This document shows positions 1-64,000 of a stretch of DNA of 64,000 nucleotides, piece by piece. Under the pieces are notes generated by a model. That model did no database searches. It was not told the DNA's origin and worked only from the letters and a program-made list of their open reading frames with translations. Position numbers and translations under genes: made by a program. Position 1 is the first letter of the stretch; the number at the start of each line of letters is the position of its first letter. The DNA is from Rhodopseudomonas palustris (GTDB lineage Bacteria; Pseudomonadota; Alphaproteobacteria; Rhizobiales; Xanthobacteraceae): assembly GCA_016215605.1 (NCBI GenBank), contig JACRJB010000053.1, positions 1 to 64,000 on the forward strand, given 5' to 3'.

Positions 1-297
1 ACAGGGCCACCGCCTCGCCACTGCCTGACTTAGCTTGGCTGCCAGGCATGAACATCCCTCGCTGCAAAATATGCAGCGCCAAAGCTGCGGCCCCACGCCA
101 TCCCCACCGAAAACCCAAAAGGTTCACAGCCTCTGAGGAGCCGGCAAAGCCGGGCGTCTCGAAGGATGGGCCACGAAGTGCCTGCGGCGCATGGTTCGAG
201 ACGGCGCTTCGCGCCTCCTCACCATGAGGTTGTGCGCGTGGTGAGATCTACGGGTCGGTGTTTTGAGACCATCAGCCGTAGAATTGCTAACAGCCTT

Positions 298-387
298 CGT
301 CATGCCCGGGCTCGTCCCGGGCATCCACGTCTTGCAGCAGAGGCAGCAAGAAAGACGTGGATGGCCGGGACGAGCCCGGCCATGACG
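298..387. repeat. Palindromic intergenic repeat (CGTCATGCCCGGG family)
   Basis: Two inverted arms, one starting CGTCATGCCCGGGC and one ending GGCCATGACG, enclose a short spacer with ACGTGG/CCACGT boxes. Related copies lie near 27841, 29080 and 61027. The stretch 1-297 upstream holds no convincing gene; it has another short palindrome-rich segment around 150-235 (TCGAGACGGCGC...). Such elements usually occur between genes and can act as transcript-end structures; that role is inferred here. Confidence 0.75.
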
Positions 388-434
388 TCGTGAGGCAGTT
401 AATAACCCTGGTTAGTTACGAACGTGCCTCGAAC

Positions 435-1655
435 TTACTGCCCCGCCGTGTCGGTGTTGAACACTTCGCCTTCAGGCACCCAGCTCTTGCCGTCGAACCG
501 CGCGATCTGCATCTGCGTGTACGGCGCGTAGCGGTCGGGGCGGGTCGAGATCTTGATGCCGGGCAGCAGCAGCGGCGCGGCGGTTGGCTTGATGTTGGTG
601 GCCTGCTTCAGCAAATTGTCGCGGGTCAGGTTGTCGCCGCAGGCTTCCAGCGTCTTCACCGTCATGTAGGCCGAGATGTAGCCGATCACGACGCTGCCGT
701 CGGCGATGTCGCCCTTCGGAAACCACTTCGTCAGGAATTCCTTGAACTCCTTGACGTCGGCGTCGTTTTCGAAGCGCGGATCGGTCGGCGTCTTCATCGC
801 CAGCGCCGTCAGCAGCCCGGTCGAGGCTTCGCTGCCCGCCGGCTCGAGCACGCCCTTGATCGAGCTGGCGACGCTGACGACGAAGTTCAGCGGCTTCCAG
901 TTCAGTTCGTGCACCTTGCGGATCGCCTGCGCGCCGAATTTCGGCGTCGCCATGGTGAACAGCGTGTCGGCGCCGGACGCCTTCAGCGCCACGATCTGCG
1001 AGTCGACGGTCGGATCGGTGACTTCATACGTCACCTCCTTGACGATCATCGTCTTCGCCTTGTCGCCGAGGCCGTCCTTCAGGCCCTTGACGTAGTCCTT
1101 GCCGGCGTCGTCGTTCTGCGAGAACACCCCGAGCTTGGCGTCCGGCTTGTTCTTCAGCAGGTACTTCGCGAAGATCATACCCTCCATCTGGTAGGGCGGA
1201 TACAGCTGCGTGGTCCACGGGAAGGTCTTCGGATCGTCCCATTTCGCCGCGCCGGTCGAAATGAAGATCTGCGGCACCTTCTTGCCGTTGAGATATTTCT
1301 GAGTGGCGGAATTGGTCGGCGTGCCGACGGTGCCGACGATCGCCAGAACCTCGTCCTGCTCGACCAGCTTGCGGGTCTGCTCCACGGTCTTCGGCGGCGA
1401 GTAGGCGTCGTCGAGGCTGATCAGGTTGATCTTGCGGCCGTTGACGCCGCCCTTGGCGTTGATCATCGCGTAGTAGGCGCTCTGGACATGTCCCTGCACG
1501 CCGTAGGCCGAGGCCGGGCCGCTGTACGGCATGGTCTGCCCGATCTTGATCTCGGTGTCGGTGACGCCGGGACCGTATTGCTTCTGGGCGAGGGCGGGCT
1601 GAGCTGCGGCGACGGTGAGTAAGCCGGCTGCAAGCAGCGCGAAGCGGGTCGACAT
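435..1655 (-). CDS. ABC transporter substrate-binding protein, branched-chain amino acid (LivK/Peripla_BP_6) type
   Basis: A 406-residue periplasmic binding protein of the leucine/isoleucine/valine-binding superfamily. Residues 1-24 form a signal peptide ending ALA-Q, and the mature protein opens with the family's typical GVTDTEIKIGQTMPYSGPAS segment. The start at 1655 is chosen over an upstream ATG at 1685 because GAGAGGAAG lies about 7 nt before it and the signal peptide begins there. No permease or ATPase genes adjoin it, so it is an orphan that must use a transporter encoded elsewhere. In this lineage such proteins often bind aromatic acids, fatty acids or amides rather than amino acids; the ligand cannot be read from sequence. 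The class is secure and the substrate unknown. Confidence 0.9.
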   Translation of the reverse strand: MSTRFALLAAGLLTVAAAQPALAQKQYGPGVTDTEIKIGQTMPYSGPASAYGVQGHVQSAYYAMINAKGGVNGRKINLISLDDAYSPPKTVEQTRKLVEQDEVLAIVGTVGTPTNSATQKYLNGKKVPQIFISTGAAKWDDPKTFPWTTQLYPPYQMEGMIFAKYLLKNKPDAKLGVFSQNDDAGKDYVKGLKDGLGDKAKTMIVKEVTYEVTDPTVDSQIVALKASGADTLFTMATPKFGAQAIRKVHELNWKPLNFVVSVASSIKGVLEPAGSEASTGLLTALAMKTPTDPRFENDADVKEFKEFLTKWFPKGDIADGSVVIGYISAYMTVKTLEACGDNLTRDNLLKQATNIKPTAAPLLLPGIKISTRPDRYAPYTQMQIARFDGKSWVPEGEVFNTDTAGQ

Positions 1656-1979
1656 GGCACTTCCTCTCTTTCGTTGAAGCCGCACTCTGCGGTGCGGGCT
1701 GGTACGTCGGATCGTCCGAACCTCCTGATCGGGAGAGTCGTGCGATCGTCGTCGACGGTCTCACGAGAGAGGCGGCCGTTCAATCGAATTACACAGCGGC
1801 GCGCACGCACGCGCGATGCCGCCGTGCAGTTGATTTCGTGTCACGGCATTCGGAGGGCAACTGATCGATGATCGGCGTGATACGCGTGCGACAATCCGGA
1901 GCGATCGACGCTGTGGCGCCCGACCGGTTCGTTCCGGCCGCGAGCGCATCCGCGATGCGCCGCTTCGGCGAGAGGGCGA
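1656..1979. other. Intergenic stretch, no gene seen
   Basis: Reading frames here are GC-driven, low in complexity and resemble no family I recognise. The segment should contain the promoter of the binding-protein gene that starts at 1655. I see no convincing operator. Confidence 0.5.
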
Positions 1980-2144
1980 TCAGAGGTCGCGCTGCTCGTC
2001 GTCGCGGTCGCGCTCCGGCGCGGCGATGTCGCCGCTGTCGTAGAGGTCGTCGACCGGCAGCCGGACCGGCGGCAAGGTTTTGTCCTTGTCGTCGGTCTCG
2101 TTGTTGTGCTCGTCGGTGTGTTTCTTCTTTCGCCAGCCGCCCAT
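1980..2144 (-). CDS. Small hydrophilic hypothetical protein (54 aa)
   Basis: A 54-codon reading frame starting MGGWRKKKHTDEHNNETDDK and ending ERDRDDEQRDL. It is extremely rich in Asp, Glu, Lys and Arg, with no membrane segment and no cysteine, so it is probably a disordered cytoplasmic polypeptide. The ATG at 2144 has GGGATGG upstream; an in-frame ATG at 2153 is possible. Its amino-acid content (Lys-rich start, Asp/Glu-rich tail, few Ala/Gly/Arg runs) differs from the random frames around it, which is the main reason to call it. Function unknown. Confidence 0.45.
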   Translation of the reverse strand: MGGWRKKKHTDEHNNETDDKDKTLPPVRLPVDDLYDSGDIAAPERDRDDEQRDL

Positions 2145-2311
2145 TGCATCCATCCCGTCAGAGCAGGAACGTGTCGTGGCGGCGTCCGGTTCCAGGATCG
2201 ACGGCGCCTCGCTCGATTGCCACAGCAGGATGACAGTCTAGCCGAAGTCGAACCGGCTGGGAGACGATTTGAACAGGGCAGCCCGGCGCACCGCGCCGGG
2301 CGAGGGCGGCG

Positions 2312-2614
2312 TCAGGTGCGGCGGCCGCCGCTCTGCTGTTCGGCCAGCCATTCGGACAGCGGACGCGACCTGTCGTCGGCCTTCCGGGTCGAGCTCTTCG
2401 CGCCGGCGGTCTTGGCGCCGGCGGTCTTGGTGCGCTTGCTCTTGGTCGCCGTGGTGCGTTGCGGTTCGGCGGCCTCGCGGGCCAGCCGCAGCGCACGCAG
2501 CCGCGCCATGTTGTCGAGCGCCGCCTTGGCCGCGGCTTCGCGCTCGGCCCGGGCGTTGTCGGTCTCCTGTGCGCCGGCGCGTGCGGCGGTGCGGGAATTG
2601 TCGTCGTTCGTCAT
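2312..2614 (-). CDS. Hypothetical Ala/Lys/Arg-rich protein (100 aa)
   Basis: About 100 residues from the MTNDDNS start. Residues 15-50 form a charged, probably helical stretch (RAEREAAAKAALDNMARLRA), followed by a basic repeat TAGAKTAGAKS and a terminal SEWLAEQQ motif. No signal peptide or membrane segment is visible. The composition resembles small basic proteins of unknown function in Bradyrhizobium-type genomes, some of which have histone-like tails. The start at 2614 is preferred because codons further upstream run into the terminator hairpin of the neighbouring receptor gene. Function unknown; nucleic-acid contact through the basic tail is only a guess. Confidence 0.6.
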   Translation of the reverse strand: MTNDDNSRTAARAGAQETDNARAEREAAAKAALDNMARLRALRLAREAAEPQRTTATKSKRTKTAGAKTAGAKSSTRKADDRSRPLSEWLAEQQSGGRRT

Positions 2615-2677
2615 TCGTCCAGTCGTTGTTGTCTTGGAATGGAAGGTCTTGGATTGGGAAGGGCGGGGTGTAGCATG

Positions 2678-2712
2678 AAAAAGGCCCCGGAACAGCCTTT
2701 GCTGCCGGGGCC
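2678..2712 (-). terminator. Rho-independent terminator of the B12 receptor gene
   Basis: On the minus strand GGCCCCGG pairs with CCGGGGCC across a 14-nt loop and is followed directly by TTTTT. It lies 35 nt past the receptor stop codon, in the right orientation to end that transcript. Confidence 0.85.
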
Positions 2713-2746
2713 TGTCATGCACGATGTGATGAAGCGGAAGATCAGG

Positions 2747-4861
2747 TCAGAACGTCACGCCGGCCTTGACGAGATAGGTCCTGCCCGGCAGCGGATAGGC
2801 GCCGTAGCGGCCGGGCGTGAAGGTGCTGGCCACCGCGTAATCGTAATATTGCGCGTTGAACAGGTTGATGACGCTCGCCGACCAGAAGAAATGGTCGATT
2901 TCGCCGCTCAGCTTGATGTCGACGGTGCCGTTCGCCGGAATCTTGACCTGACGGTTGGCGTTGTCGTTGTCCATGAAGCGGCTGCTCCAGACCCGCGCGG
3001 TGGCGTCGAACACGACGTATTTCTGCCAGACGTTCCAGGTCACGCCGCCATTGGCCGTATAGCGCGACACCAGCGGCACGTCGTTGCCGGAGAACGGTCC
3101 CTCGCGGAACGTCGCGTGGGTGTAGGCGGCGCCGCCGCGCAGCAGCAGCGTGTCGTTCAGCCGGAACGAGGCGCTGGTCTCGCCGCCGGTGCGGCGGGTC
3201 GGGTCGAGATTGGTGTTGTAGAAGTTCACCGGGTCGTAGCGGATCTCGTTGGTGAGATCCATGTTGTAGATGCTGGTCTGCATCTCGAACGGGCCGGACT
3301 TGATCCGGAAGCCGCCTTCGACATCGATCGAGGTCTGGGTCTTCAGCGCGAAGGTGCCCGGAATCGGATTGAAGAAGGCGTCGAAGGACGGGCCCGAGGC
3401 GACGCGCTCGTCGACATTCGGCGTGCGGAACGCGCGCGCGGCGCGGCCGAACACGCTGAACACGTCGTTGAAGCGATGCTCGAGGCCGACATGCAGCGCG
3501 TGCTGGGTCTCGGTGCTGTTCAACGGTCGCGCCTGCGCCTCGCCGAAATAGCCGGGCGCCAGCGCATTGAGCCGGTCGGCGGCGTCCACCTTCACGCTCT
3601 GCACCCGGCCGCCATAGGAGAAGTCGGTGGTCGGCAGCACCGCGATGGTCTGCTGCCAATAGCCGGCCAGCGTCTTCTGCGACAGGTTGTAGACGTGCAC
3701 CGGCGGCGTGCCGCGATACTGGCCGCGGTCGGAATCGTAGGTCGCGTCGTAATAGTCGAGGCCGGTGAGGATCTTCGACGGCAGCCCGAACACCGCGTTC
3801 TTGATGCTCAGCCGCGGCGTGATCGACCAGGTCTGCAGATGCGCGTCGAACCAGCTCGCGTTGAAGCTCTGCAGCGGCACGTCGCCGAAATAGCCGGCCT
3901 GCTGACGCTTGTCGCGGACGCCGCCGTCGACGATCAGCTCGGCGCCGTCCCACAGCGATTTGGTGAAGCCGGCGGTCAGATTGGCGCCCTGCTTGTCGCC
4001 GAAATTGAACGGCGTGCCGGTGCCGCGGCGGTCGGTCAGCAGTTGGTTGACGCCGATCGACGGGTCGACGATCCGGGAGCCGGGCAGGCCGAGATGCTGG
4101 TTGTCGCCGGAGAGGTTGAGGAATGCGCTGAGATCCGGCGTCGAATAGCGCAGCTCGCCGATCGCGTTGTTCTGCTCCAGCGCGTTGTTGGCGCGATAGC
4201 CGTTGGAGCGCACCCCGTTGGCGAACACCGAGGTCGACCACGGTCCGGCATTGTAGGCGGCGGAGATCGATGCCAGCCGCTGGTTGAACGAGCCGAAGCC
4301 GCCTTCGGCGCGGAACGTCGCGGGCGGGCCGCCGGTGCCGGTCTTGGTGACGATGTTGATGACGCCGCCGACCGCGTTGTCGCCGTACAGCACCGCGCCG
4401 CTGCCGCCGCGGGTGATCTCGATGCGCTCGATCGACTGCAGCGGAATGCTCGACAGGTCGACGCCCTGCAGGTCGAGATCGTTGAGGCGGCGGCCGTTGA
4501 TCAGGAACAGCGTGTTCGACGTCGCGGTGGCGCCGAAGCCGCGCAGGTCGACCGACGAGCCGGTGCCGTTGACGCCGCCGTACAGCGACGTGCTCTGCAC
4601 CCCCGGCGTCTGCGCGATGATGTCCTGCACGGTCTGCGCCGGCGAATGCGCGATGTCGTCGGCGGTGATCACCGTGCTCGAGGTGCCGACGATGGCGTCG
4701 GAGGTGCGGGTCGCGGTGACGTTGATGGTCGGCAGCGTGTTGTCCTGCGCCGACGCCGGCGCGACGCCGGCGATCAGGCTCGACGCCAGAATGGTGGTTG
4801 TCAGCAGGGCGCGGGAGCGCGCGGAATGATGCCGCAGATCGGCATCGAAACGAGACGGCAT
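2747..4861 (-). CDS. btuB: TonB-dependent outer-membrane receptor, probable vitamin B12 transporter BtuB
   Basis: A 704-residue outer-membrane receptor. Residues 1-38 form a signal peptide (ending PASA), a TonB box lies near 43-52 (LPTINVTATR), the plug domain covers about 58-170 with the usual VQDIIAQTPGV and RIEITRGGSGAVLYGDNAVGG motifs, and the rest is a 22-strand-type barrel ending in phenylalanine. It would bind cobalamin outside the cell and pass it inward with TonB-ExbBD energy. Assignment to B12 rests mainly on the cobalamin riboswitch 118 nt upstream in the same orientation; the protein alone only shows a BtuB/CirA-like receptor. No btuCDF genes are adjacent. A terminator follows, so it is transcribed alone. 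Confidence 0.9.
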   Translation of the reverse strand: MPSRFDADLRHHSARSRALLTTTILASSLIAGVAPASAQDNTLPTINVTATRTSDAIVGTSSTVITADDIAHSPAQTVQDIIAQTPGVQSTSLYGGVNGTGSSVDLRGFGATATSNTLFLINGRRLNDLDLQGVDLSSIPLQSIERIEITRGGSGAVLYGDNAVGGVINIVTKTGTGGPPATFRAEGGFGSFNQRLASISAAYNAGPWSTSVFANGVRSNGYRANNALEQNNAIGELRYSTPDLSAFLNLSGDNQHLGLPGSRIVDPSIGVNQLLTDRRGTGTPFNFGDKQGANLTAGFTKSLWDGAELIVDGGVRDKRQQAGYFGDVPLQSFNASWFDAHLQTWSITPRLSIKNAVFGLPSKILTGLDYYDATYDSDRGQYRGTPPVHVYNLSQKTLAGYWQQTIAVLPTTDFSYGGRVQSVKVDAADRLNALAPGYFGEAQARPLNSTETQHALHVGLEHRFNDVFSVFGRAARAFRTPNVDERVASGPSFDAFFNPIPGTFALKTQTSIDVEGGFRIKSGPFEMQTSIYNMDLTNEIRYDPVNFYNTNLDPTRRTGGETSASFRLNDTLLLRGGAAYTHATFREGPFSGNDVPLVSRYTANGGVTWNVWQKYVVFDATARVWSSRFMDNDNANRQVKIPANGTVDIKLSGEIDHFFWSASVINLFNAQYYDYAVASTFTPGRYGAYPLPGRTYLVKAGVTF

Positions 4862-4978
4862 GGATGAAACCTCGGTCGACGTTGTGGCACGTCACAGCGA
4901 ACGAGGTTCACCATCCTGCTCGCGCATTCGATGAACCGATGCCTGCAATCCCCGACCGGCACCTTCGCGTGTGACCAC

Positions 4979-5175
4979 GAATGACGGCAGGTCTCCTGGC
5001 TCGCGGGTGTTAGCTTCGTCGCCTTCCCAGGACCGAGATTCCCAGTGGCATTCCGACGAAAGTCGAACCGCTTACAGTTGCGGGAACAGCTGCGGCCTTG
5101 GGGTCCGAAGATCCCGCACCGCATTCCCTTTTGATCCCCGTGAGGGGAACCGTCACATTCAACTAGAAGTGTCGG
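4979..5175 (-). promoter_or_regulatory. Cobalamin (AdoCbl) riboswitch
   Basis: Read on the minus strand the segment carries the B12 box AGCCAGGAGACCTGCC (5001-4986), preceded by GCCACTG and GGGAAGGC core elements and, further 5', the CGGTTCCCC...GGGGATCAAAAGGGAA arm. These are the hallmarks of the class I cobalamin riboswitch. It lies in the leader of btuB and should switch the gene off when B12 is plentiful. Confidence 0.93.
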
Positions 5176-5303
5176 TGTTCACAATGTCAATTCGCCGATG
5201 GCGGCGAAGCGCGGCTGCTGCGGTTTGTCGCCGCCGGATTGTTTCGCTATGTGGCTTGGAAGTGACATTGCAGCTTGAGCGAGATCAACAGGGCGCGGTG
5301 GCG

Positions 5304-5987
5304 ATGACGGAATATGTGGTCGAGTTCGGCAAAGACGGCCGGCCGGTGGAGCCCGACGGCCGGCTCGACGCCGCCGCGTTTCATCGCAATCAGCAGGCGA
5401 TCCGGGACGTGCTCGGACGGCTGCTGGGCGGAACGACGGGCGAGGTGCTGGAGGCCGGCAGCGGCACCGGCCAGCACGTGGTCGCGTTCGCCCGCCAACA
5501 TCCCGAGATCGTCTGGTGGCCGAGCGACCTTCATCCGCAGCATCTGATCAGCATCGCCGCCTGGCGGGCCTATGCCGGGCTCGGCAATGTGCGGCCGCCG
5601 CTGCGGATCGACCTGTCCGATCCGGACTGGTGCGCCGAGATGACCGACGGCAGCGGCCCCGGTCCGCTGGCGGCGGTATTCTGCGCCAACGTCGTGCACA
5701 TCGCGCCGTGGCCGGTCGCCGAGGGGCTGTTCGCCGGTGCGGCGCGCCATCTGCGGCCGGACGGCCGGCTGATCCTGTACGGCCCGTTCAAGCGCGACGG
5801 CCGCCACACCGCGCTGAGCAATGCGGTGTTCGACACCAGCCTGCGCTCCGCCAATGCCGAATGGGGCGTGCGCGATGTCGGGGAGCTGGAGCGGCTGGCG
5901 GCGGGGCTCGGCCTGGCGCTGGCCGAGACCGTCGAGATGCCGGCCAACAATCTCATCCTGTGCTTTTCCCGCAGCGGCGAAACCTGA
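5304..5987 (+). CDS. DUF938 family SAM-dependent methyltransferase-like protein
   Basis: A 227-residue cytoplasmic protein. The glycine-rich SAM loop is EVLEAGSGTGQH (48-58), followed by WWPSDLHPQ, a central FCANVVHIAPW segment and the LIL(Y)GPFKRDG strand that together mark DUF938, a family with a class I methyltransferase fold and no established substrate. The start at 5304 gives the family's normal N-terminus; the open frame continues upstream only through the divergent riboswitch region. It stands alone between the divergent btuB leader and an MFS gene. Confidence 0.85.
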   Translation: MTEYVVEFGKDGRPVEPDGRLDAAAFHRNQQAIRDVLGRLLGGTTGEVLEAGSGTGQHVVAFARQHPEIVWWPSDLHPQHLISIAAWRAYAGLGNVRPPLRIDLSDPDWCAEMTDGSGPGPLAAVFCANVVHIAPWPVAEGLFAGAARHLRPDGRLILYGPFKRDGRHTALSNAVFDTSLRSANAEWGVRDVGELERLAAGLGLALAETVEMPANNLILCFSRSGET

Positions 5988-6104
5988 GGCCGGCGCATAG
6001 GTTGGCTCCGGCTGCGACGGTTGATCGCAGGCCGGCCTGGTCTATGGTGCGGCGGGATCCAGCGGCCCGGCCGCACCCCCACGATGCGAAGGGCGGAACG
6101 GCCA

Positions 6105-7346
6105 ATGGTTGATGCGACCGCGATCGACGGACTCGACGACGACGCGCGCGCGCGCGCCAACGTCGTGCGGCTGGCGGCGGCGCAGGCGCTGACCGGCGCC
6201 AACGCGGCGGTGATCTTCGCCACCGGCTCGATCGTCGGCGCCCAGCTCGCCCCGAACCTGTCGCTCGCCACCGTGCCGTTGTCGGTCTACGTGCTCGGTC
6301 TTGCCGCCGGCACGCTGCCGACCGGCGCGATCGCCCGGCGCTACGGCCGCCGCGTCTCCTTCATGGTCGGCGCCGGCTGCGGCGCCTGCACCGGCCTGCT
6401 CGGCGCGCTCGGGATTCTGTACGGCTCGTTCGAGCTGTTCTGCTTCGCCACCTTTCTCGGCGGCTTGTACGGCGCGGTGTCGCAATCCTATCGGTTCGCC
6501 GCCGCCGACGGCGCCAGCGCCGCCTATCGTCCGAAGGCGGTGTCGTGGGTGATGCTCGGCGGCGTGTTCGCCGGTGTGCTCGGTCCGCAGCTGGTGCAGT
6601 GGACGATGGACGTCTGGCCGCCTTATCTGTTCGCCTTCAGCTACGTGGTGCAGGCCGCGGTGGCGCTGATCGCGATGCCGGTGCTGTGGAGCGTCGACGC
6701 GCCGAAGCCGCAGCCGGCCGATTTCGCGGGCGGGCGGCCCTTGCTCACCATCGTCCGCCAGCCGCGCTTCATCGCCGCGGCGATGTGCGGCGCGATCGCC
6801 TATCCGATGATGAATCTGGTGATGACCTCGGCGCCGCTGGCGATGCAGATGTGCGGCCTGCCGGTCAGCGATTCCAATTTCGGCCTGCAATGGCACATCG
6901 TGGCGATGTACGCGCCGAGCTTCTTCACCGGCTCGCTGATCGCGAAATTCGGCGCGCCGCGGGTGGTCGCGCTCGGCCTGGCGCTGGAAGCCGCGGGCGC
7001 GTCGATCGGCATCATCGGCATCACCGCCCCGCATTTCTGGGCGACGCTGTTCGTGATCGGGATCGGTTGGAATTTCGCCTTCGTCGGCGCCTCGGCGCTG
7101 GTGCTGGAGACGCACCTGCCGAGCGAGAAAAACAAGGTGCAGGCGTTCAACGATTTCGTGGTGTTCGGCATGATGGCGGTGGGCTCGTTCTCGTCGGGGC
7201 AGCTGCTGGCGAATTACGGCTGGGCGACCGTCAACATGACGGTGTTCCCGCCGGTGCTGCTCGGCCTGGTCGTGCTCGCGATCACCGGCTGGTCACGAAA
7301 ACGGGTGGCGGCAGCGGCGCCTGTCGTGCCAGATCGCGGCATCTGA
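6105..7346 (+). CDS. MFS transporter
   Basis: A 413-residue polytopic protein of the major facilitator superfamily, with about 12 hydrophobic segments. The loop after TM2 carries the superfamily motif as AIARRYGRRVSFMVG, and a charged break occurs midway (SVDAPKPQPADFAGG). The C-terminal half ends with a basic tail. It resembles the uncharacterised drug/metabolite-efflux type MFS proteins common in alphaproteobacteria. The start at 6105 avoids an ORF extension without a ribosome-binding site; GGGCGG lies upstream. A second MFS gene follows 87 nt downstream, so they may be co-transcribed. Substrate unknown. Confidence 0.88.
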   Translation: MVDATAIDGLDDDARARANVVRLAAAQALTGANAAVIFATGSIVGAQLAPNLSLATVPLSVYVLGLAAGTLPTGAIARRYGRRVSFMVGAGCGACTGLLGALGILYGSFELFCFATFLGGLYGAVSQSYRFAAADGASAAYRPKAVSWVMLGGVFAGVLGPQLVQWTMDVWPPYLFAFSYVVQAAVALIAMPVLWSVDAPKPQPADFAGGRPLLTIVRQPRFIAAAMCGAIAYPMMNLVMTSAPLAMQMCGLPVSDSNFGLQWHIVAMYAPSFFTGSLIAKFGAPRVVALGLALEAAGASIGIIGITAPHFWATLFVIGIGWNFAFVGASALVLETHLPSEKNKVQAFNDFVVFGMMAVGSFSSGQLLANYGWATVNMTVFPPVLLGLVVLAITGWSRKRVAAAAPVVPDRGI

Positions 7347-7398
7347 TCGCGAACCAAGAAACGATCCGGCCGCCCAAGCCGGACACAGGGAGACGCCG

Positions 7399-7440
7399 AT
7401 GCCGTCGCGCGCGCCGCAGGCCGATCGCCGCCGATGGTGA
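7399..7440 (+). other. Possible 13-codon leader ORF overlapping an MFS start
   Basis: An ATG at 7399 preceded by GGGAGA at good spacing opens MPSRAPQADRRRW and stops at TGA 7438-7440, inside the ATGGTGA that starts the MFS frame. It could couple translation, or be the true N-terminus separated from the gene by an indel. Confidence 0.3.
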
Positions 7441-8612
7441 CCGTCCCGCATCCGCCGGAGAGTTCGTTCCGCTATGACGGCTGGCGCATCGTCGCCGTCT
7501 GCTTTGCGGTCGCGACGTTCGGCTGGGCGCTCGGCTTCTACGGCCAGAGCGTCTATCTCGCCGAGCTGACGCGCCTGCACGGCTGGCCGGCGTCGCTGAT
7601 CGCGACCGCGACGACGTTCTTCTATCTCGCCGGCGCGCTGCTGGTGGTGTTCGTCGGCGACGCCATCCGCGTGGTCGGGCCGCGCGCCTGCCTGCTCGGC
7701 GGCATCGCGGCGATGGCGCTCGGCACCGCGCTGCTCGGCCGGATCGATGCGCCGTGGCAGCTCTACGCCGTCTACGCGCTGCTCGCGGTCGGCTGGGCCG
7801 GCACCAGCCTCGGCGCGGTCACCAGCACGCTCGGGCTGTGGTTCGACCAGCGCCGCGGCATGGCGATCAGCCTGGCGCTGAACGGCGCCAGCTTCGGCGG
7901 TATCACCGGCGTCCCGCTGCTGGTCGCGGCGATCGGGCATGTCGGCTTCGCCGGCGCGACGCTGGCGGCGGCGATCGCCGCGGTGGTGGTGCTGATGCCG
8001 ATCGTGGCGATCTTCGTCGGTCGCCCGCCGCTGCGCGCCGCGCAGCGGACCAGCGGACCGGATGCGGTGCTGGCGTTGTCGTCGGGCGCGATCCGCCGCG
8101 GCGCCTTTCGCGACGCCGCGTTTCTCACCGTGACGATCGCGTTCGCGCTGGTGCTGTTCGCGCAGGTCGGTTTCATCGTGCACCTGATCGCCTATCTCGA
8201 TCCGCTGATCGGCCGCGAGCGCGCCGCGGCGGCCGTCGCGCTGCTGACGACGATGGCGGTGGTCGGGCGGGTGTCGCTGTCGACGGTGATCGACCGGCTC
8301 GACCAGCGGCTGGTGTCGGCGCTGTCCTTCGCAAGCCAGGCGGTGGCGCTGGCGATCCTGATCCTGTCGCGCGACGGCACGCTGCTGCTGTTCGCCTGCG
8401 CGCTGTTCGGCTTCTCGGTCGGCAATCTGATCACGCTGCCGGCGCTGATCGTGCAGCGCGAATTCGCGCCCGGCTCGTTCGGTGTGCTGGTCAGCCTCAA
8501 CACCGCCATCAACCAGGTCACCTACGCGTTCGGCCCCGGCGTCGTGGGATTGCTGCGCGACGCCTCCGGCAGCTACACGATCCCTTCATCGGCTGCATCG
8601 CGCTGGAACTGA
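7434..8612 (+). CDS. MFS transporter, 3' end apparently frameshifted
   Basis: A 392-residue MFS protein with about 12 membrane segments (first FAVATFGWALGFYGQSVYL) and a central hydrophilic break near 200-215. It resembles monocarboxylate/oxalate-formate-type MFS carriers. The frame ends SYTIPSSAASRWN, which is not membrane-like. Reading one base back from about 8580 restores FIGCIALELIAAALILVRG, a good final membrane helix that stops at 8650. One missing base near ATCCCTTC therefore explains the ending, whether a true mutation or a sequence error. The 5' end is also ambiguous because the best ribosome-binding site serves an out-of-frame ATG at 7399. Confidence 0.85.
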   Translation: MVTVPHPPESSFRYDGWRIVAVCFAVATFGWALGFYGQSVYLAELTRLHGWPASLIATATTFFYLAGALLVVFVGDAIRVVGPRACLLGGIAAMALGTALLGRIDAPWQLYAVYALLAVGWAGTSLGAVTSTLGLWFDQRRGMAISLALNGASFGGITGVPLLVAAIGHVGFAGATLAAAIAAVVVLMPIVAIFVGRPPLRAAQRTSGPDAVLALSSGAIRRGAFRDAAFLTVTIAFALVLFAQVGFIVHLIAYLDPLIGRERAAAAVALLTTMAVVGRVSLSTVIDRLDQRLVSALSFASQAVALAILILSRDGTLLLFACALFGFSVGNLITLPALIVQREFAPGSFGVLVSLNTAINQVTYAFGPGVVGLLRDASGSYTIPSSAASRWN

Positions 8613-8661
8613 TCGCCGCGGCGCTGATCCTGGTGCGGGGGCGGAAGTAACAATCCATCCC

Positions 8662-8707
8662 CGTCATTCCGGGGCGCGCGCCCTTCGCGCGCGAACCCGG
8701 AATGACG
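8662..8707. repeat. Palindromic repeat (CGTCATTCCGGGG family), single hairpin
   Basis: CGTCATTCCGGG and CCCGGAATGACG form a perfect 12-bp stem around a GC-rich loop that is itself palindromic (GCGCGCGCCC/GCGCGCGAAC). It sits between convergent genes. The same arms recur near 11295, 12634, 12804, 27982 and 31702. Confidence 0.85.
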
Positions 8708-8724
8708 CGGGGAGAGGTGGGTTG

Positions 8725-9228
8725 CTAACTCACACGCGCTCGTAGCAAATCATCCAGATCCAGCCGTCGCGTGAACATCGCGAGCTTGCCGTCGGCTGTC
8801 TTCGGCCACTCCGCCTCTGGCCTGTCTCGATACAGTTCGACGCCGTTCTGGTCGGGGTCGCGCAGGTAAAGTGCTTCGCTGACGCCGTGGTCGCTGGCGC
8901 CGTCGAGCGGGATGCCGGCGGTGAGTACGCGGTGCAGCGCGTCGGCCAGCGCCGCGCGGGTCGGATACAGGATCGCAGTGTGGAACAGGCCCGTGGTGCC
9001 CGGCGGCGGCGGCGAGCCGCCTTTGCTCTCCCAGGTGTTCAGCCCGATGTGATGGTGATAGCCGCCGGCCGAAATGAACGCCGCCTGATCGCCCATCCGC
9101 TGCATCAGCCCGAATCCGAGCACGCCGCAATAGAACCCGAGCGACCGCTCGAGATCGGCGACCTTGAGATGGACATGGCCGATCCGCGTGCCGGTCGGGA
9201 TGGGAGTGGCTGAATTGGCAGATGGCAT
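8725..9228 (-). CDS. VOC-family metalloprotein (glyoxalase / extradiol dioxygenase-like)
   Basis: A 167-residue single vicinal-oxygen-chelate domain. The N-terminal half reads GHVHLKVADLERSLGFY; candidate metal ligands are His18 or His20, the His58-60 cluster (YHHHIGLN) and Glu130 (QNGVELYRD). This matches the N-terminal module of CatE-type proteins, which are usually longer (two modules), so the activity could be isomerase, dioxygenase-like or resistance-related. It faces away from the MFS genes and lies beside a carboxymuconolactone-decarboxylase-like gene on the same strand, which hints at aromatic-compound metabolism without proving it. Confidence 0.85.
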   Translation of the reverse strand: MPSANSATPIPTGTRIGHVHLKVADLERSLGFYCGVLGFGLMQRMGDQAAFISAGGYHHHIGLNTWESKGGSPPPPGTTGLFHTAILYPTRAALADALHRVLTAGIPLDGASDHGVSEALYLRDPDQNGVELYRDRPEAEWPKTADGKLAMFTRRLDLDDLLRARVS

Positions 9229-9247
9229 TGGCGTCGCTCCAGAATAG

Positions 9248-9338
9248 ACGTCATCACCGGGCCGACGCGTAGCGTCGAGACCCGGTGATCCATCTCATGT
9301 GAGAAGGATGGATGCGCGGGTCAAGCCCGCGCATGACA
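9248..9338. repeat. Palindromic repeat, divergent CGTCATCACCGGG variant
   Basis: CATCACCGGG...CCCGGTGATCCATC is followed by GGATGGATGCGCGGGTCAAGCCCGCGCATGAC, which repeats the layout of the CGTCATGCCCGGG family with different stem bases. It occupies nearly the whole gap between two genes on the minus strand. Confidence 0.6.
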
Positions 9339-9347
9339 GCAGTGCGC

Positions 9348-9893
9348 TTATTCCAACTCCGGCGCTTCGCCGTCCGGCAGCGGAAACTGATAGGTGTTCA
9401 GCGTCATCGACACCATCGTGTAGTAGCCGCACAGGCCGATGATCTCGACCAGGCCGCGTTCGCCGAGCAGTCGCATCGCTTCGTCGTACAGCGGCTTCGG
9501 CAGGCCCTTGGCCTCGTGCAGCGAGCGGGCGACGTCGTAGATCATTTGCTGTTTCGGATCGACGATCGACGGCGTGCGGCGATCGCGGATCGCGTCGATG
9601 ATGGCCGGGTCGAGCCCGCCGTCGAGCGCCATCTTCTTGTGCGCGTACCATTCGAACTGCGCGGTCCAATGCCGTGCCGTCACCAGGATGGCGAGTTCGG
9701 ACTCCGCCGCAGTCAGCGCGGTGTCGTAGCGCAGGAACGCGCCGAGCCGCGTGGCGTGCCGTGCCATCTCCGGGCTCGCCAGCCACGCCATCATCGGCGG
9801 CGGCGGACTGCCGCGCTTGCTGGCGATCGACTCCTCGTAGATGGCGCGCTGATCGTCGTTCATCTCGGCCGGCGTGGGCAGTTTCAGGCGCAT
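9348..9893 (-). CDS. Carboxymuconolactone decarboxylase-family protein
   Basis: A 181-residue all-alpha protein of the CMD/AhpD superfamily. The core helix ARHWTAQFEWYAHKK (73-87) carries the conserved Glu81 and His85, while the CxxC of AhpD peroxidases is absent. The second helix pair includes GLCGYYTMVSMTLN. Members without CxxC include carboxymuconolactone decarboxylases and many proteins of unknown reaction beside acyl-CoA or aromatic genes, as here. The start at 9893 is the first Met of the family-like region; upstream codons have no resemblance to the family. Confidence 0.85.
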   Translation of the reverse strand: MRLKLPTPAEMNDDQRAIYEESIASKRGSPPPPMMAWLASPEMARHATRLGAFLRYDTALTAAESELAILVTARHWTAQFEWYAHKKMALDGGLDPAIIDAIRDRRTPSIVDPKQQMIYDVARSLHEAKGLPKPLYDEAMRLLGERGLVEIIGLCGYYTMVSMTLNTYQFPLPDGEAPELE

Positions 9894-10087
9894 GGAGAGG
9901 TCCTTGCTGGGATGGCGCGGAGCCGCGCCGTGCTGAATTTCGGGACGCGAAACGTGCCGCGTTTGCGGCCGGAACGCCAGCGCGCGCCGCGCAACACGGA
10001 TATTGAATTTCGCCCGGCGACCGCTAAGGTCCGGCCCAATCAAATGCAACGCGGGCGTCAAACCCGCCCCGGTGGATGGGAGCCCCG

Positions 10088-11281
10088 ATGACCGACACCT
10101 CCGATCTCGAACAGTTCCGCGCCGAGACCCGCGCCTGGCTCGAGGCCAATTGCCCGACCGAAATGCGCAAGCCGATGCAGGGCGACGAGGACAATTTCTG
10201 GGGCGGCCGCAACGCCACCTTCGCCTCGGACGCCCAGAAGGTGTGGTTCGAGCGGATGCGCGACAAGGGCTGGACCGTGCCGGATTGGCCGACCCAATAT
10301 GGCGGCGGCGGGCTCGACGGCGCGCGCCACAAGATCCTGCGCGAAGAGATGGCGGCGATCGGCGCTCGCTCGCCGTTGTCGTCGTTCGGCATCTGGATGC
10401 TCGGGCCGGCGCTGCTGAAATACGGCAACGAGGCGCAGAAGGCCGAGCATCTGCCGAAGATCGCGCGCGGCGAAATCCGCTGGTGCCAGGGCTATTCCGA
10501 ACCGAACGCCGGCTCCGACCTCGCCTCGCTGCAGACCCGCGCGGTGCCGGACGGCGACGACTTCATCATCAACGGCTCGAAGATCTGGACCTCCTACGCC
10601 AACTACGCGGACTGGATCTTCTGCCTGGTGCGCACCGATGCGTCGGCCAAGAAGCACGACGGCATCAGCTTCATCCTGTTCGACATGACGTCGAAGGGCG
10701 TGACCACCAAGCCGATCCTGCTGATCTCCGGCAAGTCGCCGTTCTGCGAGACCTTCTTCGACAACGTCCGCGTGCCGCAGTCGCACGTCGTCGGCACCAT
10801 CAATCGCGGCTGGGACGTGGCGAAGTATCTGCTGCAGCACGAGCGCGCGATGATCTCCGGGATGGGCGGGCGCGACGGCGGCCGGCCGCTGGGGCAGGTC
10901 GCGGCGTTGTCGCTCGGCACCGACGATCAGGGCAAGCTCGACGATCCGGTGCTGCGCGGCCAGATCGCGACGTTCGACGTCGACGAGGCGGCGTTGGCCT
11001 GCGCGGCCGAGCGCGCGGTCGACCTCGCCAAGGCCGGGCAACTGCATCCGGCGTTCTCCTCGGCGATGAAGTACTACGGCACCGAGCTCAACAAGCGCCG
11101 CCACGAGATCCTGATGTCGGCCGGCGGCATCGACGCGCTGGAGTGGGAGAGCGAGCGCTCGCACGACGGCGCCCGCGCCCGCGCCTGGCTGCGCACCAAG
11201 GCCAACTCGATCGAAGGCGGCACCAGCGAAGTGATGCTCGGCATCGTCGCCAAGCGCATCCTCGATCTGCCGGGGGCGTAG
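10088..11281 (+). CDS. Acyl-CoA dehydrogenase (large-type subunit)
   Basis: A 397-residue FAD enzyme with the three acyl-CoA dehydrogenase domains in order: N-terminal helices (about 1-125), beta domain with the substrate/FAD loop WCQGYSEPNAGSDLASLQTRA, and C-terminal four-helix bundle ending EGGTSEVMLGIVAKRILDLPG. It would oxidise an acyl-CoA to the 2-enoyl-CoA and pass electrons to ETF. The GGGAG before the ATG at 10088 selects that start over 10076. It pairs with a second, shorter dehydrogenase 160 nt downstream. Such pairs resemble the PimC/PimD pimeloyl-CoA dehydrogenase or FadE heteromers, so an alpha2beta2 enzyme for a bulky or dicarboxylic acyl-CoA is plausible. Confidence 0.92.
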   Translation: MTDTSDLEQFRAETRAWLEANCPTEMRKPMQGDEDNFWGGRNATFASDAQKVWFERMRDKGWTVPDWPTQYGGGGLDGARHKILREEMAAIGARSPLSSFGIWMLGPALLKYGNEAQKAEHLPKIARGEIRWCQGYSEPNAGSDLASLQTRAVPDGDDFIINGSKIWTSYANYADWIFCLVRTDASAKKHDGISFILFDMTSKGVTTKPILLISGKSPFCETFFDNVRVPQSHVVGTINRGWDVAKYLLQHERAMISGMGGRDGGRPLGQVAALSLGTDDQGKLDDPVLRGQIATFDVDEAALACAAERAVDLAKAGQLHPAFSSAMKYYGTELNKRRHEILMSAGGIDALEWESERSHDGARARAWLRTKANSIEGGTSEVMLGIVAKRILDLPGA

Positions 11282-11294
11282 CACCGCCCCTCCA

Positions 11295-11396
11295 CGTCAT
11301 TCCGGGGCGCGCGCAGCGCGAACCCGGAATCCATAACCACCGCCAGGGGATATGGATTCCGGGCCTGCGCCCCAAGGGGCGCATCCCGGAATGACG
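11295..11396. repeat. Palindromic repeat pair (CGTCATTCCGGGG family)
   Basis: Two oppositely oriented copies of the ~40-bp element face each other: CGTCATTCCGGGG... at 11295 and ...CCCGGAATGACG ending at 11396. They fill the gap between the two acyl-CoA dehydrogenase genes. Confidence 0.85.
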
Positions 11397-11441
11397 AACT
11401 CAAATTCTCGTCGCAACTGAATTCAACTTGGATTTCATCCC

Positions 11442-12581
11442 ATGGCTCTCGTCCTCACCGAAGAACAAACCATGCTGCGCGATTCGGCGCGCGGGCTGAT
11501 CGGCGACAAGGCGCCGGTCGCGCATTTCCGCAAGCTGCGCGACGAGCGCGACGCCACCGGCTTTTCGCGCGAGCTCTGGAATAGCTTCGCCGAGATGGGC
11601 TTCGCCGGCCTGCTGGTGCCGGAAGCGTTCGGCGGCTCGGGGCTCGGCTGCGTCGAGGCCGGCGTGGTGATGGAGGAGATCGGCCGCAACCTCACGCCGT
11701 CGCCGTTTCTGGCGACCGCGGTGCTGGCCGCTTCGGCGCTGGCGCGTGGCGGCTCGGACGCGCAGAAGAAACAGTATCTGCCGAAGATCGCCGATGGCTC
11801 GCTGATCGCCGCGCTGGCGGTCGACGAAGGCGCCAAGCACCGGCCGTCGCGGATTGCGATGACGGCGACGCGCGCCGGCAACGGCTTCAAGCTCAAGGGC
11901 GACAAGGCGCTGGTGGTCGACGGCCACGTCGCCGACCTGCTGATCGTCGCGGCGCGTAGCAGCGGCAAGCCGGGCGATGCCGATGGGCTGACGCTGTTCC
12001 TGGTCGATCCCAAGGCCAAGGGCGTCGCGATCGAGCGCACCGTGATGGTCGATGCCCACAACGCGGCGCGGATCAGCTTCGACGACGTCGAGGTCAATGC
12101 CGATCAGGTGCTCGGCGAGGTCGATCGCGGCGGCGCGCTGCTCGAGGCGGTGCTGAATGTCGGCCGCGCCGCGGTCGCCGCCGAGATGCTGGGCGTTGCC
12201 GACGAGGCGTTCGGGCGGACGGTGAGCTATCTGAAAGAGCGCAAGCAGTTCGGCAGACTGATCGGCGAATTCCAGGCGCTGCAGCACCGCGCCGCGCATC
12301 TCTACACCGAGATCGAAATCCTGCGCGCCGCCGTGCTCAAGGCGTTGCAGGCGGTGGACGCCGACGCGACCGAGGCGCGCGTCGCGGTGGCGGTCGCCAA
12401 GGCCAAGGCCGGCACGGTGACGACGCTGGCGGTGCAGGAAGGCGTGCAGATGCACGGCGGCATGGGCATGACCGATCAGTTCGACATCGGCCTGTTCATG
12501 AAGCGCGCGCGCGTGCTGCAGGAACTGCTCGGCGATGCCAACTACCACGCCGAGATGCTGGCGGAGTGGAAGAAGTACTGA
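11442..12581 (+). CDS. Acyl-CoA dehydrogenase (small-type subunit)
   Basis: A 379-residue acyl-CoA dehydrogenase. It opens VLTEEQTMLRDSARGLI; the middle domain has a poorly conserved substrate loop (AALAVDEGAKH instead of the usual ALTEPxAGSD); the C-terminal domain keeps the RKQFGRLIGEFQALQHRAA helix and VQMHGGMGMTDQFDIGLFMKR. Loss of the standard loop is typical of the smaller partner in heteromeric enzymes such as PimD. With the gene just upstream it probably forms one enzyme. The substrate is not evident from sequence. Confidence 0.92.
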   Translation: MALVLTEEQTMLRDSARGLIGDKAPVAHFRKLRDERDATGFSRELWNSFAEMGFAGLLVPEAFGGSGLGCVEAGVVMEEIGRNLTPSPFLATAVLAASALARGGSDAQKKQYLPKIADGSLIAALAVDEGAKHRPSRIAMTATRAGNGFKLKGDKALVVDGHVADLLIVAARSSGKPGDADGLTLFLVDPKAKGVAIERTVMVDAHNAARISFDDVEVNADQVLGEVDRGGALLEAVLNVGRAAVAAEMLGVADEAFGRTVSYLKERKQFGRLIGEFQALQHRAAHLYTEIEILRAAVLKALQAVDADATEARVAVAVAKAKAGTVTTLAVQEGVQMHGGMGMTDQFDIGLFMKRARVLQELLGDANYHAEMLAEWKKY

Positions 12582-12633
12582 GCGGTCGAGAGCGAGGCTT
12601 TCTTCCGTAGCCCCAGGCCCCAAGCCCCAGGCA

Positions 12634-12935
12634 CGTCATTCCGGGGCGCGAACGCAGTTCGCGAACCCGGAATCACGAAGCGTTCTGCGACCGGCTTTTG
12701 CTACAACGTCTGGATTCCGGGTTCGCTCGCAAAAGCGAGCGCCCCGGAATGACGGTGATTGTGTTGGGACCCTCGCGGCGGCTTCTCACTTCGCCCCATC
12801 CGCCGTCATTCCGGGGCGCGCGCAGCGCGAACCCGGAATCCCGAGATCGTTTCGGAGGCCGTGCACACAACAGCGAGATTCCGGGTTCGCACCATCCGGC
12901 CGGTGGCCGGCCGAATGGCGCGCCCCGGAATGACG
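12634..12935. repeat. Four-arm array of CGTCATTCCGGGG-family palindromes
   Basis: Two complete inverted pairs follow each other, 12634-12754 and 12804-12935. Each has outer CGTCATTCCGGGGCGCG...CGCCCCGGAATGACG arms and inner GAACCCGGAATC...GATTCCGGGTTCGC arms. Together they fill most of the 376-nt gap 12582-12957 between convergent genes, in which I see no gene. Confidence 0.88.
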
Positions 12936-12957
12936 AACGAGAGGTTGTTGTGAGCCG

Positions 12958-13983
12958 CTACCTGATCGGCGGCGCGTATTGGATGCCGCCGGCGCTCCAC
13001 AGCTGGTTCATGCCGCGCGGGATGCCGAGTTTGCCGACGTTGCGGTCGTAGACCTCGCCGTAATTGCCGATGTGGCGGATGATCCGCGCCGCCCAGTCCT
13101 TGGTCAGGCCGAGCTCCTCGCCATAGGCGCCTTCGGTGCCGACCAGCCGCATCACGTCCGGCTTCTTGGATTTCAGCGCCTCGTCGATGTTCTGCGAGGT
13201 GATGCCGAGTTCCTCGGCGTTGATCATCGCGTACAGCGTCCACTTCACGATCATCATCCATTCGTCGTCGCGCTGGCGGACCACCGGCGCGAGCGGCTCC
13301 TTGGAGATCATGTCGGGCAGGATGACGTGGTCGCCGGGCTTCGGCAGCGTCTGGCGCAGCGCGTAGAGCTGCGAGGCGTCGGCCGTGAAGGTGTCGCAGC
13401 GGCCGTCCTTGTAGGCGGCGACCACCTCGTCGAGCTTGCCGAACTTGACCTCCGTGTACTTCATGTTGTTGGCGCGGAAGTAATCGGCGAGGTTGAGCAG
13501 CGTGGTGGTGCCGTCCTGGACGCAGACCTTGCTGCCGTCGAGTTCGAGCGCGGTGTCGATCTTGCGCGACGCCGGCACCATGAAGCCTTCGCCGTCATAA
13601 TAGGCCACCGCGGGGAAATAGAGGTCGTAGCCGGTCTCGCGCGACATGCTCCAGGTCGAGTTGCGCGACAGGATGTCGACCTTGCGGCTCTGCAGCTCCT
13701 TGAAGCGCTCGTTGGCGTCGAGCGGCACGAATTTGACCTTGTTCGGGTCGTTGAAGATCGCCGCCGCCACCGCGCGGCAGAAATCGACGTCGAAGCCGCT
13801 CCAATTGCCCTTGTCGTCCGGCGTCGAGAAGCCGGGCAGGCCCTTGTTGACGCCGCACAGCACGGCGTCGCGCCGGATCGTCCGCTTCAGCGTCTTGGTG
13901 TCGTAGCGTTCATAGGTGACGGCGGCGGCGGCGACCACGGCGGCGACGCCGAGGCCGATCAGCAGGCCCTTGCGAAATGACAT
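12958..13983 (-). CDS. Polar amino-acid ABC transporter substrate-binding protein (AapJ/BztA-like)
   Basis: A 341-residue periplasmic binding protein of the SBP_bac_3 family in its long AapJ/BztA form. Residues 5-22 make an N-terminal hydrophobic signal or anchor; VLCGVNKGLPGFSTPDDKGNW and FDVDFCRAVAAAIF are family signatures, and NSTWSMSRE is typical of general L-amino-acid binding proteins. The start at 13983 is the Met before the hydrophobic segment. No aapQMP genes are near, so it is an orphan. It lies 52 nt downstream of an L,D-transpeptidase gene on the same strand and may share its transcript. Confidence 0.9.
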   Translation of the reverse strand: MSFRKGLLIGLGVAAVVAAAAVTYERYDTKTLKRTIRRDAVLCGVNKGLPGFSTPDDKGNWSGFDVDFCRAVAAAIFNDPNKVKFVPLDANERFKELQSRKVDILSRNSTWSMSRETGYDLYFPAVAYYDGEGFMVPASRKIDTALELDGSKVCVQDGTTTLLNLADYFRANNMKYTEVKFGKLDEVVAAYKDGRCDTFTADASQLYALRQTLPKPGDHVILPDMISKEPLAPVVRQRDDEWMMIVKWTLYAMINAEELGITSQNIDEALKSKKPDVMRLVGTEGAYGEELGLTKDWAARIIRHIGNYGEVYDRNVGKLGIPRGMNQLWSAGGIQYAPPIR

Positions 13984-14035
13984 CGAGAACGTCTTTCTGA
14001 TTCGGATGAAATGAACGATCGAGCGGGCGGGGCCG

Positions 14036-14629
14036 TCACAATTCGGGGCGTTGCCGGACCACCACCTTGGTGCCGACCGGCACGCGCTCGTAGAGGTCGG
14101 CGACGTCGGCATTGACCAGCCGGAAGCAGCCGGACGAGATCGCCGTGCCGATCGTGTCGGGGCGGTTGGTGCCGTGAATGCGATACACGGTCGAGCCGAG
14201 ATACATCGCCCGCGCGCCGAGCGGATTGCCCGGGCCGCCGGCCATGAAGCGCGGCAGATAGGGCTGGCGCTGGATCATTTCCGGCGGCGGCACCCAATCC
14301 GGCCATTCCGCCTTGCGCGAAATCTTCAGCAGGCCCTGCCAGGTGAAGCCCTCGCGGCCCACTCCGATTCCGTACCGGATCGCCCGGTTGTTGCCCTGGA
14401 CGAGGTAGAGGTAGCGCTCCGAGGTCTGCACCACGATGGTGCCCGGCGCCTCGCTGCTGCGGAAGAACACCACCTGCTTGCGCAATTCCGGCGGCAGTTC
14501 GTAGTCGTCATTGGCGATCAGCCCCGGCTCGTCGCCGACGTCCGGCTGTTGCGCATAGCCCGGCGCAGCGAGCAGCAGCAACGACGCCGCCAATGCGAGC
14601 CGGCCGAACAGACGTGACATTCCGATCAT
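14036..14629 (-). CDS. L,D-transpeptidase (YkuD/ErfK family)
   Basis: A 197-residue exported enzyme. Residues 1-27 are a signal peptide ending GYAQ, and the YkuD domain covers about 62-193. The catalytic signature is complete: His152 in YRIHGTNRPDTIG and Cys168 in SSGCFRLVNADV. It would make 3-3 cross-links in peptidoglycan or attach proteins to it in the periplasm. A second, lipoprotein-type L,D-transpeptidase lies at 60009-60653 in this window, with the same KAEWP(D/N)W and NPLGARA(M/L)YL motifs. Confidence 0.92.
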   Translation of the reverse strand: MIGMSRLFGRLALAASLLLLAAPGYAQQPDVGDEPGLIANDDYELPPELRKQVVFFRSSEAPGTIVVQTSERYLYLVQGNNRAIRYGIGVGREGFTWQGLLKISRKAEWPDWVPPPEMIQRQPYLPRFMAGGPGNPLGARAMYLGSTVYRIHGTNRPDTIGTAISSGCFRLVNADVADLYERVPVGTKVVVRQRPEL

Positions 14630-14671
14630 CGATACCCTCCCGACGCATGTCGCGCCGGGCTGTGTATCATG

Positions 14672-14800
14672 TCAGCCGGGCGCGATCCACAGCCGCAGGA
14701 TCAGCGACAGCAGCGCGACCGTGCCGACGCCGCCGAGCCAGAGCGCCGCGAACCATAGCAGCCGTCGCGACAGCGGGCCGGAAGGTTCAAAATTGGACAT
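14672..14800 (-). CDS. DUF2474 small membrane subunit of cytochrome bd (CydX-like)
   Basis: A 42-residue protein with a basic N-terminal SRR and one membrane helix (about residues 15-38, rich in Leu/Ala). Its ATG overlaps the cydB stop as TGATG, so translation is coupled. Small DUF2474 proteins at the end of cioAB operons are thought to play the part of CydX, stabilising the oxidase. Position and single-helix shape match that family; the assignment is by context and resemblance. Confidence 0.82.
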   Translation of the reverse strand: MSNFEPSGPLSRRLLWFAALWLGGVGTVALLSLILRLWIAPG

Positions 14801-15804
14801 CAGTGGTAGCCGCTCTCCGGGTCGACCTTGCCGCGAAACACCCAATAGGCCCAGGCGGTGTAGGCGAGGATGATCGGGACCAGAACGGAGACGCCGACCA
14901 GCATGAACAGCTGGCTGTTCTCGGGCGCCGCCGCCTGCCAGATGGTGATGCTGCGCGGCACCGCATAGGGCCAGATGCTGATGCCGAGGCCCGCATAGGA
15001 CAGCGCGAACAGGCACAGCGTCAGCAGGAACGGCTGATAATCGCGTTTCTGCGCCAGCGCCCGCAGCAGCAGCGCGGTGACGATGGCGACGGCGAGAGGC
15101 ACCTGCGCGGTGGCGAGCACGTTCGGCCAGGCGAACCAGCGCTGCGAATAGTCGTAGCTCAGGAACGGCGTCGCGGCGCTGACCGCGACGATCGCGATCA
15201 GCATCGCCAGCAGCAGCCAGCGGCTCAGCCGGTAGGCCGCCTCGCGCAGCTCGCCGCTGGTCTTCATCACCAGCCAGGTGGCGCCGAGCAGCGCATAGCC
15301 GGTCACCAGCGCCAGCCCGGTCAGCACGCTGAACGGCGTCAGCCAGTCCCACCAGCCGCCCGCATAGGCGCGGCCTTCGACATGGACGCCCTGCAGCAGC
15401 GCGCCGAGCGCGACCCCCTGGGCCAGCGTCGCGATCAGCGAGCCGAGGAAGAAGGCGACGTCCCAGCGATTGCGCTCGCGCAGCGTGCGCCAGCGGAATT
15501 CGAACGCGACGCCGCGGAACACCAGGCCGAGCAGCATCGCGATGATCGGCGTGTACAGCGCCGGCATCAGCACCGCATAGGCCAGCGGAAATGCCGCGAA
15601 CAGCCCGCCGCCGCCGAGCACCAGCCAGGTCTCGTTGCCGTCCCACACCGGGGCGACGCTGTTCATGATGACGTCGCGGTCGCGCTTTTCCGGAAACAGC
15701 GGAAACAGGATGCCGAGTCCGAGGTCGAAGCCGTCCATCACCACATAGACGAACACCGCGAAGGCGATGATGAAGGCCCAAATGGTTGCGAGGTCGTAGG
15801 CCAT
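14800..15804 (-). CDS. cydB: Cytochrome bd ubiquinol oxidase subunit II
   Basis: A 334-residue membrane protein with 8-9 helices. Typical CydB segments are visible: the first helix followed by VMDGFDLGLGILFPL, then NSVAPVWDGNETWLVLGGGGLFAAFP, and RGVAFEFRWR. It pairs with CydA to hold the di-heme active site of the quinol oxidase in the cytoplasmic membrane, reducing oxygen to water without proton pumping. Length is shorter than E. coli CydB (about 379), as in cyanide-insensitive (CioB) oxidases. It starts 1 nt after the cydA stop and overlaps the small subunit gene. Confidence 0.96.
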   Translation of the reverse strand: MAYDLATIWAFIIAFAVFVYVVMDGFDLGLGILFPLFPEKRDRDVIMNSVAPVWDGNETWLVLGGGGLFAAFPLAYAVLMPALYTPIIAMLLGLVFRGVAFEFRWRTLRERNRWDVAFFLGSLIATLAQGVALGALLQGVHVEGRAYAGGWWDWLTPFSVLTGLALVTGYALLGATWLVMKTSGELREAAYRLSRWLLLAMLIAIVAVSAATPFLSYDYSQRWFAWPNVLATAQVPLAVAIVTALLLRALAQKRDYQPFLLTLCLFALSYAGLGISIWPYAVPRSITIWQAAAPENSQLFMLVGVSVLVPIILAYTAWAYWVFRGKVDPESGYH

Positions 15805-15805
15805 G

Positions 15806-17212
15806 TCAGCTGAACCTGCGGGTGGCGATGGCGGGCGCCGGCGTGATGCCGGCGGCGCGGGCGGGGGTGTCTCCGGCCGGTCCTTCCTCGCCGTGGTGCG
15901 GCGGGTGCGCCATCAGCCGCAGGATGTACACGACACCGGCGATGAACACCGCGAAGTAGACGACGACGAAGGCGATCAGCGACGACGCCACGGCCGGCGC
16001 CGCGAGCGGCGACACCGATTCGGTGGTGCGCAGCAATCCGAACACGGTGAACGGCTGTCGCCCGGTTTCGGTGGTGACCCATCCGGCCAGCACCGCGACG
16101 AACCCGGCCGGTCCCATCGCCAGCGCGAACAGATGCAGCGGCCGCGAATCGTAGAGCTGCCGGCGCCAGCGCATCGCCAGGCCGAACAGCCCGAGCGCGG
16201 CCATCAGCACGCCGAGCCCGACCATGATCCGGAACGACCAGAAGGTGATCGGTACCGGCGGCCAGTTTTCACGCGGTACGGTGTCGAGCCCGGCGAGCGG
16301 CGCATCGAGCGAATGCTTCAGGATCAGCGACGACAGTTTCGGGATTTCGATCGCATAGCGCACCACCGCGGCGTCTTGATCCGGCAGGCCGAACAGGATG
16401 AACGGCGCACCGTTCGGATGGCTCTGATAATGGCCTTCCATCGCCATCACCTTGGCGGGCTGGTGCTCCAGCGTGTTGAGGCCGTGGGCGTCGCCGGCGA
16501 AAATCTGGATCGGGGCGACGATCGTCAGCATCCACATCGCCATCGAGAACATCATCCGCGCGCCCGGCTGGCGCGGATTGCGCAGCAAGTGAAAGGCGCC
16601 GACCGCGCCGACCACCAGCGAGGTGGTCAGATAGGCCGCCAGCACCATGTGGACGAGACGATACGGAAACGACGGATTGAAGATCAGCTCGAACCAGTCG
16701 GCGGCGATGAACTGCCCCTCCGCATTGATCGCGTAGCCGGCCGGCGTCTGCATCCAGGAATTCGCCGACAGGATCCAGAACGCCGAGAACAGCGTGCCGA
16801 TCGCGACCATCAACGTCGCGACGAAATGCAGCTTCGGTCCGACCCGCTTCAGGCCGAACAGCATCACGCCGAGGAATCCCGCTTCGAGGAAGAACGCGGT
16901 CAGCACCTCGTAGGCCATCAGCGGCCCGAGCACCGGCCCGGTCTTGTCGGAGAACACCGCCCAGTTGGTGCCGAACTGATACGACATCACGATGCCGGAC
17001 ACGACGCCCATGCCGAACGCGATGGCGAAGATCTTCAGCCAGTAATTGAACAGGTTGATGAAGACTTCGCGCCCGGTCCACAGCCACAGCGCCTCCAGCA
17101 CTGCGAGATAGCTCGCCAGTCCGATCGAGAAGGCGGGGAAGATGATGTGAAACGACACCGTGAAGGCGAACTGCGCACGCGCCAGAACAACGGGATCAAG
17201 AGTTTCGAACAT
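15806..17212 (-). CDS. cydA: Cytochrome bd ubiquinol oxidase subunit I, cyanide-insensitive type
   Basis: A 468-residue quinol oxidase subunit. Heme ligands expected from E. coli are present: His22 (FTVSFHIIFP), His188 (PYRLVHMVLA) and the Met in FWSFRIMVGLG; acidic residues Glu102 and Glu110 of the proton route also appear (AYEVLTAFFLEAGF). The Q loop ends TETGRQPF. The subunit is about 50 residues shorter than E. coli CydA, the short-Q-loop form typical of CioA oxidases. Start at 17212 (MFETLDP) is preferred to 17245 because homologues begin there. High oxygen affinity and sulfide or cyanide tolerance are inferred from the family. Confidence 0.95.
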   Translation of the reverse strand: MFETLDPVVLARAQFAFTVSFHIIFPAFSIGLASYLAVLEALWLWTGREVFINLFNYWLKIFAIAFGMGVVSGIVMSYQFGTNWAVFSDKTGPVLGPLMAYEVLTAFFLEAGFLGVMLFGLKRVGPKLHFVATLMVAIGTLFSAFWILSANSWMQTPAGYAINAEGQFIAADWFELIFNPSFPYRLVHMVLAAYLTTSLVVGAVGAFHLLRNPRQPGARMMFSMAMWMLTIVAPIQIFAGDAHGLNTLEHQPAKVMAMEGHYQSHPNGAPFILFGLPDQDAAVVRYAIEIPKLSSLILKHSLDAPLAGLDTVPRENWPPVPITFWSFRIMVGLGVLMAALGLFGLAMRWRRQLYDSRPLHLFALAMGPAGFVAVLAGWVTTETGRQPFTVFGLLRTTESVSPLAAPAVASSLIAFVVVYFAVFIAGVVYILRLMAHPPHHGEEGPAGDTPARAAGITPAPAIATRRFS

Positions 17213-17306
17213 GGGCACCGATCCGCAATCGCGACGAGCGGACAACGCGAGGTCGTCCGAGATGATCCTATCGCCGCGACATGACGATGCCTATTGCTTA
17301 GCCGAT

Positions 17307-17338
17307 GACAATACTGCGATGCGCTAGGCCATATTGTC
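17307..17338. promoter_or_regulatory. Inverted repeat upstream of cydA
   Basis: GACAATA (17307-17313) and TATTGTC (17332-17338) form a perfect inverted repeat with an 18-nt spacer, about 95 nt upstream of the cydA start. It does not match an FNR box (TTGAT-N4-ATCAA). It may be an operator for another regulator; no evidence beyond symmetry and position. Confidence 0.35.
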
Positions 17339-17476
17339 CTAGCGGTGCCGGGATGCTGAGAATGATCACGACGTCGCTCTGCGGCGGACGCCACCGCAGA
17401 GCGATATGTTCTTCGAGTTTTTCACCAGATTGGTCCGGCAGACGTCGGACGTGAAGATCGGCCGAGTAGCCCGCGC

Positions 17477-18043
17477 CTAGCTGTTCGCGCGCAGCAAATT
17501 CGCGACGATTCGATCCATCTCGTCGTATTGTCCTTCGCCCGCGTGCTGGTAGATCAGCTTGCCATCCCGGTCGATGATGTACTGGGCGGGCCAGTATCTG
17601 TTGTCGTAGGCGTTCCAGGTGCTCGACTCATTGTCCTGCGCCACCGGATAGGTGATGCCGTGCCGCTTCAATGCGGCCTGGACGTTCGACGCGGAGCGCT
17701 CGAACGGAAACTCAGGCGTGTGAATGCCGACGACGACGAAGCCCCTGTCCTTGTACTTGGCGTACAGGTCCGTCACATGCGGCAGGGTGTGGACGCAATT
17801 GACGCAGCCGTAGGTCCAGAAATTCACCAGCACGACCTTGCCGCGCAGGTCGCGCATCGACAGCGGCTCCGAGTTGAACCAGCGGCCGAGGCCGACAAGA
17901 TCCGGAGCGATCCTGCTCGCGGCTGCGACGTCGACCGCTGCGGCGCGGTCGCGCGTGATCTCGCCGGCGGTCGCCGGCACGGCCAGGCTCAGCAAGGCGG
18001 CGGAAAGCGCGAACGCGAAGGGTGCGAATGGTCTGGCGGGCAT
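17477..18043 (-). CDS. Periplasmic thioredoxin-like (TlpA/redoxin) protein
   Basis: A 188-residue exported redox protein. Residues 1-26 are a signal peptide (ending ATAG), and the thioredoxin fold covers about 45-185 with the active site WTYGCVNC (Cys80, Cys83). Motifs VVVGIHTPEFPFERS and WPAQYIIDRDG match the redoxin domain of DipZ-type fusion proteins. It lies 17 nt downstream of a ccdA gene: together they recreate as two proteins the membrane-electron-carrier plus redoxin arrangement of DipZ. It would receive electrons from CcdA and reduce periplasmic disulfides. Confidence 0.9.
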   Translation of the reverse strand: MPARPFAPFAFALSAALLSLAVPATAGEITRDRAAAVDVAAASRIAPDLVGLGRWFNSEPLSMRDLRGKVVLVNFWTYGCVNCVHTLPHVTDLYAKYKDRGFVVVGIHTPEFPFERSASNVQAALKRHGITYPVAQDNESSTWNAYDNRYWPAQYIIDRDGKLIYQHAGEGQYDEMDRIVANLLRANS

Positions 18044-18060
18044 GGTGTTCTCCGTTTCGA

Positions 18061-18759
18061 TCAAAGGCCGATCTGGCCGGTGGGATAGAAAGTGGTGAGC
18101 CACGCCACGATCAGTGTGTCGTACTGAAAGTAGGTGGCGACCGCGACGGCGATCACGAGCACGCCGAAGGCCTGCTGCAATCGCGGAGAAATCCGCGAGA
18201 CGCTGCGGATTCGAGAGACCATCTGCTGGCCGCCGTAAGACACGGCGAGCATCGGTACGCCGGCGCCGAGCGCATAGCTGACGAGCAGCGTTCCGGCCCA
18301 GGCCGTGTCCTTGGAGGTCGCGACCAGGGTCAGGATCGAGCCGAGCACCGGGCCGGCGCAGGGCGTCCACACCAATCCGAGCGCCGCGCCCAGCGCGAAG
18401 CCGCCGGCCGCGCCCGGATGTCCGCCGACGGCTCCGGCAGGCAGCAAGGCAGAGACCCCGGTCCGGCTCCACCACAGTTCAAACGGCGTCGGCCATATCA
18501 TCAGCAGGCCGAACACCATCAGCAGGATCGCGGCGAAGCTGCGCAGCACGCCGGGATCGAAATCGCCGATGCGGGCGAGCCAGCCGAGCGACAGCGCCAC
18601 CGCCGAAAACGACAGGACGAAGCCGAGCGTGATGAAGGTGGGCCGCAAGCGACCGGGATGGCCGAGCGAGGCGCCGAGCAGCACCGGCAGCATCGGCAGG
18701 GTGCAGGGCGCGGCGATGGTGGCGACGCCAGCGAGAAAGGCCAGGACGAGTTGCAGCAT
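18061..18759 (-). CDS. ccdA: CcdA/DsbD-type membrane thiol electron carrier
   Basis: A 232-residue membrane protein with six predicted helices in two pseudo-repeats. The paired redox cysteines are Cys19 (TIAAPCTLPMLP) and Cys133 (LVWTPCAGPVLG), each in the proline-flanked context of the CcdA family. It carries electrons from cytoplasmic thioredoxin to the periplasmic redoxin encoded just downstream. No cytochrome c maturation genes adjoin it, so a general periplasmic reductant role is as likely as cytochrome c assembly. Confidence 0.9.
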   Translation of the reverse strand: MLQLVLAFLAGVATIAAPCTLPMLPVLLGASLGHPGRLRPTFITLGFVLSFSAVALSLGWLARIGDFDPGVLRSFAAILLMVFGLLMIWPTPFELWWSRTGVSALLPAGAVGGHPGAAGGFALGAALGLVWTPCAGPVLGSILTLVATSKDTAWAGTLLVSYALGAGVPMLAVSYGGQQMVSRIRSVSRISPRLQQAFGVLVIAVAVATYFQYDTLIVAWLTTFYPTGQIGL

Positions 18760-18894
18760 CGAAGGCGACCGGTGCGGCGCGGCTCCGGCGGAAGCGGGAG
18801 CATTGTCGCGCGCAACAGATCCTTCGCTGGCGGTGGACGGGGCGTTACACGGCGCGCGTCACGAGCCTGTGAGCTTTCGAGCGCTCGTCCAATG

Positions 18895-18926
18895 AAAAAC
18901 CCGGACGGTGGGCATCCCGTCCGGGT
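18895..18926 (-). terminator. Rho-independent terminator downstream of the ECF sigma gene
   Basis: On the minus strand ACCCGGACGG and CCGTCCGGGT form a 10-bp stem with an 8-nt loop, followed by TTTTT. It lies in the 416-nt gap 18760-19175, where I see no gene, and would end the sigma-factor transcript about 250 nt past its stop codon. Confidence 0.8.
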
Positions 18927-19175
18927 CTCTGGAGGTTTACAAGGCTTGAAGAAATTCTTGCACCGTGGGGCTGTCCGGTGCCGACGAGATCAATCTAGCA
19001 GCGAAATCTTTCCGGCCGATGTCGTCGATCGTTTCAATTGTGTCGTTCGATCATCGCTGCGACAGCCCGGACATAGCATCCCGGCCGGCGGCGGTGAATT
19101 CCGCCAGACCAGATCTTCTCTAAACGCAAGCTCCCGCGGGGAGACGCTCGGCAGCGGCGGCGCCGCCGCGGCGTG

Positions 19176-19787
19176 TCAGGCCGCCATGGTCTCGACGCCG
19201 TGGCTCTTCAGCAGCGCGGCAAGCTGCTTGCGGGCGTAGAACATCCGGGTCTTCACCGTGCTCTGCGGAATGCCGACGATGCGGCCGACCTCTTCCACCG
19301 ACTTCTCGTGATAGTAAACGAGCTGGATGATCTCGCGATGCGCCGGCGACAGCTTGGCGATGCAGGCCCGGAGAATGTCGCTGGTGCGGCTGCGATCGAG
19401 GGCGGCTTCCGGGGTGTCGGCGCCGTCGGGGATCTCCATCACGTCGTCCTGGTCGATGTCCTCGTGCTGGCGCTGGCGCAGCGCGGTCAGCGCCTTGAAC
19501 CGGGCGATCGACAGCAGCCAGGTCGAGACCTGGGCGCGGCCCTCGAACTGCCGGGCGGTCCGCCAGACGTCGAGAAACACCTGGCTGACCAGATCTTCCG
19601 CCGTCGCGGCGTCGCGCACCATGCGCAGGATGAAGCGATAGACCCGCACGTGGTGCCGGGAATACAGCGTATGCATCGCGGTGCGGTCGCCTGCCGCGAT
19701 GCTGGCGAGCAGCATTTCGTCGGTGGTGGCCCGCGCGGCGATAATGCCCTGGCGGCCGGCGTCGTTGAGGGCAATGACGTTCTGCAT
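19176..19787 (-). CDS. ECF-family RNA polymerase sigma factor
   Basis: A 203-residue sigma-70 group 4 protein. Region 2 (about 24-92) includes ATAEDLVSQVFLDVWRTARQFEGRAQVSTWLLSIARF, and region 4 (about 135-190) has the helix-turn-helix KSVEEVGRIVGIPQSTVKTRMFYARK. The two are joined by an acidic linker. No anti-sigma, NepR or PhyR gene is next to it, so its control cannot be read from the neighbourhood. It resembles the general-stress-like ECF sigmas of Bradyrhizobium relatives. Its long 3' leader ends at a clear terminator. Confidence 0.93.
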   Translation of the reverse strand: MQNVIALNDAGRQGIIAARATTDEMLLASIAAGDRTAMHTLYSRHHVRVYRFILRMVRDAATAEDLVSQVFLDVWRTARQFEGRAQVSTWLLSIARFKALTALRQRQHEDIDQDDVMEIPDGADTPEAALDRSRTSDILRACIAKLSPAHREIIQLVYYHEKSVEEVGRIVGIPQSTVKTRMFYARKQLAALLKSHGVETMAA

Positions 19788-19985
19788 GAATGGCTCCCGT
19801 TATCCGCCACGCATTCCCCCGCGGCGTCGTTGGGAGCTTTACTAGTCAGGCACCATTTCAGGACGTCTGCGCGAACCGCTGAAAATGGTTTCGTGACCAG
19901 GAGAAATGTTTCATCGCAAACATGGCGACGAAACATTCGGACAAAAAGGCTTGTAATCTCAAGGGGGCAAGGCCGCCAGCGGCGG

Positions 19986-20729
19986 TCAGGGGCGGTCCGC
20001 CGCCGGGGAGAACAAATAGCCCCCGCCGCGAATTGTCCGGATTACGGCGGGTTTCGTCGGATCGGGCTCGATCTTGCGCCGGATCCGCATGATCCGCAGG
20101 TCGACGGCGCGGTCGAAGGCCTCAGCGTCGCGGGCGTTGGCGAGTTCGAGCAGCCGCTCGCGCGACAGCACCCGCTTCGGATTAGCGGCGAACACCTTCA
20201 GCAGGCCGAATTCGGACGCCGTCAGCGGATGCTCGTTGCCCTCGTCGTCGCGCAGCGCCTGCGCTTCGAGATCGAGCCATTTGGTGCCGAACCGCACCAG
20301 CTGTTCGTTGGCCGGCTTTGCCGCCGGCGCGGCGGTAGCGGGAGCCGCCGTGGGCCGCGGCGCCGAGCGCCGCAGCACCGACCGGATCCGCGCCATCAGC
20401 TCGCGCAGTTCGCACGGCTTGGCGACGTAATCGTCGGCGCCGAGTTCGAGGCCGACGACGCGGTCGATCGGGCTGGCGGTCGCGGTCAGCATGATCACCG
20501 GCACGTTGGTCTTGGCCTTGAGGTCGCGGATGATCGACAGGCCGTCTTCCTCGGGCATGTTGAGGTCGAGCACCACCAGATCGGGCACCTTGGTCTCGAT
20601 CTCGGCGCGCAGGCTCTTGCCGCCGTCGCACAACGTCACGACGAAGCCGTGCATCTTGAGATAGTCGCCGACCATCTCGCGGGCCGGGGCTTCGTCGTCG
20701 ACGACGATGATGTGCGGGTTCTGGCTCAT
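19986..20729 (-). CDS. OmpR-family two-component response regulator
   Basis: A 247-residue regulator. The receiver domain has its acidic pocket at Asp11-Asp12, phospho-acceptor Asp55 (LVVLDLNMPEEDGL) and Lys in YVAKPCELREL. An alanine/proline-rich linker (TAAPATAAPAAKPA) joins it to a winged-helix DNA-binding domain (about 150-240, RVLSRERLLELA...RIRGGGYLF-like end). Its ATG overlaps the stop of the upstream kinase gene by ATGA. It is the output of the three-gene signalling operon that begins at 24513. Confidence 0.94.
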   Translation of the reverse strand: MSQNPHIIVVDDEAPAREMVGDYLKMHGFVVTLCDGGKSLRAEIETKVPDLVVLDLNMPEEDGLSIIRDLKAKTNVPVIMLTATASPIDRVVGLELGADDYVAKPCELRELMARIRSVLRRSAPRPTAAPATAAPAAKPANEQLVRFGTKWLDLEAQALRDDEGNEHPLTASEFGLLKVFAANPKRVLSRERLLELANARDAEAFDRAVDLRIMRIRRKIEPDPTKPAVIRTIRGGGYLFSPAADRP

Positions 20730-22462
20730 GAGGCTGACGACGCGGGCAGGGTGATGGTGAAGGTCGAGCCCTGGCCGGGGCCGGGGCTCTGGGCGCTGAC
20801 ATGGCCGCCGTGCATGTCGATGATCTTCTTGACGATCGAAAGGCCGAGGCCGGTCGAGCTTTCGCCGGCGGTCGGCTTGGCGGAGAGCCGCTGGAAGCGG
20901 CCGAACAGCCGGCTGAGGTCTTCCGGCGACAGGCCGGCGCCCTCGTCGGTGACGCGAATGATGGTATCGGCGTCATCGCCGTCGACCTGCAGCGCGATCT
21001 TGCCGCCGATCGGGCTGTATTTGATGGCGTTGCTGACCAGATTGTCGATCGCCTCGCGCACCCGGTCGGAATCGCACATCGTGATCCGGGCGGCCGGGAT
21101 CGACACCGAGATCGCCTGCTGCTTGTTGGTCGCCATCGGCCGGTTGGCCTCGGCCACCTCGGCGACCAGCGCGGCGAGATCGACCGGCTCGCGGCGGATC
21201 GAGATGTCGAACGCATCGGCCATCGCGTCCGAAATCAGATGGTCGACCATCGAGGTCAGCCGCCGGGTCGCCTCACGGATGTGATCGACCTGAGCGATGA
21301 CGTTTTCCTTGGAGGAGTCCGCCCCGATCAGCTCGGTCAGCATCTCGGTACGGCCGAGGATGACGCCGAGCGGGTTCTTCAGATCGTGCGCGACGGTGCC
21401 GAGGATCTCGTTCTTGAAGGCGTTGGCGCGCTGCAGCCGCATCCATTGCGTCGACAGCCGGCGATTGGCCTGGGTCAGCGCGCGGGTGCGCTGCGCGACG
21501 CGGTCCTCGAGCTGGGTGTTGGCCTCGTGCAGCTGCTGATACAGGATGACGTTGTCGAACGCGATCGACAGCCTTGAGCCGAAGATCTCGACCAGCGAGC
21601 GGTCGGTGTCGGACAGTTCGCATTCCGCCTGCAGCAGCACCACGACCTCGCGGCCGCTGCCGGTGCGGACGTAGAGCACGGTGCGCTGGTCGGCGAATTC
21701 GTGCTGACGGCGGCGGAACGCCTCCTCGACCATCTGCCGCAGATCGTGATCGAGTGGGTGGGTGCCGGCGGCGCCGATGAAGCGGCTGTAGCAGCCCGAG
21801 CCGGCCAGCACCGAGAAGTCGTCGCCGGAGTCGCGCAGCACCAGGATGCCGGCGCAGTCGACATTGAGCAGCGACGCGATCTGGGTCAGCACGCCCTCGG
21901 CCAGCCGCTGCATCGACCTGAAATCGTACAGCGTCGAGGCGGCGTCGATGATGATCTCGAGTCCGCGCCGCGTCTGCACCATCCGTTCGAGCTGCTGATA
22001 GCTGCGCAGCGCCGCGGTCAGCGAGGTGAACAGCTTGTCGGCGGTGAGCTCGGTCTTGGCCTTGTAGTCGTTGATGTCGTAGTCGACGATCACCCGGCGC
22101 TCCGGCGCCTGGCCGGGCTGGCCGGTGCGCAGGATGATGCGGACGGTCTCGTTGTGGATCTCGTTGCGGATGTATTCGACCAGATCGAGCCCCGCCGCGT
22201 CGGTCTCCATGATGACGTCGAGCAGCACCGCGGCGATGTCCGGGTTGGCCCGCATCAGTTCGCGGCCCTCGGCGCCCGAATAGGCCGACAGGATCTCCAG
22301 GGTCTGGCCGTTTAGATTGTAGTCGCTGAGCGCGAACCGGGTCCCCTCGTGGACCGCGGGATCGTCGTCGATCACCGCGATCTTCCACCGCTTGGCGTTC
22401 GACGGTTCGGGACCCGGCTCGGTATCTTCGATCAGTTGGAGGATATCGTCCTGGTCGGCCAT
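20726..22462 (-). CDS. Receiver-DUF3369-histidine kinase hybrid, soluble
   Basis: A 578-residue protein with no membrane segment. An N-terminal receiver (about 26-150) has Asp32-34 and phospho-acceptor Asp82 (VLLDVIMETDAAGL); a DUF3369 domain covers roughly 160-310; a coiled coil near 310-345 leads to a HisKA domain with His359 (GTVAHDLKNPLG) and an HATPase with DEGAGL and STGLGLSIVKKI. The reverse order (receiver before kinase) suggests that it is both phosphorylated by another kinase and itself a kinase. It overlaps the upstream membrane kinase gene by 31 nt and the downstream regulator gene by 4 nt, so a kinase-to-hybrid-to-regulator relay is likely. Confidence 0.92.
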   Translation of the reverse strand: MADQDDILQLIEDTEPGPEPSNAKRWKIAVIDDDPAVHEGTRFALSDYNLNGQTLEILSAYSGAEGRELMRANPDIAAVLLDVIMETDAAGLDLVEYIRNEIHNETVRIILRTGQPGQAPERRVIVDYDINDYKAKTELTADKLFTSLTAALRSYQQLERMVQTRRGLEIIIDAASTLYDFRSMQRLAEGVLTQIASLLNVDCAGILVLRDSGDDFSVLAGSGCYSRFIGAAGTHPLDHDLRQMVEEAFRRRQHEFADQRTVLYVRTGSGREVVVLLQAECELSDTDRSLVEIFGSRLSIAFDNVILYQQLHEANTQLEDRVAQRTRALTQANRRLSTQWMRLQRANAFKNEILGTVAHDLKNPLGVILGRTEMLTELIGADSSKENVIAQVDHIREATRRLTSMVDHLISDAMADAFDISIRREPVDLAALVAEVAEANRPMATNKQQAISVSIPAARITMCDSDRVREAIDNLVSNAIKYSPIGGKIALQVDGDDADTIIRVTDEGAGLSPEDLSRLFGRFQRLSAKPTAGESSTGLGLSIVKKIIDMHGGHVSAQSPGPGQGSTFTITLPASSAS

Positions 22463-24513
22463 TGCAGATTTCCATCGATACGCGTGTCGGCGTCGGTCGA
22501 TCCGCCGGTGGCGGTACGGGGCATGATAATGCGAAAAGTCGTGCCTTGTCCCAGCCTTGATTCCAGCATCATCCGCCCGCCGAGCTGCTGGGTGACCAGA
22601 TTGTAAACGATGTGCAGCCCGAGCCCGGTGCCGCCGTCGTTGCGGCGGGTGGTGAAGAACGGGTCGAACGCCTGGCGCTGCACGTCGGGAGTCATACCGG
22701 CGCCGTTGTCGGAGAACACGATCTCGACGTCGCCGCCGCGCGGCCGGGCGGCGATCGTGATCCTGCCGGCGCGGCCGTCCGCAAAGGCGTGGTTGGCGGC
22801 GTTGAGGAACAGATTGGTCAGGATCTGGCCGTAGGAGCCGGGATAGCCGTCGATCACCAGCCCTTCGGGGACGTCGATGGCGAGCTCGATCGGCGCCCGT
22901 TTCAGCACCGGCTTGAGGCTGGCGACGATCTGGTCGGTCGCCTCGTGCAGCAGAAACTGTCGGCGCTCGGCATGCGATCGGTCGACCGCGACCTGCTTGA
23001 ACGACTGGATCAGCTCGGCGGCGCGCTGCAGATTGGCGACCAGCTGCTGCGCGGCATCGCGCGACGAGCGGACGAATTCGTCGAGCTGCGAGCGGCGCAG
23101 CGGCGCGTCGCCCTTCAGCTCGGTTTCGAACATCGTCGCCTTGCGGTTGAAGCTCGACGCCACCGTCAGGCTGATGCCGATCGGATTGTTGACCTCGTGG
23201 GCGACGCCGGCGACCAGTCCGCCGAGCGCGGCCAGCCGTTCGGCGTCGATCAAATTCTGCTGCGCGGCATTCAGTTCGAGCAGCGCGCTCTCGGCCTTCT
23301 CCTTGGAGGCGCGCAGATCGTCTTCGGCCTTGCGTTTGTCGATCGCGTTCTCGCGGAACACCTCGACGGCGCGCGCCATCGCGCCAACCTCGTCGCGGGC
23401 CTCGGTGCCGGCGACGCGGCGGTCGTAATCGCCGGAGGTGATGGCGTGCATCGCCGCCAGGATCTGCTGCAGCGGCAGCCGGATGCTGAGCGCGATCACG
23501 GTGCCGGCGGTCATGATCACGCCGATGAAGATCACCGCGATCCACAGCACCTTGCGCGAGATGCTGGCGAGCGTGCGGTCGAAGGTCTCCTGCGCCTTCT
23601 GTTCGCGTTGCCGCATCTTCACCGACAGCGCGTCGATCGCCCCAATGGTCGAAGCCTGGCTGGCGTCGATGGCGTGGCGCAGCAGATCGCTGCGGCTGGC
23701 GAGCTGCTCCGACAGCGTCTGCAGGCCGTCGCGCAGCGCGGCGACGCGCACCTTCAGCCGCTGCAGCGCCATCTTCTGCAGGTCGTTGTCGGCGAAATCG
23801 ATCATCACCGGCACGGTGCGCTCGATCGTCTCGGTGTTGCGCCGCGCGTCCTCGGCGGCTTCCTTGGACAGCGACAGATAATACGAATTGGCCGCCACCA
23901 GCATCGCGGTGAACGCCTCGCGCGAGCGGCCGAGCGGCGGCCAGATCGGCGCGTCGCGCCGCCCGGTGGCGCCCTCGATGATCGAATACAGCCCGGCGAT
24001 GTCGCGCGCCGGGCCCTGCACCTGATTGTCGTAGGTGTCCTTGATCTTGCTCTGCAGCGCCCGCAGATCGCCGAAGCCGTTGAGGAAGCGTTCGGTCACC
24101 TGCTCGAGTTCGGCGACCGAGCCCGACAGCATCGGGTCGGTCGAGGCCCTCGTGGTGAGCGTGCCCAGCACCGCCTCGCGCAGCAGCAGGATTTCGGCGA
24201 ACAGGTCGGGGCTCGGCTGGTTGATGTAGCGATGGATCAGGTTCTGCAGCCGGCCGGTCTCGCTCTCCAGCAGCGCCAGGATCTTGTCGGATTCGCGCAC
24301 CTGGCGAAGGTCGTCCCAGGCCGAGCTCAGCACCCGCGCGCCGCTCCAGATCATGCTGGCGAGGATCAGCACGACCAGCGAATTCAGCGCCGCGATCGAC
24401 AGGATGCGCCAGCGGATCGGCACCGCGCGGACCAGCCCGACAATGCCGGAACGGCTGGCGAGGCCCGCCGGCGCGTCGCTGCTGTCGTCCTGGCGCGGCG
24501 TGACCGGGTTCAA
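22432..24513 (-). CDS. Membrane sensor histidine kinase with HAMP domain
   Basis: A 693-residue kinase. TM1 lies at about 36-56, a long helical periplasmic sensor at 57-320, TM2 at 322-344, HAMP at 345-398, a short coiled coil, then HisKA with His439 (VAHEVNNPIG), N box around LTNLFLNAANHAF, G1 DNGAGM and G2 GGTGLGLHI. The HEVNNP form belongs to the NtrB/DctB-like kinase class. The periplasmic region has few aromatic residues and looks like a four-helix bundle; its ligand is unknown. It is the first gene of the signalling operon and is divergent from an orphan binding-protein gene that could supply a ligand. Confidence 0.93.
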   Translation of the reverse strand: MNPVTPRQDDSSDAPAGLASRSGIVGLVRAVPIRWRILSIAALNSLVVLILASMIWSGARVLSSAWDDLRQVRESDKILALLESETGRLQNLIHRYINQPSPDLFAEILLLREAVLGTLTTRASTDPMLSGSVAELEQVTERFLNGFGDLRALQSKIKDTYDNQVQGPARDIAGLYSIIEGATGRRDAPIWPPLGRSREAFTAMLVAANSYYLSLSKEAAEDARRNTETIERTVPVMIDFADNDLQKMALQRLKVRVAALRDGLQTLSEQLASRSDLLRHAIDASQASTIGAIDALSVKMRQREQKAQETFDRTLASISRKVLWIAVIFIGVIMTAGTVIALSIRLPLQQILAAMHAITSGDYDRRVAGTEARDEVGAMARAVEVFRENAIDKRKAEDDLRASKEKAESALLELNAAQQNLIDAERLAALGGLVAGVAHEVNNPIGISLTVASSFNRKATMFETELKGDAPLRRSQLDEFVRSSRDAAQQLVANLQRAAELIQSFKQVAVDRSHAERRQFLLHEATDQIVASLKPVLKRAPIELAIDVPEGLVIDGYPGSYGQILTNLFLNAANHAFADGRAGRITIAARPRGGDVEIVFSDNGAGMTPDVQRQAFDPFFTTRRNDGGTGLGLHIVYNLVTQQLGGRMMLESRLGQGTTFRIIMPRTATGGSTDADTRIDGNLQWPTRTISSN

Positions 24514-24714
24514 CTCATTCGGCCTTGCGAAGGGAGATCGTTGCTGCGTAGTTTGACGCCGGCCCGCCGGATACGTTCAACGCCGGTCCGATCATTGCGG
24601 CGGTTGCGCTGGGCATCGCGGCTCGACTGGACAGCGGCAAGCTCGATCTCATAAGGTTGTGCCCCGTGATCGGGACCGGAGAAGTCCCGCCAATCTAGCA
24701 GACTGGCACAGGAA

Positions 24715-26061
24715 ATGGCTATCGGGAGTGATCGGCGGCGGGGACCAGCCCGGATCCTGCTGAGTTGTGCCATGCTGCTGGTCGCCGTCGTCGTGGGCGC
24801 GGGCCCCGCGCGGGCCGCGACCGAGATCGCGTGGTGGCACGCGATGTCCGGCGAGCTCGGCCGCCAGCTCGAGAAGCTGGCCGCCGATTTCAATGCGTCG
24901 CAATCCGACTATCACGTGGTGCCGACCTACAAGGGCAACTACACCGAGACCGTCACCGCCTCGATCTTCGCCTTCCGCTCGTCGAGCCAGCCGGCGATCG
25001 TGCAGGTCAACGAGATCGCCACCGCGACGATGATGGCGGCGAAGGGCGCGGTCTATCCGGTCTACGAGCTGATGCGCGACGAGAACGAGGCGTTCTCGCC
25101 GTCCGACTATCTGCCGGCGGTCACCGGCTATTATGTCGATCTCGCCGGCAACATGCTGTCGTTCCCGTTCAACGCCTCGACGCCGATCCTGTACTACAAC
25201 AAATCGCTGTTCAAAAAGGCCGGGCTCGATCCCGAGAAGGCGCCCGGCACCTGGCCGGAGGTCGGCGAGGCGGCGAAGCGGCTGGTCGCCGCCGGCGCGT
25301 CGTGCGGCTTCACCACGGCATGGCCGTCCTGGGTCAATGTCGAGAATTTTTCCGCCTATCACAATCTGCCGTTGGCGACCCGCGCCAACGGGCTCGGTGG
25401 CATGGACGCGGTGCTGGTGTTCAACAATCCGGCGCTGATCCGCCACGTCGCCGAGCTGGCGGAATGGCAGAAGACCAAGATCTTCGACTATGGCGGCCGC
25501 GCCACCGCCGCGGAGCCGCTGTTCCAGCAGGGCGATTGCGGCATCTTCATCGGATCGTCGGCGACTCGCGCCGACATCATCGCCAACTCCAAATTCGAGG
25601 TCGGCTACGGCCGGCTGCCGTATTGGCCGGACGTCGCCGGCGCGCCGCAGAACACCATGATCGGCGGCGCGACGCTGTGGGTGCTGCGCGGCCGGCCGGC
25701 CGCCGAATACAAAGGCGTCGCCAAGTTCTTCGCATATCTGTCGCGGCCCGAGGTGCAGGCCGCCTGGCATCAGAAAACCGGCTATCTGCCGGTGACGCGC
25801 GCCGCCTACGAGCTGACGCGCGCGCAGGGCTTCTACGATCGCAACCCCGGCACCGCGATCTCGATCGAGCAGATCACGCTGAAGCCGCCGACCGACAATT
25901 CGCGCGGGCTGCGGCTCGGCTCCTTCGTGCTGATCCGCGGTGTCATCGACGACGAGCTCGAACAGGCGTTCGGCGGCAAGAAGCCGGCTCGGGCGGCGAT
26001 GGATTCGGCGGTCGAGCGCGGCAACAAGCTGCTGCGGCAGTTCGAGCGAACGCAGCCGTGA
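24715..26061 (+). CDS. Extracellular solute-binding protein, UgpB-like
   Basis: A 448-residue periplasmic binding protein of the SBP_bac_1 family. After a signal peptide (1-34, ending ARAA) it shows TEIAWWHAMSGELGRQLEKLAADFN, YKGNYTETV and FPFNASTPILYYNKSLFKKAGLDPEKAP, all characteristic of the glycerol-3-phosphate binding protein UgpB. No ugpA, ugpE or ugpC gene follows, so it is either served by permeases elsewhere or acts as a sensor accessory. It diverges from the sensor-kinase operon across a 201-nt gap. The start at 24715 has AGGAA directly before it. Confidence 0.88.
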   Translation: MAIGSDRRRGPARILLSCAMLLVAVVVGAGPARAATEIAWWHAMSGELGRQLEKLAADFNASQSDYHVVPTYKGNYTETVTASIFAFRSSSQPAIVQVNEIATATMMAAKGAVYPVYELMRDENEAFSPSDYLPAVTGYYVDLAGNMLSFPFNASTPILYYNKSLFKKAGLDPEKAPGTWPEVGEAAKRLVAAGASCGFTTAWPSWVNVENFSAYHNLPLATRANGLGGMDAVLVFNNPALIRHVAELAEWQKTKIFDYGGRATAAEPLFQQGDCGIFIGSSATRADIIANSKFEVGYGRLPYWPDVAGAPQNTMIGGATLWVLRGRPAAEYKGVAKFFAYLSRPEVQAAWHQKTGYLPVTRAAYELTRAQGFYDRNPGTAISIEQITLKPPTDNSRGLRLGSFVLIRGVIDDELEQAFGGKKPARAAMDSAVERGNKLLRQFERTQP

Positions 26062-26184
26062 GCGCGATCCGGGCGGGACGTGGGGTCGCCGGGTTGCGCG
26101 GGAATGTTCGGTGCTGCGTGGTGTTGGTGCTGTGCTGAACCCGCGATCGGCGGCCGGCGCGGGGATCGAACGAAGGGACATGCG

Positions 26185-26421
26185 GTGGACGAGAAGCGAC
26201 GACAGCCGCGACGCGACGTCGCGGACTCTGCCCATGTCTCCTTCAACGGCACCAGCCTTGGCTGCCTGGTGCGCAACATCTCCGACGACGGTGCGGCGAT
26301 CGACGTCGAGAACGCGGCCTATATTCCGGAGCGGTTCCGGCTGGTGACGGCCGACGCGGTGCACAACTGCCGCCTGGTCTGGATCAAGCAGAACCGGATC
26401 GGCGTGGCGTTCGAAGCCTGA
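26185..26421 (+). CDS. PilZ-domain protein (78 aa)
   Basis: A single small PilZ domain. The c-di-GMP-binding signature is present: an arginine-rich EKRRQPRRDV segment at the N-terminus and NISDDGAAIDV (the D/NxSxxG loop) about 25 residues later, with the barrel closing at RIGVAFEA. A GTG start at 26185, preceded by AAGGGA at 7 nt, gives a compact domain; the longer open frame from 26080 adds a Cys/Trp-rich stretch unlike PilZ proteins. Single-domain PilZ proteins act as adaptors; partner and role are unknown. Confidence 0.85.
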   Translation: MDEKRRQPRRDVADSAHVSFNGTSLGCLVRNISDDGAAIDVENAAYIPERFRLVTADAVHNCRLVWIKQNRIGVAFEA

Positions 26422-26454
26422 CGGCGCCGCCTCGACGCGACGCCGGCCATAACC

Positions 26455-26494
26455 TGCACTATAATTCTTGCCTTCGCCGCGCCCTGAATTATGC
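26455..26494 (+). promoter_or_regulatory. Candidate BoxR operator/promoter before the importer binding-protein gene
   Basis: TGCACTATAATTC at 26455-26467 contains a perfect -10 hexamer (TATAAT, 26460-26465) and differs by one base from a motif in the boxR-ligase gap (TGCATTATAATTC). A partial inverted copy, GAATTATGC, lies at 26486-26494. It is about 125 nt before the start codon at 26593. Confidence 0.55.
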
Positions 26495-26592
26495 TGCCGT
26501 CAGGTTCGGGACCAAAGCGCCCAGCCGGCGGTGTCGAGGACGCCGCCGGGCGAGAAGCGCGATCCGAACGCCAACCCCAGGGGGAGAACGCC

Positions 26593-27801
26593 ATGTCCGA
26601 GATCCGACGATTGCCGCCGCTATCCCGCCGCGCGCTGCTGACCGGCGCCGCGGGCGCCGCCACGCTCGCCACCTTGCCGCGGTTCGCGACGCCGGCGATC
26701 GCGCAGGCCGCCCCGCTCAAGGTCGGCCTGATGCTGCCCTACACCGGCACCTTCGCGAAACTCGGCCAGTTCATCGACGACGGCTTCCGGCTGCGGATCG
26801 AGCAACTCGGCGGCAAGCTCGGCGGCCGCGAGGTCACCTTCGTCCAGGTCGACGACGAGTCCAAGCCCGAGGCCGCCACCGACAACATGAACAGGCTGGT
26901 CGGCCGCGACAAGGTCGACGTCGTCATCGGCACGGTGCATTCCGGCGTCGCCATGGCGATGGTCAAGGTCGCGCGCGATTCCGGCACGCTGCTGATCATC
27001 CCCAATGCCGGCGCCAACGACGCCACCGGGCCGGCCTGTGCGCCGAACATCTTCCGCACCTCGTTCTCGAACTGGCAGACCACCTTCCCGATGGGCAAAG
27101 TGATGGCCGATGCCGGCATCAAGAACGTCGCCACCATCACCTGGAAGTACACCGCCGGCGCCGAAATGGTCGGCGCCTTCGCGGAGAATTTCACCAAGCA
27201 CGGCGGCAAGATCGTCGAGGATCTGACGCTGCCGTTCCCGCAGGTCGAATTCCAGGCGCTGATCACCCGCATCGCGCAGCTCAAGCCGGACGCTGTGTTC
27301 AGCTTCTTCGCCGGCGGCGGCGCGGTGAAGTTCGTCAAGGACTACGCGGCGGCGGGGCTCAACAAGTCGATTCCGCTGTACGGCGCCGGCTTCCTCACCG
27401 ACGGCACCATCGAGGCGCAGGGCGAAGCGGCGACCGGCATCAAGACCACGCTGCACTACGCCGACAATCTCGACAATCCGGCCAACGTCGCCTTCCTCAA
27501 GGCTTTCAAGGCCAAGACCCAGAAGGACGGCGACATCTACGCGGTGCAGGGCTTCGACGCCGCGGCGCTGCTCGACATCGGGCTGACCGCGGTGAAGGGC
27601 GACGCCGCCGCGCGCGACGCGATGATCAAGGCGATGGCGGCGGCGAAGATCGACAGCCCGCGCGGGCCGCTGTCGTTCAACAAGGCGCACAACCCGGTGC
27701 AGAACATCTACCTCCGCGAAGTCCGCAACGGCCGCAACGAGATGGTCTCGGTCGCGCAGGCCAACGTCGACGACCCCGCCCGCGGTTGCAAGATGACGTG
27801 A
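26593..27801 (+). CDS. ABC transporter substrate-binding protein (LivK/Peripla_BP_6 type), probable aromatic-acid binder
   Basis: A 402-residue binding protein. The leader (1-40) carries SRRALLTGAAGAATLA, a twin-arginine-like signal ending AIAQA, so Tat export is possible. The mature part begins PLKVGLMLPYTGTFAKLG and contains GTVHSGVAMAM and IIPNAGANDATG typical of LivK-type proteins that bind aromatic acids and other carboxylates. GGGGAGAACGCC before the ATG fixes the start. The importer permease and ATPase genes follow after a 381-nt repeat-filled gap. Benzoate or a related aromatic acid is the inferred ligand, from the neighbouring box genes and the shared promoter motif. Confidence 0.9.
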   Translation: MSEIRRLPPLSRRALLTGAAGAATLATLPRFATPAIAQAAPLKVGLMLPYTGTFAKLGQFIDDGFRLRIEQLGGKLGGREVTFVQVDDESKPEAATDNMNRLVGRDKVDVVIGTVHSGVAMAMVKVARDSGTLLIIPNAGANDATGPACAPNIFRTSFSNWQTTFPMGKVMADAGIKNVATITWKYTAGAEMVGAFAENFTKHGGKIVEDLTLPFPQVEFQALITRIAQLKPDAVFSFFAGGGAVKFVKDYAAAGLNKSIPLYGAGFLTDGTIEAQGEAATGIKTTLHYADNLDNPANVAFLKAFKAKTQKDGDIYAVQGFDAAALLDIGLTAVKGDAAARDAMIKAMAAAKIDSPRGPLSFNKAHNPVQNIYLREVRNGRNEMVSVAQANVDDPARGCKMT

Positions 27802-27840
27802 ACGTAGCCGCCCGGGTGGCATCGCGGCTTGCTGATACAC

Positions 27841-28105
27841 CGTCATGGCCGGGCTTGACCCGGCCATCCATCCAAGAATGAATCCTTTCGCGAGAGATGG
27901 ATTGCCGGGTCAAGCCCGGCAATGACGGGCGTATGGAAGAGGCACGCATGCATCAGCACGCTCATAGCTCACCACAAGCACCGTCATTCCGGGGCGCGCG
28001 CCCTTCGCGCGCGAACCCGGAATCCAGAAGTTGTTACGACGTCCGGAGCCGCAGAACAGCTCGGGATTCCGGGTTCGCTCGCTGCGCTCGCGCCCCGGAA
28101 TGACG
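27841..28105. repeat. Two palindromic repeat units of different families in tandem
   Basis: 27841-27927 is an inverted pair of the CGTCATGGCCGGGC/GCCCGGCAATGACG type; 27982-28105 is an inverted pair of the CGTCATTCCGGGGCGCG type. They fill most of the gap 27802-28182 between the binding-protein gene and the permease gene. No gene is visible in the gap. Confidence 0.85.
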
Positions 28106-28182
28106 TGCGTGAGGAGAGCGCTTGTGCAGACGAGCGTGGGGAGAGCACTTGTGCGGAGAGGCGGTAGGGCGCGGATCAAGCC

Positions 28183-29055
28183 ATGGACCTGATCACCTTC
28201 GGCGTTCAACTGCTCAATGCCGTGCAATACGGCATGGTGCTGTTCCTGGTCGCCAGCGGGCTGACGCTGGTGTTCGGGATTCTCGGCGTGATCAACCTGG
28301 CGCACGGCGCCTTCTACATGCTGGGCGCGTACCTGGCGTATTGGATCGCGCTGATGACCGGCAACTATCTGGCGGCGCTGGTCGGCGGCGTGGCGATCGC
28401 CTTCGTGCTCGGGCTTGCGCTGGAGAGCGTGTTCATCCGCTGGCTGTACGGCCGCGATCATCTGGCGCAGGTGCTGTTGTCGTTCGGGCTGATCCTGGTG
28501 ATCGACGAAGTCCGTCAGCTCCTGTTCGGCAAGGACGTGCATTCCGTCGCGCCGCCGGACTGGCTGTCGGGCTCGCTGCAGCTCACCGACAATCTGTCCT
28601 ATCCGGTGTATCGGCTGGCGATCTGCGTGTTCTGCCTCGCGGTGGCGGCGCTGATCTTTCTGGTCATCACCCGCACCAAGATCGGCATGATCGTCCGCGC
28701 CGGCGCCGAGAACCGCGAGATGACGCGCGTGCTCGGCATCGACTACGACAAGGTCAACCGCCTCGTCTTCGCCACCGGCATCGCGCTCGCCGCGCTCGGC
28801 GGCATCGTCACCGCGCCGATCTCCACGGTGTATCCCGGCATGGGCGACGGCATGCTGATCCTCAGCTTCGTGGTCGTGGTGCTCGGCGGCATCGGCTCGG
28901 TCGCCGGCGCCGCGATCGGCGCCCTGCTGATCGGCTTCACCGACACCTTCGGCAAGGTGTTCTTCCCGAGCGTGTCCGGCATGCTGATCTATCTACTGAT
29001 GGCGCTGGTCCTGCTGTGGCGCCCCAACGGCATTCTGGGCCGCAGGGAGGTGTGA
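28183..29055 (+). CDS. livH: Branched-chain-type ABC transporter permease (LivH)
   Basis: A 290-residue inner-membrane permease with about eight helices. GLTLVFGILGVINLAHGAFYMLGAYLAYW is the LivH signature, and GAENREMTRVLGIDYDKVNRLVFATGIALAALGGI is the cytoplasmic coupling loop that meets the ATPase. It forms the channel with the LivM protein encoded next. First gene of the permease/ATPase block livH-livM-livG-livF. Confidence 0.95.
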   Translation: MDLITFGVQLLNAVQYGMVLFLVASGLTLVFGILGVINLAHGAFYMLGAYLAYWIALMTGNYLAALVGGVAIAFVLGLALESVFIRWLYGRDHLAQVLLSFGLILVIDEVRQLLFGKDVHSVAPPDWLSGSLQLTDNLSYPVYRLAICVFCLAVAALIFLVITRTKIGMIVRAGAENREMTRVLGIDYDKVNRLVFATGIALAALGGIVTAPISTVYPGMGDGMLILSFVVVVLGGIGSVAGAAIGALLIGFTDTFGKVFFPSVSGMLIYLLMALVLLWRPNGILGRREV

Positions 29056-29079
29056 GATGAAGCGCCACACGCCCACCTC

Positions 29080-29208
29080 CGTCATGCCCGGGCTTGTCCC
29101 GCCTGCGGGGCCGGAGCCCCTTCGGCGCGGCGAAGGCCCGGGCATCCACGCCTTACTGAGTCGACGGCAGCAAAGACGTGGATGGCCGGGGCAAGCCCGG
29201 CCATGACG
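29080..29208. repeat. Palindromic repeat overlapping the livM start codon
   Basis: An inverted pair from CGTCATGCCCGGGCTTGTCC to GGCCATGACG, with inner ACG/CGTGG boxes. Its final CATGACG (29202-29208) contains the ATG at 29203 used as the livM start, so the element has been partly built into the gene's 5' end. Confidence 0.8.
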
Positions 29209-30226
29209 AAGGAGAGGGCGAGCCCAATTCGAACAACCGTGCTGCCGGCGCTGATCCTCGCCGTCGCACTCGCACTGCCGTTCCTCGTGCCGCAATACTA
29301 CGTCCAGTTCGCCAGCAAGGTGCTGATCCTCGGCGTGCTGGCGATGGCGCTCAATCTGGTGGTGGGGCAGGGCGGGCTGGTGTCGCTGTGCCACGCGGCG
29401 TTCTTCGGCCTCGCCGGCTATGTGCTGGCGCTGCTGTCGCCGAAATACGATCCCGCCTCGCTGCTGCTGACGCTGCCGGCCGCGGTGATCGCCGCCGGCG
29501 CGGTCGCGCTGGTGATCGGCGCCTTGGCGCTGCGCACCCGCGGCGTGTACTTCATCATGGTGACGCTCGCCTTCGGCGAGATGCTGTTCTACCTGTTCCA
29601 CGATGCCGATTTCGCCGGCGGCTCGGACGGCGCCTTCATCAACGCCAAGCCCGAATTGGTGATCGCGGGCGTCCGCCTGCTCGATCTCGATAAGCCGCTG
29701 GTGTTCTATTTCGTGGTGCTGGCGGTCACGATCGGCGCGGTCGGGCTGCTCACCATGCTGGTGCGCTCGCCGTTCGGCCACGCGCTGGCCGCCGCGCGTG
29801 ACAACGAACGCCGCGCCCGCGCGCTCGGCTTTCCGATCTTCCGCATTCGCCTGATCGCCTTCACGCTGTCCGGCGCGCTGGCCGGTCTCGCCGGTTACTT
29901 CGCGGCGATCCAGTTCGGTTTCGTGGCGCCGCAGATGCTCGGCTGGCATCAATCCGCCGTCGCGTTGGTGATGGTGCTGATCGGCGGCCTCAGCACCGTC
30001 ACCGGCCCGCTGATCGGCGCGCTGGTGCTGCTCGGGCTCGAAGAAGTGCTCAAGGCAACCTTCGAGCAATGGAAGCTGATCGAAGGAATCATCGTCATCG
30101 CCATCGTGCTGCTGCTGCCGAACGGCGTGCGGCAGCTCTGGCCGATGGCGGTCGGAGAGGCCGACCCGAAGCCGGCGCGGGACGACAAGGTCGCGCCGTC
30201 GCCAGCGCGCGCGCCGGAGACTGGTC

Positions 30227-30234
<8 letters not shown>
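29203..30234 (+). CDS. livM: Branched-chain-type ABC transporter permease (LivM)
   Basis: A 343-residue permease with about nine helices. LAMALNLVVGQGGLVSLCHAAFFGLAGY is the LivM signature and RDNERRARALGFPIFRIRLIAFTLSGALAGLAG the coupling loop. The C-terminal tail (EADPKPARDDKVAPSPARAP) is hydrophilic. Both in-frame ATGs (29182 and 29203) lie within an intergenic palindrome and lack a good ribosome-binding site; a GTG at 29239 is the only alternative outside it. The end overlaps livG by 8 nt. Confidence 0.93.
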
Positions 30235-30981
<747 letters not shown>

Positions 30982-30985
<4 letters not shown>

Positions 30986-31692
30986 CGGCGCTGCTGCAGG
31001 CCGAGCGGCTCGAAGCGTTCTACGGCGCCAGCCAGATTCTGCACGGCATCGATCTCACGGTCGCGCGCGGCGAGCAGATCGCGCTGATCGGCCGCAACGG
31101 CATGGGCAAGACCACGCTGCTACGCAGCCTGATGGGGCTGGTGCCGGCGTGCCGCGGCCAACGCCTGCTGCACGGCGACGACATCGCCGGCGCGCAGCCC
31201 GACGCGATCGCGCGCCGCGGCGTCGCCCTGGTGCCCGAAGGCCGCGGCGTGTTCGGTGCGCTCACTGTGGTCGAGAATCTGATCATGGCCGCGCGCCCGG
31301 GCCGCGACGGCCGCGCCACCTGGACGTTGCCGCGGATCTTCGAGCTGTTTCCACGGCTCGCCGAGCGCCGCGGCCATGGCGGCCATCAACTTTCCGGCGG
31401 CGAACAGCAGATGCTGACGATCGGCCGCGCGCTGATGACCAATCCGGAGTTGCTGCTGATCGACGAAGCCACCGAAGGCCTCGCGCCGCTGGTCGCGCAG
31501 GAGATCTGGCGCACCCTCGGCGTGATCCGCCGCGAAGGCGTCGCCACCATCGTGGTCGACAAGGATTTCCGTAGCCTCTCGGCGATCGCCGACCGCATGG
31601 TGATGCTGGCGAAGGGCGTCGTGGTGTTCGACGGCCCGCCGGCGAAGCTGGCCGCGCAGCCGGAACTGCTGGAGCGGCATCTGGGGGTCTGA
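30982..31692 (+). CDS. livF: Branched-chain-type ABC transporter ATP-binding protein (LivF)
   Basis: A 236-residue ATPase. Walker A is GRNGMGKTT, the LivF-type segment RRGVALVPEGRGVFGALTVVENL follows, then the signature LSGGEQQMLTIGRAL and Walker B LLLIDEATEGLAP. It pairs with LivG. The ATG overlaps the livG stop by 4 nt. It is the last gene of the importer; boxR converges on it from the other strand beyond a repeat. Confidence 0.95.
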
Positions 31693-31701
31693 CTGTTAGT
31701 T

Positions 31702-31822
31702 CGTCATTCCGGGGCGCTCGCGCAGCGAGCGAACCCGGAATCTCGACGTTCGAGGCACCCGGCGGGTCGTTCGCAGAACTCCTCTAGATTCCGGGTTCGC
31801 GCTGCGCGCGCCCCGGAATGAC
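31702..31822. repeat. Palindromic repeat pair between convergent livF and boxR
   Basis: Outer arms CGTCATTCCGGGGCGCTCG and GCGCGCCCCGGAATGACG, inner arms GAACCCGGAATC and GATTCCGGGTTC. It probably separates the two convergent transcripts; no oligo-U terminator is seen. Confidence 0.85.
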
Positions 31823-31843
31823 GGTGTTGGCTTGTCGCGCTTA

Positions 31844-32779
31844 CTATACGGCTTCATTCTTCAGCCCGAACGCGCAGGCGTCGCGGCACAGCACTGGCGA
31901 CACCATCGCGGTCAGTTTCGCGGCGGCGGCCTCGACGGTCAGGCCCGCGGTGTCGAGCACGCCGGAGGCGCGGGCGTAGAGCGGCTCGCGGCTCTGCAGG
32001 ATGGTGCGCAGCTCCTGCATCGCGGCGCGGTCGTCGGCCATCGGCCGCAAATCGCCCTGGCCGCGCACCCGCGCCATGTGTTCCTCGGGCTCGGCCTTCA
32101 GCCAGATCGTGTAGAACGACGACAGGATCTGGTCGAAGGTGATCGCCTCCGAGACGATGCCGCCGCCGGTCGCCAGCACCATCAGCTCCTTGCGCGCGAG
32201 CAGTTGCGCCAGCGCCGCCTGCTCCATGCGGCGGAAGCCTTCCTGGCCGTACAGCGCGATGATCTCGGCGACCGACAGCCCGTTCTGCTGCTCGATCTCC
32301 TTGTTCAGCTCGACGAACGCCCAGCCGATCTTGTCGGCCAGCATCCGCCCCAGCGTCGATTTGCCGGCGCCGCGCAGGCCGATCAGCGCGATGCCGTGAA
32401 ACGCGTTGGCGCGCCGCGCGCCGGCGCCGAGCCGGCCCATCCCGGACAACACGTCCTTGGCATGCGCGATCTGCACCGGCGTGGCGCGGCGGACCAGATC
32501 GCGGATCACCGGCCAGTCGATCGACGGATCGCCGGTCGGCAGCAGATCCTCCAGCGGCGTCGCCAGCGCGTCGGAGACGCGGCGCAGCAGCATGATCGAG
32601 ACGTTGCCCTTGCCGCTTTCGAGCTGCGCGATGTAGCGCTCGGAAATCCCCGACACCTTGGCCAGCACCTTGCGCGACATGCCGCGCAGTCCGCGCAGCG
32701 TGCGGACGCGCTGGCCGAGCTCCAGCAGGAAGCTGGCGTCGGATTCGGCGGACGGGGTCATGTCTGAAGGCGCGCTCAT
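31844..32779 (-). CDS. boxR: Transcriptional regulator BoxR (HTH plus shikimate-kinase-like domain)
   Basis: A 311-residue regulator. An XRE-type helix-turn-helix lies at about 20-80 (SRKVLAKVSGISERYIAQLESGKGNVS), followed by a linker and a shikimate-kinase-like domain from about 128 with P-loop GLRGAGKST (134-142). This two-part layout is unique to the BoxR/BzdR family, in which the kinase-like domain senses benzoyl-CoA and releases DNA repression. It is divergent from the benzoate-CoA ligase gene, and palindromic TGCA-containing sites lie between them. Start at 32779 gives about 18 residues before the helix-turn-helix; 32761 is an alternative. Confidence 0.94.
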   Translation of the reverse strand: MSAPSDMTPSAESDASFLLELGQRVRTLRGLRGMSRKVLAKVSGISERYIAQLESGKGNVSIMLLRRVSDALATPLEDLLPTGDPSIDWPVIRDLVRRATPVQIAHAKDVLSGMGRLGAGARRANAFHGIALIGLRGAGKSTLGRMLADKIGWAFVELNKEIEQQNGLSVAEIIALYGQEGFRRMEQAALAQLLARKELMVLATGGGIVSEAITFDQILSSFYTIWLKAEPEEHMARVRGQGDLRPMADDRAAMQELRTILQSREPLYARASGVLDTAGLTVEAAAAKLTAMVSPVLCRDACAFGLKNEAV

Positions 32780-32843
32780 GAGAAGTTGAGCGGAATCATA
32801 GTGCCGTGGAGGATTGACAGCAAGCCGGCCCGGTGGCTTCCTA

Positions 32844-32872
32844 TGCATTATAATTCTAATGAACTATAATTC
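32844..32872. promoter_or_regulatory. Candidate BoxR operator between boxR and the benzoate-CoA ligase gene
   Basis: Two tandem motif copies 16 bp apart: TGCATTATAATTC (32844-32856) and TGAACTATAATTC (32860-32872), each holding TATAAT on the plus strand; the first also reads TATAAT on the minus strand. Binding here could control both divergent genes. A TTGACA at 32814-32819 is too distant (29 nt) to be its ideal -35. Confidence 0.6.
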
Positions 32873-32891
32873 CAAAGCGGGGGAGGACGCC

Positions 32892-32927
32892 ATGAGCATT
32901 GGCGCTGCCGAACAATGCACGGCATGA
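32892..32927 (+). other. Possible 11-codon leader ORF overlapping the ligase start
   Basis: ATG at 32892 after a strong GGGAGGACGCC opens MSIGAAEQCTA and stops at TGA 32925-32927, sharing ATGA with the ligase ATG at 32924. It could couple translation by reinitiation, or be the true N-terminus displaced by an indel. Confidence 0.35.
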
Positions 32928-34468
32928 CCGGAGCAGGGTCGTACAATGCGGTGAGCTGGCTGCTCGACCGCAATGTCGCCGAAGGGCGCGGCGACAAGCT
33001 CGCCTTCACCGACACGGTGTCCGAACTGAGCTATCGGGCGCTGCAGGGCCAGACCCGCCGCGCCGCGAACCTGCTGCGCCGCCTCGGCGTCCGCCGCGAG
33101 GAACGGGTGGCGATGATCATGCTCGACACCGTGGACTTTCCCGTGGTGTTTCTCGGCGCGATCCGCGCTGGCGTGGTCCCGGTGCCGCTCAACACGCTGC
33201 TGACCGCCGAGCAATACGCCTATGTGCTGGCGGATTGCCGGGCGCGGGTGCTGTTCGTCTCCGATGCGCTCTATCCGGTGGTGAAGGACATCCTGTCCGG
33301 CCTGCCGGACCTCGCGCATGTCGTCGTCTCCGGCGGCGCCGCGCACGGCCACCTCGGGCTCGCCGACGAACTCGCGCAAGAGAGCGACGTCTGCGAAACC
33401 GCCGCGACCCATGCCGAGGAGCCGGCGTTCTGGCTGTATTCGTCGGGCTCGACCGGCATGCCCAAGGGCGTCCGCCACCTCCACGCCAATCTCGCCGCGA
33501 CTGCGGAGACCTACGCCAGGCAGGTGCTGGGCATCCGCGAGGACGACGTGGTGCTGTCGGCGGCGAAATTGTTCTTCGCCTACGGGCTCGGCAATTCGCT
33601 GACCTTCCCGCTGTCGGTCGGCGCCACCACGGTGCTGAATTCCGAGCGGCCGACGCCGGCGGTCATCTTCAAGCTGATGCAGCGCTACAATCCGACGATC
33701 TTCTGCGGCGTGCCGACGCTGTTCGCCGCGATGCTCAACGATCCGGCGCTGAAGAGCGAGACCGCCGGCAGCCGGCTGCGGATCTGCACCTCGGCCGGCG
33801 AGGCATTGCCGGAATCGGTCGGGCTCGCCTGGCAGGCGCGGTTCAGCGCCGACATTCTCGACGGCGTCGGCTCGACCGAGCTGTTGCACATCTTCCTGTC
33901 GAACGCGCCGGGCGACATCAAATACGGCACCTCGGGCAAGCCGGTCCCCGGCTACAAGGTGCGGCTCGTCAACGACGCCGGCGCGGACGTCGCCGATGGC
34001 GAGGTCGGCGAGCTGCTGGTCGACGCGCCGTCCGCCGGCGAGGGCTACTGGAATCAGCGCAGCAAGAGCCGCGCGACCTTCGAAGGCAGCTGGACCCGCA
34101 CCGGCGACAAGTACACGCGCGACGCCGACGGCCGCTACACCTTCTGCGGCCGCGCCGACGACATGTTCAAGGTGTCGGGCATCTGGGTGTCGCCGTTCGA
34201 GGTCGAGAGCGCGCTGATCACGCATCCGGCCGTGCTCGAAGCCGCGGTGGTGCCAGACGCCGATTTCGACGGCCTCTTGAAGCCGCGCGCTTACGTGGTG
34301 CTGCGCGAAGGCTTCGCCGCCGACGGCCTGTTCGAGCAGCTCAAGGATCACGTCAAGCAGAAGGTCGGGCCGTGGAAATATCCACGCTGGATCGAGGTGG
34401 TCACCAGCCTGCCGAAGACCGCCACCGGCAAGATCCAGCGCTTCAAGCTGCGCGAGGGCGCGCAGTGA
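32924..34468 (+). CDS. bclA: Benzoate-CoA ligase family protein
   Basis: A 514-residue AMP-forming acyl-CoA synthetase. ATP-binding motif YSSGSTGMPKGVRH, aromatic-binding segment AKLFFAYGLGNSLTFPL typical of benzoate-CoA ligases, DGVGSTELLHIFLSN, the A8 hinge RADDMFKVSGIWVSP and the catalytic Lys in PKTATGKIQRFK are all present. It converts benzoate, ATP and CoA to benzoyl-CoA, the substrate of BoxB and the likely inducer for BoxR. The exact start is uncertain: 32915 and 32924 lack ribosome-binding sites, while the good one serves an out-of-frame ATG at 32892. A close substitute such as 4-hydroxy- or fluorobenzoate cannot be excluded. Confidence 0.93.
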   Translation: MTGAGSYNAVSWLLDRNVAEGRGDKLAFTDTVSELSYRALQGQTRRAANLLRRLGVRREERVAMIMLDTVDFPVVFLGAIRAGVVPVPLNTLLTAEQYAYVLADCRARVLFVSDALYPVVKDILSGLPDLAHVVVSGGAAHGHLGLADELAQESDVCETAATHAEEPAFWLYSSGSTGMPKGVRHLHANLAATAETYARQVLGIREDDVVLSAAKLFFAYGLGNSLTFPLSVGATTVLNSERPTPAVIFKLMQRYNPTIFCGVPTLFAAMLNDPALKSETAGSRLRICTSAGEALPESVGLAWQARFSADILDGVGSTELLHIFLSNAPGDIKYGTSGKPVPGYKVRLVNDAGADVADGEVGELLVDAPSAGEGYWNQRSKSRATFEGSWTRTGDKYTRDADGRYTFCGRADDMFKVSGIWVSPFEVESALITHPAVLEAAVVPDADFDGLLKPRAYVVLREGFAADGLFEQLKDHVKQKVGPWKYPRWIEVVTSLPKTATGKIQRFKLREGAQ

Positions 34469-34503
34469 AGTTGATGGGCGGCTTGGCATCGCCTCTCCGC
34501 GAG

Positions 34504-34620
34504 TCGTCCCCGCGCAGGCGGGGACCCATACGCCGCAGCATCGCGATTGAAATCAGGCGGCAGAAGCCTTCCTTCATCTGGGCGGCGAGGGGTTATGGGT
34601 CCCCGCCTGCGCGGGGACGA
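34504..34620. repeat. 27-bp perfect inverted repeat with nested palindromes
   Basis: Arms at 34504-34530 and 34594-34620 are exact reverse complements (core GTCCCCGCGCAGGCGGGGAC), and each core is itself a hairpin. It lies between the ligase and hydrolase genes. This family differs in sequence from the CGTCAT families elsewhere in the window. Confidence 0.85.
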
Positions 34621-34692
34621 ATCGTGGCGGATGTCGCGGTCGAACGTTGATGAAGATGCCTTCCCAGCGGGAAGGAAAACAGGACAGCGCCA

Positions 34693-35514
34693 ATGACTTC
34701 CCTTCCATCCACAGGCCGTCTCGCCATCGGCGATCATCAGCTCGAATATCGCATGATCGGCCCGTCGTCGGCGGAGGCGCCGACGCTGGTGCTGCTGCAT
34801 GAAGGGCTCGGCAGCGTCGGGCTGTGGGGCGAGTTTCCCGACAAGCTCGCGACGGCGACCGGCGCCGGCGTGTTCGTGTATTCGCGTGCCGGCTACGGCC
34901 AGTCGAGCCCGGCAGCGCTGCCGCGCAAGGTGGACTACATGCATCGCGAGGCGCTCGACGTGCTGCCGCGCGTGCTGGGTGCGATCGGCTTCCAGCGTGG
35001 GCTGCTGATCGGCCATTCCGACGGCGCGTCGATCGCGGCGATCTATGCCGGCGGCGTGCCGGATCATCGCGTTCGCGGGATCACGCTGATGGCGCCGCAT
35101 TTTGTCGTCGAGGACATCTCGGTTCAGTCGATCGCGGCGATCAAGCAGGCCTACGAGACCACCGAACTCCGCGCCAAGTTGGCGAAGTGGCACAGGGACG
35201 TCGACAACGCGTTCCGCGGCTGGAACGACGCCTGGCTCGATCCCGCCTTTCACGCCTGGGATATCTCCGATCACCTCGCCTACATTCGCGTGCCGGTGCA
35301 GATCGTGCAGGGCGCCGACGATCAGTACGGCACCTTGAAGCAGATCGAGATCGCCGAAGCCGAGTGCTATTGCCCGGTCGAAACCCTGATCATCCCCGGC
35401 GCCGGCCACTCGCCGCATCGCGAGGCGGCGGAGACGACGCTCGGCGCCGTCGCCGATTTCGCCGATCGGATTCTGCGGGGGCACGGCGAAGCCGCACACG
35501 GACAGGCAGCCTGA
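34693..35514 (+). CDS. Alpha/beta hydrolase of the box cluster
   Basis: A 273-residue alpha/beta hydrolase. The oxyanion region is LLHEGLGSVGLWGEF, nucleophile Ser109 in GHSDGAS, acid in GADDQYG, and His in GAGHSPHRE; the cap contains WNDAWLDPAFHAWDI. Similar hydrolases accompany box genes in Bradyrhizobium-type genomes. A thioesterase or ester/lactone hydrolase acting on a pathway intermediate is likely, but no substrate is established from sequence. It lies 224 nt past the ligase gene and just before the boxC promoter. Confidence 0.88.
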   Translation: MTSLPSTGRLAIGDHQLEYRMIGPSSAEAPTLVLLHEGLGSVGLWGEFPDKLATATGAGVFVYSRAGYGQSSPAALPRKVDYMHREALDVLPRVLGAIGFQRGLLIGHSDGASIAAIYAGGVPDHRVRGITLMAPHFVVEDISVQSIAAIKQAYETTELRAKLAKWHRDVDNAFRGWNDAWLDPAFHAWDISDHLAYIRVPVQIVQGADDQYGTLKQIEIAEAECYCPVETLIIPGAGHSPHREAAETTLGAVADFADRILRGHGEAAHGQAA

Positions 35515-35522
35515 CCGCAAAC

Positions 35523-35587
35523 TGCAACAAAATGCATGTTTCCGGCGTTTCGAGCTGGACGCAGGCGAAATTGTGCATTATAATGCA
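35523..35587 (+). promoter_or_regulatory. Candidate BoxR operator/promoter before boxC
   Basis: The perfect palindrome TGCATTATAATGCA (35574-35587) holds TATAAT at 35579-35584 with TGGACG 17 bp upstream as a possible -35. Four TGCA half-sites form two TGCA-N6-TGCA pairs (35523/35533 and 35574/35584). TGCA repeats are, as I recall, the half-sites described for BzdR/BoxR operators. The start codon follows at 35615. Confidence 0.68.
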
Positions 35588-35614
35588 TCTCAATCAAGTT
35601 CAGGGAGGAGCCGC

Positions 35615-37303
35615 ATGGCCGCGGAAGATCGCGTTCTCGCCAACGGAGCGAGCCGGATCGACTTTCAAACCGATCCGTCGCGCTACCGGCACTGGAAGTT
35701 GGCCGTCGACGGCGAGGTGGCGACCCTCACCATGGACGTCGACGAGAATGGCGGGCTGTTCGAGGGCTATCAGCTCAAGCTGAATTCCTACGATCTCGGC
35801 GTCGATATCGAGCTCGCCGACGCGATGCAGCGGCTGCGTTTCGAACATCCGGGCGTGAAGGTGATCCTGCTGCGCTCCGGCAAGAACCGCGTGTTCTGCG
35901 CCGGCGCCAATATCCGGATGCTGGCCGGCGCCACGCACGCCCACAAGGTCAATTTCTGCAAGTTCACCAACGAGACCCGCAACGGCTTCGAGGACTCGTC
36001 CGAGTTCTCCGGCCAGCGCAGCATCGCGGTGATCAACGGCACTGCGGCCGGCGGCGGCTACGAGTTGGCGCTCGCCGCCGATCAGATCGTGATGGCGGAT
36101 GACGGCGCCGCCGCGGTGGCGCTGCCGGAAGTGCCGCTGCTCGCCGTGCTACCCGGCACCGGCGGGCTGACCCGTGTCGTCGACAAGCGCAAGGTGCGGC
36201 GCGACCGCGCCGACTTCTTCTGCACGATCGAGGAAGGCATCAAGGGCAAGCGCGCCGTGCAATGGCGGCTGGTCGACGAGATCGCGCCGAACAGCAAGCT
36301 CGAAGCGCGGATCGCCGAGCGCGTGAAGGCTCTGGCCGCGTCGTCGCCACGCAACGCCGGCGGCAAGGGCATCGACCTCACGCCGCTGACGCGCAGCTTC
36401 GACGAGTCCGGCGTGCGCTATCAGTTCGTCAGTGTCGATCTCGACCGCGACGCCCGCATCGCCACCATCTCGATCTCCGGTCCGGACTCGGCGCCGCCGG
36501 CGGACGTCGACGGTCTGATCGCCCAGGGCGCATCGTACTGGCCGCTGCAGGTGGCGCGCGAACTTGACGATGCGATTCTGCATCTGCGCATCAACGAACT
36601 CGGCATCGCGATGCTGGTGTTCAAGTCGCACGGCGACAGCGCGCAGGTGCTGGCGCACGACGCGTTCCTCGACGCCAACAAGGCGCACTGGCTGGTCAAC
36701 GAGATCCGGCACTATTGGAAGCGCGTGCTGAAGCGCGTCGACGTGACCTCGCGCACGCTGGTGACGCTGGTCGAACCGGGCTCGTGCTTCGCCGGCACGT
36801 TGGCCGAACTGGTGTTCGCCGCCGACCGATCCTACATGCTGATCGGCACCCGCGAGGGTGATAATCGCCCGGCGCCGATGCTGACGCTGAGTGCGATGAA
36901 TTTCGGCCCGTATCCGATGAGCCACGGCCTGACGCGGCTGCAGTCGCGCTTCCAGGCCGGCCCCGACGAGCTGAAGCAGGCGGAAGCGAAGATCGGCGAG
37001 CCGCTCGACGCGGAAGCCGCCGACGAGCTCGGCCTCGTCACCTTCGCGCTCGACGATATCGACTGGGACGACGAGGTCCGCGTGTTCCTCGAAGAGCGCG
37101 CCTCGTTCTCGCCCGACAGCCTCACCGGCATGGAAGCCAATCTGCGCTTCGTCGGCCCCGAGACGATGGAGTCGAAGATCTTCTCCCGTCTCACCGCCTG
37201 GCAGAACTGGATCTTCCAGCGCCCCAACGCCGTCGGCGAAGACGGCGCCCTGCGCCGCTACGGCACCGGCCAGAAGGCGCAATACGACATGACGCGGGTG
37301 TGA
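35615..37303 (+). CDS. boxC: 2,3-epoxybenzoyl-CoA dihydrolase (ring-cleaving) BoxC
   Basis: A 562-residue crotonase-superfamily enzyme with two enoyl-CoA-hydratase-like halves, the normal BoxC size. The first half includes VILLRSGKNRVFCAGANIRMLAG and INGTAAGGGYELALAADQI, the oxyanion-hole segment; the second starts near 270 and includes TLVTLVEPGSCFAGTLAELVFAADRSYM. It opens the 2,3-epoxybenzoyl-CoA ring by adding two waters, giving 3,4-dehydroadipyl-CoA semialdehyde and formate. The ATG at 35615 has GGGAGGAG at ideal spacing. It begins a boxC-boxB transcription unit controlled from the palindrome just upstream. Confidence 0.96.
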   Translation: MAAEDRVLANGASRIDFQTDPSRYRHWKLAVDGEVATLTMDVDENGGLFEGYQLKLNSYDLGVDIELADAMQRLRFEHPGVKVILLRSGKNRVFCAGANIRMLAGATHAHKVNFCKFTNETRNGFEDSSEFSGQRSIAVINGTAAGGGYELALAADQIVMADDGAAAVALPEVPLLAVLPGTGGLTRVVDKRKVRRDRADFFCTIEEGIKGKRAVQWRLVDEIAPNSKLEARIAERVKALAASSPRNAGGKGIDLTPLTRSFDESGVRYQFVSVDLDRDARIATISISGPDSAPPADVDGLIAQGASYWPLQVARELDDAILHLRINELGIAMLVFKSHGDSAQVLAHDAFLDANKAHWLVNEIRHYWKRVLKRVDVTSRTLVTLVEPGSCFAGTLAELVFAADRSYMLIGTREGDNRPAPMLTLSAMNFGPYPMSHGLTRLQSRFQAGPDELKQAEAKIGEPLDAEAADELGLVTFALDDIDWDDEVRVFLEERASFSPDSLTGMEANLRFVGPETMESKIFSRLTAWQNWIFQRPNAVGEDGALRRYGTGQKAQYDMTRV

Positions 37304-37311
37304 CCTGACCT

Positions 37312-37436
37312 GTGTCCCGGGCGCAGCGCGTGACGTCGTCACGCGCTGCAGAACCGGGACCGTACCGACGACTGCATTTGAAACGGTCCCGGCTCTGCGC
37401 TGCATCGCTTCGCGCTGCATCGCGTCCGGGAGACGA
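37312..37436. repeat. Palindromic repeat between boxC and boxB (GTCCCGG family)
   Basis: Paired segments GTCCCGGGCGCAGCGCG, CGCGCTGCAGAACCGGGAC, ACGGTCCCGGCTCTGCGCTGCATC and GCTGCATCGCGTCCGGGAGAC form nested stems. A related GTCCCGGACGC element is found at 56075-56240. It separates two genes expected to be co-expressed. Confidence 0.65.
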
Positions 37437-37456
37437 GACCCAACCGGGAGCCGCCC

Positions 37457-38908
37457 ATGAACATGAACATCATGAACGTCGACTACTCGACCAAGATTCC
37501 CAACAATGTCGACCTCGCCTCCGACCGCCAAGTGCTGAAGGCGCTGGAGGGCTGGCATCCGGGCTACATCGACTGGTGGAACGACATGGGCCCCGAGGGC
37601 TTCCAGCAGTCGCTGGTTTACTTGCGCACGGCCTATTCGGTCGATCCGCGCGGCTGGGCCAAGTTCGACTACGTCAAGATGCCGGACTATCGCTGGGGCG
37701 TGCTGCTGGCGCCGCAGGAGGAGAACCGCAAGATCCCGTTCGGCGAGCATTACGGCGAGCCGGCCTGGCAGGAAGTCCCCGGCGAGTATCGCGCGATGCT
37801 GCGCCGGCTGATCGTCATTCAGGGCGACACCGAGCCGGCTTCGGTCGAGCAGCAGCGCCATCTCGGCAAGACCGCGCCGTCGCTCTACGACATGCGTAAC
37901 CTGTTCCAGGTCAATGTCGAGGAAGGCCGCCATCTGTGGGCGATGGTGTATCTGCTGCAGAAGTATTTCGGCCGCGACGGCCGCGAGGAGGCTGACGATC
38001 TCTTGCGCCGCCGCTCCGGCGACGCGGATTCGCCGCGCATGCTCGGCGCCTTCAACGAGGCGACGCCGGACTGGCTGTCGTTCTTCATGTTCACCTACTT
38101 CACCGATCGCGACGGCAAGATGCAGCTGCACAGCCTCGCGCAGTCGGGCTTCGATCCGTTGTCGCGCACCTGCCGCTTCATGCTGACCGAGGAAGCGCAC
38201 CACATGTTCGTCGGCGAGACCGGCATCACCCGGGTGATCCAGCGCACCTGCGACGCGATGCGCGCGGCCGGCATCACCGATCCGACCGACATCGCCAAGG
38301 TCCGGGCGCTGGGCGTCATCGATCTGCCGACAATCCAGAAGAAGCTAAACCTGCACTACACGCTGTCGCTCGATCTGTTCGGTTCGGAAGTCTCGACCAA
38401 CGCCGCCAACGCCTTCAACTTCGGCATCAAGGGTCGCTATCACGAGACTCAGATCGACGACGATCACCAGCTCAAGACCGCGACCTATCCGGTGCTCAAA
38501 TTCGTCGACGGCGAGATCAAGCGGGTCGACGAACCGGCGCTGACCGCGCTCAACATGCGGCTGCGGGACGACTATTCGCAGGATTGCGTCAAGGGCCTGC
38601 TGCGCTGGAACAAGGTGATCACCACCGCCGGTTACGACTATCAGCTGGCGCTGCCGCACGTCGCTTTCCACCGCGCGATCGGCGAGTTCAAGGACGTCGA
38701 CGCCACGCCGGAAGGCCTGCTGATCGACGCCGCGACCTGGGCGAAGCGCAAGGACGATTGGCTGCCGTCGACCGACGACGGCGATTTCATCGCCTCGCTG
38801 ATGCAGCCGGTCAGCGAGCCGGGCGAATACGCTCCCTGGATCTCGCCGCCCAAGGTCGGTATCGACAACAAGCCGGGCGATTTCGAGTACGTGAAGATCG
38901 AGACCTGA
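37457..38908 (+). CDS. boxB: Benzoyl-CoA 2,3-epoxidase oxygenase subunit BoxB
   Basis: A 483-residue di-iron monooxygenase. The ferritin-like iron ligands of BoxB are all present at an offset of 6 from the Azoarcus numbering I recall: Glu126 (GDTEPAS), Glu156 and His159 (VEEGRH), Asp217, Glu246 and His249 (TEEAHH). It epoxidises benzoyl-CoA at C2-C3 with oxygen, using electrons from the NADPH reductase BoxA. No boxA gene follows: the next plus-strand gene is more than 2 kb away and unrelated. Length and motifs are standard. Confidence 0.96.
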   Translation: MNMNIMNVDYSTKIPNNVDLASDRQVLKALEGWHPGYIDWWNDMGPEGFQQSLVYLRTAYSVDPRGWAKFDYVKMPDYRWGVLLAPQEENRKIPFGEHYGEPAWQEVPGEYRAMLRRLIVIQGDTEPASVEQQRHLGKTAPSLYDMRNLFQVNVEEGRHLWAMVYLLQKYFGRDGREEADDLLRRRSGDADSPRMLGAFNEATPDWLSFFMFTYFTDRDGKMQLHSLAQSGFDPLSRTCRFMLTEEAHHMFVGETGITRVIQRTCDAMRAAGITDPTDIAKVRALGVIDLPTIQKKLNLHYTLSLDLFGSEVSTNAANAFNFGIKGRYHETQIDDDHQLKTATYPVLKFVDGEIKRVDEPALTALNMRLRDDYSQDCVKGLLRWNKVITTAGYDYQLALPHVAFHRAIGEFKDVDATPEGLLIDAATWAKRKDDWLPSTDDGDFIASLMQPVSEPGEYAPWISPPKVGIDNKPGDFEYVKIET

Positions 38909-38936
38909 GAGGCGTCGCGGACTCACTGCCTGCGTC

Positions 38937-39130
38937 ACCCTCACCCCAACCCTCCCCCGCAAGCGGGGGAGGGAGCTCGCTGCCGTTGGCGCGATGCATC
39001 GACTAACAACGACAGCCGCATAAAGTGACTAACTATCTCATTCGCCGATTGTTCTATTGGGCACGACGTTCGCCCCATCCGCTGCGCGCTCCCTCTCCCG
39101 CTTGCGGGAGAGGGCTGGGGTGAGGGCGAG
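38937..39130. repeat. Repeat pair, CCCTCTCCCGCTTGCGGGAGAGGG family
   Basis: 38937-38981 carries CTCACCCCAACCCTCCCCCGC/GCGGGGGAGGG and 39088-39130 carries CCCTCTCCCGCTTGCGGGAGAGGGCTGGGGTGAGGG in the opposite orientation. They sit between convergent boxB and the dehydrogenase gene. Copies with the same GGTGAGGG flank lie at 51320 and 54736. Confidence 0.8.
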
Positions 39131-39180
39131 CCGAGCACAGCCCCCCTCTTCAGTCGATCAAAGCACAGAGGCGGACAGCC

Positions 39181-39987
39181 TCACGCCCAGCCATCGCCCT
39201 TGATGCCCGGGTTGGCATAGGCGACGCCGCCGTCGACCGCGAGGGTGACGCCGACCACGTAGTCGCCGGCGCGCGACGCCAGATAGATCGCGGTGCCCGC
39301 CATGTCCTCGTCGGTGCCGATCCGCCCTGACGGCACGCGCTTCGCCACCGCGTCGGCTTCGTCACGCGCCGCCTTGTTCATGTCCGACGCGAACGGGCCG
39401 GGCGCGATCGCCGTGACCACGATGTTGTCCTTGATCAGCCGCACCGCCATCCGCCGCGTCAGATGGATCAGGCCGGCCTTCGACGCCGCATACGGATAGG
39501 TCTCGAGCGGATTGACGAAGATGCCGTCGATCGAGGCGATGTTGATCACCTTGCCGGGCCGTTCGGCGGTCGCCGCGGCGCGGAGCTGCGGCGCCAGCGC
39601 CTTGGTCAGGAAGAACGGCGTCTTGACGTTGAGGTCCATCACCTTGTCCCAGCCGCTCTCCGGGAATTCGTCGAAATCGGCGGCCCAGGCGGCGCCGGCA
39701 TTGTTGACCAGAATGTCGAGCTTGGGTTCGCGCTTCTTGATCTCGGCCGCCAGCATCTCGATGCCGGCCATGGTGGAGATGTCGATCGGCAGCGCGATGC
39801 ATTCGCCTGGATATTGCTTGGTCAATTCCGCCGCGGTGGCTTCGCAGGCCGCGGCCTTGCGCGCCGTGATGTAGACCCGCGCCGCGCCGTAGGCGAGAAA
39901 GCCGGCCGCGATCATCTTGCCGATGCCGCGCGAGCCGCCGGTCACCACCGCGACGCGGCCCTGCAGCGAAAACAGATTCTGGAACAT
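39181..39987 (-). CDS. Short-chain dehydrogenase/reductase (SDR)
   Basis: A 268-residue classical SDR. The cofactor loop is TGGSRGIG (16-23) with an arginine-rich following strand suggesting NADP(H); NNAGAAW, the serine in INIASIDG and the YPYAASK catalytic pair are present, and the C-terminus is VTLAVDGGVAYANPG. It resembles RhlG-type and 3-oxoacyl reductases. GGGAGG precedes the ATG at 39987. It converges on boxB; a place in benzoate catabolism is possible but not shown by the sequence. Confidence 0.92.
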   Translation of the reverse strand: MFQNLFSLQGRVAVVTGGSRGIGKMIAAGFLAYGAARVYITARKAAACEATAAELTKQYPGECIALPIDISTMAGIEMLAAEIKKREPKLDILVNNAGAAWAADFDEFPESGWDKVMDLNVKTPFFLTKALAPQLRAAATAERPGKVINIASIDGIFVNPLETYPYAASKAGLIHLTRRMAVRLIKDNIVVTAIAPGPFASDMNKAARDEADAVAKRVPSGRIGTDEDMAGTAIYLASRAGDYVVGVTLAVDGGVAYANPGIKGDGWA

Positions 39988-40112
39988 GCATCCTCCCGTT
40001 GTTTGCCGGATTGTTTGCGGCGCGGTCGGGAGCGAGTCAAGGCGACGCGTCCGGGCCGGCGCGCAATGCCGCGTCCGGTCGCGTTCGCCAGAGCGGGATG
40101 GAAGGGTCGGCG

Positions 40113-41171
40113 TTACGCCGCGTCGACGCGGCGGAATCTGTTCCACATCGCGGTCGCCGCGCCGGAGGTCAGCACCGGCAGGATGCGGTCGTCCTGATAG
40201 TTGCCGTTGAGCGAAACCCGCGGCAACGCGGTGAGGTGATCGGCGACGCCGGCGAACAGCATGCCGGGCCGCGTCGTCACCGCCGTCCTGTAGCCCGCCT
40301 GTCGCGCCAGCTCGTATTCGCGCGGCCCCGCCGACGCGCGGTCGCCATACGGATAGGCGAGATGCAACACGTCGCGCTGCAGATGCGCTTCGATGCGGGC
40401 GCGGCTGATCGTCAGCTCGTGCGCGGCGAGCGCCTCGTGCTGCTTGGCGAGGATGCAATGGGTGATGGAATGGCAGCCGATCGTCACCAGCGGATGTTCG
40501 GCAAAGCTGCGCAACTCGTCCCACGGCAGGCAGAGCTCGCGGCCGATCGCGGTCTGGTCGGTGCGATACCGCGCGCACAGCGCGCTCATCGCGCGCGGCA
40601 GATCGTCGCCGTTGGGCAGCGCGCGCATCAGGTCGTGGAGCTGGTCGAACGCGTCCTGCTTCGCCGCGGGGGTGCTGGCGTCGAGCCGGACCTCGACACC
40701 GCCGATCTCGGTTTCGATCGTGTCGGTCTGCGCGATCAGCCGCTCCAGCGTGATCCACCACAGCCGGCCGTTGCCCTGCGCGAAATCGCTGGCGACATAG
40801 ACGGTGAACGGGGCCTGGAACTCCTCGAACACCGGCAACGCGAAGTCGCGGTTGTCGCGATAGCCGTCGTCCAGCGTGATGCAGGCGAAGCGGCGGCCGA
40901 ACTCCCGCGCGGTCAGCCGGCGGTGCAGTTCGTCCATGGTGATGATGTCGATGTCCTGGGCGCGCAGATGTCGCAGCGTCGCCCGGAGAAAGTCGGGCGT
41001 GACCTCGAGATGCCGGTTCGGCTGAAACGCGTCCGGCCGCGCCGGCTTCACATTGTGCAGCATGAAAATTGTGCCGATCCCGGAAAAGATCGGGCGCAGC
41101 ACATGATAGGCGCCGGTAAAATACAGCGCATCGAGCCCGGCGCGGATGATATTGTGGCGAAACTGCTTCAT
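40113..41171 (-). CDS. Polysaccharide deacetylase family protein
   Basis: A 352-residue carbohydrate esterase family 4 protein. The NodB-fold signature CITLDDGYRDN supplies the two metal/catalytic Asp residues and GCHSITH the HxxxH metal ligands; YPYGDR follows as motif 3. No clear signal peptide is present, so it may act in the cytoplasm or associate with the membrane through the N-terminal hydrophobic stretch ALYFTGAYHVLRPIFSG. It probably removes acetyl groups during surface-polysaccharide synthesis. The start at 41171 gives a normal length; upstream frame overlaps the promoter region of the divergent OmpA gene. Confidence 0.88.
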   Translation of the reverse strand: MKQFRHNIIRAGLDALYFTGAYHVLRPIFSGIGTIFMLHNVKPARPDAFQPNRHLEVTPDFLRATLRHLRAQDIDIITMDELHRRLTAREFGRRFACITLDDGYRDNRDFALPVFEEFQAPFTVYVASDFAQGNGRLWWITLERLIAQTDTIETEIGGVEVRLDASTPAAKQDAFDQLHDLMRALPNGDDLPRAMSALCARYRTDQTAIGRELCLPWDELRSFAEHPLVTIGCHSITHCILAKQHEALAAHELTISRARIEAHLQRDVLHLAYPYGDRASAGPREYELARQAGYRTAVTTRPGMLFAGVADHLTALPRVSLNGNYQDDRILPVLTSGAATAMWNRFRRVDAA

Positions 41172-41328
41172 CGGGCTGGGGGCCGTTTCATTTCGTAATA
41201 ATGCTAGCGCCACACGGTTGAAGAAACGGTTATTGAGAACTGCCTGATTGGTTGATTTTTTCTTGAATTGCGTTTGACAGCCTTCCAACGGTTTGATTTC
41301 TCTCTGCTTCTGATCCACGGGAAGCGGA

Positions 41329-42723
41329 ATGCGCGGACTTTTCAGATCGAGCGGCAAGTGGTGGCGTGGCGCCATCCTCCTTTTCGCTCTGTGGGCGGTC
41401 GCAGCGTGGATCACCACGCCGGCCGTCGAAGCCGATGTCGCCGAGCGATCCGCTGCTGCGCTCAAGAGCACGGTGCTGGACAAGACCCGGCTGACGCCGG
41501 CCGGCCGCGACATCCTGTTTTCGGCCGATGCGTTCTCCGAGGAGGGCCGCCGCAGCGCGGTCGCCGCCGTCGAGGCCGTCCCCGGCGTCCGGCTGGTGGT
41601 CGATCAGACCCGCCTGGTGCCGCAGGCGACGCCGTTCGTCTGGTCGATCGAGCGCGACGTCGTCCGGGTCACGCTGTCGGGCAGCGCGCCGTTGCCGGCG
41701 AGCCGGGCCCGTCTGGCCGATGCCGCCCGCGCCGAGGTCGCCGGCGTCGAGGTCTCCGATCGCATGAATCTCGCCCGCGGCGCGCCGACCCGGTTCGACG
41801 CCGCCGCCCTGCTGCTGGTCGATCAGATCGGCAAGCTGAAGGAAGGCAAGATCACGCTGTCCGACACCAAGGTCAGCCTCTCCGGCATGGCGCGCGATCT
41901 CGGCGGCCGCGAGGCGATCGGTGCGGCGCTCCGAAACCTGCCGGAGGGCTATTCGGTCGCCGAGAACGACATCAAGGCGCCGCCTTACGTGTTCCAGGCC
42001 AACAAGGACCCGGTGGCGTCGACGGTGACGCTGACCGGCTATGTCCCGGACAACGCCGTCCATGCGGCGCTGGCGGCGGCGGCGGGCCAGAAATTCTTCA
42101 GCGAGAAGGTGGTCGACAATCTCAAGGCCAGCATCGGCGCGCCGCAGGGCTTCGCCAATGCGGTCGCCCCGGCGCTCGGCGCCTTGTCGCGGCTGTCGAC
42201 CGGGACGCTGGTGGTGTCGGATCGCGAAGTGCGGCTGTCCGGCGACGCGCTGTTCGAGGCCGCGGTCAGCCAGATCCGCGGTGAACTCAACAAGGACATG
42301 CCGCAGGGCTGGACCGTCAAGGCCGACCTCTCGGTCAAGCCGGCGGCGTCGCCGGTCGATGCGACGGTCTGCCAGCAATTGTTCAACGATCTGCTCGGCA
42401 AGAGCACGATCCGCTTCGAATCCGCCAGCGCCAGCATCGACAAGGATTCCGCCGGGCTGCTCGACCGGCTGATCGAGACCGCGATGCGCTGCCCCGGATC
42501 CTCGATCGAGGTCGCCGGCCATACCGACAGCGACGGCGATGCGGCCTTCAATCAGGCGCTGTCGGAAAAGCGCGCGCGGGCGGTGGTCGACTATATGGTC
42601 CGGGCCGGCCTGTCGCCGGAGCGTTTCCAGGCCTTCGGCTACGGCAGCAAGATTCCGGTCGCCGGCAACGATACGGACGCAGGCAAGGCGAAAAATCGCC
42701 GCATCGATTTCGTGATCAGGTGA
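41329..42723 (+). CDS. OmpA-domain protein with N-terminal membrane anchor
   Basis: A 464-residue protein with one N-terminal hydrophobic helix (about 14-30), a long periplasmic region with repeated ~70-residue segments resembling BON-like domains (e.g. VRVTLSGSAPLPASRARLADAA and STVTLTGYVPDNAVHAALAAA), and a C-terminal OmpA peptidoglycan-binding domain (about 345-464, VAGHTDSDGDAAFNQALSEKRARAV). It lacks a beta barrel, so it is anchored in the inner membrane and grips the cell wall. GGAAGCGG precedes the start. A small membrane-protein gene follows 4 nt later. Confidence 0.88.
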   Translation: MRGLFRSSGKWWRGAILLFALWAVAAWITTPAVEADVAERSAAALKSTVLDKTRLTPAGRDILFSADAFSEEGRRSAVAAVEAVPGVRLVVDQTRLVPQATPFVWSIERDVVRVTLSGSAPLPASRARLADAARAEVAGVEVSDRMNLARGAPTRFDAAALLLVDQIGKLKEGKITLSDTKVSLSGMARDLGGREAIGAALRNLPEGYSVAENDIKAPPYVFQANKDPVASTVTLTGYVPDNAVHAALAAAAGQKFFSEKVVDNLKASIGAPQGFANAVAPALGALSRLSTGTLVVSDREVRLSGDALFEAAVSQIRGELNKDMPQGWTVKADLSVKPAASPVDATVCQQLFNDLLGKSTIRFESASASIDKDSAGLLDRLIETAMRCPGSSIEVAGHTDSDGDAAFNQALSEKRARAVVDYMVRAGLSPERFQAFGYGSKIPVAGNDTDAGKAKNRRIDFVIR

Positions 42724-42727
42724 CGGC

Positions 42728-43024
42728 ATGATGGTGATGGCGAATTTCTACGGGGGCTGGTTGCTCGGGTCGCTGCTGCTCGGATTCGCCGCAGGCTGGA
42801 TCTCGGTGGTGCAACGCGGGGATGGCCTCTCGAAAAACGCCGGGATGGGGATCGCCGGGGTGGCGGCGGTGCTGGTCGGCCTGTCGCTCGCCCGGATCGT
42901 TCCGGGGCGCGCCGGCTACTGGCTCGATCTTTTCCTTGTCATGATCGCCGCCTATCTGGTGGGGTGTGTGATCGGCTCCTGGCTGCGCTACTGGGTGGTG
43001 GCGCGGCAGATGAAGGGGAACTGA
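42728..43024 (+). CDS. Small membrane protein of unknown function (98 aa)
   Basis: Three hydrophobic segments are visible: about 9-28, 40-58 and 66-86, separated by VQRGDGLSKN and ARIVPGRAGYW. It starts 4 nt after the OmpA-domain gene stop and is almost certainly co-translated with it. No family recognised. Membrane partner of the OmpA-like protein is a guess from the operon. Confidence 0.8.
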   Translation: MMVMANFYGGWLLGSLLLGFAAGWISVVQRGDGLSKNAGMGIAGVAAVLVGLSLARIVPGRAGYWLDLFLVMIAAYLVGCVIGSWLRYWVVARQMKGN

Positions 43025-43258
43025 CGACGAGGGCTGCGCCCGTCACGGCGCGCCCGATCGAACAAGCTGCGGATGGTTCGCAGCTATGAAACCGGTCGGC
43101 TCGGCCGGATTTGAAGCGAAGGAGAGGAATTGGCGTTACCGTCCGAATTCCACCCGGCCCGGAAACAAGCTACCAAGGCTTCGTGGCCACGGACCGGTAA
43201 CGGTTGTCGTGATACCCGTCACGGCGTCCCAGGCGGCGGAGAGGGATTCGAGGTCTAG

Positions 43259-44293
43259 ATGGTGGCCGCAATTGGCAGGGCGATCGCGTTCTTGCGCGAG
43301 AAGCAAATCCTGCACAAGCTCGGTGTTGCGATCAGCATCGCGGTCATCGCGGCCGCTTGTTACGTTCTCTTTCACCTGCTGCGCGGCATCAATGTCGACG
43401 ACGTTCTCGCTGCGATCAAGCAGATCAAGCCCAGCTCGATTGCGCTGGCCGCCCTGTTCGTGGCCGCGGGCTATTTCACGCTGACGTTCTACGATCTGTT
43501 CGCGCTGCGGACGATCGGCCGCGCCGACGTGTCGTACCGTACGGCGGCGCTCGCCGCCTTCACCAGCTATTCGATCGGCCACAATGTCGGCGCCAGCGTC
43601 TTCACCGGCGGCGCGGTGCGCTACCGGATTTATTCGGCCTGGGGCCTCGACGGCATCGACGTCGCCAAGATCTGCTTTCTCGCCGGGCTGACGTTCTGGC
43701 TCGGCAATGCCGCCGTGCTCGGCATGGGCATCGCCTATCATCCGGAAGCGGCCTCCTCGATCGACCAGCTGCCGCCCTGGGTCAACCGGCTGTTGGCGCT
43801 GGCGATCATCGCCGGACTGTCCACCTATGTGATCTGGGTGTCGCTCAAGCCGCGCCGGGTCGGCCGCGGCACCTGGACGGTGCAGTTGCCGGGCGGCCCG
43901 TTGACGCTGCTGCAGATCGGCATCGGCATCGTCGACCTCGGCTTCTGCGCCCTGGCGATGTACGTGCTGGTGCCGGACGAGCCCAATCTCGGCTTCATCG
44001 TCGTGGCGGTGATCTTCGTGTCGGCGACGCTGCTCGGCTTCGCCAGCCATTCGCCGGGCGGGCTCGGCGTGTTCGACGCCGCGATGCTGGTCGGCCTGTG
44101 GCAGATGAACAAGGAAGAGCTGCTCGCCGGCATGCTGCTGTTCCGGATCCTCTATTACATCGTCCCGTTCGTCCTCTCGGTCATCATCCTCGCCATCCGT
44201 GAAATCATCATCGGGGCGCGTCTGAAACGGATAGACCGGCTCGCCGACGCGCTTGACCCGAAGCCGATCCGACAGGATCCCACCCCAGGCTAG
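43259..44293 (+). CDS. Lysylphosphatidylglycerol synthase-type transmembrane protein (UPF0104/YbhN-like)
   Basis: A 344-residue integral membrane protein with about eight helices. The motifs SYSIGHNVGASVFTGGAVRYRIYSAWGL, TFWLGNAAVLG and SHSPGGLGVFDAAMLVGL define the flippase-like half of MprF/YbhN proteins, without the aminoacyltransferase domain. It may move lipids across the membrane; the substrate is unknown. It ends 2 nt before phoR, so the two may share a transcript even though their functions look unrelated. Confidence 0.9.
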   Translation: MVAAIGRAIAFLREKQILHKLGVAISIAVIAAACYVLFHLLRGINVDDVLAAIKQIKPSSIALAALFVAAGYFTLTFYDLFALRTIGRADVSYRTAALAAFTSYSIGHNVGASVFTGGAVRYRIYSAWGLDGIDVAKICFLAGLTFWLGNAAVLGMGIAYHPEAASSIDQLPPWVNRLLALAIIAGLSTYVIWVSLKPRRVGRGTWTVQLPGGPLTLLQIGIGIVDLGFCALAMYVLVPDEPNLGFIVVAVIFVSATLLGFASHSPGGLGVFDAAMLVGLWQMNKEELLAGMLLFRILYYIVPFVLSVIILAIREIIIGARLKRIDRLADALDPKPIRQDPTPG

Positions 44294-44295
44294 CC

Positions 44296-45630
44296 ATGAT
44301 TGCGCAGGCGCCCGACGAGCAAGCCCGCCACGGCGGACCTCTGGTCCCCACCACCGACAAGATCCCCGTACCAGTGACGCCATGGGCGGACCGGCTGCGC
44401 CATGCCGCGATCATCCTGCTCGCTGCCGGCATCGCGCTGGCGGCGCTGGCGGCGTTCGGCGAAATCTCCGCCACCGCGGCGGGCGCGGTGTTCGTCTGCG
44501 TCGCGGCCGCGGCGCTGGTGCCGTGGCGGCTGCACGATGCGGCGAATGCGCGCGAGGAGATCCACGGCGTCAGCCCGGTGGAGACGCCGGTGGTGCGCGC
44601 CATCGTCGCCGGGATGCCCGATCCCGCGGTGCTGCTCGATCGCGCCGGCCGGGTGCTGCATCTCAACGCCGCCGCCGCGCAGCTCGCGCCGGCGCTGCGG
44701 GTGCGCGAGCTCGCGCAGTTCGCGCTGCGCAATCCGGAGATCGTCACCGCGCTGCGCGAGGCGATCGCCACCGCCGAGCCGCGTCGGGTCAGCTATCTCG
44801 ACCACGCGCTGATCGAGCGCTGGCTGGAGCTGATCATCGTGCCGGTGCAGGTGCCGACCGCGTTCGGCGGGCTCGATCAGTGCATGCTGATGACCTTCCA
44901 CGATCTGACGCCGCTGCGCCGTGTCGAGGAGATGCGCGCCGATTTCGTCGCCAATGCCAGCCACGAACTGCGCACGCCGCTGGCGGCGCTGTCCGGCTTC
45001 ATCGACACGCTGCAGGGGCCGGCTCGCGACGACCCCAAGGCGCGCGAGCGCTTCCTCGGCATCATGCAGGCGCAGGCGACGCGGATGGCGCGGCTGATCG
45101 ACGATCTGCTGTCGTTGTCGCGGGTCGAGCTCAGCGCCCATGTCCGGCCCGACACCCAGATCGACCTCGCGCCACTGATCAAGCAGGTCGCCGACGGGCT
45201 CGAGCCGCTGGCGAAGGAGCGGCAGGTCGCGATCGACATCGAGCTGCCCGAGGCGCCGGCGGTGATCGCCGGCGACCGTGAGGAATTGCTGCGGGTGTTC
45301 GAGAACCTGATCGAGAACGCGCTGAAATACGGCGCCTCCGGCGGCCGGGTCGCGGTCGCGGTGGCAGCGGTCAATTCGTCCGACGGCGGCACCGAGTATC
45401 GGGTCGCCGTGCGCGATTTCGGGCCGGGCATCGCGCCCGAACATCTGCCGCGGCTGACCGAGCGATTTTACCGTGTCGATGTCGGCGACAGCCGCGCGCA
45501 AGGCGGTACTGGATTAGGATTATCGTTGGTGAAACATATTGTTAACCGCCACCGCGGCCGGCTTCTGATCGAAAGCGTGCTGAAAAAGGGCGCCACTTTC
45601 ACCGTCTGTTTTCCCCCGGTAAAGCCCTAG
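44296..45630 (+). CDS. phoR: Phosphate-regulon sensor histidine kinase PhoR
   Basis: A 444-residue membrane kinase. Two close N-terminal helices (about 36-55 and 60-78) form a hairpin with almost no periplasmic sensor, as in PhoR; a PAS domain lies at about 100-205, then HisKA with His223 (NASHELRTPLAALSGFIDTLQG, typical of PhoR), N box NLIENALKYG, G1 DFGPGI and G2 GGTGLGLSLVKHIVNRH. It senses phosphate through the Pst transporter and PhoU and phosphorylates PhoB. Here phoR precedes pstS while phoB is last in the cluster, the common alphaproteobacterial order. Confidence 0.95.
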   Translation: MIAQAPDEQARHGGPLVPTTDKIPVPVTPWADRLRHAAIILLAAGIALAALAAFGEISATAAGAVFVCVAAAALVPWRLHDAANAREEIHGVSPVETPVVRAIVAGMPDPAVLLDRAGRVLHLNAAAAQLAPALRVRELAQFALRNPEIVTALREAIATAEPRRVSYLDHALIERWLELIIVPVQVPTAFGGLDQCMLMTFHDLTPLRRVEEMRADFVANASHELRTPLAALSGFIDTLQGPARDDPKARERFLGIMQAQATRMARLIDDLLSLSRVELSAHVRPDTQIDLAPLIKQVADGLEPLAKERQVAIDIELPEAPAVIAGDREELLRVFENLIENALKYGASGGRVAVAVAAVNSSDGGTEYRVAVRDFGPGIAPEHLPRLTERFYRVDVGDSRAQGGTGLGLSLVKHIVNRHRGRLLIESVLKKGATFTVCFPPVKP

Positions 45631-45669
45631 GCCGAAGCTTAAATCTCCAGTGATTTCCGTGGCTTGGTG

Positions 45670-45698
45670 TAGTCACATGAGTGTCATCAAACCCTCAT
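45670..45698 (+). promoter_or_regulatory. Pho box upstream of pstS
   Basis: Three 7-bp direct repeats at 11-bp spacing: TAGTCAC (45670), GTGTCAT (45681) and CCCTCAT (45692), with spacers ATGA and CAAA. These fit the PhoB consensus CTGTCAT-N4-CTGTCAT. The pstS start is 86 nt downstream. Confidence 0.78.
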
Positions 45699-45784
45699 AA
45701 AAGGTCAATCGACCGCTCTTAAAGCGAGCGGGGTAGGCGCTGTCGGGCGCGATGAGCGCTTCGCTTACCAACGGAGACCAACCC

Positions 45785-46795
45785 ATGAATTTCATCAAGT
45801 CCATCGTCGCAGCCGGGCTGGTTGCGGCGTCGACCTCGGCCTTCGCGGCCGACATCACCGGCGCTGGCGCCACCTTCCCGTTCCCGGTCTATTCGAAGTG
45901 GGCCGACGCCTATAAGAAAGAGACCGGCAACGGTCTGAACTACCAGTCGATCGGCTCCGGCGCCGGCATCAAGCAGATCATCGCCAAGACCGTGACCTTC
46001 GGCGCCACCGATGCGCCGCTGAAGCCGGAACAGCTCGACAAGGAAGGCCTTGTGCAGTGGCCGATGGTGATGGGCGCCATCGTTCCGGTGGTCAATCTCG
46101 AAGGCGTCAAGCCGGGTGAGCTGGTGTTCGACGGCCCGACGCTGGCCGACATCTACATCGGCAAGATCACCAAGTGGGACGACGCGGCGATCAAGAAGCT
46201 GAACCCGAAGGTCGCTCTGCCGAGCGACGCGATCACCGTGGTTCGCCGTTCCGACGGTTCGGGCACCACCTTCAACTTCACCGACTACCTGTCCAAGGTC
46301 AGCCCCGACTGGAAGACCAAGGTCGGTTCGGGCACCGCGGTGGAATGGCCCGTCGGCGTCGGCGCCAAGGGCAACGAAGGCGTCGCCGGCAATGTCGGTC
46401 AGACCAAGAATTCGATCGGCTATGTCGAATACGCCTACGCCAAGCAGAACAAGCTGACCTATGCGGGTCTGGTCAACAGCGCCGGCAAGCCGGTGCAGCC
46501 GACCATGGCGGCGTTCCAGGCCGCGGCCGCGAACGCCGACTGGGCCAATGCCAAGGGCTACTACCTGATCCTGACCAACCAGCCCGGCGAGACCTCGTGG
46601 CCGATCACTGCCGCGACCTTCATCCTGATGCACAAGGAGCCGGTCGACAAGGCGGCGTCGTCCGAGGCGATCAAGTTCTTCAAGTGGGCGTTCGAGAAGG
46701 GCGACAAGATGGCCGAAGATCTCGACTACATCCCGATGCCCGCTTCGGTCGTCAAGCAGATCGAGAAGACCTGGTCGGCCGACATCAAGAGCTGA
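45785..46795 (+). CDS. pstS: Phosphate ABC transporter substrate-binding protein PstS
   Basis: A 336-residue periplasmic phosphate binder. Residues 1-22 are a signal peptide (ending AFA), and the mature start [24 protein letters not shown] is diagnostic. Phosphate-contacting segments [20 protein letters not shown] and [16 protein letters not shown] are intact. The Met at 45785 is preferred over 45752 because the signal peptide begins there. A Pho box lies upstream; phosphate starvation should raise its expression strongly. Confidence 0.97.
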
Positions 46796-47066
46796 TCACG
46801 TTCGGGGATGAGCGCGATCCGGTTCGCCGGGTCGCGTGATCCCGGGACGTCCGTCGCGGCGACATCGATCGAGACCCCGTCGATCGCGACTTCAAACTCG
46901 AGACCCTGGATTCCGGCCGCCCGACGGGCCGGAGTCCGGCGGCCCTCCGACAAGCGGATCGTCCGGCGCGCTTTGCGGCGCAACACGGGATCATCCGGTT
47001 TCAAACAGAAATCTCCGGGCTACGCGGCTCGTTTATCGTAACCTGCATCGGCACAAGGAGACAGGC

Positions 47067-48068
47067 GTGGCGGACATGGCGGTTGAAAGTACTGGGTTGC
47101 AAGCGGCTGCTGGACCGTATGATCGCGCCAAGGCTCTGAGCGCTTTCAAGTTCGGCGACGCGGCGTTCTACTGGACCACGCGCGCCTGCGCGATCTCCGT
47201 CCTGCTGATCCTCGGCGGCATCATCATCTCGCTGATCGTCGGCGCCTGGCCGGCGATGCGTGAATTCGGCATCTCGTTCCTCACCACCGCGCGTTGGGCC
47301 CCGGCCAACGATCCGCCGGTGCTCGGCGCGCTCGGGCCGATCTACGGCACGCTGGTGACGTCGGTGATCGCGATGGTGATCGCGATCCCGGTCGGCCTCG
47401 GCATCGCGATCTTCCTCACCGAACTCTGCCCGGTATGGCTGCGCCGGCCGATCGGCCTCGCCATCGAGCTGCTCGCCGGCATCCCGTCGATCATCTACGG
47501 CATGTGGGGCTTCTTCGTGCTCGGCCCGTTCCTCGCCTATCACTTCCAGCCGGCGATGATCGCGATCTTCGACGGCGTGCCGGTGCTGGGATCGATCTTC
47601 GCCGGGCCGCCGTCTTATCTCAGCCTGTTCAACGCCTCGCTGATCCTGGCGATCATGGTGCTGCCGTTCATCACCGCGATTTCGGTCGACGTGTTCAAGA
47701 CCGTGCCGCCGGTGCTGAAGGAAGCCGCTTACGGCGTCGGCTGCACCACCTGGGAAGTGGTCCGCAGCGTGGTCATTCCCTACACAAGGGTCGGCGTGAT
47801 CGGCGGCGTGATGCTGGCGCTCGGCCGCGCGCTCGGCGAGACCATGGCGGTGACCTTCATCATCGGCAACTCGTTCCGGATCTCGGGCTCGATCTTCGCG
47901 CCCGGCACCACGATCTCGGCGGCGATCGCCTCCGAATTCGCCGAAAGCGACGGCCTGCATCAGTCCGGCCTGATCCTGCTCGGCCTGCTGCTGTTCATCC
48001 TGACCTTCTTCGTGCTGGCCGCGGCGCGACTGCTGCTGATGCGACTTGAAATGAAGGCGGGCAAGTAA
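47067..48068 (+). CDS. pstC: Phosphate ABC transporter permease PstC
   Basis: A 333-residue permease with six helices and the typical long external loop. Key parts are [13 protein letters not shown]-like N-core, [18 protein letters not shown], and the coupling segment [26 protein letters not shown] at 47067 with AAGGAG 7 nt before it is the best start; an in-frame ATG at 47076 has none. A 271-nt gap separates it from pstS, in which I see no gene or clear terminator. Confidence 0.95.
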
Positions 48069-48070
48069 CC

Positions 48071-48934
48071 ATGGCTCCGATTCAAAACGTCAATCCGATC
48101 TACGCCCACCGCCACCGCGTCGACATCGTGGTCAAGGTGCTGTGCTCGGCCGCCGCCGTGTTCGGCGTCACCTGGCTGGCGCTGATCCTGTTCACGCTGT
48201 TCTGGAACGGTCTCGCCGGCGTCAACTGGCAGGTGTTCACCCAGAACACGCCGCCGCCGGGCTCGACCGAAGGCGGCCTGCTCAACGCCATCGTCGGTTC
48301 GGTGATCATGACCGTGCTCGGCGTCGGCATCGGCGCCCCGCTCGGCCTGTTCGCCGGCACCTATCTGGCCGAATACGGCAAGCACGACCGGCTCACCTCG
48401 GTGATCCGCTTCATCAACGACATCCTGCTCAGCGCGCCGTCGATCATCATCGGCCTGTTCATCTACGGTGCGGTGGTGGTGACGATGGGCCGGTTCTCGG
48501 CGCTCGCCGGCTCGCTGGCGCTGGCGGTGATCGTGATCCCGGTGGTGGTGCGCACCACCGAAGACATGCTGCTGCTGGTGCCGGGCTCGCTGCGCGAGGC
48601 GGCCTCCGCGCTCGGCCTGCCGCGCTCGCTGGTGATCCGCCGGATCGCCTACCGCGCCGCGCGCGCCGGCCTGATCACCGGCATCCTGCTCGCCACCGCG
48701 CGCGTCGCCGGCGAAACCGCGCCGCTGCTGTTCACCGCGCTCAGCAACCAGTTCTTCAGCCTCGACATGACCAAGACGATGGCGAACCTGCCGGTGACCA
48801 TCAACAACTTCGTCCAGAGCCCCTACGAATACTGGAAGCAGCTCGCCTGGACCGGCGCGTTGCTGATCACCTTGACCGTGCTTGCCCTGAACATTGGTGC
48901 GCGCATCATCGGCGCCGAGAGGACCACGAAATGA
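48071..48934 (+). CDS. pstA: Phosphate ABC transporter permease PstA
   Basis: A 287-residue permease partnering PstC. It shows [37 protein letters not shown]-type signature pieces and the coupling loop [21 protein letters not shown], with six membrane helices. It starts 2 nt after pstC and overlaps pstB by ATGA. Confidence 0.96.
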
Positions 48935-49755
48935 CCGAGATTTCGATCGCAACCAGCGTTCCGAGCGGACCGGGGCCGCTGATCGGCAGCCAGCCGGACG
49001 GCCCTCCCAAGGTCGTGGTGCGCGACCTGAATTTCTACTACGGCCAGAACCACGCGCTGAAGCACATCAACCTCAGCCTGGCCGCCAACCGCGTCACCGC
49101 GTTCATCGGGCCGTCGGGTTGCGGCAAGTCGACTTTGCTGCGGATCTTCAACCGGATGTACGATCTCTACCCCGGCCAGCGCGCCGAAGGGCAGGTCATG
49201 CTGGACGGCCACAACATCCTGGATCCCAAGCTCGACCTCAATCTGCTGCGGGCGCGGGTCGGCATGGTGTTCCAGAAGCCGACGCCGTTTCCGATGACGA
49301 TCTACGAGAACATCGCCTTCGGCATCCGGCTGTATGAGAAGATCTCCAAGTCGGAGATGGACGGCCGGGTCGAGAAGGCGCTGCGCGGCGCGGCGCTGTG
49401 GAACGAGGTCAAGGACAAGCTCAACGCCTCCGGGCTCAGCCTGTCCGGCGGCCAGCAGCAGCGGCTGTGCATCGCCCGCACCATCGCGGTGCGGCCGGAA
49501 GTCATCCTGTTCGACGAGCCGTGCTCGGCGCTCGACCCGATCTCGACCGCGAAGATCGAGGAGCTGATCGACGAACTGAAGGAGGACTACACCATCGCCA
49601 TCGTCACCCATAACATGCAGCAGGCGGCGCGCGTCTCGGAATCGACCGCCTTCATGTATCTCGGCGAGCTGATCGAATTCGGTCCGACCAACAAGATCTT
49701 CACCTCGCCGAACGACCGGCGCACCCAGGACTACATCACCGGCCGGTTCGGCTGA
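48931..49755 (+). CDS. pstB: Phosphate ABC transporter ATP-binding protein PstB
   Basis: A 274-residue ATPase. Walker [10 protein letters not shown], the PstB-specific [15 protein letters not shown] and [19 protein letters not shown], signature [15 protein letters not shown] and Walker [17 protein letters not shown] are all present. It powers phosphate import through PstCA and takes part in PhoR signalling. About 20 extra residues precede the core, as is common in this order. Confidence 0.97.
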
Positions 49756-49780
49756 CGCGCCAGGCGCGAGGAGAAACGAC

Positions 49781-50497
49781 ATGGGCTTCGAGCACACCAC
49801 CAAGGCGTTCGACGGCGACCTGCAGGAACTGACCCGGATGGTCGCCGAGATGGGCGGTCTGGCCGAGCGGCAGATCGTCGATGCGGTCGACGCGCTGGTT
49901 CGGCGCGACGTGGCGCTCGGCGCCCGCGTCGTCGCGGCCGATCAGGAGATCGACCAGATGCAGCGCGGCATCGAGGAGCACGCGGTGCTGACCATCGCGC
50001 GGCGCCAGCCGATGGCGGTCGATCTGCGCGACATCGTCGGCGCGATGCGGGTCGCCACCGATCTGGAGCGGATCGGCGATCTGTCGAAGAACATCGCCAA
50101 GCGGGTCAACGCGATCGACAGCGACTTCCATCCGCTGAAGCTGATCCGCGGCCTCGAACACATGACCGATCTGGTGCAGTCGCAGGTCAAGGCGGTGCTC
50201 GACGCCTACACGGCGCACGATCTGCCGGCCGCGATGGTGGTGTGGAACGGCGACGAGGAAGTCGACGCGATCTGCACCTCGCTGTTCCGCGAACTGCTCA
50301 CCTACATGATGGAAGATCCGCGCAACATCTCGTTCTGCATCCATCTGATGTTCTGCGCCAAGAACATCGAGCGGATCGGCGACCACGCCACCAACATCGC
50401 CGAGACCGTGTTCTACATGGTCGAAGGCCAGCAGATTCTGGACAAGCGTCCGAAGGGCGACATGACGACCTTCGCCAACGCGACGCCGGGCAACTGA
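49781..50497 (+). CDS. phoU: Phosphate signalling protein PhoU
   Basis: A 238-residue helical protein made of two three-helix repeats. Metal-binding E/DxxxD motifs appear in RVATDLERIGDLSKNIAKR and CAKNIERIGDHATNIAE, the family hallmarks. It restrains PhoR when phosphate is sufficient and limits Pst uptake. It lies between pstB and phoB in the operon. Confidence 0.97.
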   Translation: MGFEHTTKAFDGDLQELTRMVAEMGGLAERQIVDAVDALVRRDVALGARVVAADQEIDQMQRGIEEHAVLTIARRQPMAVDLRDIVGAMRVATDLERIGDLSKNIAKRVNAIDSDFHPLKLIRGLEHMTDLVQSQVKAVLDAYTAHDLPAAMVVWNGDEEVDAICTSLFRELLTYMMEDPRNISFCIHLMFCAKNIERIGDHATNIAETVFYMVEGQQILDKRPKGDMTTFANATPGN

Positions 50498-50554
50498 CGA
50501 AACTTTGCGGCGATGCGTCGATACGCATCGGTCGATTGAAGACGAGGACGACAC

Positions 50555-51256
50555 ATGGGTGCGCGCATTCTGGTGGTTGAAGACGAGGAAGCGCTGACCA
50601 CGCTGCTGCGGTACAATCTCGAATCCGACGGCTACGACGTCGAAACCGTCGCCCGTGGCGACGACGCCGACACAAGGATGAAGGAGCGGCTGCCGGATCT
50701 GGTGGTGCTGGACTGGATGCTGCCGGGGCTGTCGGGGATCGAACTCTGCCGCCGGCTGCGGGCACGGTCCGACACCAAGCAGCTGCCGATCATCATGCTG
50801 ACGGCGCGCGGCGAAGAGAGCGAGCGCGTCCGCGGGCTCGCCACCGGCGCCGACGACTACATCGTCAAGCCGTTCTCGGTGCCGGAACTGCTGGCCCGGG
50901 TGAAGGGCCTGCTGCGGCGCGCCGCGCCGGAGCGGCTCGCCACCGTGCTGTCCTACGGCGACCTCGAACTCGACCGCGACAAGCGCCGGGTCGCGCGGTC
51001 CGGCCGGCCGATCGATCTCGGCCCGACCGAATATCGCCTGCTGGAGTTCTTCCTGGAGCACCCCGGCCGGGTGTTCAGCCGCGAGCAGCTGCTCGACGGC
51101 GTCTGGGGCCGCGACATCTATATCGACGAACGCACCGTCGACGTCCACATCGGCCGGCTGCGCAAGCTGCTCAATCCCGGCCGCGAACAGGACCCGATCC
51201 GCACCGTCCGCGGCGCCGGCTACGCCCTCGACGATCGCTTCGCCAAGGTGGAGTAG
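50555..51256 (+). CDS. phoB: Phosphate-regulon response regulator PhoB
   Basis: A 233-residue OmpR-family regulator. Receiver residues are Glu9-Asp10-Glu11, Asp53 (VVLDWMLPGLSGIE) and Lys in YIVKPFSVPEL; the winged helix ends RTVDVHIGRLRKLLNP...IRTVRGAGYAL, a close match to PhoB. Phosphorylated by PhoR, it binds Pho boxes such as that before pstS. Last gene of the cluster. Confidence 0.97.
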   Translation: MGARILVVEDEEALTTLLRYNLESDGYDVETVARGDDADTRMKERLPDLVVLDWMLPGLSGIELCRRLRARSDTKQLPIIMLTARGEESERVRGLATGADDYIVKPFSVPELLARVKGLLRRAAPERLATVLSYGDLELDRDKRRVARSGRPIDLGPTEYRLLEFFLEHPGRVFSREQLLDGVWGRDIYIDERTVDVHIGRLRKLLNPGREQDPIRTVRGAGYALDDRFAKVE

Positions 51257-51319
51257 GCGCTTAGCGCTGGTCGTCCAGGTCGACCACTTTTGCCAATCGA
51301 CAGGGCGCTGATATCAGCG

Positions 51320-51460
51320 CCCTCTCCCCTTGTGGGAGAGGGCAGCCTCGGCGTCGGCCACGTATTCGGTGGGGTGAGGGGGCGGGCGCATCGATCTTGG
51401 CAACCCCTCACCCGCCCTCGCTTCGCTCGGGCACCCTCTCCCACAGGGGGAGAGGGTGAA
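51320..51460. repeat. CCCTCTCCC-type palindromic repeats after phoB
   Basis: CCCTCTCCCCTTGTGGGAGAGGGCAG (from 51320) and CACCCTCTCCCACAGGGGGAGAGGGTG (to about 51460) face each other around a GGTGAGGG/CCCTCACCC inner pair. The whole gap 51257-51597 between convergent phoB and gcrA shows no gene. Confidence 0.82.
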
Positions 51461-51597
51461 GACGACGTTTGTGAGGAGTTACTAACGCTCTGGAATATTG
51501 GTCGCCCGCTTTCGCGGGCGATGACAGGCTCGCGGGGTGGCGCAGCCGTGCGCTGCGCGGGCGTCGGTTGTCTCCGCCTTGCCCCGGCGGCGTCAGT

Positions 51598-52107
51598 CTA
51601 GCGCGTCGGCTTCGGCTGGGCGCGGCGGCGGTCGCCGACCGGCTGGTAGGCGATGCGCGAGTGGTGCGAGCAGTACGGCAGGCCGGGCAGCGACTTGCCG
51701 CCGCAGAAGAAGAATTCCGGGCTCGACGGATCGCCGACCGGCCAGTGGCAGGTGGCTTCGTTGAGCTCCAGCAGCGACAGCCGCTGGTTCATCGGCACGA
51801 CGTTGTCGAACGCGATCGGATCGGGCTCGGCCTCGACCTCGAACACATGCGCCAGCGCGGTATTGCCGCGCGCCACCGGCCGCGTCACCCGCATCATATG
51901 CTGGGCCGGCCGGGCCTTGCGCGGCCGCGGTGCCGCCGAGGAGGGGCTCTTGGCCCGGCCCGACAGGCCGAGCCGGTGGACCTTGCCGATCACGGCGTTG
52001 CGCGTCACGTTGCCGAGTTCCGCGGCAATTTGACTCGCCGACAGCCCGCCTTCCCACAATTTCTTCAACTGCTCGACACGCTCGTCGGTCCAGGTCAATG
52101 CCGTCAT
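51598..52107 (-). CDS. gcrA: Cell-cycle regulator GcrA
   Basis: A 169-residue DNA-binding protein. The N-terminal helix-turn-helix WTDERVEQLKKLWEGGLSAS and the segment GNVTRNAVIGKVHRLGLSGRAK are diagnostic of GcrA; a linker rich in Pro/Arg/Ala leads to the C-terminal sigma-70-contacting region with CHWPVGDP and FFCGGKSLPGLPYCSHHSRIAYQ. In alphaproteobacteria it works with RNA polymerase at promoters carrying CcrM-methylated GANTC. Several GANTC sites lie just upstream of it. Confidence 0.95.
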   Translation of the reverse strand: MTALTWTDERVEQLKKLWEGGLSASQIAAELGNVTRNAVIGKVHRLGLSGRAKSPSSAAPRPRKARPAQHMMRVTRPVARGNTALAHVFEVEAEPDPIAFDNVVPMNQRLSLLELNEATCHWPVGDPSSPEFFFCGGKSLPGLPYCSHHSRIAYQPVGDRRRAQPKPTR

Positions 52108-52186
52108 CGTCTTAATCCCTTCCTGCCGCGAGGCGCCGGTTCAGCGCGGAACCGCGGCTGCGAGGTCGTCAATTGTCTTGCCGGCA

Positions 52187-52369
52187 GAATCCCTTAGCCC
52201 TCGCCGGACGGCCCCTGCCGTCCGGTCGATTCGCTCCGACCGAGAACTCGAAAAGGATTACAAACCGTGCACGAGATGTCGTACCCGACGAAGAAAACGC
52301 TACAATATGGCGTGACTCACGCGCAAGAGTCAGACCTGGTGCGTCCACACCTTCTCCATCGAGTGAGTC
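52187..52369. promoter_or_regulatory. Cluster of five GANTC (CcrM) sites between gcrA and argD
   Basis: GANTC occurs at 52187, 52228, 52314, 52327 and 52365 within 183 bp of the 458-nt divergent gap 52108-52565. The gap holds no gene that I can support. Such sites are usually sparse in GC-rich coding DNA, and CcrM/GcrA control of gcrA itself is known in Caulobacter-type cycles. Confidence 0.55.
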
Positions 52370-52565
52370 TTGGCTGTCACAGCGCGGTCCCGGCAAAGTC
52401 CGGACGAACCCTGGCCTAAGCCCCGGTTGACAGGCACTTCAGCACACCTAGAATGACTACACGTGCCGCCTGGAAAGGCGGCACGTTTCGTTTCCGGGGT
52501 ACGTCAGTCCCGATCGCGCTGATCGCGGTCCGGCCGGCGGCCCGCTTTTTCCGATCGGATCGGCC

Positions 52566-53777
52566 ATGTCGAGCGCAGCATCTACGTCCCATCTCCTGCC
52601 GGTATTCGCGAGGGCGGATGTCGCCTTCGAGCGCGGTGAGGGCGTCTGGCTGATCTCGACCGGCGGCGAGCGCTATCTCGATTTCACCAGCGGCGTCGCG
52701 GTCAATTCGCTCGGCCATTGCCATCCGCATCTGGTCGAAGCGTTGCAGCAGCAGGCGACCAAACTGTGGCACATGTCGAACCTGTTCAAGAGCCCGGACG
52801 GCGAACGGCTCGCCGCGCGGCTGTGCGAGCAGAGCTTCGCCGACTACGTGTTCTTCGCCAATTCCGGCGCCGAGGCGATGGAATGCGCGCTGAAGATGGC
52901 GCGGCACTATCACTTCTCCAGGGGCGCGCCGGAGCGCACCCGGATCGTCACCTTCGAGGGCGCGTTCCACGGCCGCACGCTGGGAACGCTCGCCGCCACC
53001 GGCTCGGCCAAGTATCTCGAAGGCTATGGCGAGCCGCTCGGCGGCTTCGACCAGGTGCCGCTCGGCGATATCGAGGCGGTCAAGAAGGCGATCGGCCCGA
53101 CGACCGCCGCGATCCTGATCGAGCCGCTGCAGGGCGAAGGCGGCGTGCGGTCGCCCGAGACCGCGTTCTTCCGGAGCTTGCGCGAGCTGTGCGATCAGCA
53201 CGGCCTGCTGCTGATCTTCGATGAGGTGCAGACCGGCATGGGCCGCACCGGCGAATTGTTCGCCTACAAGCGGATCGGCGTCACCCCCGACATCATGTCG
53301 CTGGCCAAGGCGCTCGGCGGCGGCTTCCCGATCGGCGCCTGCCTGGCGACGGCGGAGGCCGCCAAGGGCATGGCGCCGGGCTCGCACGGTTCGACCTTCG
53401 GCGGCAATCCGCTGGCGGTCGCGTCCGCCAATGCGGTGCTCGACGTCATGCTGCAGCCCGGCTTCTTCGATCGGGTCAAGCAGATCTCGCTGCTGCTCAA
53501 ACAGAAGCTCGCGGGCGTGGTCGACCGCTATCCGCAGGTGCTGAGCGAAGTGCGCGGCGAGGGGCTGCTGATCGGTCTCAAGGCGGTGGTGCCGTCGACC
53601 GATCTGGTCGCCGCGCTGCGCGAGCAGAAGCTGCTCACCGTCGGCGCCGGCGACAATGTGGTGCGCCTGCTGCCGCCGCTGATCGTCAGCGAGGCCGAGC
53701 TCGACGAAGCGGTGACGCGGCTGGAGCGCGCCTGCGGTGCGCTGTCCGGCCAGGCGGCGCAGCGGGAGGCGGTGTGA
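52566..53777 (+). CDS. argD: Acetylornithine aminotransferase
   Basis: A 403-residue class III PLP enzyme. [20 protein letters not shown] holds the phosphate loop, [18 protein letters not shown] the cofactor-stacking segment, [15 protein letters not shown] the Asp that pairs with the pyridine nitrogen, and [14 protein letters not shown] the Schiff-base lysine. It makes N-acetylornithine in arginine synthesis. argF follows with overlapping stop and start, which supports ArgD over GABA or other class III substrates. Confidence 0.93.
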
Positions 53778-54715
53778 TGACCAGCGCCGTGCTCAAAGCC
53801 CCGCGGCATTTCCTCGATCTCACCGAGGTGCCGACCTCCGAGCTGCGCAACATGCTGGCGGCGTCGGTGTCGATGAAGGCCAAGCGCAAGGCCGGCAGCC
53901 TCGACGACAAGCCGCTCGCCGGCAAGACGCTGGCGATGATCTTCGACAAGCCGTCGACCCGCACCCGGGTGTCGTTCGATGTCGGCATGCGCCAGCTCGG
54001 CGGCGAGTCGATCATGCTGACCGGGCAGGAGATGCAGCTCGGCCGCGGCGAAACCATCGCCGATACCGCGCGGGTGCTTTCGCGCTTCGTCGACATCATC
54101 ATGATCCGGATCCTCAATCACGAGGCGCTGCTGGAGCTGGCCGCCAACGCCACCGTGCCGGTGATCAACGGCCTGACCCGCAAGTCGCATCCGTGCCAGG
54201 TGATGGCCGACGTGATGACGTTCGAGGAGCATCGCGGCCCGATCAAGGGCGCGACCGTGGCCTGGACCGGCGACGACAACAACGTGCTGGCGTCGTTCGC
54301 CCATGCCGCGCAGCGCTTCGAATTCAAGCTCAACGTCGCCACCCCGCCGCAGCTCGCGCCCAACAAGGCGCTGCGCGACTGGATCAAGGCGAGCGGTGCG
54401 GCGGTCACGCTCGGCAACGATCCGGAAGAGGCGGTGCGCGGCGCCGATTGCGTCGTCACCGACACCTGGGTGTCGATGGGCGACAAGGACGGCGAGCACC
54501 GCCACAATCTGCTCAAGCCCTATCAGGTCAACGCCAAGCTGATGTCGCTCGCCCACAAGGACGCGATCTTCATGCACTGCCTGCCGGCGCATCGCGGCGA
54601 GGAAGTCACCGACGAGGTGATCGACGGCCCGCAATCCGTGGTGTTCGACGAAGCCGAAAACCGCCTGCACGCGCAAAAGGGCATTTTGGCCTGGTGTTTG
54701 GGCGCGGTGGCGTAG
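53777..54715 (+). CDS. argF: Ornithine carbamoyltransferase
   Basis: A 312-residue enzyme. Carbamoyl-phosphate site [10 protein letters not shown], ornithine-side motifs [18 protein letters not shown] and the catalytic Cys segment [13 protein letters not shown] are intact. It forms citrulline in the cytoplasm. The ATG at 53777 shares its A with the argD stop and has GGGAGGCGG upstream; a GTG three bases earlier is a less likely start. Confidence 0.96.
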
Positions 54716-54735
54716 CAGCCGGCGGCGCCTTCTTC

Positions 54736-54870
54736 TAACCCTCTCCCCTCGTGGGAGAGGGTGGCGAGCGAAGCTCGCCGGGTGAGGGGGCCGCGGGCAC
54801 AGCGCCTGCGCCAACCCCTCATCCGACGCGAACTGACGTTCGCGCCACCTTCTCCCACAAGGGGAGAAGG
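54736..54870. repeat. CCCTCTCCC-type palindromic repeat pair between argF and hslO
   Basis: CCCTCTCCCCTCGTGGGAGAGGGTGGCG at 54740 and CTTCTCCCACAAGGGGAGAAGG ending at 54870 are inverted partners with a GGTGAGGGGGC/CCCCTCATCC inner pair. Same family as at 38937 and 51320. Confidence 0.82.
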
Positions 54871-54954
54871 AAGACGTCCCGTCGCGGCATCGCTGCCATT
54901 CGCCTTCCAGCCCGACCCTTTCGCTCCCCGCCCCTCGCCCCCAGATAAGCGCCC

Positions 54955-56007
54955 ATGACCTCACAGACCCCCGATCCCCACACGCCCGAAACGCCCGTCC
55001 GCGCGCCGTCCGCCGTTCCGATCGACGACGCGGTGCTGCCGTTCGAAGTCGGCCCGCTCGATCTGCGCGGCCGGCTGACCCGGCTCGGCCCGGCGCTCGA
55101 CGAGCTCTTGGAAAAGCACGCCTATCCGACCCCGGTGGCCAAGCTGCTCGGCGAAGCGATCGTGCTGGCGACGCTGCTCGGCTCGGCGCTGAAATTCGAC
55201 GGCCGCTTCATCCTGCAGACCCAGACCGACGGTCCGGTGTCGCTGCTGATCGTCGACTTCCAGGCGCCCGACCGGCTGCGCGCCTATGCGCGGTTCGACG
55301 AGAGCAAGCTCGCGCCCGGGCTCGATTCCGGCGCGCTGCTCGGCAAGGGCCATCTGGCGATGACGGTCGATCAGGGCCCCGACATGAGCCGCTACCAGGG
55401 CCTGGTGGCGCTCGACGGCGGCGGCCTGGAAGAGGCCGCGCACGAATACTTCCTGCGCTCCGAGCAGATCCCCACCAAGGTGCGGCTCGCGGTCGGCGAG
55501 GAATGGCGTGGCGGCGAGGGCGGCCGGCACCACTGGCGCGCCGGCGGCATGCTGCTGCAGTTCCTGCCGAAGGCGCCTGAGCGCGCCCGCCAGCCCGATC
55601 TGCATCCCGGCGACGCGCCCGAGGGCGCCGAGGTTCACGCCGTCTCGGAAGACGACGCCTGGGTCGAAGGCCAGTCGCTGATCGCGACCGTCGAGGACAT
55701 CGAACTGATCGACCCCGACCTGTCCGGCGAGCGCTTGCTGTACCGGCTGTTCCACGAACGCGGCGTCCGCGTGTTCTCGTCACTGCCGCTGCGCGCGCAA
55801 TGCTCCTGCTCGCGCACCGCCGTCTCCGGCATGCTGTCCCGCTTCTCGGCGCAAGACCGCGCCGACATGGTCAAGGACGGCAAGGTCGTGGTGACCTGCG
55901 AGTTCTGCAGCTCGGTCTACGAATTCACGCCGGAGGAGGCGGGGGTGGAGCCGGACGCGGAAGCGAGGGACACGGAGGCGACCAGCGGCGAAGGAACGAA
56001 CGAGTAG
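54955..56007 (+). CDS. hslO: Redox-regulated chaperone Hsp33
   Basis: A 350-residue holdase. The four zinc-binding cysteines of the redox switch are present near the C-terminus (CSCSRT and CEFCSSVYEF). The core shows LGEAIVLATLLGSALKFDGRFILQTQTDGPVSLLIVDF. It is about 50 residues longer than E. coli Hsp33 because of a Pro-rich N-terminus, a His/Gly-containing insert (WRGGEGGRHHW) and an acidic tail. Oxidation releases zinc and turns on chaperone binding in the cytoplasm. Confidence 0.95.
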   Translation: MTSQTPDPHTPETPVRAPSAVPIDDAVLPFEVGPLDLRGRLTRLGPALDELLEKHAYPTPVAKLLGEAIVLATLLGSALKFDGRFILQTQTDGPVSLLIVDFQAPDRLRAYARFDESKLAPGLDSGALLGKGHLAMTVDQGPDMSRYQGLVALDGGGLEEAAHEYFLRSEQIPTKVRLAVGEEWRGGEGGRHHWRAGGMLLQFLPKAPERARQPDLHPGDAPEGAEVHAVSEDDAWVEGQSLIATVEDIELIDPDLSGERLLYRLFHERGVRVFSSLPLRAQCSCSRTAVSGMLSRFSAQDRADMVKDGKVVVTCEFCSSVYEFTPEEAGVEPDAEARDTEATSGEGTNE

Positions 56008-56074
56008 TTCGCTCGTCGCGATCACTTCTCCGACGCGGTGAAGACGATCACCGTCGACGAAACTCAGCTCCTCC

Positions 56075-56240
56075 GTGTCCCGGACGCGATGCAGCACGCA
56101 GTGCTGCTTCGCAGATCCGGGACCCCGGTTCCCGATCAGATATTGTTTCGCCAAGAAGTCCGTGCGCCCAAATCGGGACCCCGGATCTGCAGCGCACCAC
56201 GCCTTCGGCGCGCTGCGCAGTGTCCGGGGCACGCAGACAT
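56075..56240. repeat. GTCCCGG-type palindromic repeat between hslO and apaG
   Basis: GTGTCCCGGACGCGATGCAGC, AGATCCGGGACCCCGGTTCCCGATC, AAATCGGGACCCCGGATCTGC and GCGCAGTGTCCGGGGCACG form nested inverted segments. It resembles the element between boxC and boxB (37312-37436). Confidence 0.6.
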
Positions 56241-56254
56241 CCGCGTGTGCCCCC

Positions 56255-56647
56255 TCAATTCAGCGTCCGCTTCCCCTCCGGGCTGTCCAGCGAAAACGCC
56301 GGCACGTCGATCTCGAATTTTTCGCCGCTTTCGCTTTCCATCTGGTAACGGCCGGCCATGAAGCCGGAGGCGGTGGGGAGGGGGACGCCGCTGGTGTATT
56401 CGAACCGCTCGCCGGGGGCGAGCACCGGCTGTTCGCCGACCACGCCTTCGCCGCGGACCTCCTGGGTCCGGCCGGAGGCGTCGGTGATCACCCAATGCCT
56501 GGTGCGGAGCTGCACCGTCTCCTCACCGGAATTGGTGATGACCACGGTGTAGGACCAGAAGAACTGCCGGTTCTCCGCCGAGGAGCGCTCCGGCAGATAG
56601 TTCGGCTCGACGGTCACCTCGATCTGGCGGGTTATGGCGCGGTACAT
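56255..56647 (-). CDS. apaG: ApaG protein
   Basis: A 130-residue fibronectin-III-like beta protein, exactly the family's usual length from the Met at 56647. Diagnostic motifs are [48 protein letters not shown] and GFMAGRYQM. Its molecular role is unsettled; it is linked to cobalt/magnesium and Ap4A effects in enterobacteria. Confidence 0.95.
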
Positions 56648-56991
56648 GAGGCTCGTTCCAGCTTGCATGGCAATCATATCGCAGAATTCCTCACTGAAAC
56701 CAGCCGTTCGGAACGATTTTCAGATCCTACGGCTCAAACCGGGCCGTGGTTTCAACATAGTTGGCGCCTAGATCGTCGCGGCGACGCCGGGTCACACAGA
56801 CGCCGGCGGTGAAACCGGGCAGGGTGCGGACCGGCGTTCCGGCCGAACGTCGGGGGTCGCCGCCGCAACAGGCCGCTGGATCGGCGCGTCCGTCGGGCCG
56901 CGTCGTTGCAGCCTTGTTGCAAAGTCTTCGCCTGTCTTCGGGCAGGCTGCTATATCTGCGTCGAGGCGATGATGCGCCCCTTCGGAACCCC
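56648..56991. other. Divergent intergenic stretch, no gene seen
   Basis: The gap between apaG and the OpgC-like gene has an open frame running into the latter, but its composition (Arg/Pro/Ser mixture) does not look coding and has no ribosome-binding site. Promoters for both divergent genes should lie here. Confidence 0.5.
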
Positions 56992-58257
56992 ATGACTCCC
57001 GTCGCCTCGTCCGTAGCCGAACCGATCGCCGGAGCGCCGCCCGCGAGCCTCGCGCCGCCGGCGGAGGCGCTGCCGCCATCGCCGCCGCTGCAGCCGGCGA
57101 TGCGCAAGCCGGCGCCGAAGCGCGAATTGCGGCTCGATCTGTTCCGCGGTCTGGCGCTGTGGCTGATCTTCATCGATCATTTGCCGGCCAATGTGCTGAC
57201 CTGGCTGACGATCCGGAACTACGGCTTTTCCGACGCCACCGAGATCTTCATCTTCATCTCCGGCTACACTGCCGCCTTCGTCTACGGCCGCGCGATGCGC
57301 GACCAGGGCGTGGTGGTGGCGTCGGCGCGGATCATGAAGCGGGTCTGGCAGATCTACGTCGCCCACGTGTTCCTGTTCACGATCTTCCTGGCCGAGATCT
57401 CCTACGTCGCCACCAGCTTCCAGAACCCGCTCTACACCGAGGAAATGGGCATTCTGGATTTCCTCAAGCAGCCCGACGTCACCATCGTCCAGGCGCTGCT
57501 GCTGCGCTTCCGTCCGGTCAACATGGACGTGCTGCCGCTGTACATCGTGCTGATGTTCTTCCTGCCGCCGCTGCTGTGGACGATGCGGCGCTCGCCGGAT
57601 CTGGCGCTGGCGCTGGCGACCCTGCTGTACGCCGCGACCTGGCAGTTCGATCTGCACCTGACCGCCTATCCGAGCGGCGTCTGGGCGTTCAATCCGTATG
57701 CGTGGCAGCTGCTGTTCGTGTTCGGCGCGTGGTGCGCGATGGGCGGCGCGCAGCGCCTGTCGCGTGTATTGGCGTCGAACATCACGCTATGGATGTCGGT
57801 CGCCTATCTGCTGGCGGCGTTCTTCATCACCCTGACCTGGCACATGCCGCAGCTCTACCACATCCTGCCGAAATGGCTCGAGCAGTGGATGTACCCGATC
57901 GACAAGCCCAATCTCGACGTGCTGCGGTTCGCCCACTTCCTGGCGCTGGCGGCGATCACCGTGCGGTTCCTGCACCGCGACTGGCGCGGGCTGAATTCGC
58001 CCTGGCTGCGGCCGCTGGTGCTGTGCGGCCAGCACTCGCTGGAAATCTTCTGCCTCGGCATCTTCCTTGCATTCGCCGGCTACTTCGTATTGGCCGAGAT
58101 CTCCGGCGGGGCGGTGATGCATTTCTTCGTCAGTCTGGCCGGCATCGTCATCATGTCCGGGTCGGCATGGCTGTTTTCGTGGTACAAGAGCGCGGTGGCA
58201 AAGGGCGGCAGTCAGAAAACAAGCCCGGATGCCGACCTCGCGGGGGGCGATGCATGA
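56992..58257 (+). CDS. OpgC-like membrane acyltransferase
   Basis: A 421-residue membrane protein with about ten helices after a Pro/Ala-rich cytoplasmic N-terminus (1-40). RELRLDLFRGLALWLIFIDHLP is the opening motif of the OpgC family, and FVYGRAMRDQG and LCGQHSLEIFCLGIFLAFAGY are further hallmarks. OpgC proteins transfer succinyl or other acyl groups to periplasmic glucans. Two SGNH proteins encoded immediately downstream with overlapping codons are likely partners in the same acyl-modification. Acyl donor and glucan acceptor are inferred. Confidence 0.9.
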   Translation: MTPVASSVAEPIAGAPPASLAPPAEALPPSPPLQPAMRKPAPKRELRLDLFRGLALWLIFIDHLPANVLTWLTIRNYGFSDATEIFIFISGYTAAFVYGRAMRDQGVVVASARIMKRVWQIYVAHVFLFTIFLAEISYVATSFQNPLYTEEMGILDFLKQPDVTIVQALLLRFRPVNMDVLPLYIVLMFFLPPLLWTMRRSPDLALALATLLYAATWQFDLHLTAYPSGVWAFNPYAWQLLFVFGAWCAMGGAQRLSRVLASNITLWMSVAYLLAAFFITLTWHMPQLYHILPKWLEQWMYPIDKPNLDVLRFAHFLALAAITVRFLHRDWRGLNSPWLRPLVLCGQHSLEIFCLGIFLAFAGYFVLAEISGGAVMHFFVSLAGIVIMSGSAWLFSWYKSAVAKGGSQKTSPDADLAGGDA

Positions 58258-59033
58258 GGGCAGGCGGTTTCGCCAGCTTGGGACGGATGCTGGGCTTGGC
58301 CCTGCTCGGCGCGTTGGCCGCGCCCGGGCTCGCCATGGCAGACCCTGCGGCGACCGGCTGCGATGCGCCTGCTTATCTGCTGTCCACCGACATCACCCTG
58401 GGCCGGGTCGCGGCCTCGCTGAAGACCGACCGCAAGCTCGACATTCTGGTGATCGGCAGCCGCTCCTCCAGCATCAGCTCGGCCGAAAGCACCGCCTATC
58501 CGGCCCGGCTGCAGACCCTGCTGCGCGACAAGCTGCCCGGCATCGCCGTCAATGTCAGCCTTGAGATGCGGGTCAAGCGCACCGCCGGCGAAGTGGCGCC
58601 CGGGCTCGGGCCGCTGGTCGCCGAGCGCAAGCCGGCCTTGCTGATCTGGCAGACCGGGACCTACGATGCGATCCGGTCGATCGACACCGACGAATTCCGC
58701 ACTGCGATCAGCCAGGGTATCGACGCTTCGCAGAAGGCCGGCGCCGACGTCATTCTGATGAATCTGCAATACAGTCCGCGGACTGAGACCATGATCAATC
58801 CGGCACCCTATCTGGACACGATGCGCGCCGTCGCTCAGGAGCACGACGTGCCGCTGTTCGACCGGTTCGCGCTGATGCGGCACTGGAACGAGACCGGGGA
58901 ATTCGATCTGTTCAGCCCCTCGCCGGGCATCGACCTGGCGATGCGGGTGCACAACTGCCTTGCACGCGCGCTGTCGGCCTTCGTGATCGATGCGACCAAG
59001 ATCAATCCATCGGAGCTGAGGACGCTGCGTTAA
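58254..59033 (+). CDS. SGNH-fold protein, apparently degenerate
   Basis: A 259-residue exported protein (signal 1-30, ending LAMA). It has the SGNH layout but altered catalytic blocks: block I is VIGSRSSSISS, block III is QTGTYDAIR where a GTN motif is expected, and the C-terminal region has RVHNCLA without the usual DxxH. It keeps QTGTYD and LMNLQYSPR as in its neighbour. The protein may be a non-catalytic acyl-sugar binding partner of the active SGNH protein encoded next, or use an altered mechanism. It overlaps both neighbouring genes by 4 nt and 1 nt. Confidence 0.8.
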   Translation: MRAGGFASLGRMLGLALLGALAAPGLAMADPAATGCDAPAYLLSTDITLGRVAASLKTDRKLDILVIGSRSSSISSAESTAYPARLQTLLRDKLPGIAVNVSLEMRVKRTAGEVAPGLGPLVAERKPALLIWQTGTYDAIRSIDTDEFRTAISQGIDASQKAGADVILMNLQYSPRTETMINPAPYLDTMRAVAQEHDVPLFDRFALMRHWNETGEFDLFSPSPGIDLAMRVHNCLARALSAFVIDATKINPSELRTLR

Positions 59034-59992
59034 TGAGGAGTCGAGTTTGCGTGAGGTTCGCCGCGGTCCTGATCGCGGCGGCGATGGGGCTCAGTGCCAC
59101 GGCGTCGGCCGCGACCGCGCAGGCCGCCCGGGCGGCGCCCGATCCGGCCAGGGCCGAGTCCGGCGCGACGCCGGCGTCGAGCGGGTCCGAGGCGGAGCAG
59201 AAGGGCCTCGCCGGCCAGGCGATCGACCGGGTCAAGCAGGCCGCCAAACAGGCCGGCGACATTCTCACCCGGGTGCCGTGCCTGGCGCCGAAGGGCACCA
59301 GCCGGAAGATGGGCTCGCTGCCCCATGTCGCCCGCAAGCTGATCGACGGCCAGCCGGTGGTGATCGTGGCGTTCGGCTCGTCCTCGACCCAGGGCTACGG
59401 CTCGACCTCGCCGGCGCACAACTATCCGAACCGGCTGGCCGCGCGGCTGCGCCGGCAGTATCCGACGGCCGACATCACCGTGATCAACAGCGGCAAGGGC
59501 GGCGAGGATGCCCCCGAGATGATGGCGCGGCTGAAGAGCACGGTGCTCGACGCCAAGCCGGATCTGGTGATCTGGCAGGTCGGCACCAACGCCATCCTGC
59601 GCAATCTTGATCCGGCCGAGACCGGCAAGCTGGTCGAGGAAGGCATCAGCGCGATCCAGGCGGCGAACTCCGATGTGGTGCTGGTCGATCCGCAATACGC
59701 GCCGCGGGTCAACGAGCGTGGCGAAAGCGCCGGCAAGATGATCAAGGCGCTCGATCGGCTCGCCGAACTCCGCCGCGTCGGCATCTTCCCGCGCTTCCAG
59801 GTGATGAAGGACTGGCACGAGCAGCAGGCGTTGCCGTTCGACAGCTTCGTCATCGCCGACGGCTTGCACATGAACGACTGGGGCTACGCCTGCTTCGCGC
59901 AGCTGCTCGGCGACGACATCATCCGCTCGGTCGGCCAGATCAAGCTGGGCGTCACCGTGCCCGCCGACGTTCGCGCCTACCGGCCGATGTGA
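59033..59992 (+). CDS. SGNH/GDSL hydrolase-family protein
   Basis: A 319-residue exported protein (signal 1-28). All four SGNH blocks are present: VAFGSSSTQGYG (Ser), NSGKGGED (Gly), WQVGTNAILR (Asn) and IADGLHMNDWGYA (Asp, His). A low-complexity Ala/Gly/Ser linker joins the signal to the domain. With the OpgC-like gene it suggests removal or transfer of acyl groups in the periplasm. The ATG overlaps the preceding stop as TAATG. Confidence 0.88.
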   Translation: MRSRVCVRFAAVLIAAAMGLSATASAATAQAARAAPDPARAESGATPASSGSEAEQKGLAGQAIDRVKQAAKQAGDILTRVPCLAPKGTSRKMGSLPHVARKLIDGQPVVIVAFGSSSTQGYGSTSPAHNYPNRLAARLRRQYPTADITVINSGKGGEDAPEMMARLKSTVLDAKPDLVIWQVGTNAILRNLDPAETGKLVEEGISAIQAANSDVVLVDPQYAPRVNERGESAGKMIKALDRLAELRRVGIFPRFQVMKDWHEQQALPFDSFVIADGLHMNDWGYACFAQLLGDDIIRSVGQIKLGVTVPADVRAYRPM

Positions 59993-60008
59993 GACGAAGC
60001 CGTTCGGC

Positions 60009-60653
60009 TCAGCGCACCACAACCCTCGCGCCGGTCGGCACCCGTTCGTAGAGATCGACGACGTCCTGATTCAGCAGCCGGATGCAGCCGGACGACACCG
60101 CCTCGCCGATCGTCCACGGCTCGGTGGTGCCGTGGATGCGGAACATCGTGTCCTTGCCGTTGCGATACAGATACAGCGCCCGCGGCCCGAGCGGATTGTT
60201 GACGCCGCCCGACATGCCGCCGGCGAGCTTGCCGTAACGCTCCGGCTCGCGCGCGATCATGTTCGCGGTCGGGGTCCAGTTCGGCCACTCGGCCTTGCGT
60301 CCGATCTCCGCGGTGCCGGTGAAGGCGAGGCCGGCCTTGCCGACGCCGACGCCGTAACGCAGCGCCTTGCCGCCATCCAGGACGAGATACAGAAACCGCT
60401 TGCGCGGCTCGACCACGACGGTTCCGGGGCGCTCGCCGCCGGTGTAGTCGACCACCTGACGCACATAGGCGGGATTGAGATCGCCGGCATCGATGCCCTC
60501 GATCGGGAACCTGTCGGTGTCGATCGCCGCATAGCGCGCCGCGACCGCGGGGCTCACCAGCGACGGCACGCCGAGCGGCGACTGGGAATCGGTGACGCAG
60601 CCACCGAGCGCGAGCGCGGCGGCGGCGAGAACAAGCAGGGCGGGAAATTTCAT
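60009..60653 (-). CDS. L,D-transpeptidase (YkuD family), lipoprotein
   Basis: A 214-residue enzyme with a lipobox (LALGGC, Cys19), so it should be lipid-anchored, probably in the outer membrane. The YkuD domain covers about 78-213, with His174 (FRIHGTTEPW) and Cys190 (SSGCIRLLNQDV). It resembles the non-lipidated enzyme at 14036-14629. Peptidoglycan 3-3 cross-linking or lipoprotein attachment is the expected role. It converges on the SGNH gene. The Met at 60653 is chosen because the lipoprotein signal starts there. Confidence 0.92.
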   Translation of the reverse strand: MKFPALLVLAAAALALGGCVTDSQSPLGVPSLVSPAVAARYAAIDTDRFPIEGIDAGDLNPAYVRQVVDYTGGERPGTVVVEPRKRFLYLVLDGGKALRYGVGVGKAGLAFTGTAEIGRKAEWPNWTPTANMIAREPERYGKLAGGMSGGVNNPLGPRALYLYRNGKDTMFRIHGTTEPWTIGEAVSSGCIRLLNQDVVDLYERVPTGARVVVR

Positions 60654-60930
60654 CGGGACAATCGAATTCGCTGATTTCGCTTTCGGACGGTTGCGCTTCA
60701 ACCATCACCTGTTCAGGGGCGGCGTTGGCGCAGCCGCAACCTGTCGGACGCATCGCGCCGCCTCGTCACCGAAGCAGCCGACAGGTGATAGCATCGCGAG
60801 CCGCCCGCGCGACGCTTCGCAACTGCGGCATGTCGACGCCTGCGAGTTCCGTGTGTGCTATTGTTGCCACGAACTACGCATGTCGCCGCCGCGTCGTCGG
60901 CGATCGGATCGATCGATGACATCACCCCAC

Positions 60931-61116
60931 GTCATGCCCGCGCTCGTCGCGGGCATCTTGTGACCGGCATGATCCTGAAAGCCTGACCGGAAATGCGCCC
61001 TGAAATCGGGCACTTTCCTCTCCACGCGTCATGCCCGGCCTTGTGCCGGGCATCCACGTCTTGCTGAAGGAAATGCGTCAAAGGCGTGGATGGCCGGGAC
61101 AAGCCCGGCCATGACG
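60931..61116. repeat. CGTCATGCCCGG-family palindromic repeats
   Basis: A half-element CGTCATGCCCGCGCTCGTCGCGGGCATC lies at 60931, and a full inverted pair from CGTCATGCCCGGCC (61027) to GGCCATGACG (61116). They occupy part of the 522-nt gap 60654-61175, in which I see no gene. Confidence 0.82.
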
Positions 61117-61175
61117 GACGTGAGGATGGAACTACACGTTCTCTGAGATCGTGCGATCGTCGATCAGACGCGACC

Positions 61176-62411
61176 TCACACCTTCTCCAGCGCGGCGATC
61201 AGGTCCTCGACCAGATCGTCCTTGTGCTCGAGCCCGGCCGAGTAGCGGATGAAGCCTTCGCTGATGCCGAGTTCGGCGCGGGCTTCCGGCTTCAGCCGCT
61301 GATGCGTGGTGGTCGCCGGATGCGTGACGAGGCTCTTGGCGTCGCCGAGATTGTTGCTGATCTTGATCAGCTTCAGCGCGTTGAGGAAGCGGAACGCCTC
61401 GGCCTTGCCGCCCTTCACCTCGAAGCCGATCAGCGTCGAGCCGGCGCCCATCTGCTTCTTCACGGTGGCGGCCTGCGGGTGGTCGGCGCGGCCCGGATAG
61501 ATCAGCCGGCCGATCTTCGGATGGCCCGCCAGCGCGTCGGCGATCGCCGCGGCGTTTTCGGTCTGCTGCCGGACGCGGATCGCCAGCGTCTCCAGGCCCT
61601 TCAGCAGCACCCAGGCGTTGAACGGCGACAGCGACGGGCCGGTCTGGCGCAGATACATCTGGATGTGCTCCTCGATGAACGCCTGCGACGACAGCACGAC
61701 GCCGCCGAGACAGCGGCCCTGACCGTCGATGTGCTTGGTGGCGGAATACACCACCACGTCGGCGCCGAGTTCGAGCGGGCTCTGCCAGATCGGGGTCGCG
61801 AACACGTTGTCGACCACGAGCCGCGCGCCGCCCGCATGGGCGATCTTCGCGATCTCGCCGATGTCGAGCACGTCGAGCGTCGGATTGGTCGGGCTTTCCA
61901 GGAAGCACGTCCTGGTGTTCGGCCGCAGCGCCTTCTGCCACTGGTCGAGGTCGAGGCCGTCGACCAGCGTCGACTCGATGCCGTAGCGCGGCAGCAGGTC
62001 TTCGACGACGTAGCGGCACGAGCCGAACATCGCCTTCGACGCCACGACGTGGTCGCCGGCGCGCAGCGGCGCCAGGATCGCGGCGGTCACCGCGGCCATG
62101 CCGGTGGCGGTGGCACGCGCCGTCTCGGCGCCTTCGAATTCCGCCATCCGCTGCTCGAAGCTGAACACCGTCGGGTTGGAGAACCGCGAATACTGGAAGC
62201 CGGCATCGTCGCCGGTGAACCGCGCCTCGCACTGCTCGGCGCTGTCGTAGACGAAGCCCTGGGTCAGGAACAGTGCCTCGGAGGTCTCGCCATATTGCGA
62301 GCGCAGGCTGCCGGAATGCACCAGCCGGGTCTCGCGGCGATAATGCGCGGTGTCGGGAATGGCGATGGTGGGCTTGGGCGTGGCGGAAGCGGGCGTCTTG
62401 GTCTCGGACAT
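61176..62411 (-). CDS. metZ: O-succinylhomoserine sulfhydrylase
   Basis: A 411-residue PLP enzyme of the Cys/Met metabolism family. YSRFSNPT and ETARATATGMAAVTAAIL hold the phosphate and stacking residues, LVVDNVFATP the cofactor Asp, and YSATKHIDGQGR the Schiff-base Lys; the C-terminus EGFIRYSAGLEHKDDLVEDL is MetZ-like. It makes homocysteine from O-succinylhomoserine and sulfide. The Met at 62411 has GGGAG before it; the longer frame overlaps the terminator. A SAM-II riboswitch and terminator control it. Confidence 0.94.
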   Translation of the reverse strand: MSETKTPASATPKPTIAIPDTAHYRRETRLVHSGSLRSQYGETSEALFLTQGFVYDSAEQCEARFTGDDAGFQYSRFSNPTVFSFEQRMAEFEGAETARATATGMAAVTAAILAPLRAGDHVVASKAMFGSCRYVVEDLLPRYGIESTLVDGLDLDQWQKALRPNTRTCFLESPTNPTLDVLDIGEIAKIAHAGGARLVVDNVFATPIWQSPLELGADVVVYSATKHIDGQGRCLGGVVLSSQAFIEEHIQMYLRQTGPSLSPFNAWVLLKGLETLAIRVRQQTENAAAIADALAGHPKIGRLIYPGRADHPQAATVKKQMGAGSTLIGFEVKGGKAEAFRFLNALKLIKISNNLGDAKSLVTHPATTTHQRLKPEARAELGISEGFIRYSAGLEHKDDLVEDLIAALEKV

Positions 62412-62449
62412 GTGGTCTCCCTCGTGACCACACCGGGCGATGCGGGCAC

Positions 62450-62484
62450 AAAAAAACCGGCCTGGAAAAATTTCCACAAGCCGG
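62450..62484 (-). terminator. Intrinsic terminator after the SAM-II aptamer
   Basis: On the minus strand CCGGCTTGTGGAAA pairs with TTTCCAGGCCGG and is followed by TTTTTTT (down to 62450), 38 nt before the metZ start. It is the probable switching platform for attenuation. Confidence 0.85.
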
Positions 62485-62499
62485 GATCACATTGTCCCC

Positions 62500-62556
62500 G
62501 GCCTGTTTAGCGACTTGTTTAACGTGGCTGCAAGCCGGCCGGCTCAAATCACCACG
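62500..62556 (-). promoter_or_regulatory. SAM-II riboswitch upstream of metZ
   Basis: Read on the minus strand: GTGATTTGAGCC (62552-62541), then GGCTTGCAGCCACGTTAAAC and AAGTCGCTAAAC (CGCTAAA at 62512-62506). These are the conserved blocks of the SAM-II (metA) aptamer, a pseudoknot common in alphaproteobacteria. SAM binding should lower metZ expression. Confidence 0.92.
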
Positions 62557-62659
62557 GGATAAGTGCGGCTCTTAATCCTCCGCGGACTTCCCGTCAAGCC
62601 GGCGTTCCGATAACCGATCGGATCGAGTATTTTCCGCGTCTGGCGGCCGAGCGGCCGCC

Positions 62660-63781
62660 GTGAGGATCGCCGCCGTGCCGTTTGCGTTGCCGCCCGATGC
62701 CGATGGGATTCTGCCCGACCGCATGATCGCGGCGATGGCGGAGGCCGGGCTGATCCGGCCGGAATATCCGTTCGTCGAAAGCCAGATCCAGCCCGCCAGC
62801 CTCGATCTGCGGCTCGGCGGCGTCGCCTACCGGGTCCGCGCCAGCTTCCTGCCGGGGCCGGACTGCACCGTGGCGGAGCGGATCGACGAGCTGAAGCTGC
62901 ACGAGATCGACCTCAGCGACGGCGCGGTGCTGGAGACCAACTGCGTCTACATCGTGCCGCTGCTGGAGAGCCTGGCGCTGCCGAGGAGCATCGTCGCCGC
63001 CGCCAATCCGAAGAGCTCGACCGGCCGGCTCGACGTCTTCACCCGCGTCATCGCCGACGGCACCCGCCGCTTCGACATGATCGGCGCCGGCTATCATGGC
63101 CCGCTCTACGCCGAGATCAGCCCGAAGACTTTCCCGGTGCTGCTGCGCGAGGGCTCGCGGCTGTCGCAGGTCCGCTTCCGGGTCGGGCAGGCGACGTTGG
63201 ATGCCGACGAACTCGACGCGCTGCACGATGCCGAGCGGCTGGTCGACAGCGACGACGCCGATCTCAATGGCGGCGTCGCGCTCAGCGTCGATCTGTCCGG
63301 CGCCAATGCCAACGGCTTCGTCGGCTATCGCGCCAAGCGCCACACCGGCGTGGTCGATATCGATCGCCGCGGCGGCTATTCGGTCGGCGAGTTCTGGGAG
63401 CCGATCGCGGCGCGTCCGGACGGCACGCTGATCCTCGATCCCGGCGAGTTCTACATCCTGGCCTCGAAGGAAGCCGTGCAGGTGCCGCCCGACTACGCCG
63501 CCGAAATGGTGCCGTTCGATCCCTTGGTCGGCGAATTCCGCGTGCACTACGCCGGCTTCTTCGATCCCGGCTTCGGCTACGAGGGCGCCGGCGGCCGCGG
63601 CTCGCGCGCGGTGCTGGAAGTGCGCTCGCGCGAGGTGCCGTTCATCCTCGAACACGGCCAGATCGTCGGCCGCCTGATCTACGAAAAAATGCTGTCCCGC
63701 CCCGACGCCATGTACGGCCAGCGCATCGGCTCGAACTATCAGGGCCAGAGCCTGAAGCTGAGCAAGCATTTCAAGGTGTAG
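62660..63781 (+). CDS. dcd: Two-domain 2'-deoxycytidine 5'-triphosphate deaminase family protein
   Basis: A 373-residue protein about twice the length of E. coli Dcd. The N-terminal half has QIQPASLDLRLGG and NPKSSTGRLDVFTRVIADG, the nucleotide-binding motifs of the dCTP deaminase/dUTPase fold; GYHGPLYAEISPKTFPVLL continues it, and a second similar domain follows from about 215 (GGYSVGEFWEPI ... PFDPLVGEFRVHYAGFFDPGFGY). It would supply dUMP precursors from dCTP. The start is a GTG; its ribosome-binding site is weak. Family assignment is firm, activity inferred. Confidence 0.88.
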   Translation: MRIAAVPFALPPDADGILPDRMIAAMAEAGLIRPEYPFVESQIQPASLDLRLGGVAYRVRASFLPGPDCTVAERIDELKLHEIDLSDGAVLETNCVYIVPLLESLALPRSIVAAANPKSSTGRLDVFTRVIADGTRRFDMIGAGYHGPLYAEISPKTFPVLLREGSRLSQVRFRVGQATLDADELDALHDAERLVDSDDADLNGGVALSVDLSGANANGFVGYRAKRHTGVVDIDRRGGYSVGEFWEPIAARPDGTLILDPGEFYILASKEAVQVPPDYAAEMVPFDPLVGEFRVHYAGFFDPGFGYEGAGGRGSRAVLEVRSREVPFILEHGQIVGRLIYEKMLSRPDAMYGQRIGSNYQGQSLKLSKHFKV

Positions 63782-63784
63782 CGC

Positions 63785-64000
63785 TCAGGTCTGTGATCCG
63801 TCTTGGTGCAGCGTTCCGAGAATACGGATCAGGACGTCCACCTGGTCGAGGCGGCCTTCGACGTCCTGAACGGTCAGGCGTAGTTCGGTTGCGGGGTCGT
63901 CGGACGGATAGCGGAAAGCCGTTGCCCAGGGCGTCACGGCTGCGAGCGCCTCGCACATCATCTTCATCGGATCGGCCGGCGGGACTAGGCCCGCCAGCGC
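63785..64000 (-). CDS. Partial gene, probable HEPN-domain protein (5' end beyond the window)
   Basis: The frame is open to the right edge, and ATG at 63967 is not clearly its start. The visible C-terminal 70 residues include LAGLVPPADPMKMMCEAL and VTPWATAFRYPSDD, then a helix VEGRLDQVDVLIRILGTL. The FRYP turn between helices is typical of HEPN domains. The usual HEPN partner, a small nucleotidyltransferase, and the catalytic Rx4-6H would lie outside or are absent. Convergent with dcd by 3 nt. Confidence 0.5.
   Translation of the reverse strand, partial: ALAGLVPPADPMKMMCEALAAVTPWATAFRYPSDDPATELRLTVQDVEGRLDQVDVLIRILGTLHQDGSQT

What the first reader, a model, noticed from the sequence alone, without database searches (positions are those of the whole stretch)
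26455..35587. A shared TGCAYTATAATKC promoter motif links an ABC importer to the box benzoate genes
The motif is seen four times: TGCACTATAATTC at 26455 (before the importer binding protein), TGCATTATAATTC at 32844 and TGAACTATAATTC at 32860 (boxR-ligase gap), and TGCATTATAATGC at 35574 (before boxC). Each pair differs at one to three positions, each contains a perfect TATAAT, and reading the window I noticed it nowhere else. At boxC it becomes the perfect palindrome TGCATTATAATGCA with TGCA-N6-TGCA spacing. BoxR/BzdR regulators are known to use TGCA half-sites (from memory). The inference is one BoxR regulon in which the repressor covers the -10 element of importer, ligase and ring-cleavage genes, making the importer a benzoate-type uptake system.
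Basis: partly seen in the sequence, partly recalled or inferred. Interest (0 to 1): 0.75.

Follow-up and report, generated by a model that had tools for sequence, protein, structure and literature searches.

The report
Paired BoxR operators at benzoate genes
In this Rhodopseudomonas genome the repressor of benzoate breakdown appears to grip paired DNA sites at the breakdown genes, at its own gene and at a neighbouring importer, tying uptake of the compound to its use; the switch was already predicted in other bacteria, and this extends it to a new group in more detail.

Summary
The motif is real. In the 5.79-Mb genome TGCAYTATAATKC (up to 1 mismatch) occurs at the four reported places and one other. 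It is one form of the known BoxR/BzdR operator, TGCA-N6-TGCA, published for Betaproteobacteria together with a BoxR-regulated putative benzoate ABC transporter (PMC6449761). Six of them form pairs 30, 52 and 51 bp apart. Pairs are conserved: boxC 66 of 66 loci, boxR-ligase 73 of 74, importer 46 of 51 orthologues, also where importer or boxC lies far from boxR. The importer's binding protein is about 55% identical to HbaE, which binds benzoate, and a 74% relative sits in a benzoate-dioxygenase operon. Corrected detail: TATAAT at 26455 is probably not the importer -10; TATGCT inside the missed site at 26485 fits better. No binding or expression was measured. Verdict: a new, Alphaproteobacterial member of a known regulon.

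The parts
   Evidence: held-out matrix score 20.0; conserved with its partner
26468..26473 (+). candidate importer -35, TTGCCT, 16 bp before TATGCT
   Evidence: sequence; TTG follows O1 in 30 of 30 direct pairs, spacer to the second site's TATG position 16-19; inference
   Evidence: matrix score 16.7
26593..27801 (+). importer substrate-binding protein
   Evidence: PF13458; closest solved structure 4evq/4evr
28183..31692 (+). importer permeases and ATPases (28183-29055, 29182-30234, 30227-30985, 30982-31692)
   Evidence: best matches are urea/branched-chain ABC models, below their equivalog cut-offs
31844..32779 (-). boxR: N-terminal HTH, C-terminal shikimate-kinase-like domain (start chosen by reading)
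   Evidence: NF006015 442 bits, cut-off 204; PF01381 and PF01202
   Evidence: 1 mismatch; score 16.0; 73 of 74 loci
32818..32823 (-). candidate boxR -35, TTGCTG, 17 bp from TATGAT
   Evidence: TTGCTG at this distance in 72 of 73 loci
32844..32857 (+). ligase operator TGCATTATAATTCT, 52 bp from the boxR operator
   Evidence: score 22.3
32860..32873 (+). extra ligase site TGAACTATAATTCC, 16 bp after the first; complete in 5 of the 7 Rhodopseudomonas sequences aligned
   Evidence: score 21.3
32915..34468 (+). benzoate-CoA ligase
   Evidence: TIGR02262, 895 bits, cut-off 375
34693..35514 (+). alpha/beta hydrolase between ligase and boxC
   Evidence: PF00561; between ligase and boxC in the named box loci
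   Evidence: 66 of 66 loci; score 19.5
35556..35561 (+). candidate boxC -35, TGGACG, 17 bp before the -10
   Evidence: TRGACN at this distance in 64 of 66 loci
35574..35587 (+). boxC operator O1, TGCATTATAATGCA, with -10-like TATAAT (35579-35584)
   Evidence: score 25.0
35615..37303 (+). boxC, 2,3-epoxybenzoyl-CoA dihydrolase
   Evidence: TIGR03222, 981 bits, cut-off 712
37457..38908 (+). boxB, benzoyl-CoA 2,3-epoxidase subunit
   Evidence: TIGR03225, 926 bits, cut-off 499

Best explanation
The sites are operators of the adjacent BoxR repressor. Each promoter region (boxR/ligase, boxC, importer) carries two TGMA-N6-TKCA sites on about the same face of the DNA, roughly 3 turns apart at the importer and 5 turns apart at boxR-ligase and boxC. 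BoxR dimers would bind both sites cooperatively and block RNA polymerase; benzoyl-CoA, the product of the ligase, would release them, so that uptake, activation and ring opening are induced together. Shown here by sequence: sites, pairing, spacing, conservation and association with BoxR. Inferred from published Azoarcus BzdR/BoxR work: dimer binding, cooperativity, benzoyl-CoA as inducer. Inferred from homology and gene context: the importer carries benzoate.
For: A held-out matrix ranks the seven sites first in the window. In 80 named BoxR loci (1.52 Mb), 166 of 175 pairs of matrix hits (score 10 or more, 15-120 bp apart) lie 30-32, 41-43, 50-54 or 61-62 bp apart, 9 elsewhere (many of the 50-52 pairs are sites the matrix was trained on, chosen by sequence and not by spacing). 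Exact motif in 91 of 177 BoxR-positive and 10 of 119 BoxR-negative family genomes, Fisher p 1.3e-15; reversed pattern in 6 of 296. In G125, G170, G199 boxC is at another locus than boxR and keeps TGAATTATAATGCA. In G141 the importer is on another contig than boxR and keeps both sites. Published BoxR motif ATGCACTATAGTGCAT, sites almost always multiple, mainly 3-5 turns apart, regulons with a putative benzoate ABC transporter (PMC6449761, passages); BzdR OR2/OR3 are TGCA-N6-TGCA, A-rich in OR3 (PMC6678401, passages). Binding protein nearest to 4evq, which matches the HbaE-position protein of G199 almost letter for letter; HbaE binds benzoate (PMC3223731, passages). A 74% relative follows benzoate dioxygenase genes in R. 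rhizogenes K84.
Against: No binding or expression data for this organism. 86 of 177 BoxR-positive genomes lack the exact motif; variants such as TGAATTATAATTCT (55 of 73 named loci) account for Bradyrhizobium, but not every such genome was checked. G003 has BoxR and a 72% importer relative without a pair, only one weak site (13.0); G293 shows one site. BoxR-negative G214 (81% complete) has the pair. Seven of 30 motif loci read remain unassigned. Site C2:103999 is not near box genes. The ligase promoter shows no clear conserved -35. At a score of 10 the matrix alone finds a pair in 24 of 50 direct importer promoters.
Confidence: 0.88

Rival explanations
1. The motif is only a strong sigma-70 -10 element (TATAAT) that recurs in AT-rich promoters.
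Against: 54 of 66 boxC sites read TGCAYTATTGTGCA, keeping TGCA and losing TATAAT; the second boxC site has no TATAAT and lies upstream of the -35. Sites come in phased pairs.
Confidence: 0.05
2. The sites are operators of some other regulator shared by these genes, not of BoxR.
For: No binding data; 10 of 119 BoxR-negative genomes hold an exact match, though two of these carry box genes at the match (G115, G210).
Against: A site pair spans boxR's own promoter in 73 of 74 loci, and operator-like sites stay before boxR where it stands alone; the half-site is that of published BzdR/BoxR operators.
Confidence: 0.05
3. BoxR controls the importer, but the importer mainly carries another aromatic acid (for example 4-hydroxybenzoate) rather than benzoate.
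For: HbaE, the nearest characterised relative, also binds 4-hydroxybenzoate and salicylate. In Afipia-like genomes the operon begins with an extra AMP-binding gene, hinting at a further acid.
Against: HbaE shows a high-affinity shift with benzoate; a 74% relative is in a benzoate-dioxygenase operon.
Confidence: 0.2

Closest known systems
BoxR/BzdR regulon of Betaproteobacteria (PMC6449761)
   Same: BoxR-type repressor, divergent box cluster, TGCA-N6-TGCA sites in multiples several turns apart, putative benzoate ABC transporter in the regulon
   Different: Alphaproteobacteria; half-sites relaxed to TGAA/TTCA in several sites; matrix core TTATAA rather than CTATAG; here ligase, hydrolase, boxC and boxB all run opposite to boxR, whereas the paper describes boxR usually on the boxCBA side; pair spacing differs by promoter type
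Azoarcus PN promoter with BzdR OR1-OR3 (PMC6678401)
   Same: several TGCA-type operators, an upstream A-rich one and one near the core promoter
   Different: anaerobic bzd genes there, aerobic box genes here; two sites seen per promoter rather than three operator regions
HbaEFGHI aromatic acid importer of R. palustris (PMC3223731)
   Same: same importer type, about 55% identity in the binding protein, near benzoate genes
   Different: sits by hba/bad genes; the window importer carries BoxR-type operators

Membership tests
BoxR/BzdR repressors | N-terminal XRE-type HTH plus C-terminal shikimate-kinase-like domain | tested here: met
   PF01381/PF13560 and PF01202; NF006015 442 bits over cut-off 204
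BoxR/BzdR repressors | gene next to benzoyl-CoA pathway genes | tested here: met
BoxR/BzdR repressors | benzoyl-CoA is the inducer | not testable with these tools
   reported for BzdR (PMC6678401, passages)
BoxR regulon | TGCA-N6-TGCA type operators, usually multiple, several turns apart | tested here: met
   both half-sites are strict TGCA only at the two boxC sites, the other five are variants
BoxR regulon | BoxR binds and represses these promoters | not testable with these tools
   needs wet work
Benzoate ABC importer | close relative of a characterised benzoate-binding protein | tested here: met
   4evq/HbaE, about 55% identity
Benzoate ABC importer | binds and transports benzoate | not testable with these tools
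   needs ligand and uptake assays

The most novel reading that the evidence does not exclude
BoxR in this bacterial family uses a phase code: paired sites 3 turns apart at importers, 4 at ligase-importer operons and 5 at boxR-ligase and boxC, which could set a different induction threshold for each step; and BoxR kept alone with its own paired sites in Rhodopseudomonas that lack boxC may read benzoyl-CoA made by another, anaerobic, route.
Probability: 0.15. Interest if true: 0.55.

Novelty: new member of a known kind. Interest (0 to 1): 0.35.

Why it matters
It carries the BoxR regulon, with the importer inside it, into a group of soil and phototrophic Alphaproteobacteria, gives a precise operator map for testing, and supplies a regulatory reason to annotate a generic branched-chain-type ABC importer as an aromatic-acid (benzoate) importer. 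The strict spacing classes offer a simple test of cooperative repression.

Tried and rejected
Rejected: TATAAT as the importer -10 (see report). Set aside as BoxR targets: C2:103999 (a single site upstream of what I read by eye as a DUF1127 small gene and trmFO, no family search run; a similar single site stands at the same place in other Rhodopseudomonas); C30:15526 (single site, nothing box-related seen by eye in the frames beside it); TGAATTATCATGCA in three box-less genomes (inside a predicted reading frame in L254 and L255, in none listed in L253). No further regulon member was recognised with the patterns used, but most of their matches were not inspected and weak sites are not excluded. 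A sigma-54 reading of the ligase promoter was considered by eye and dropped for wrong spacing. K84, whose importer is a 74% relative, shows no operator pair by the matrix; the Polaromonas plasmid relative was not scanned.

Counting history: the importer count started at 30 of 50; the 20 without a pair were then re-examined, which added 14 and 1 by matrix, and G159, first left out, was added. The regular expressions were written after seeing the sequences. The matrix is the held-out test for the window; at score 10 it alone finds a pair in 24 of 50 direct importer promoters.
Full report
Observation. The four reported sites are present as written. In the window's genome (5,793,944 bases, 78 contigs) TGCAYTATAATKC with up to one mismatch occurs at those four places and at C2:103999; the reversed-pattern control gives none. 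The genus, judged by the titles of the nearest BoxR loci, is Rhodopseudomonas (R. pseudopalustris, R. infernalis and others).

Genes. The importer is a five-gene ABC system of the urea/branched-chain type at 26593-31692, below the cut-offs of the named subfamilies.

The relaxed pattern TGMAYTATRNTKCH matches exactly at seven distinct places in the genome, five in this locus (26455, 26485, 32844, 32860, 35574), the others at C2:103999 and C30:15526. At one mismatch it finds 39 matches against 26 for the reversed control, so relaxed matches alone mean little. Of 36 places with TGCA-N6-TGCA in the genome (reversed control 23), two lie in the boxC promoter, 35523 and 35574. To test without circularity I built a palindromic matrix from 30 distinct sites at boxC, ligase and boxR promoters of loci L074-L147, with no importer site and without the Rhodopseudomonas box loci L068-L073. 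(L074, L075, L076, L078, L082 and L115 also carry Rhodopseudomonas titles, but one search lists no ligase or BoxC for them, so they should have given no site.) Scanned over the 64-kb window it puts seven sites on top, scores 25.0, 22.3, 21.3, 20.0, 19.5, 16.7, 16.0; the eighth scores 11.9. Markov shuffles of the window give on average 1.02 hits of 12 or more (7 observed) and 0.04 phased pairs (3 observed).

Pairs and spacing. The boxC promoter has both sites in 66 of 66 loci, 50-52 bp apart in 62. The boxR and ligase operators are both present in 73 of 74 loci, 52 bp apart in 72; the miss, L126, differs by one base in the expression used. These loci were chosen by BoxR similarity, not by site, but are mostly Bradyrhizobium, so related sequences count many times. 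Taking every pair of matrix hits of 10 or more lying 15-120 bp apart in the 80 named loci (1,518,893 bases), 166 of 175 fall at 30-32 (10), 41-43 (9), 50-54 (144) or 61-62 bp (3), near 3, 4, 5 and 6 turns; the other nine are 16 (4), 68 (4) and 72 (1). Many of the 50-52 pairs are training sites of the matrix; they were chosen by sequence, not spacing. The 16- and 68-bp cases fit the extra ligase site of Rhodopseudomonas (the window shows both values).

Importer. 76 of 296 family genomes hold a binding-protein match at E 1e-100 or better. I took those of at least 66% identity, 52 genomes, and looked at 51; G243 has no upstream DNA. Directly before the binding protein, 30 of the first 50 have a pair 30-33 bp apart, and G159, added later, has one at 32. 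In 17 of the others (14 of genus g26, Afipia-like by titles, and three of g27) an AMP-binding gene of about 620 codons, or its end, lies upstream of the binding protein (PF00501 checked in two); before that gene 15 have a pair 40-42 bp apart, G293 shows a single site and G248 runs off its contig. G003, with BoxR, has one weak site (13.0) at the importer, though its boxC promoter has a pair 41 bp apart; G004 and G014, without BoxR, have none. Total 46 of 51. Of the 47 that are BoxR-positive and testable, 45 have the pair; the misses are G003 and G293. BoxR-negative G214, 81% complete, has it. G141 carries the importer mid-contig on C16 and BoxR mid-contig on C8, and keeps both sites; in G095 they are about 22 kb apart.

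Trans control of boxC. In G125, G170 and G199 the boxC cluster lies at another locus than boxR, and each has TGAATTATAATGCA starting 47 bp before the boxC start. In the 20 Rhodopseudomonas loci (search limited to cores YTATAR), sites scoring 12 or more of 14 lie at ligase/boxR, boxC, importer or lone boxR promoters, except in L152, which was fetched for its off-cluster site; L167 showed none.

Link with BoxR. Of 296 family genomes 177 have BoxR over cut-off. The exact motif is in 91 of 177 and in 10 of 119 without (Fisher p 1.3e-15; related genomes inflate this); the reversed pattern is in 6 of 296. Of the 30 motif loci that one search returned, 21 hold box-type genes by tblastn. Of the other nine, L043 and L044 proved to be the ligase-importer promoter, and seven stay unassigned. 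Two BoxR-negative genomes (G115, G210) carry box genes at the motif.

Promoter reading. boxC: TRGACN, 17 bp before the TATNNT of the operator, in 64 of 66. boxR: TTGCTG in 72 of 73, 17 bp before the TATGWT-like element of its operator. Importer: all 30 direct pairs have TTG just after the first site and 29 have TATG in the second (G005 has TAAG); the spacer is 16 bp in the window and 16-19 overall. G141 reads TTGACT there while its first site reads TATAGT. I therefore place the importer -10 at 26490-26495. The ligase promoter keeps TATAAT but I saw no conserved -35. These are sequence readings, not mapped starts.

Substrate. The binding protein's best solved relative is 4evq/4evr, E 5e-127, next 1.5e-48. 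That chain matches the protein at the HbaE position of G199 almost letter for letter, which is 55% identical to the window protein. HbaE (RPA0668) is reported to bind benzoate with a 17-degree shift, and also 4-hydroxybenzoate, salicylate and benzaldehyde (PMC3223731, passages). That 4evq is RPA0668 is my inference. In R. rhizogenes K84 a 74% relative directly follows benzoate dioxygenase and catechol genes.

Prior knowledge. Suvorova and Gelfand predicted the BoxR/BzdR motif ATGCACTATAGTGCAT, multiple sites mainly 3-5 turns apart, and putative benzoate ABC transporters in the regulon, in a study of 32 Betaproteobacteria; they note that the transporter's role is not shown by experiment (PMC6449761, passages; the words Alphaproteobacteria and Bradyrhizobium do not occur). 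Azoarcus PN has three operator regions, TGCA-N6-TGCA in two, with cooperative binding and a DNA loop (PMC6678401, passages). PMC10803450 notes BoxR and ABC transporters near ligases (passages). My searches of the open library (listings only) showed no title or abstract start describing this regulon in Alphaproteobacteria; subscription papers are not covered.

Left open. In Rhodopseudomonas BoxC is over cut-off in 11 of 16 genomes; G028, G089, G181, G190 and G223 lack it, yet keep BoxR. All five show two operator-like sites before boxR, 52 bp apart in L149 and 51 in L157. An exact search for TGMAYTATNNTKCA in these five found that boxR site and two other kinds that look unrelated. What the lone BoxR does is unknown.

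Noticed in passing
window 32892-32927: A strong Shine-Dalgarno precedes an 11-codon reading frame (MSIGAAEQCTA) whose stop overlaps an ATG of the ligase frame; L068-L073 and L077 show similar 10-11 codon frames, the six Bradyrhizobium loci L092-L097 printed beside them do not. Possible translational coupling.
   Followed up: partly
L149, L153, L156, L157 (also L158, L160, L164, L166): BoxR stands away from box genes, beside a gene that reads by eye as a short-chain dehydrogenase in the four annotated, with operator-like sites upstream; five of 16 Rhodopseudomonas genomes lack boxC but keep BoxR.
   Followed up: partly
L218-L223, L228, L230-L237: In Afipia-like and some g27 genomes the importer operon begins with an AMP-binding enzyme of about 620 aa and has operator pairs 40-42 bp apart, suggesting a second CoA ligase in the regulon.
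   Followed up: partly
G000 C2:103999 (L067), L152, L252, L256: A single site-like sequence lies upstream of what reads by eye as a DUF1127 small gene and trmFO in several Rhodopseudomonas genomes; conserved but unpaired.
   Followed up: partly
window about 27845-28110, 29080-29210, 31700-31825, 34500-34640: Palindromic repeat-like DNA (GTCATTCCGGGGCG type and similar) fills gaps inside the importer operon and box cluster; read by eye.
   Followed up: no
window 26191-26418: A small PilZ-domain gene ends just before the importer promoter.
   Followed up: no
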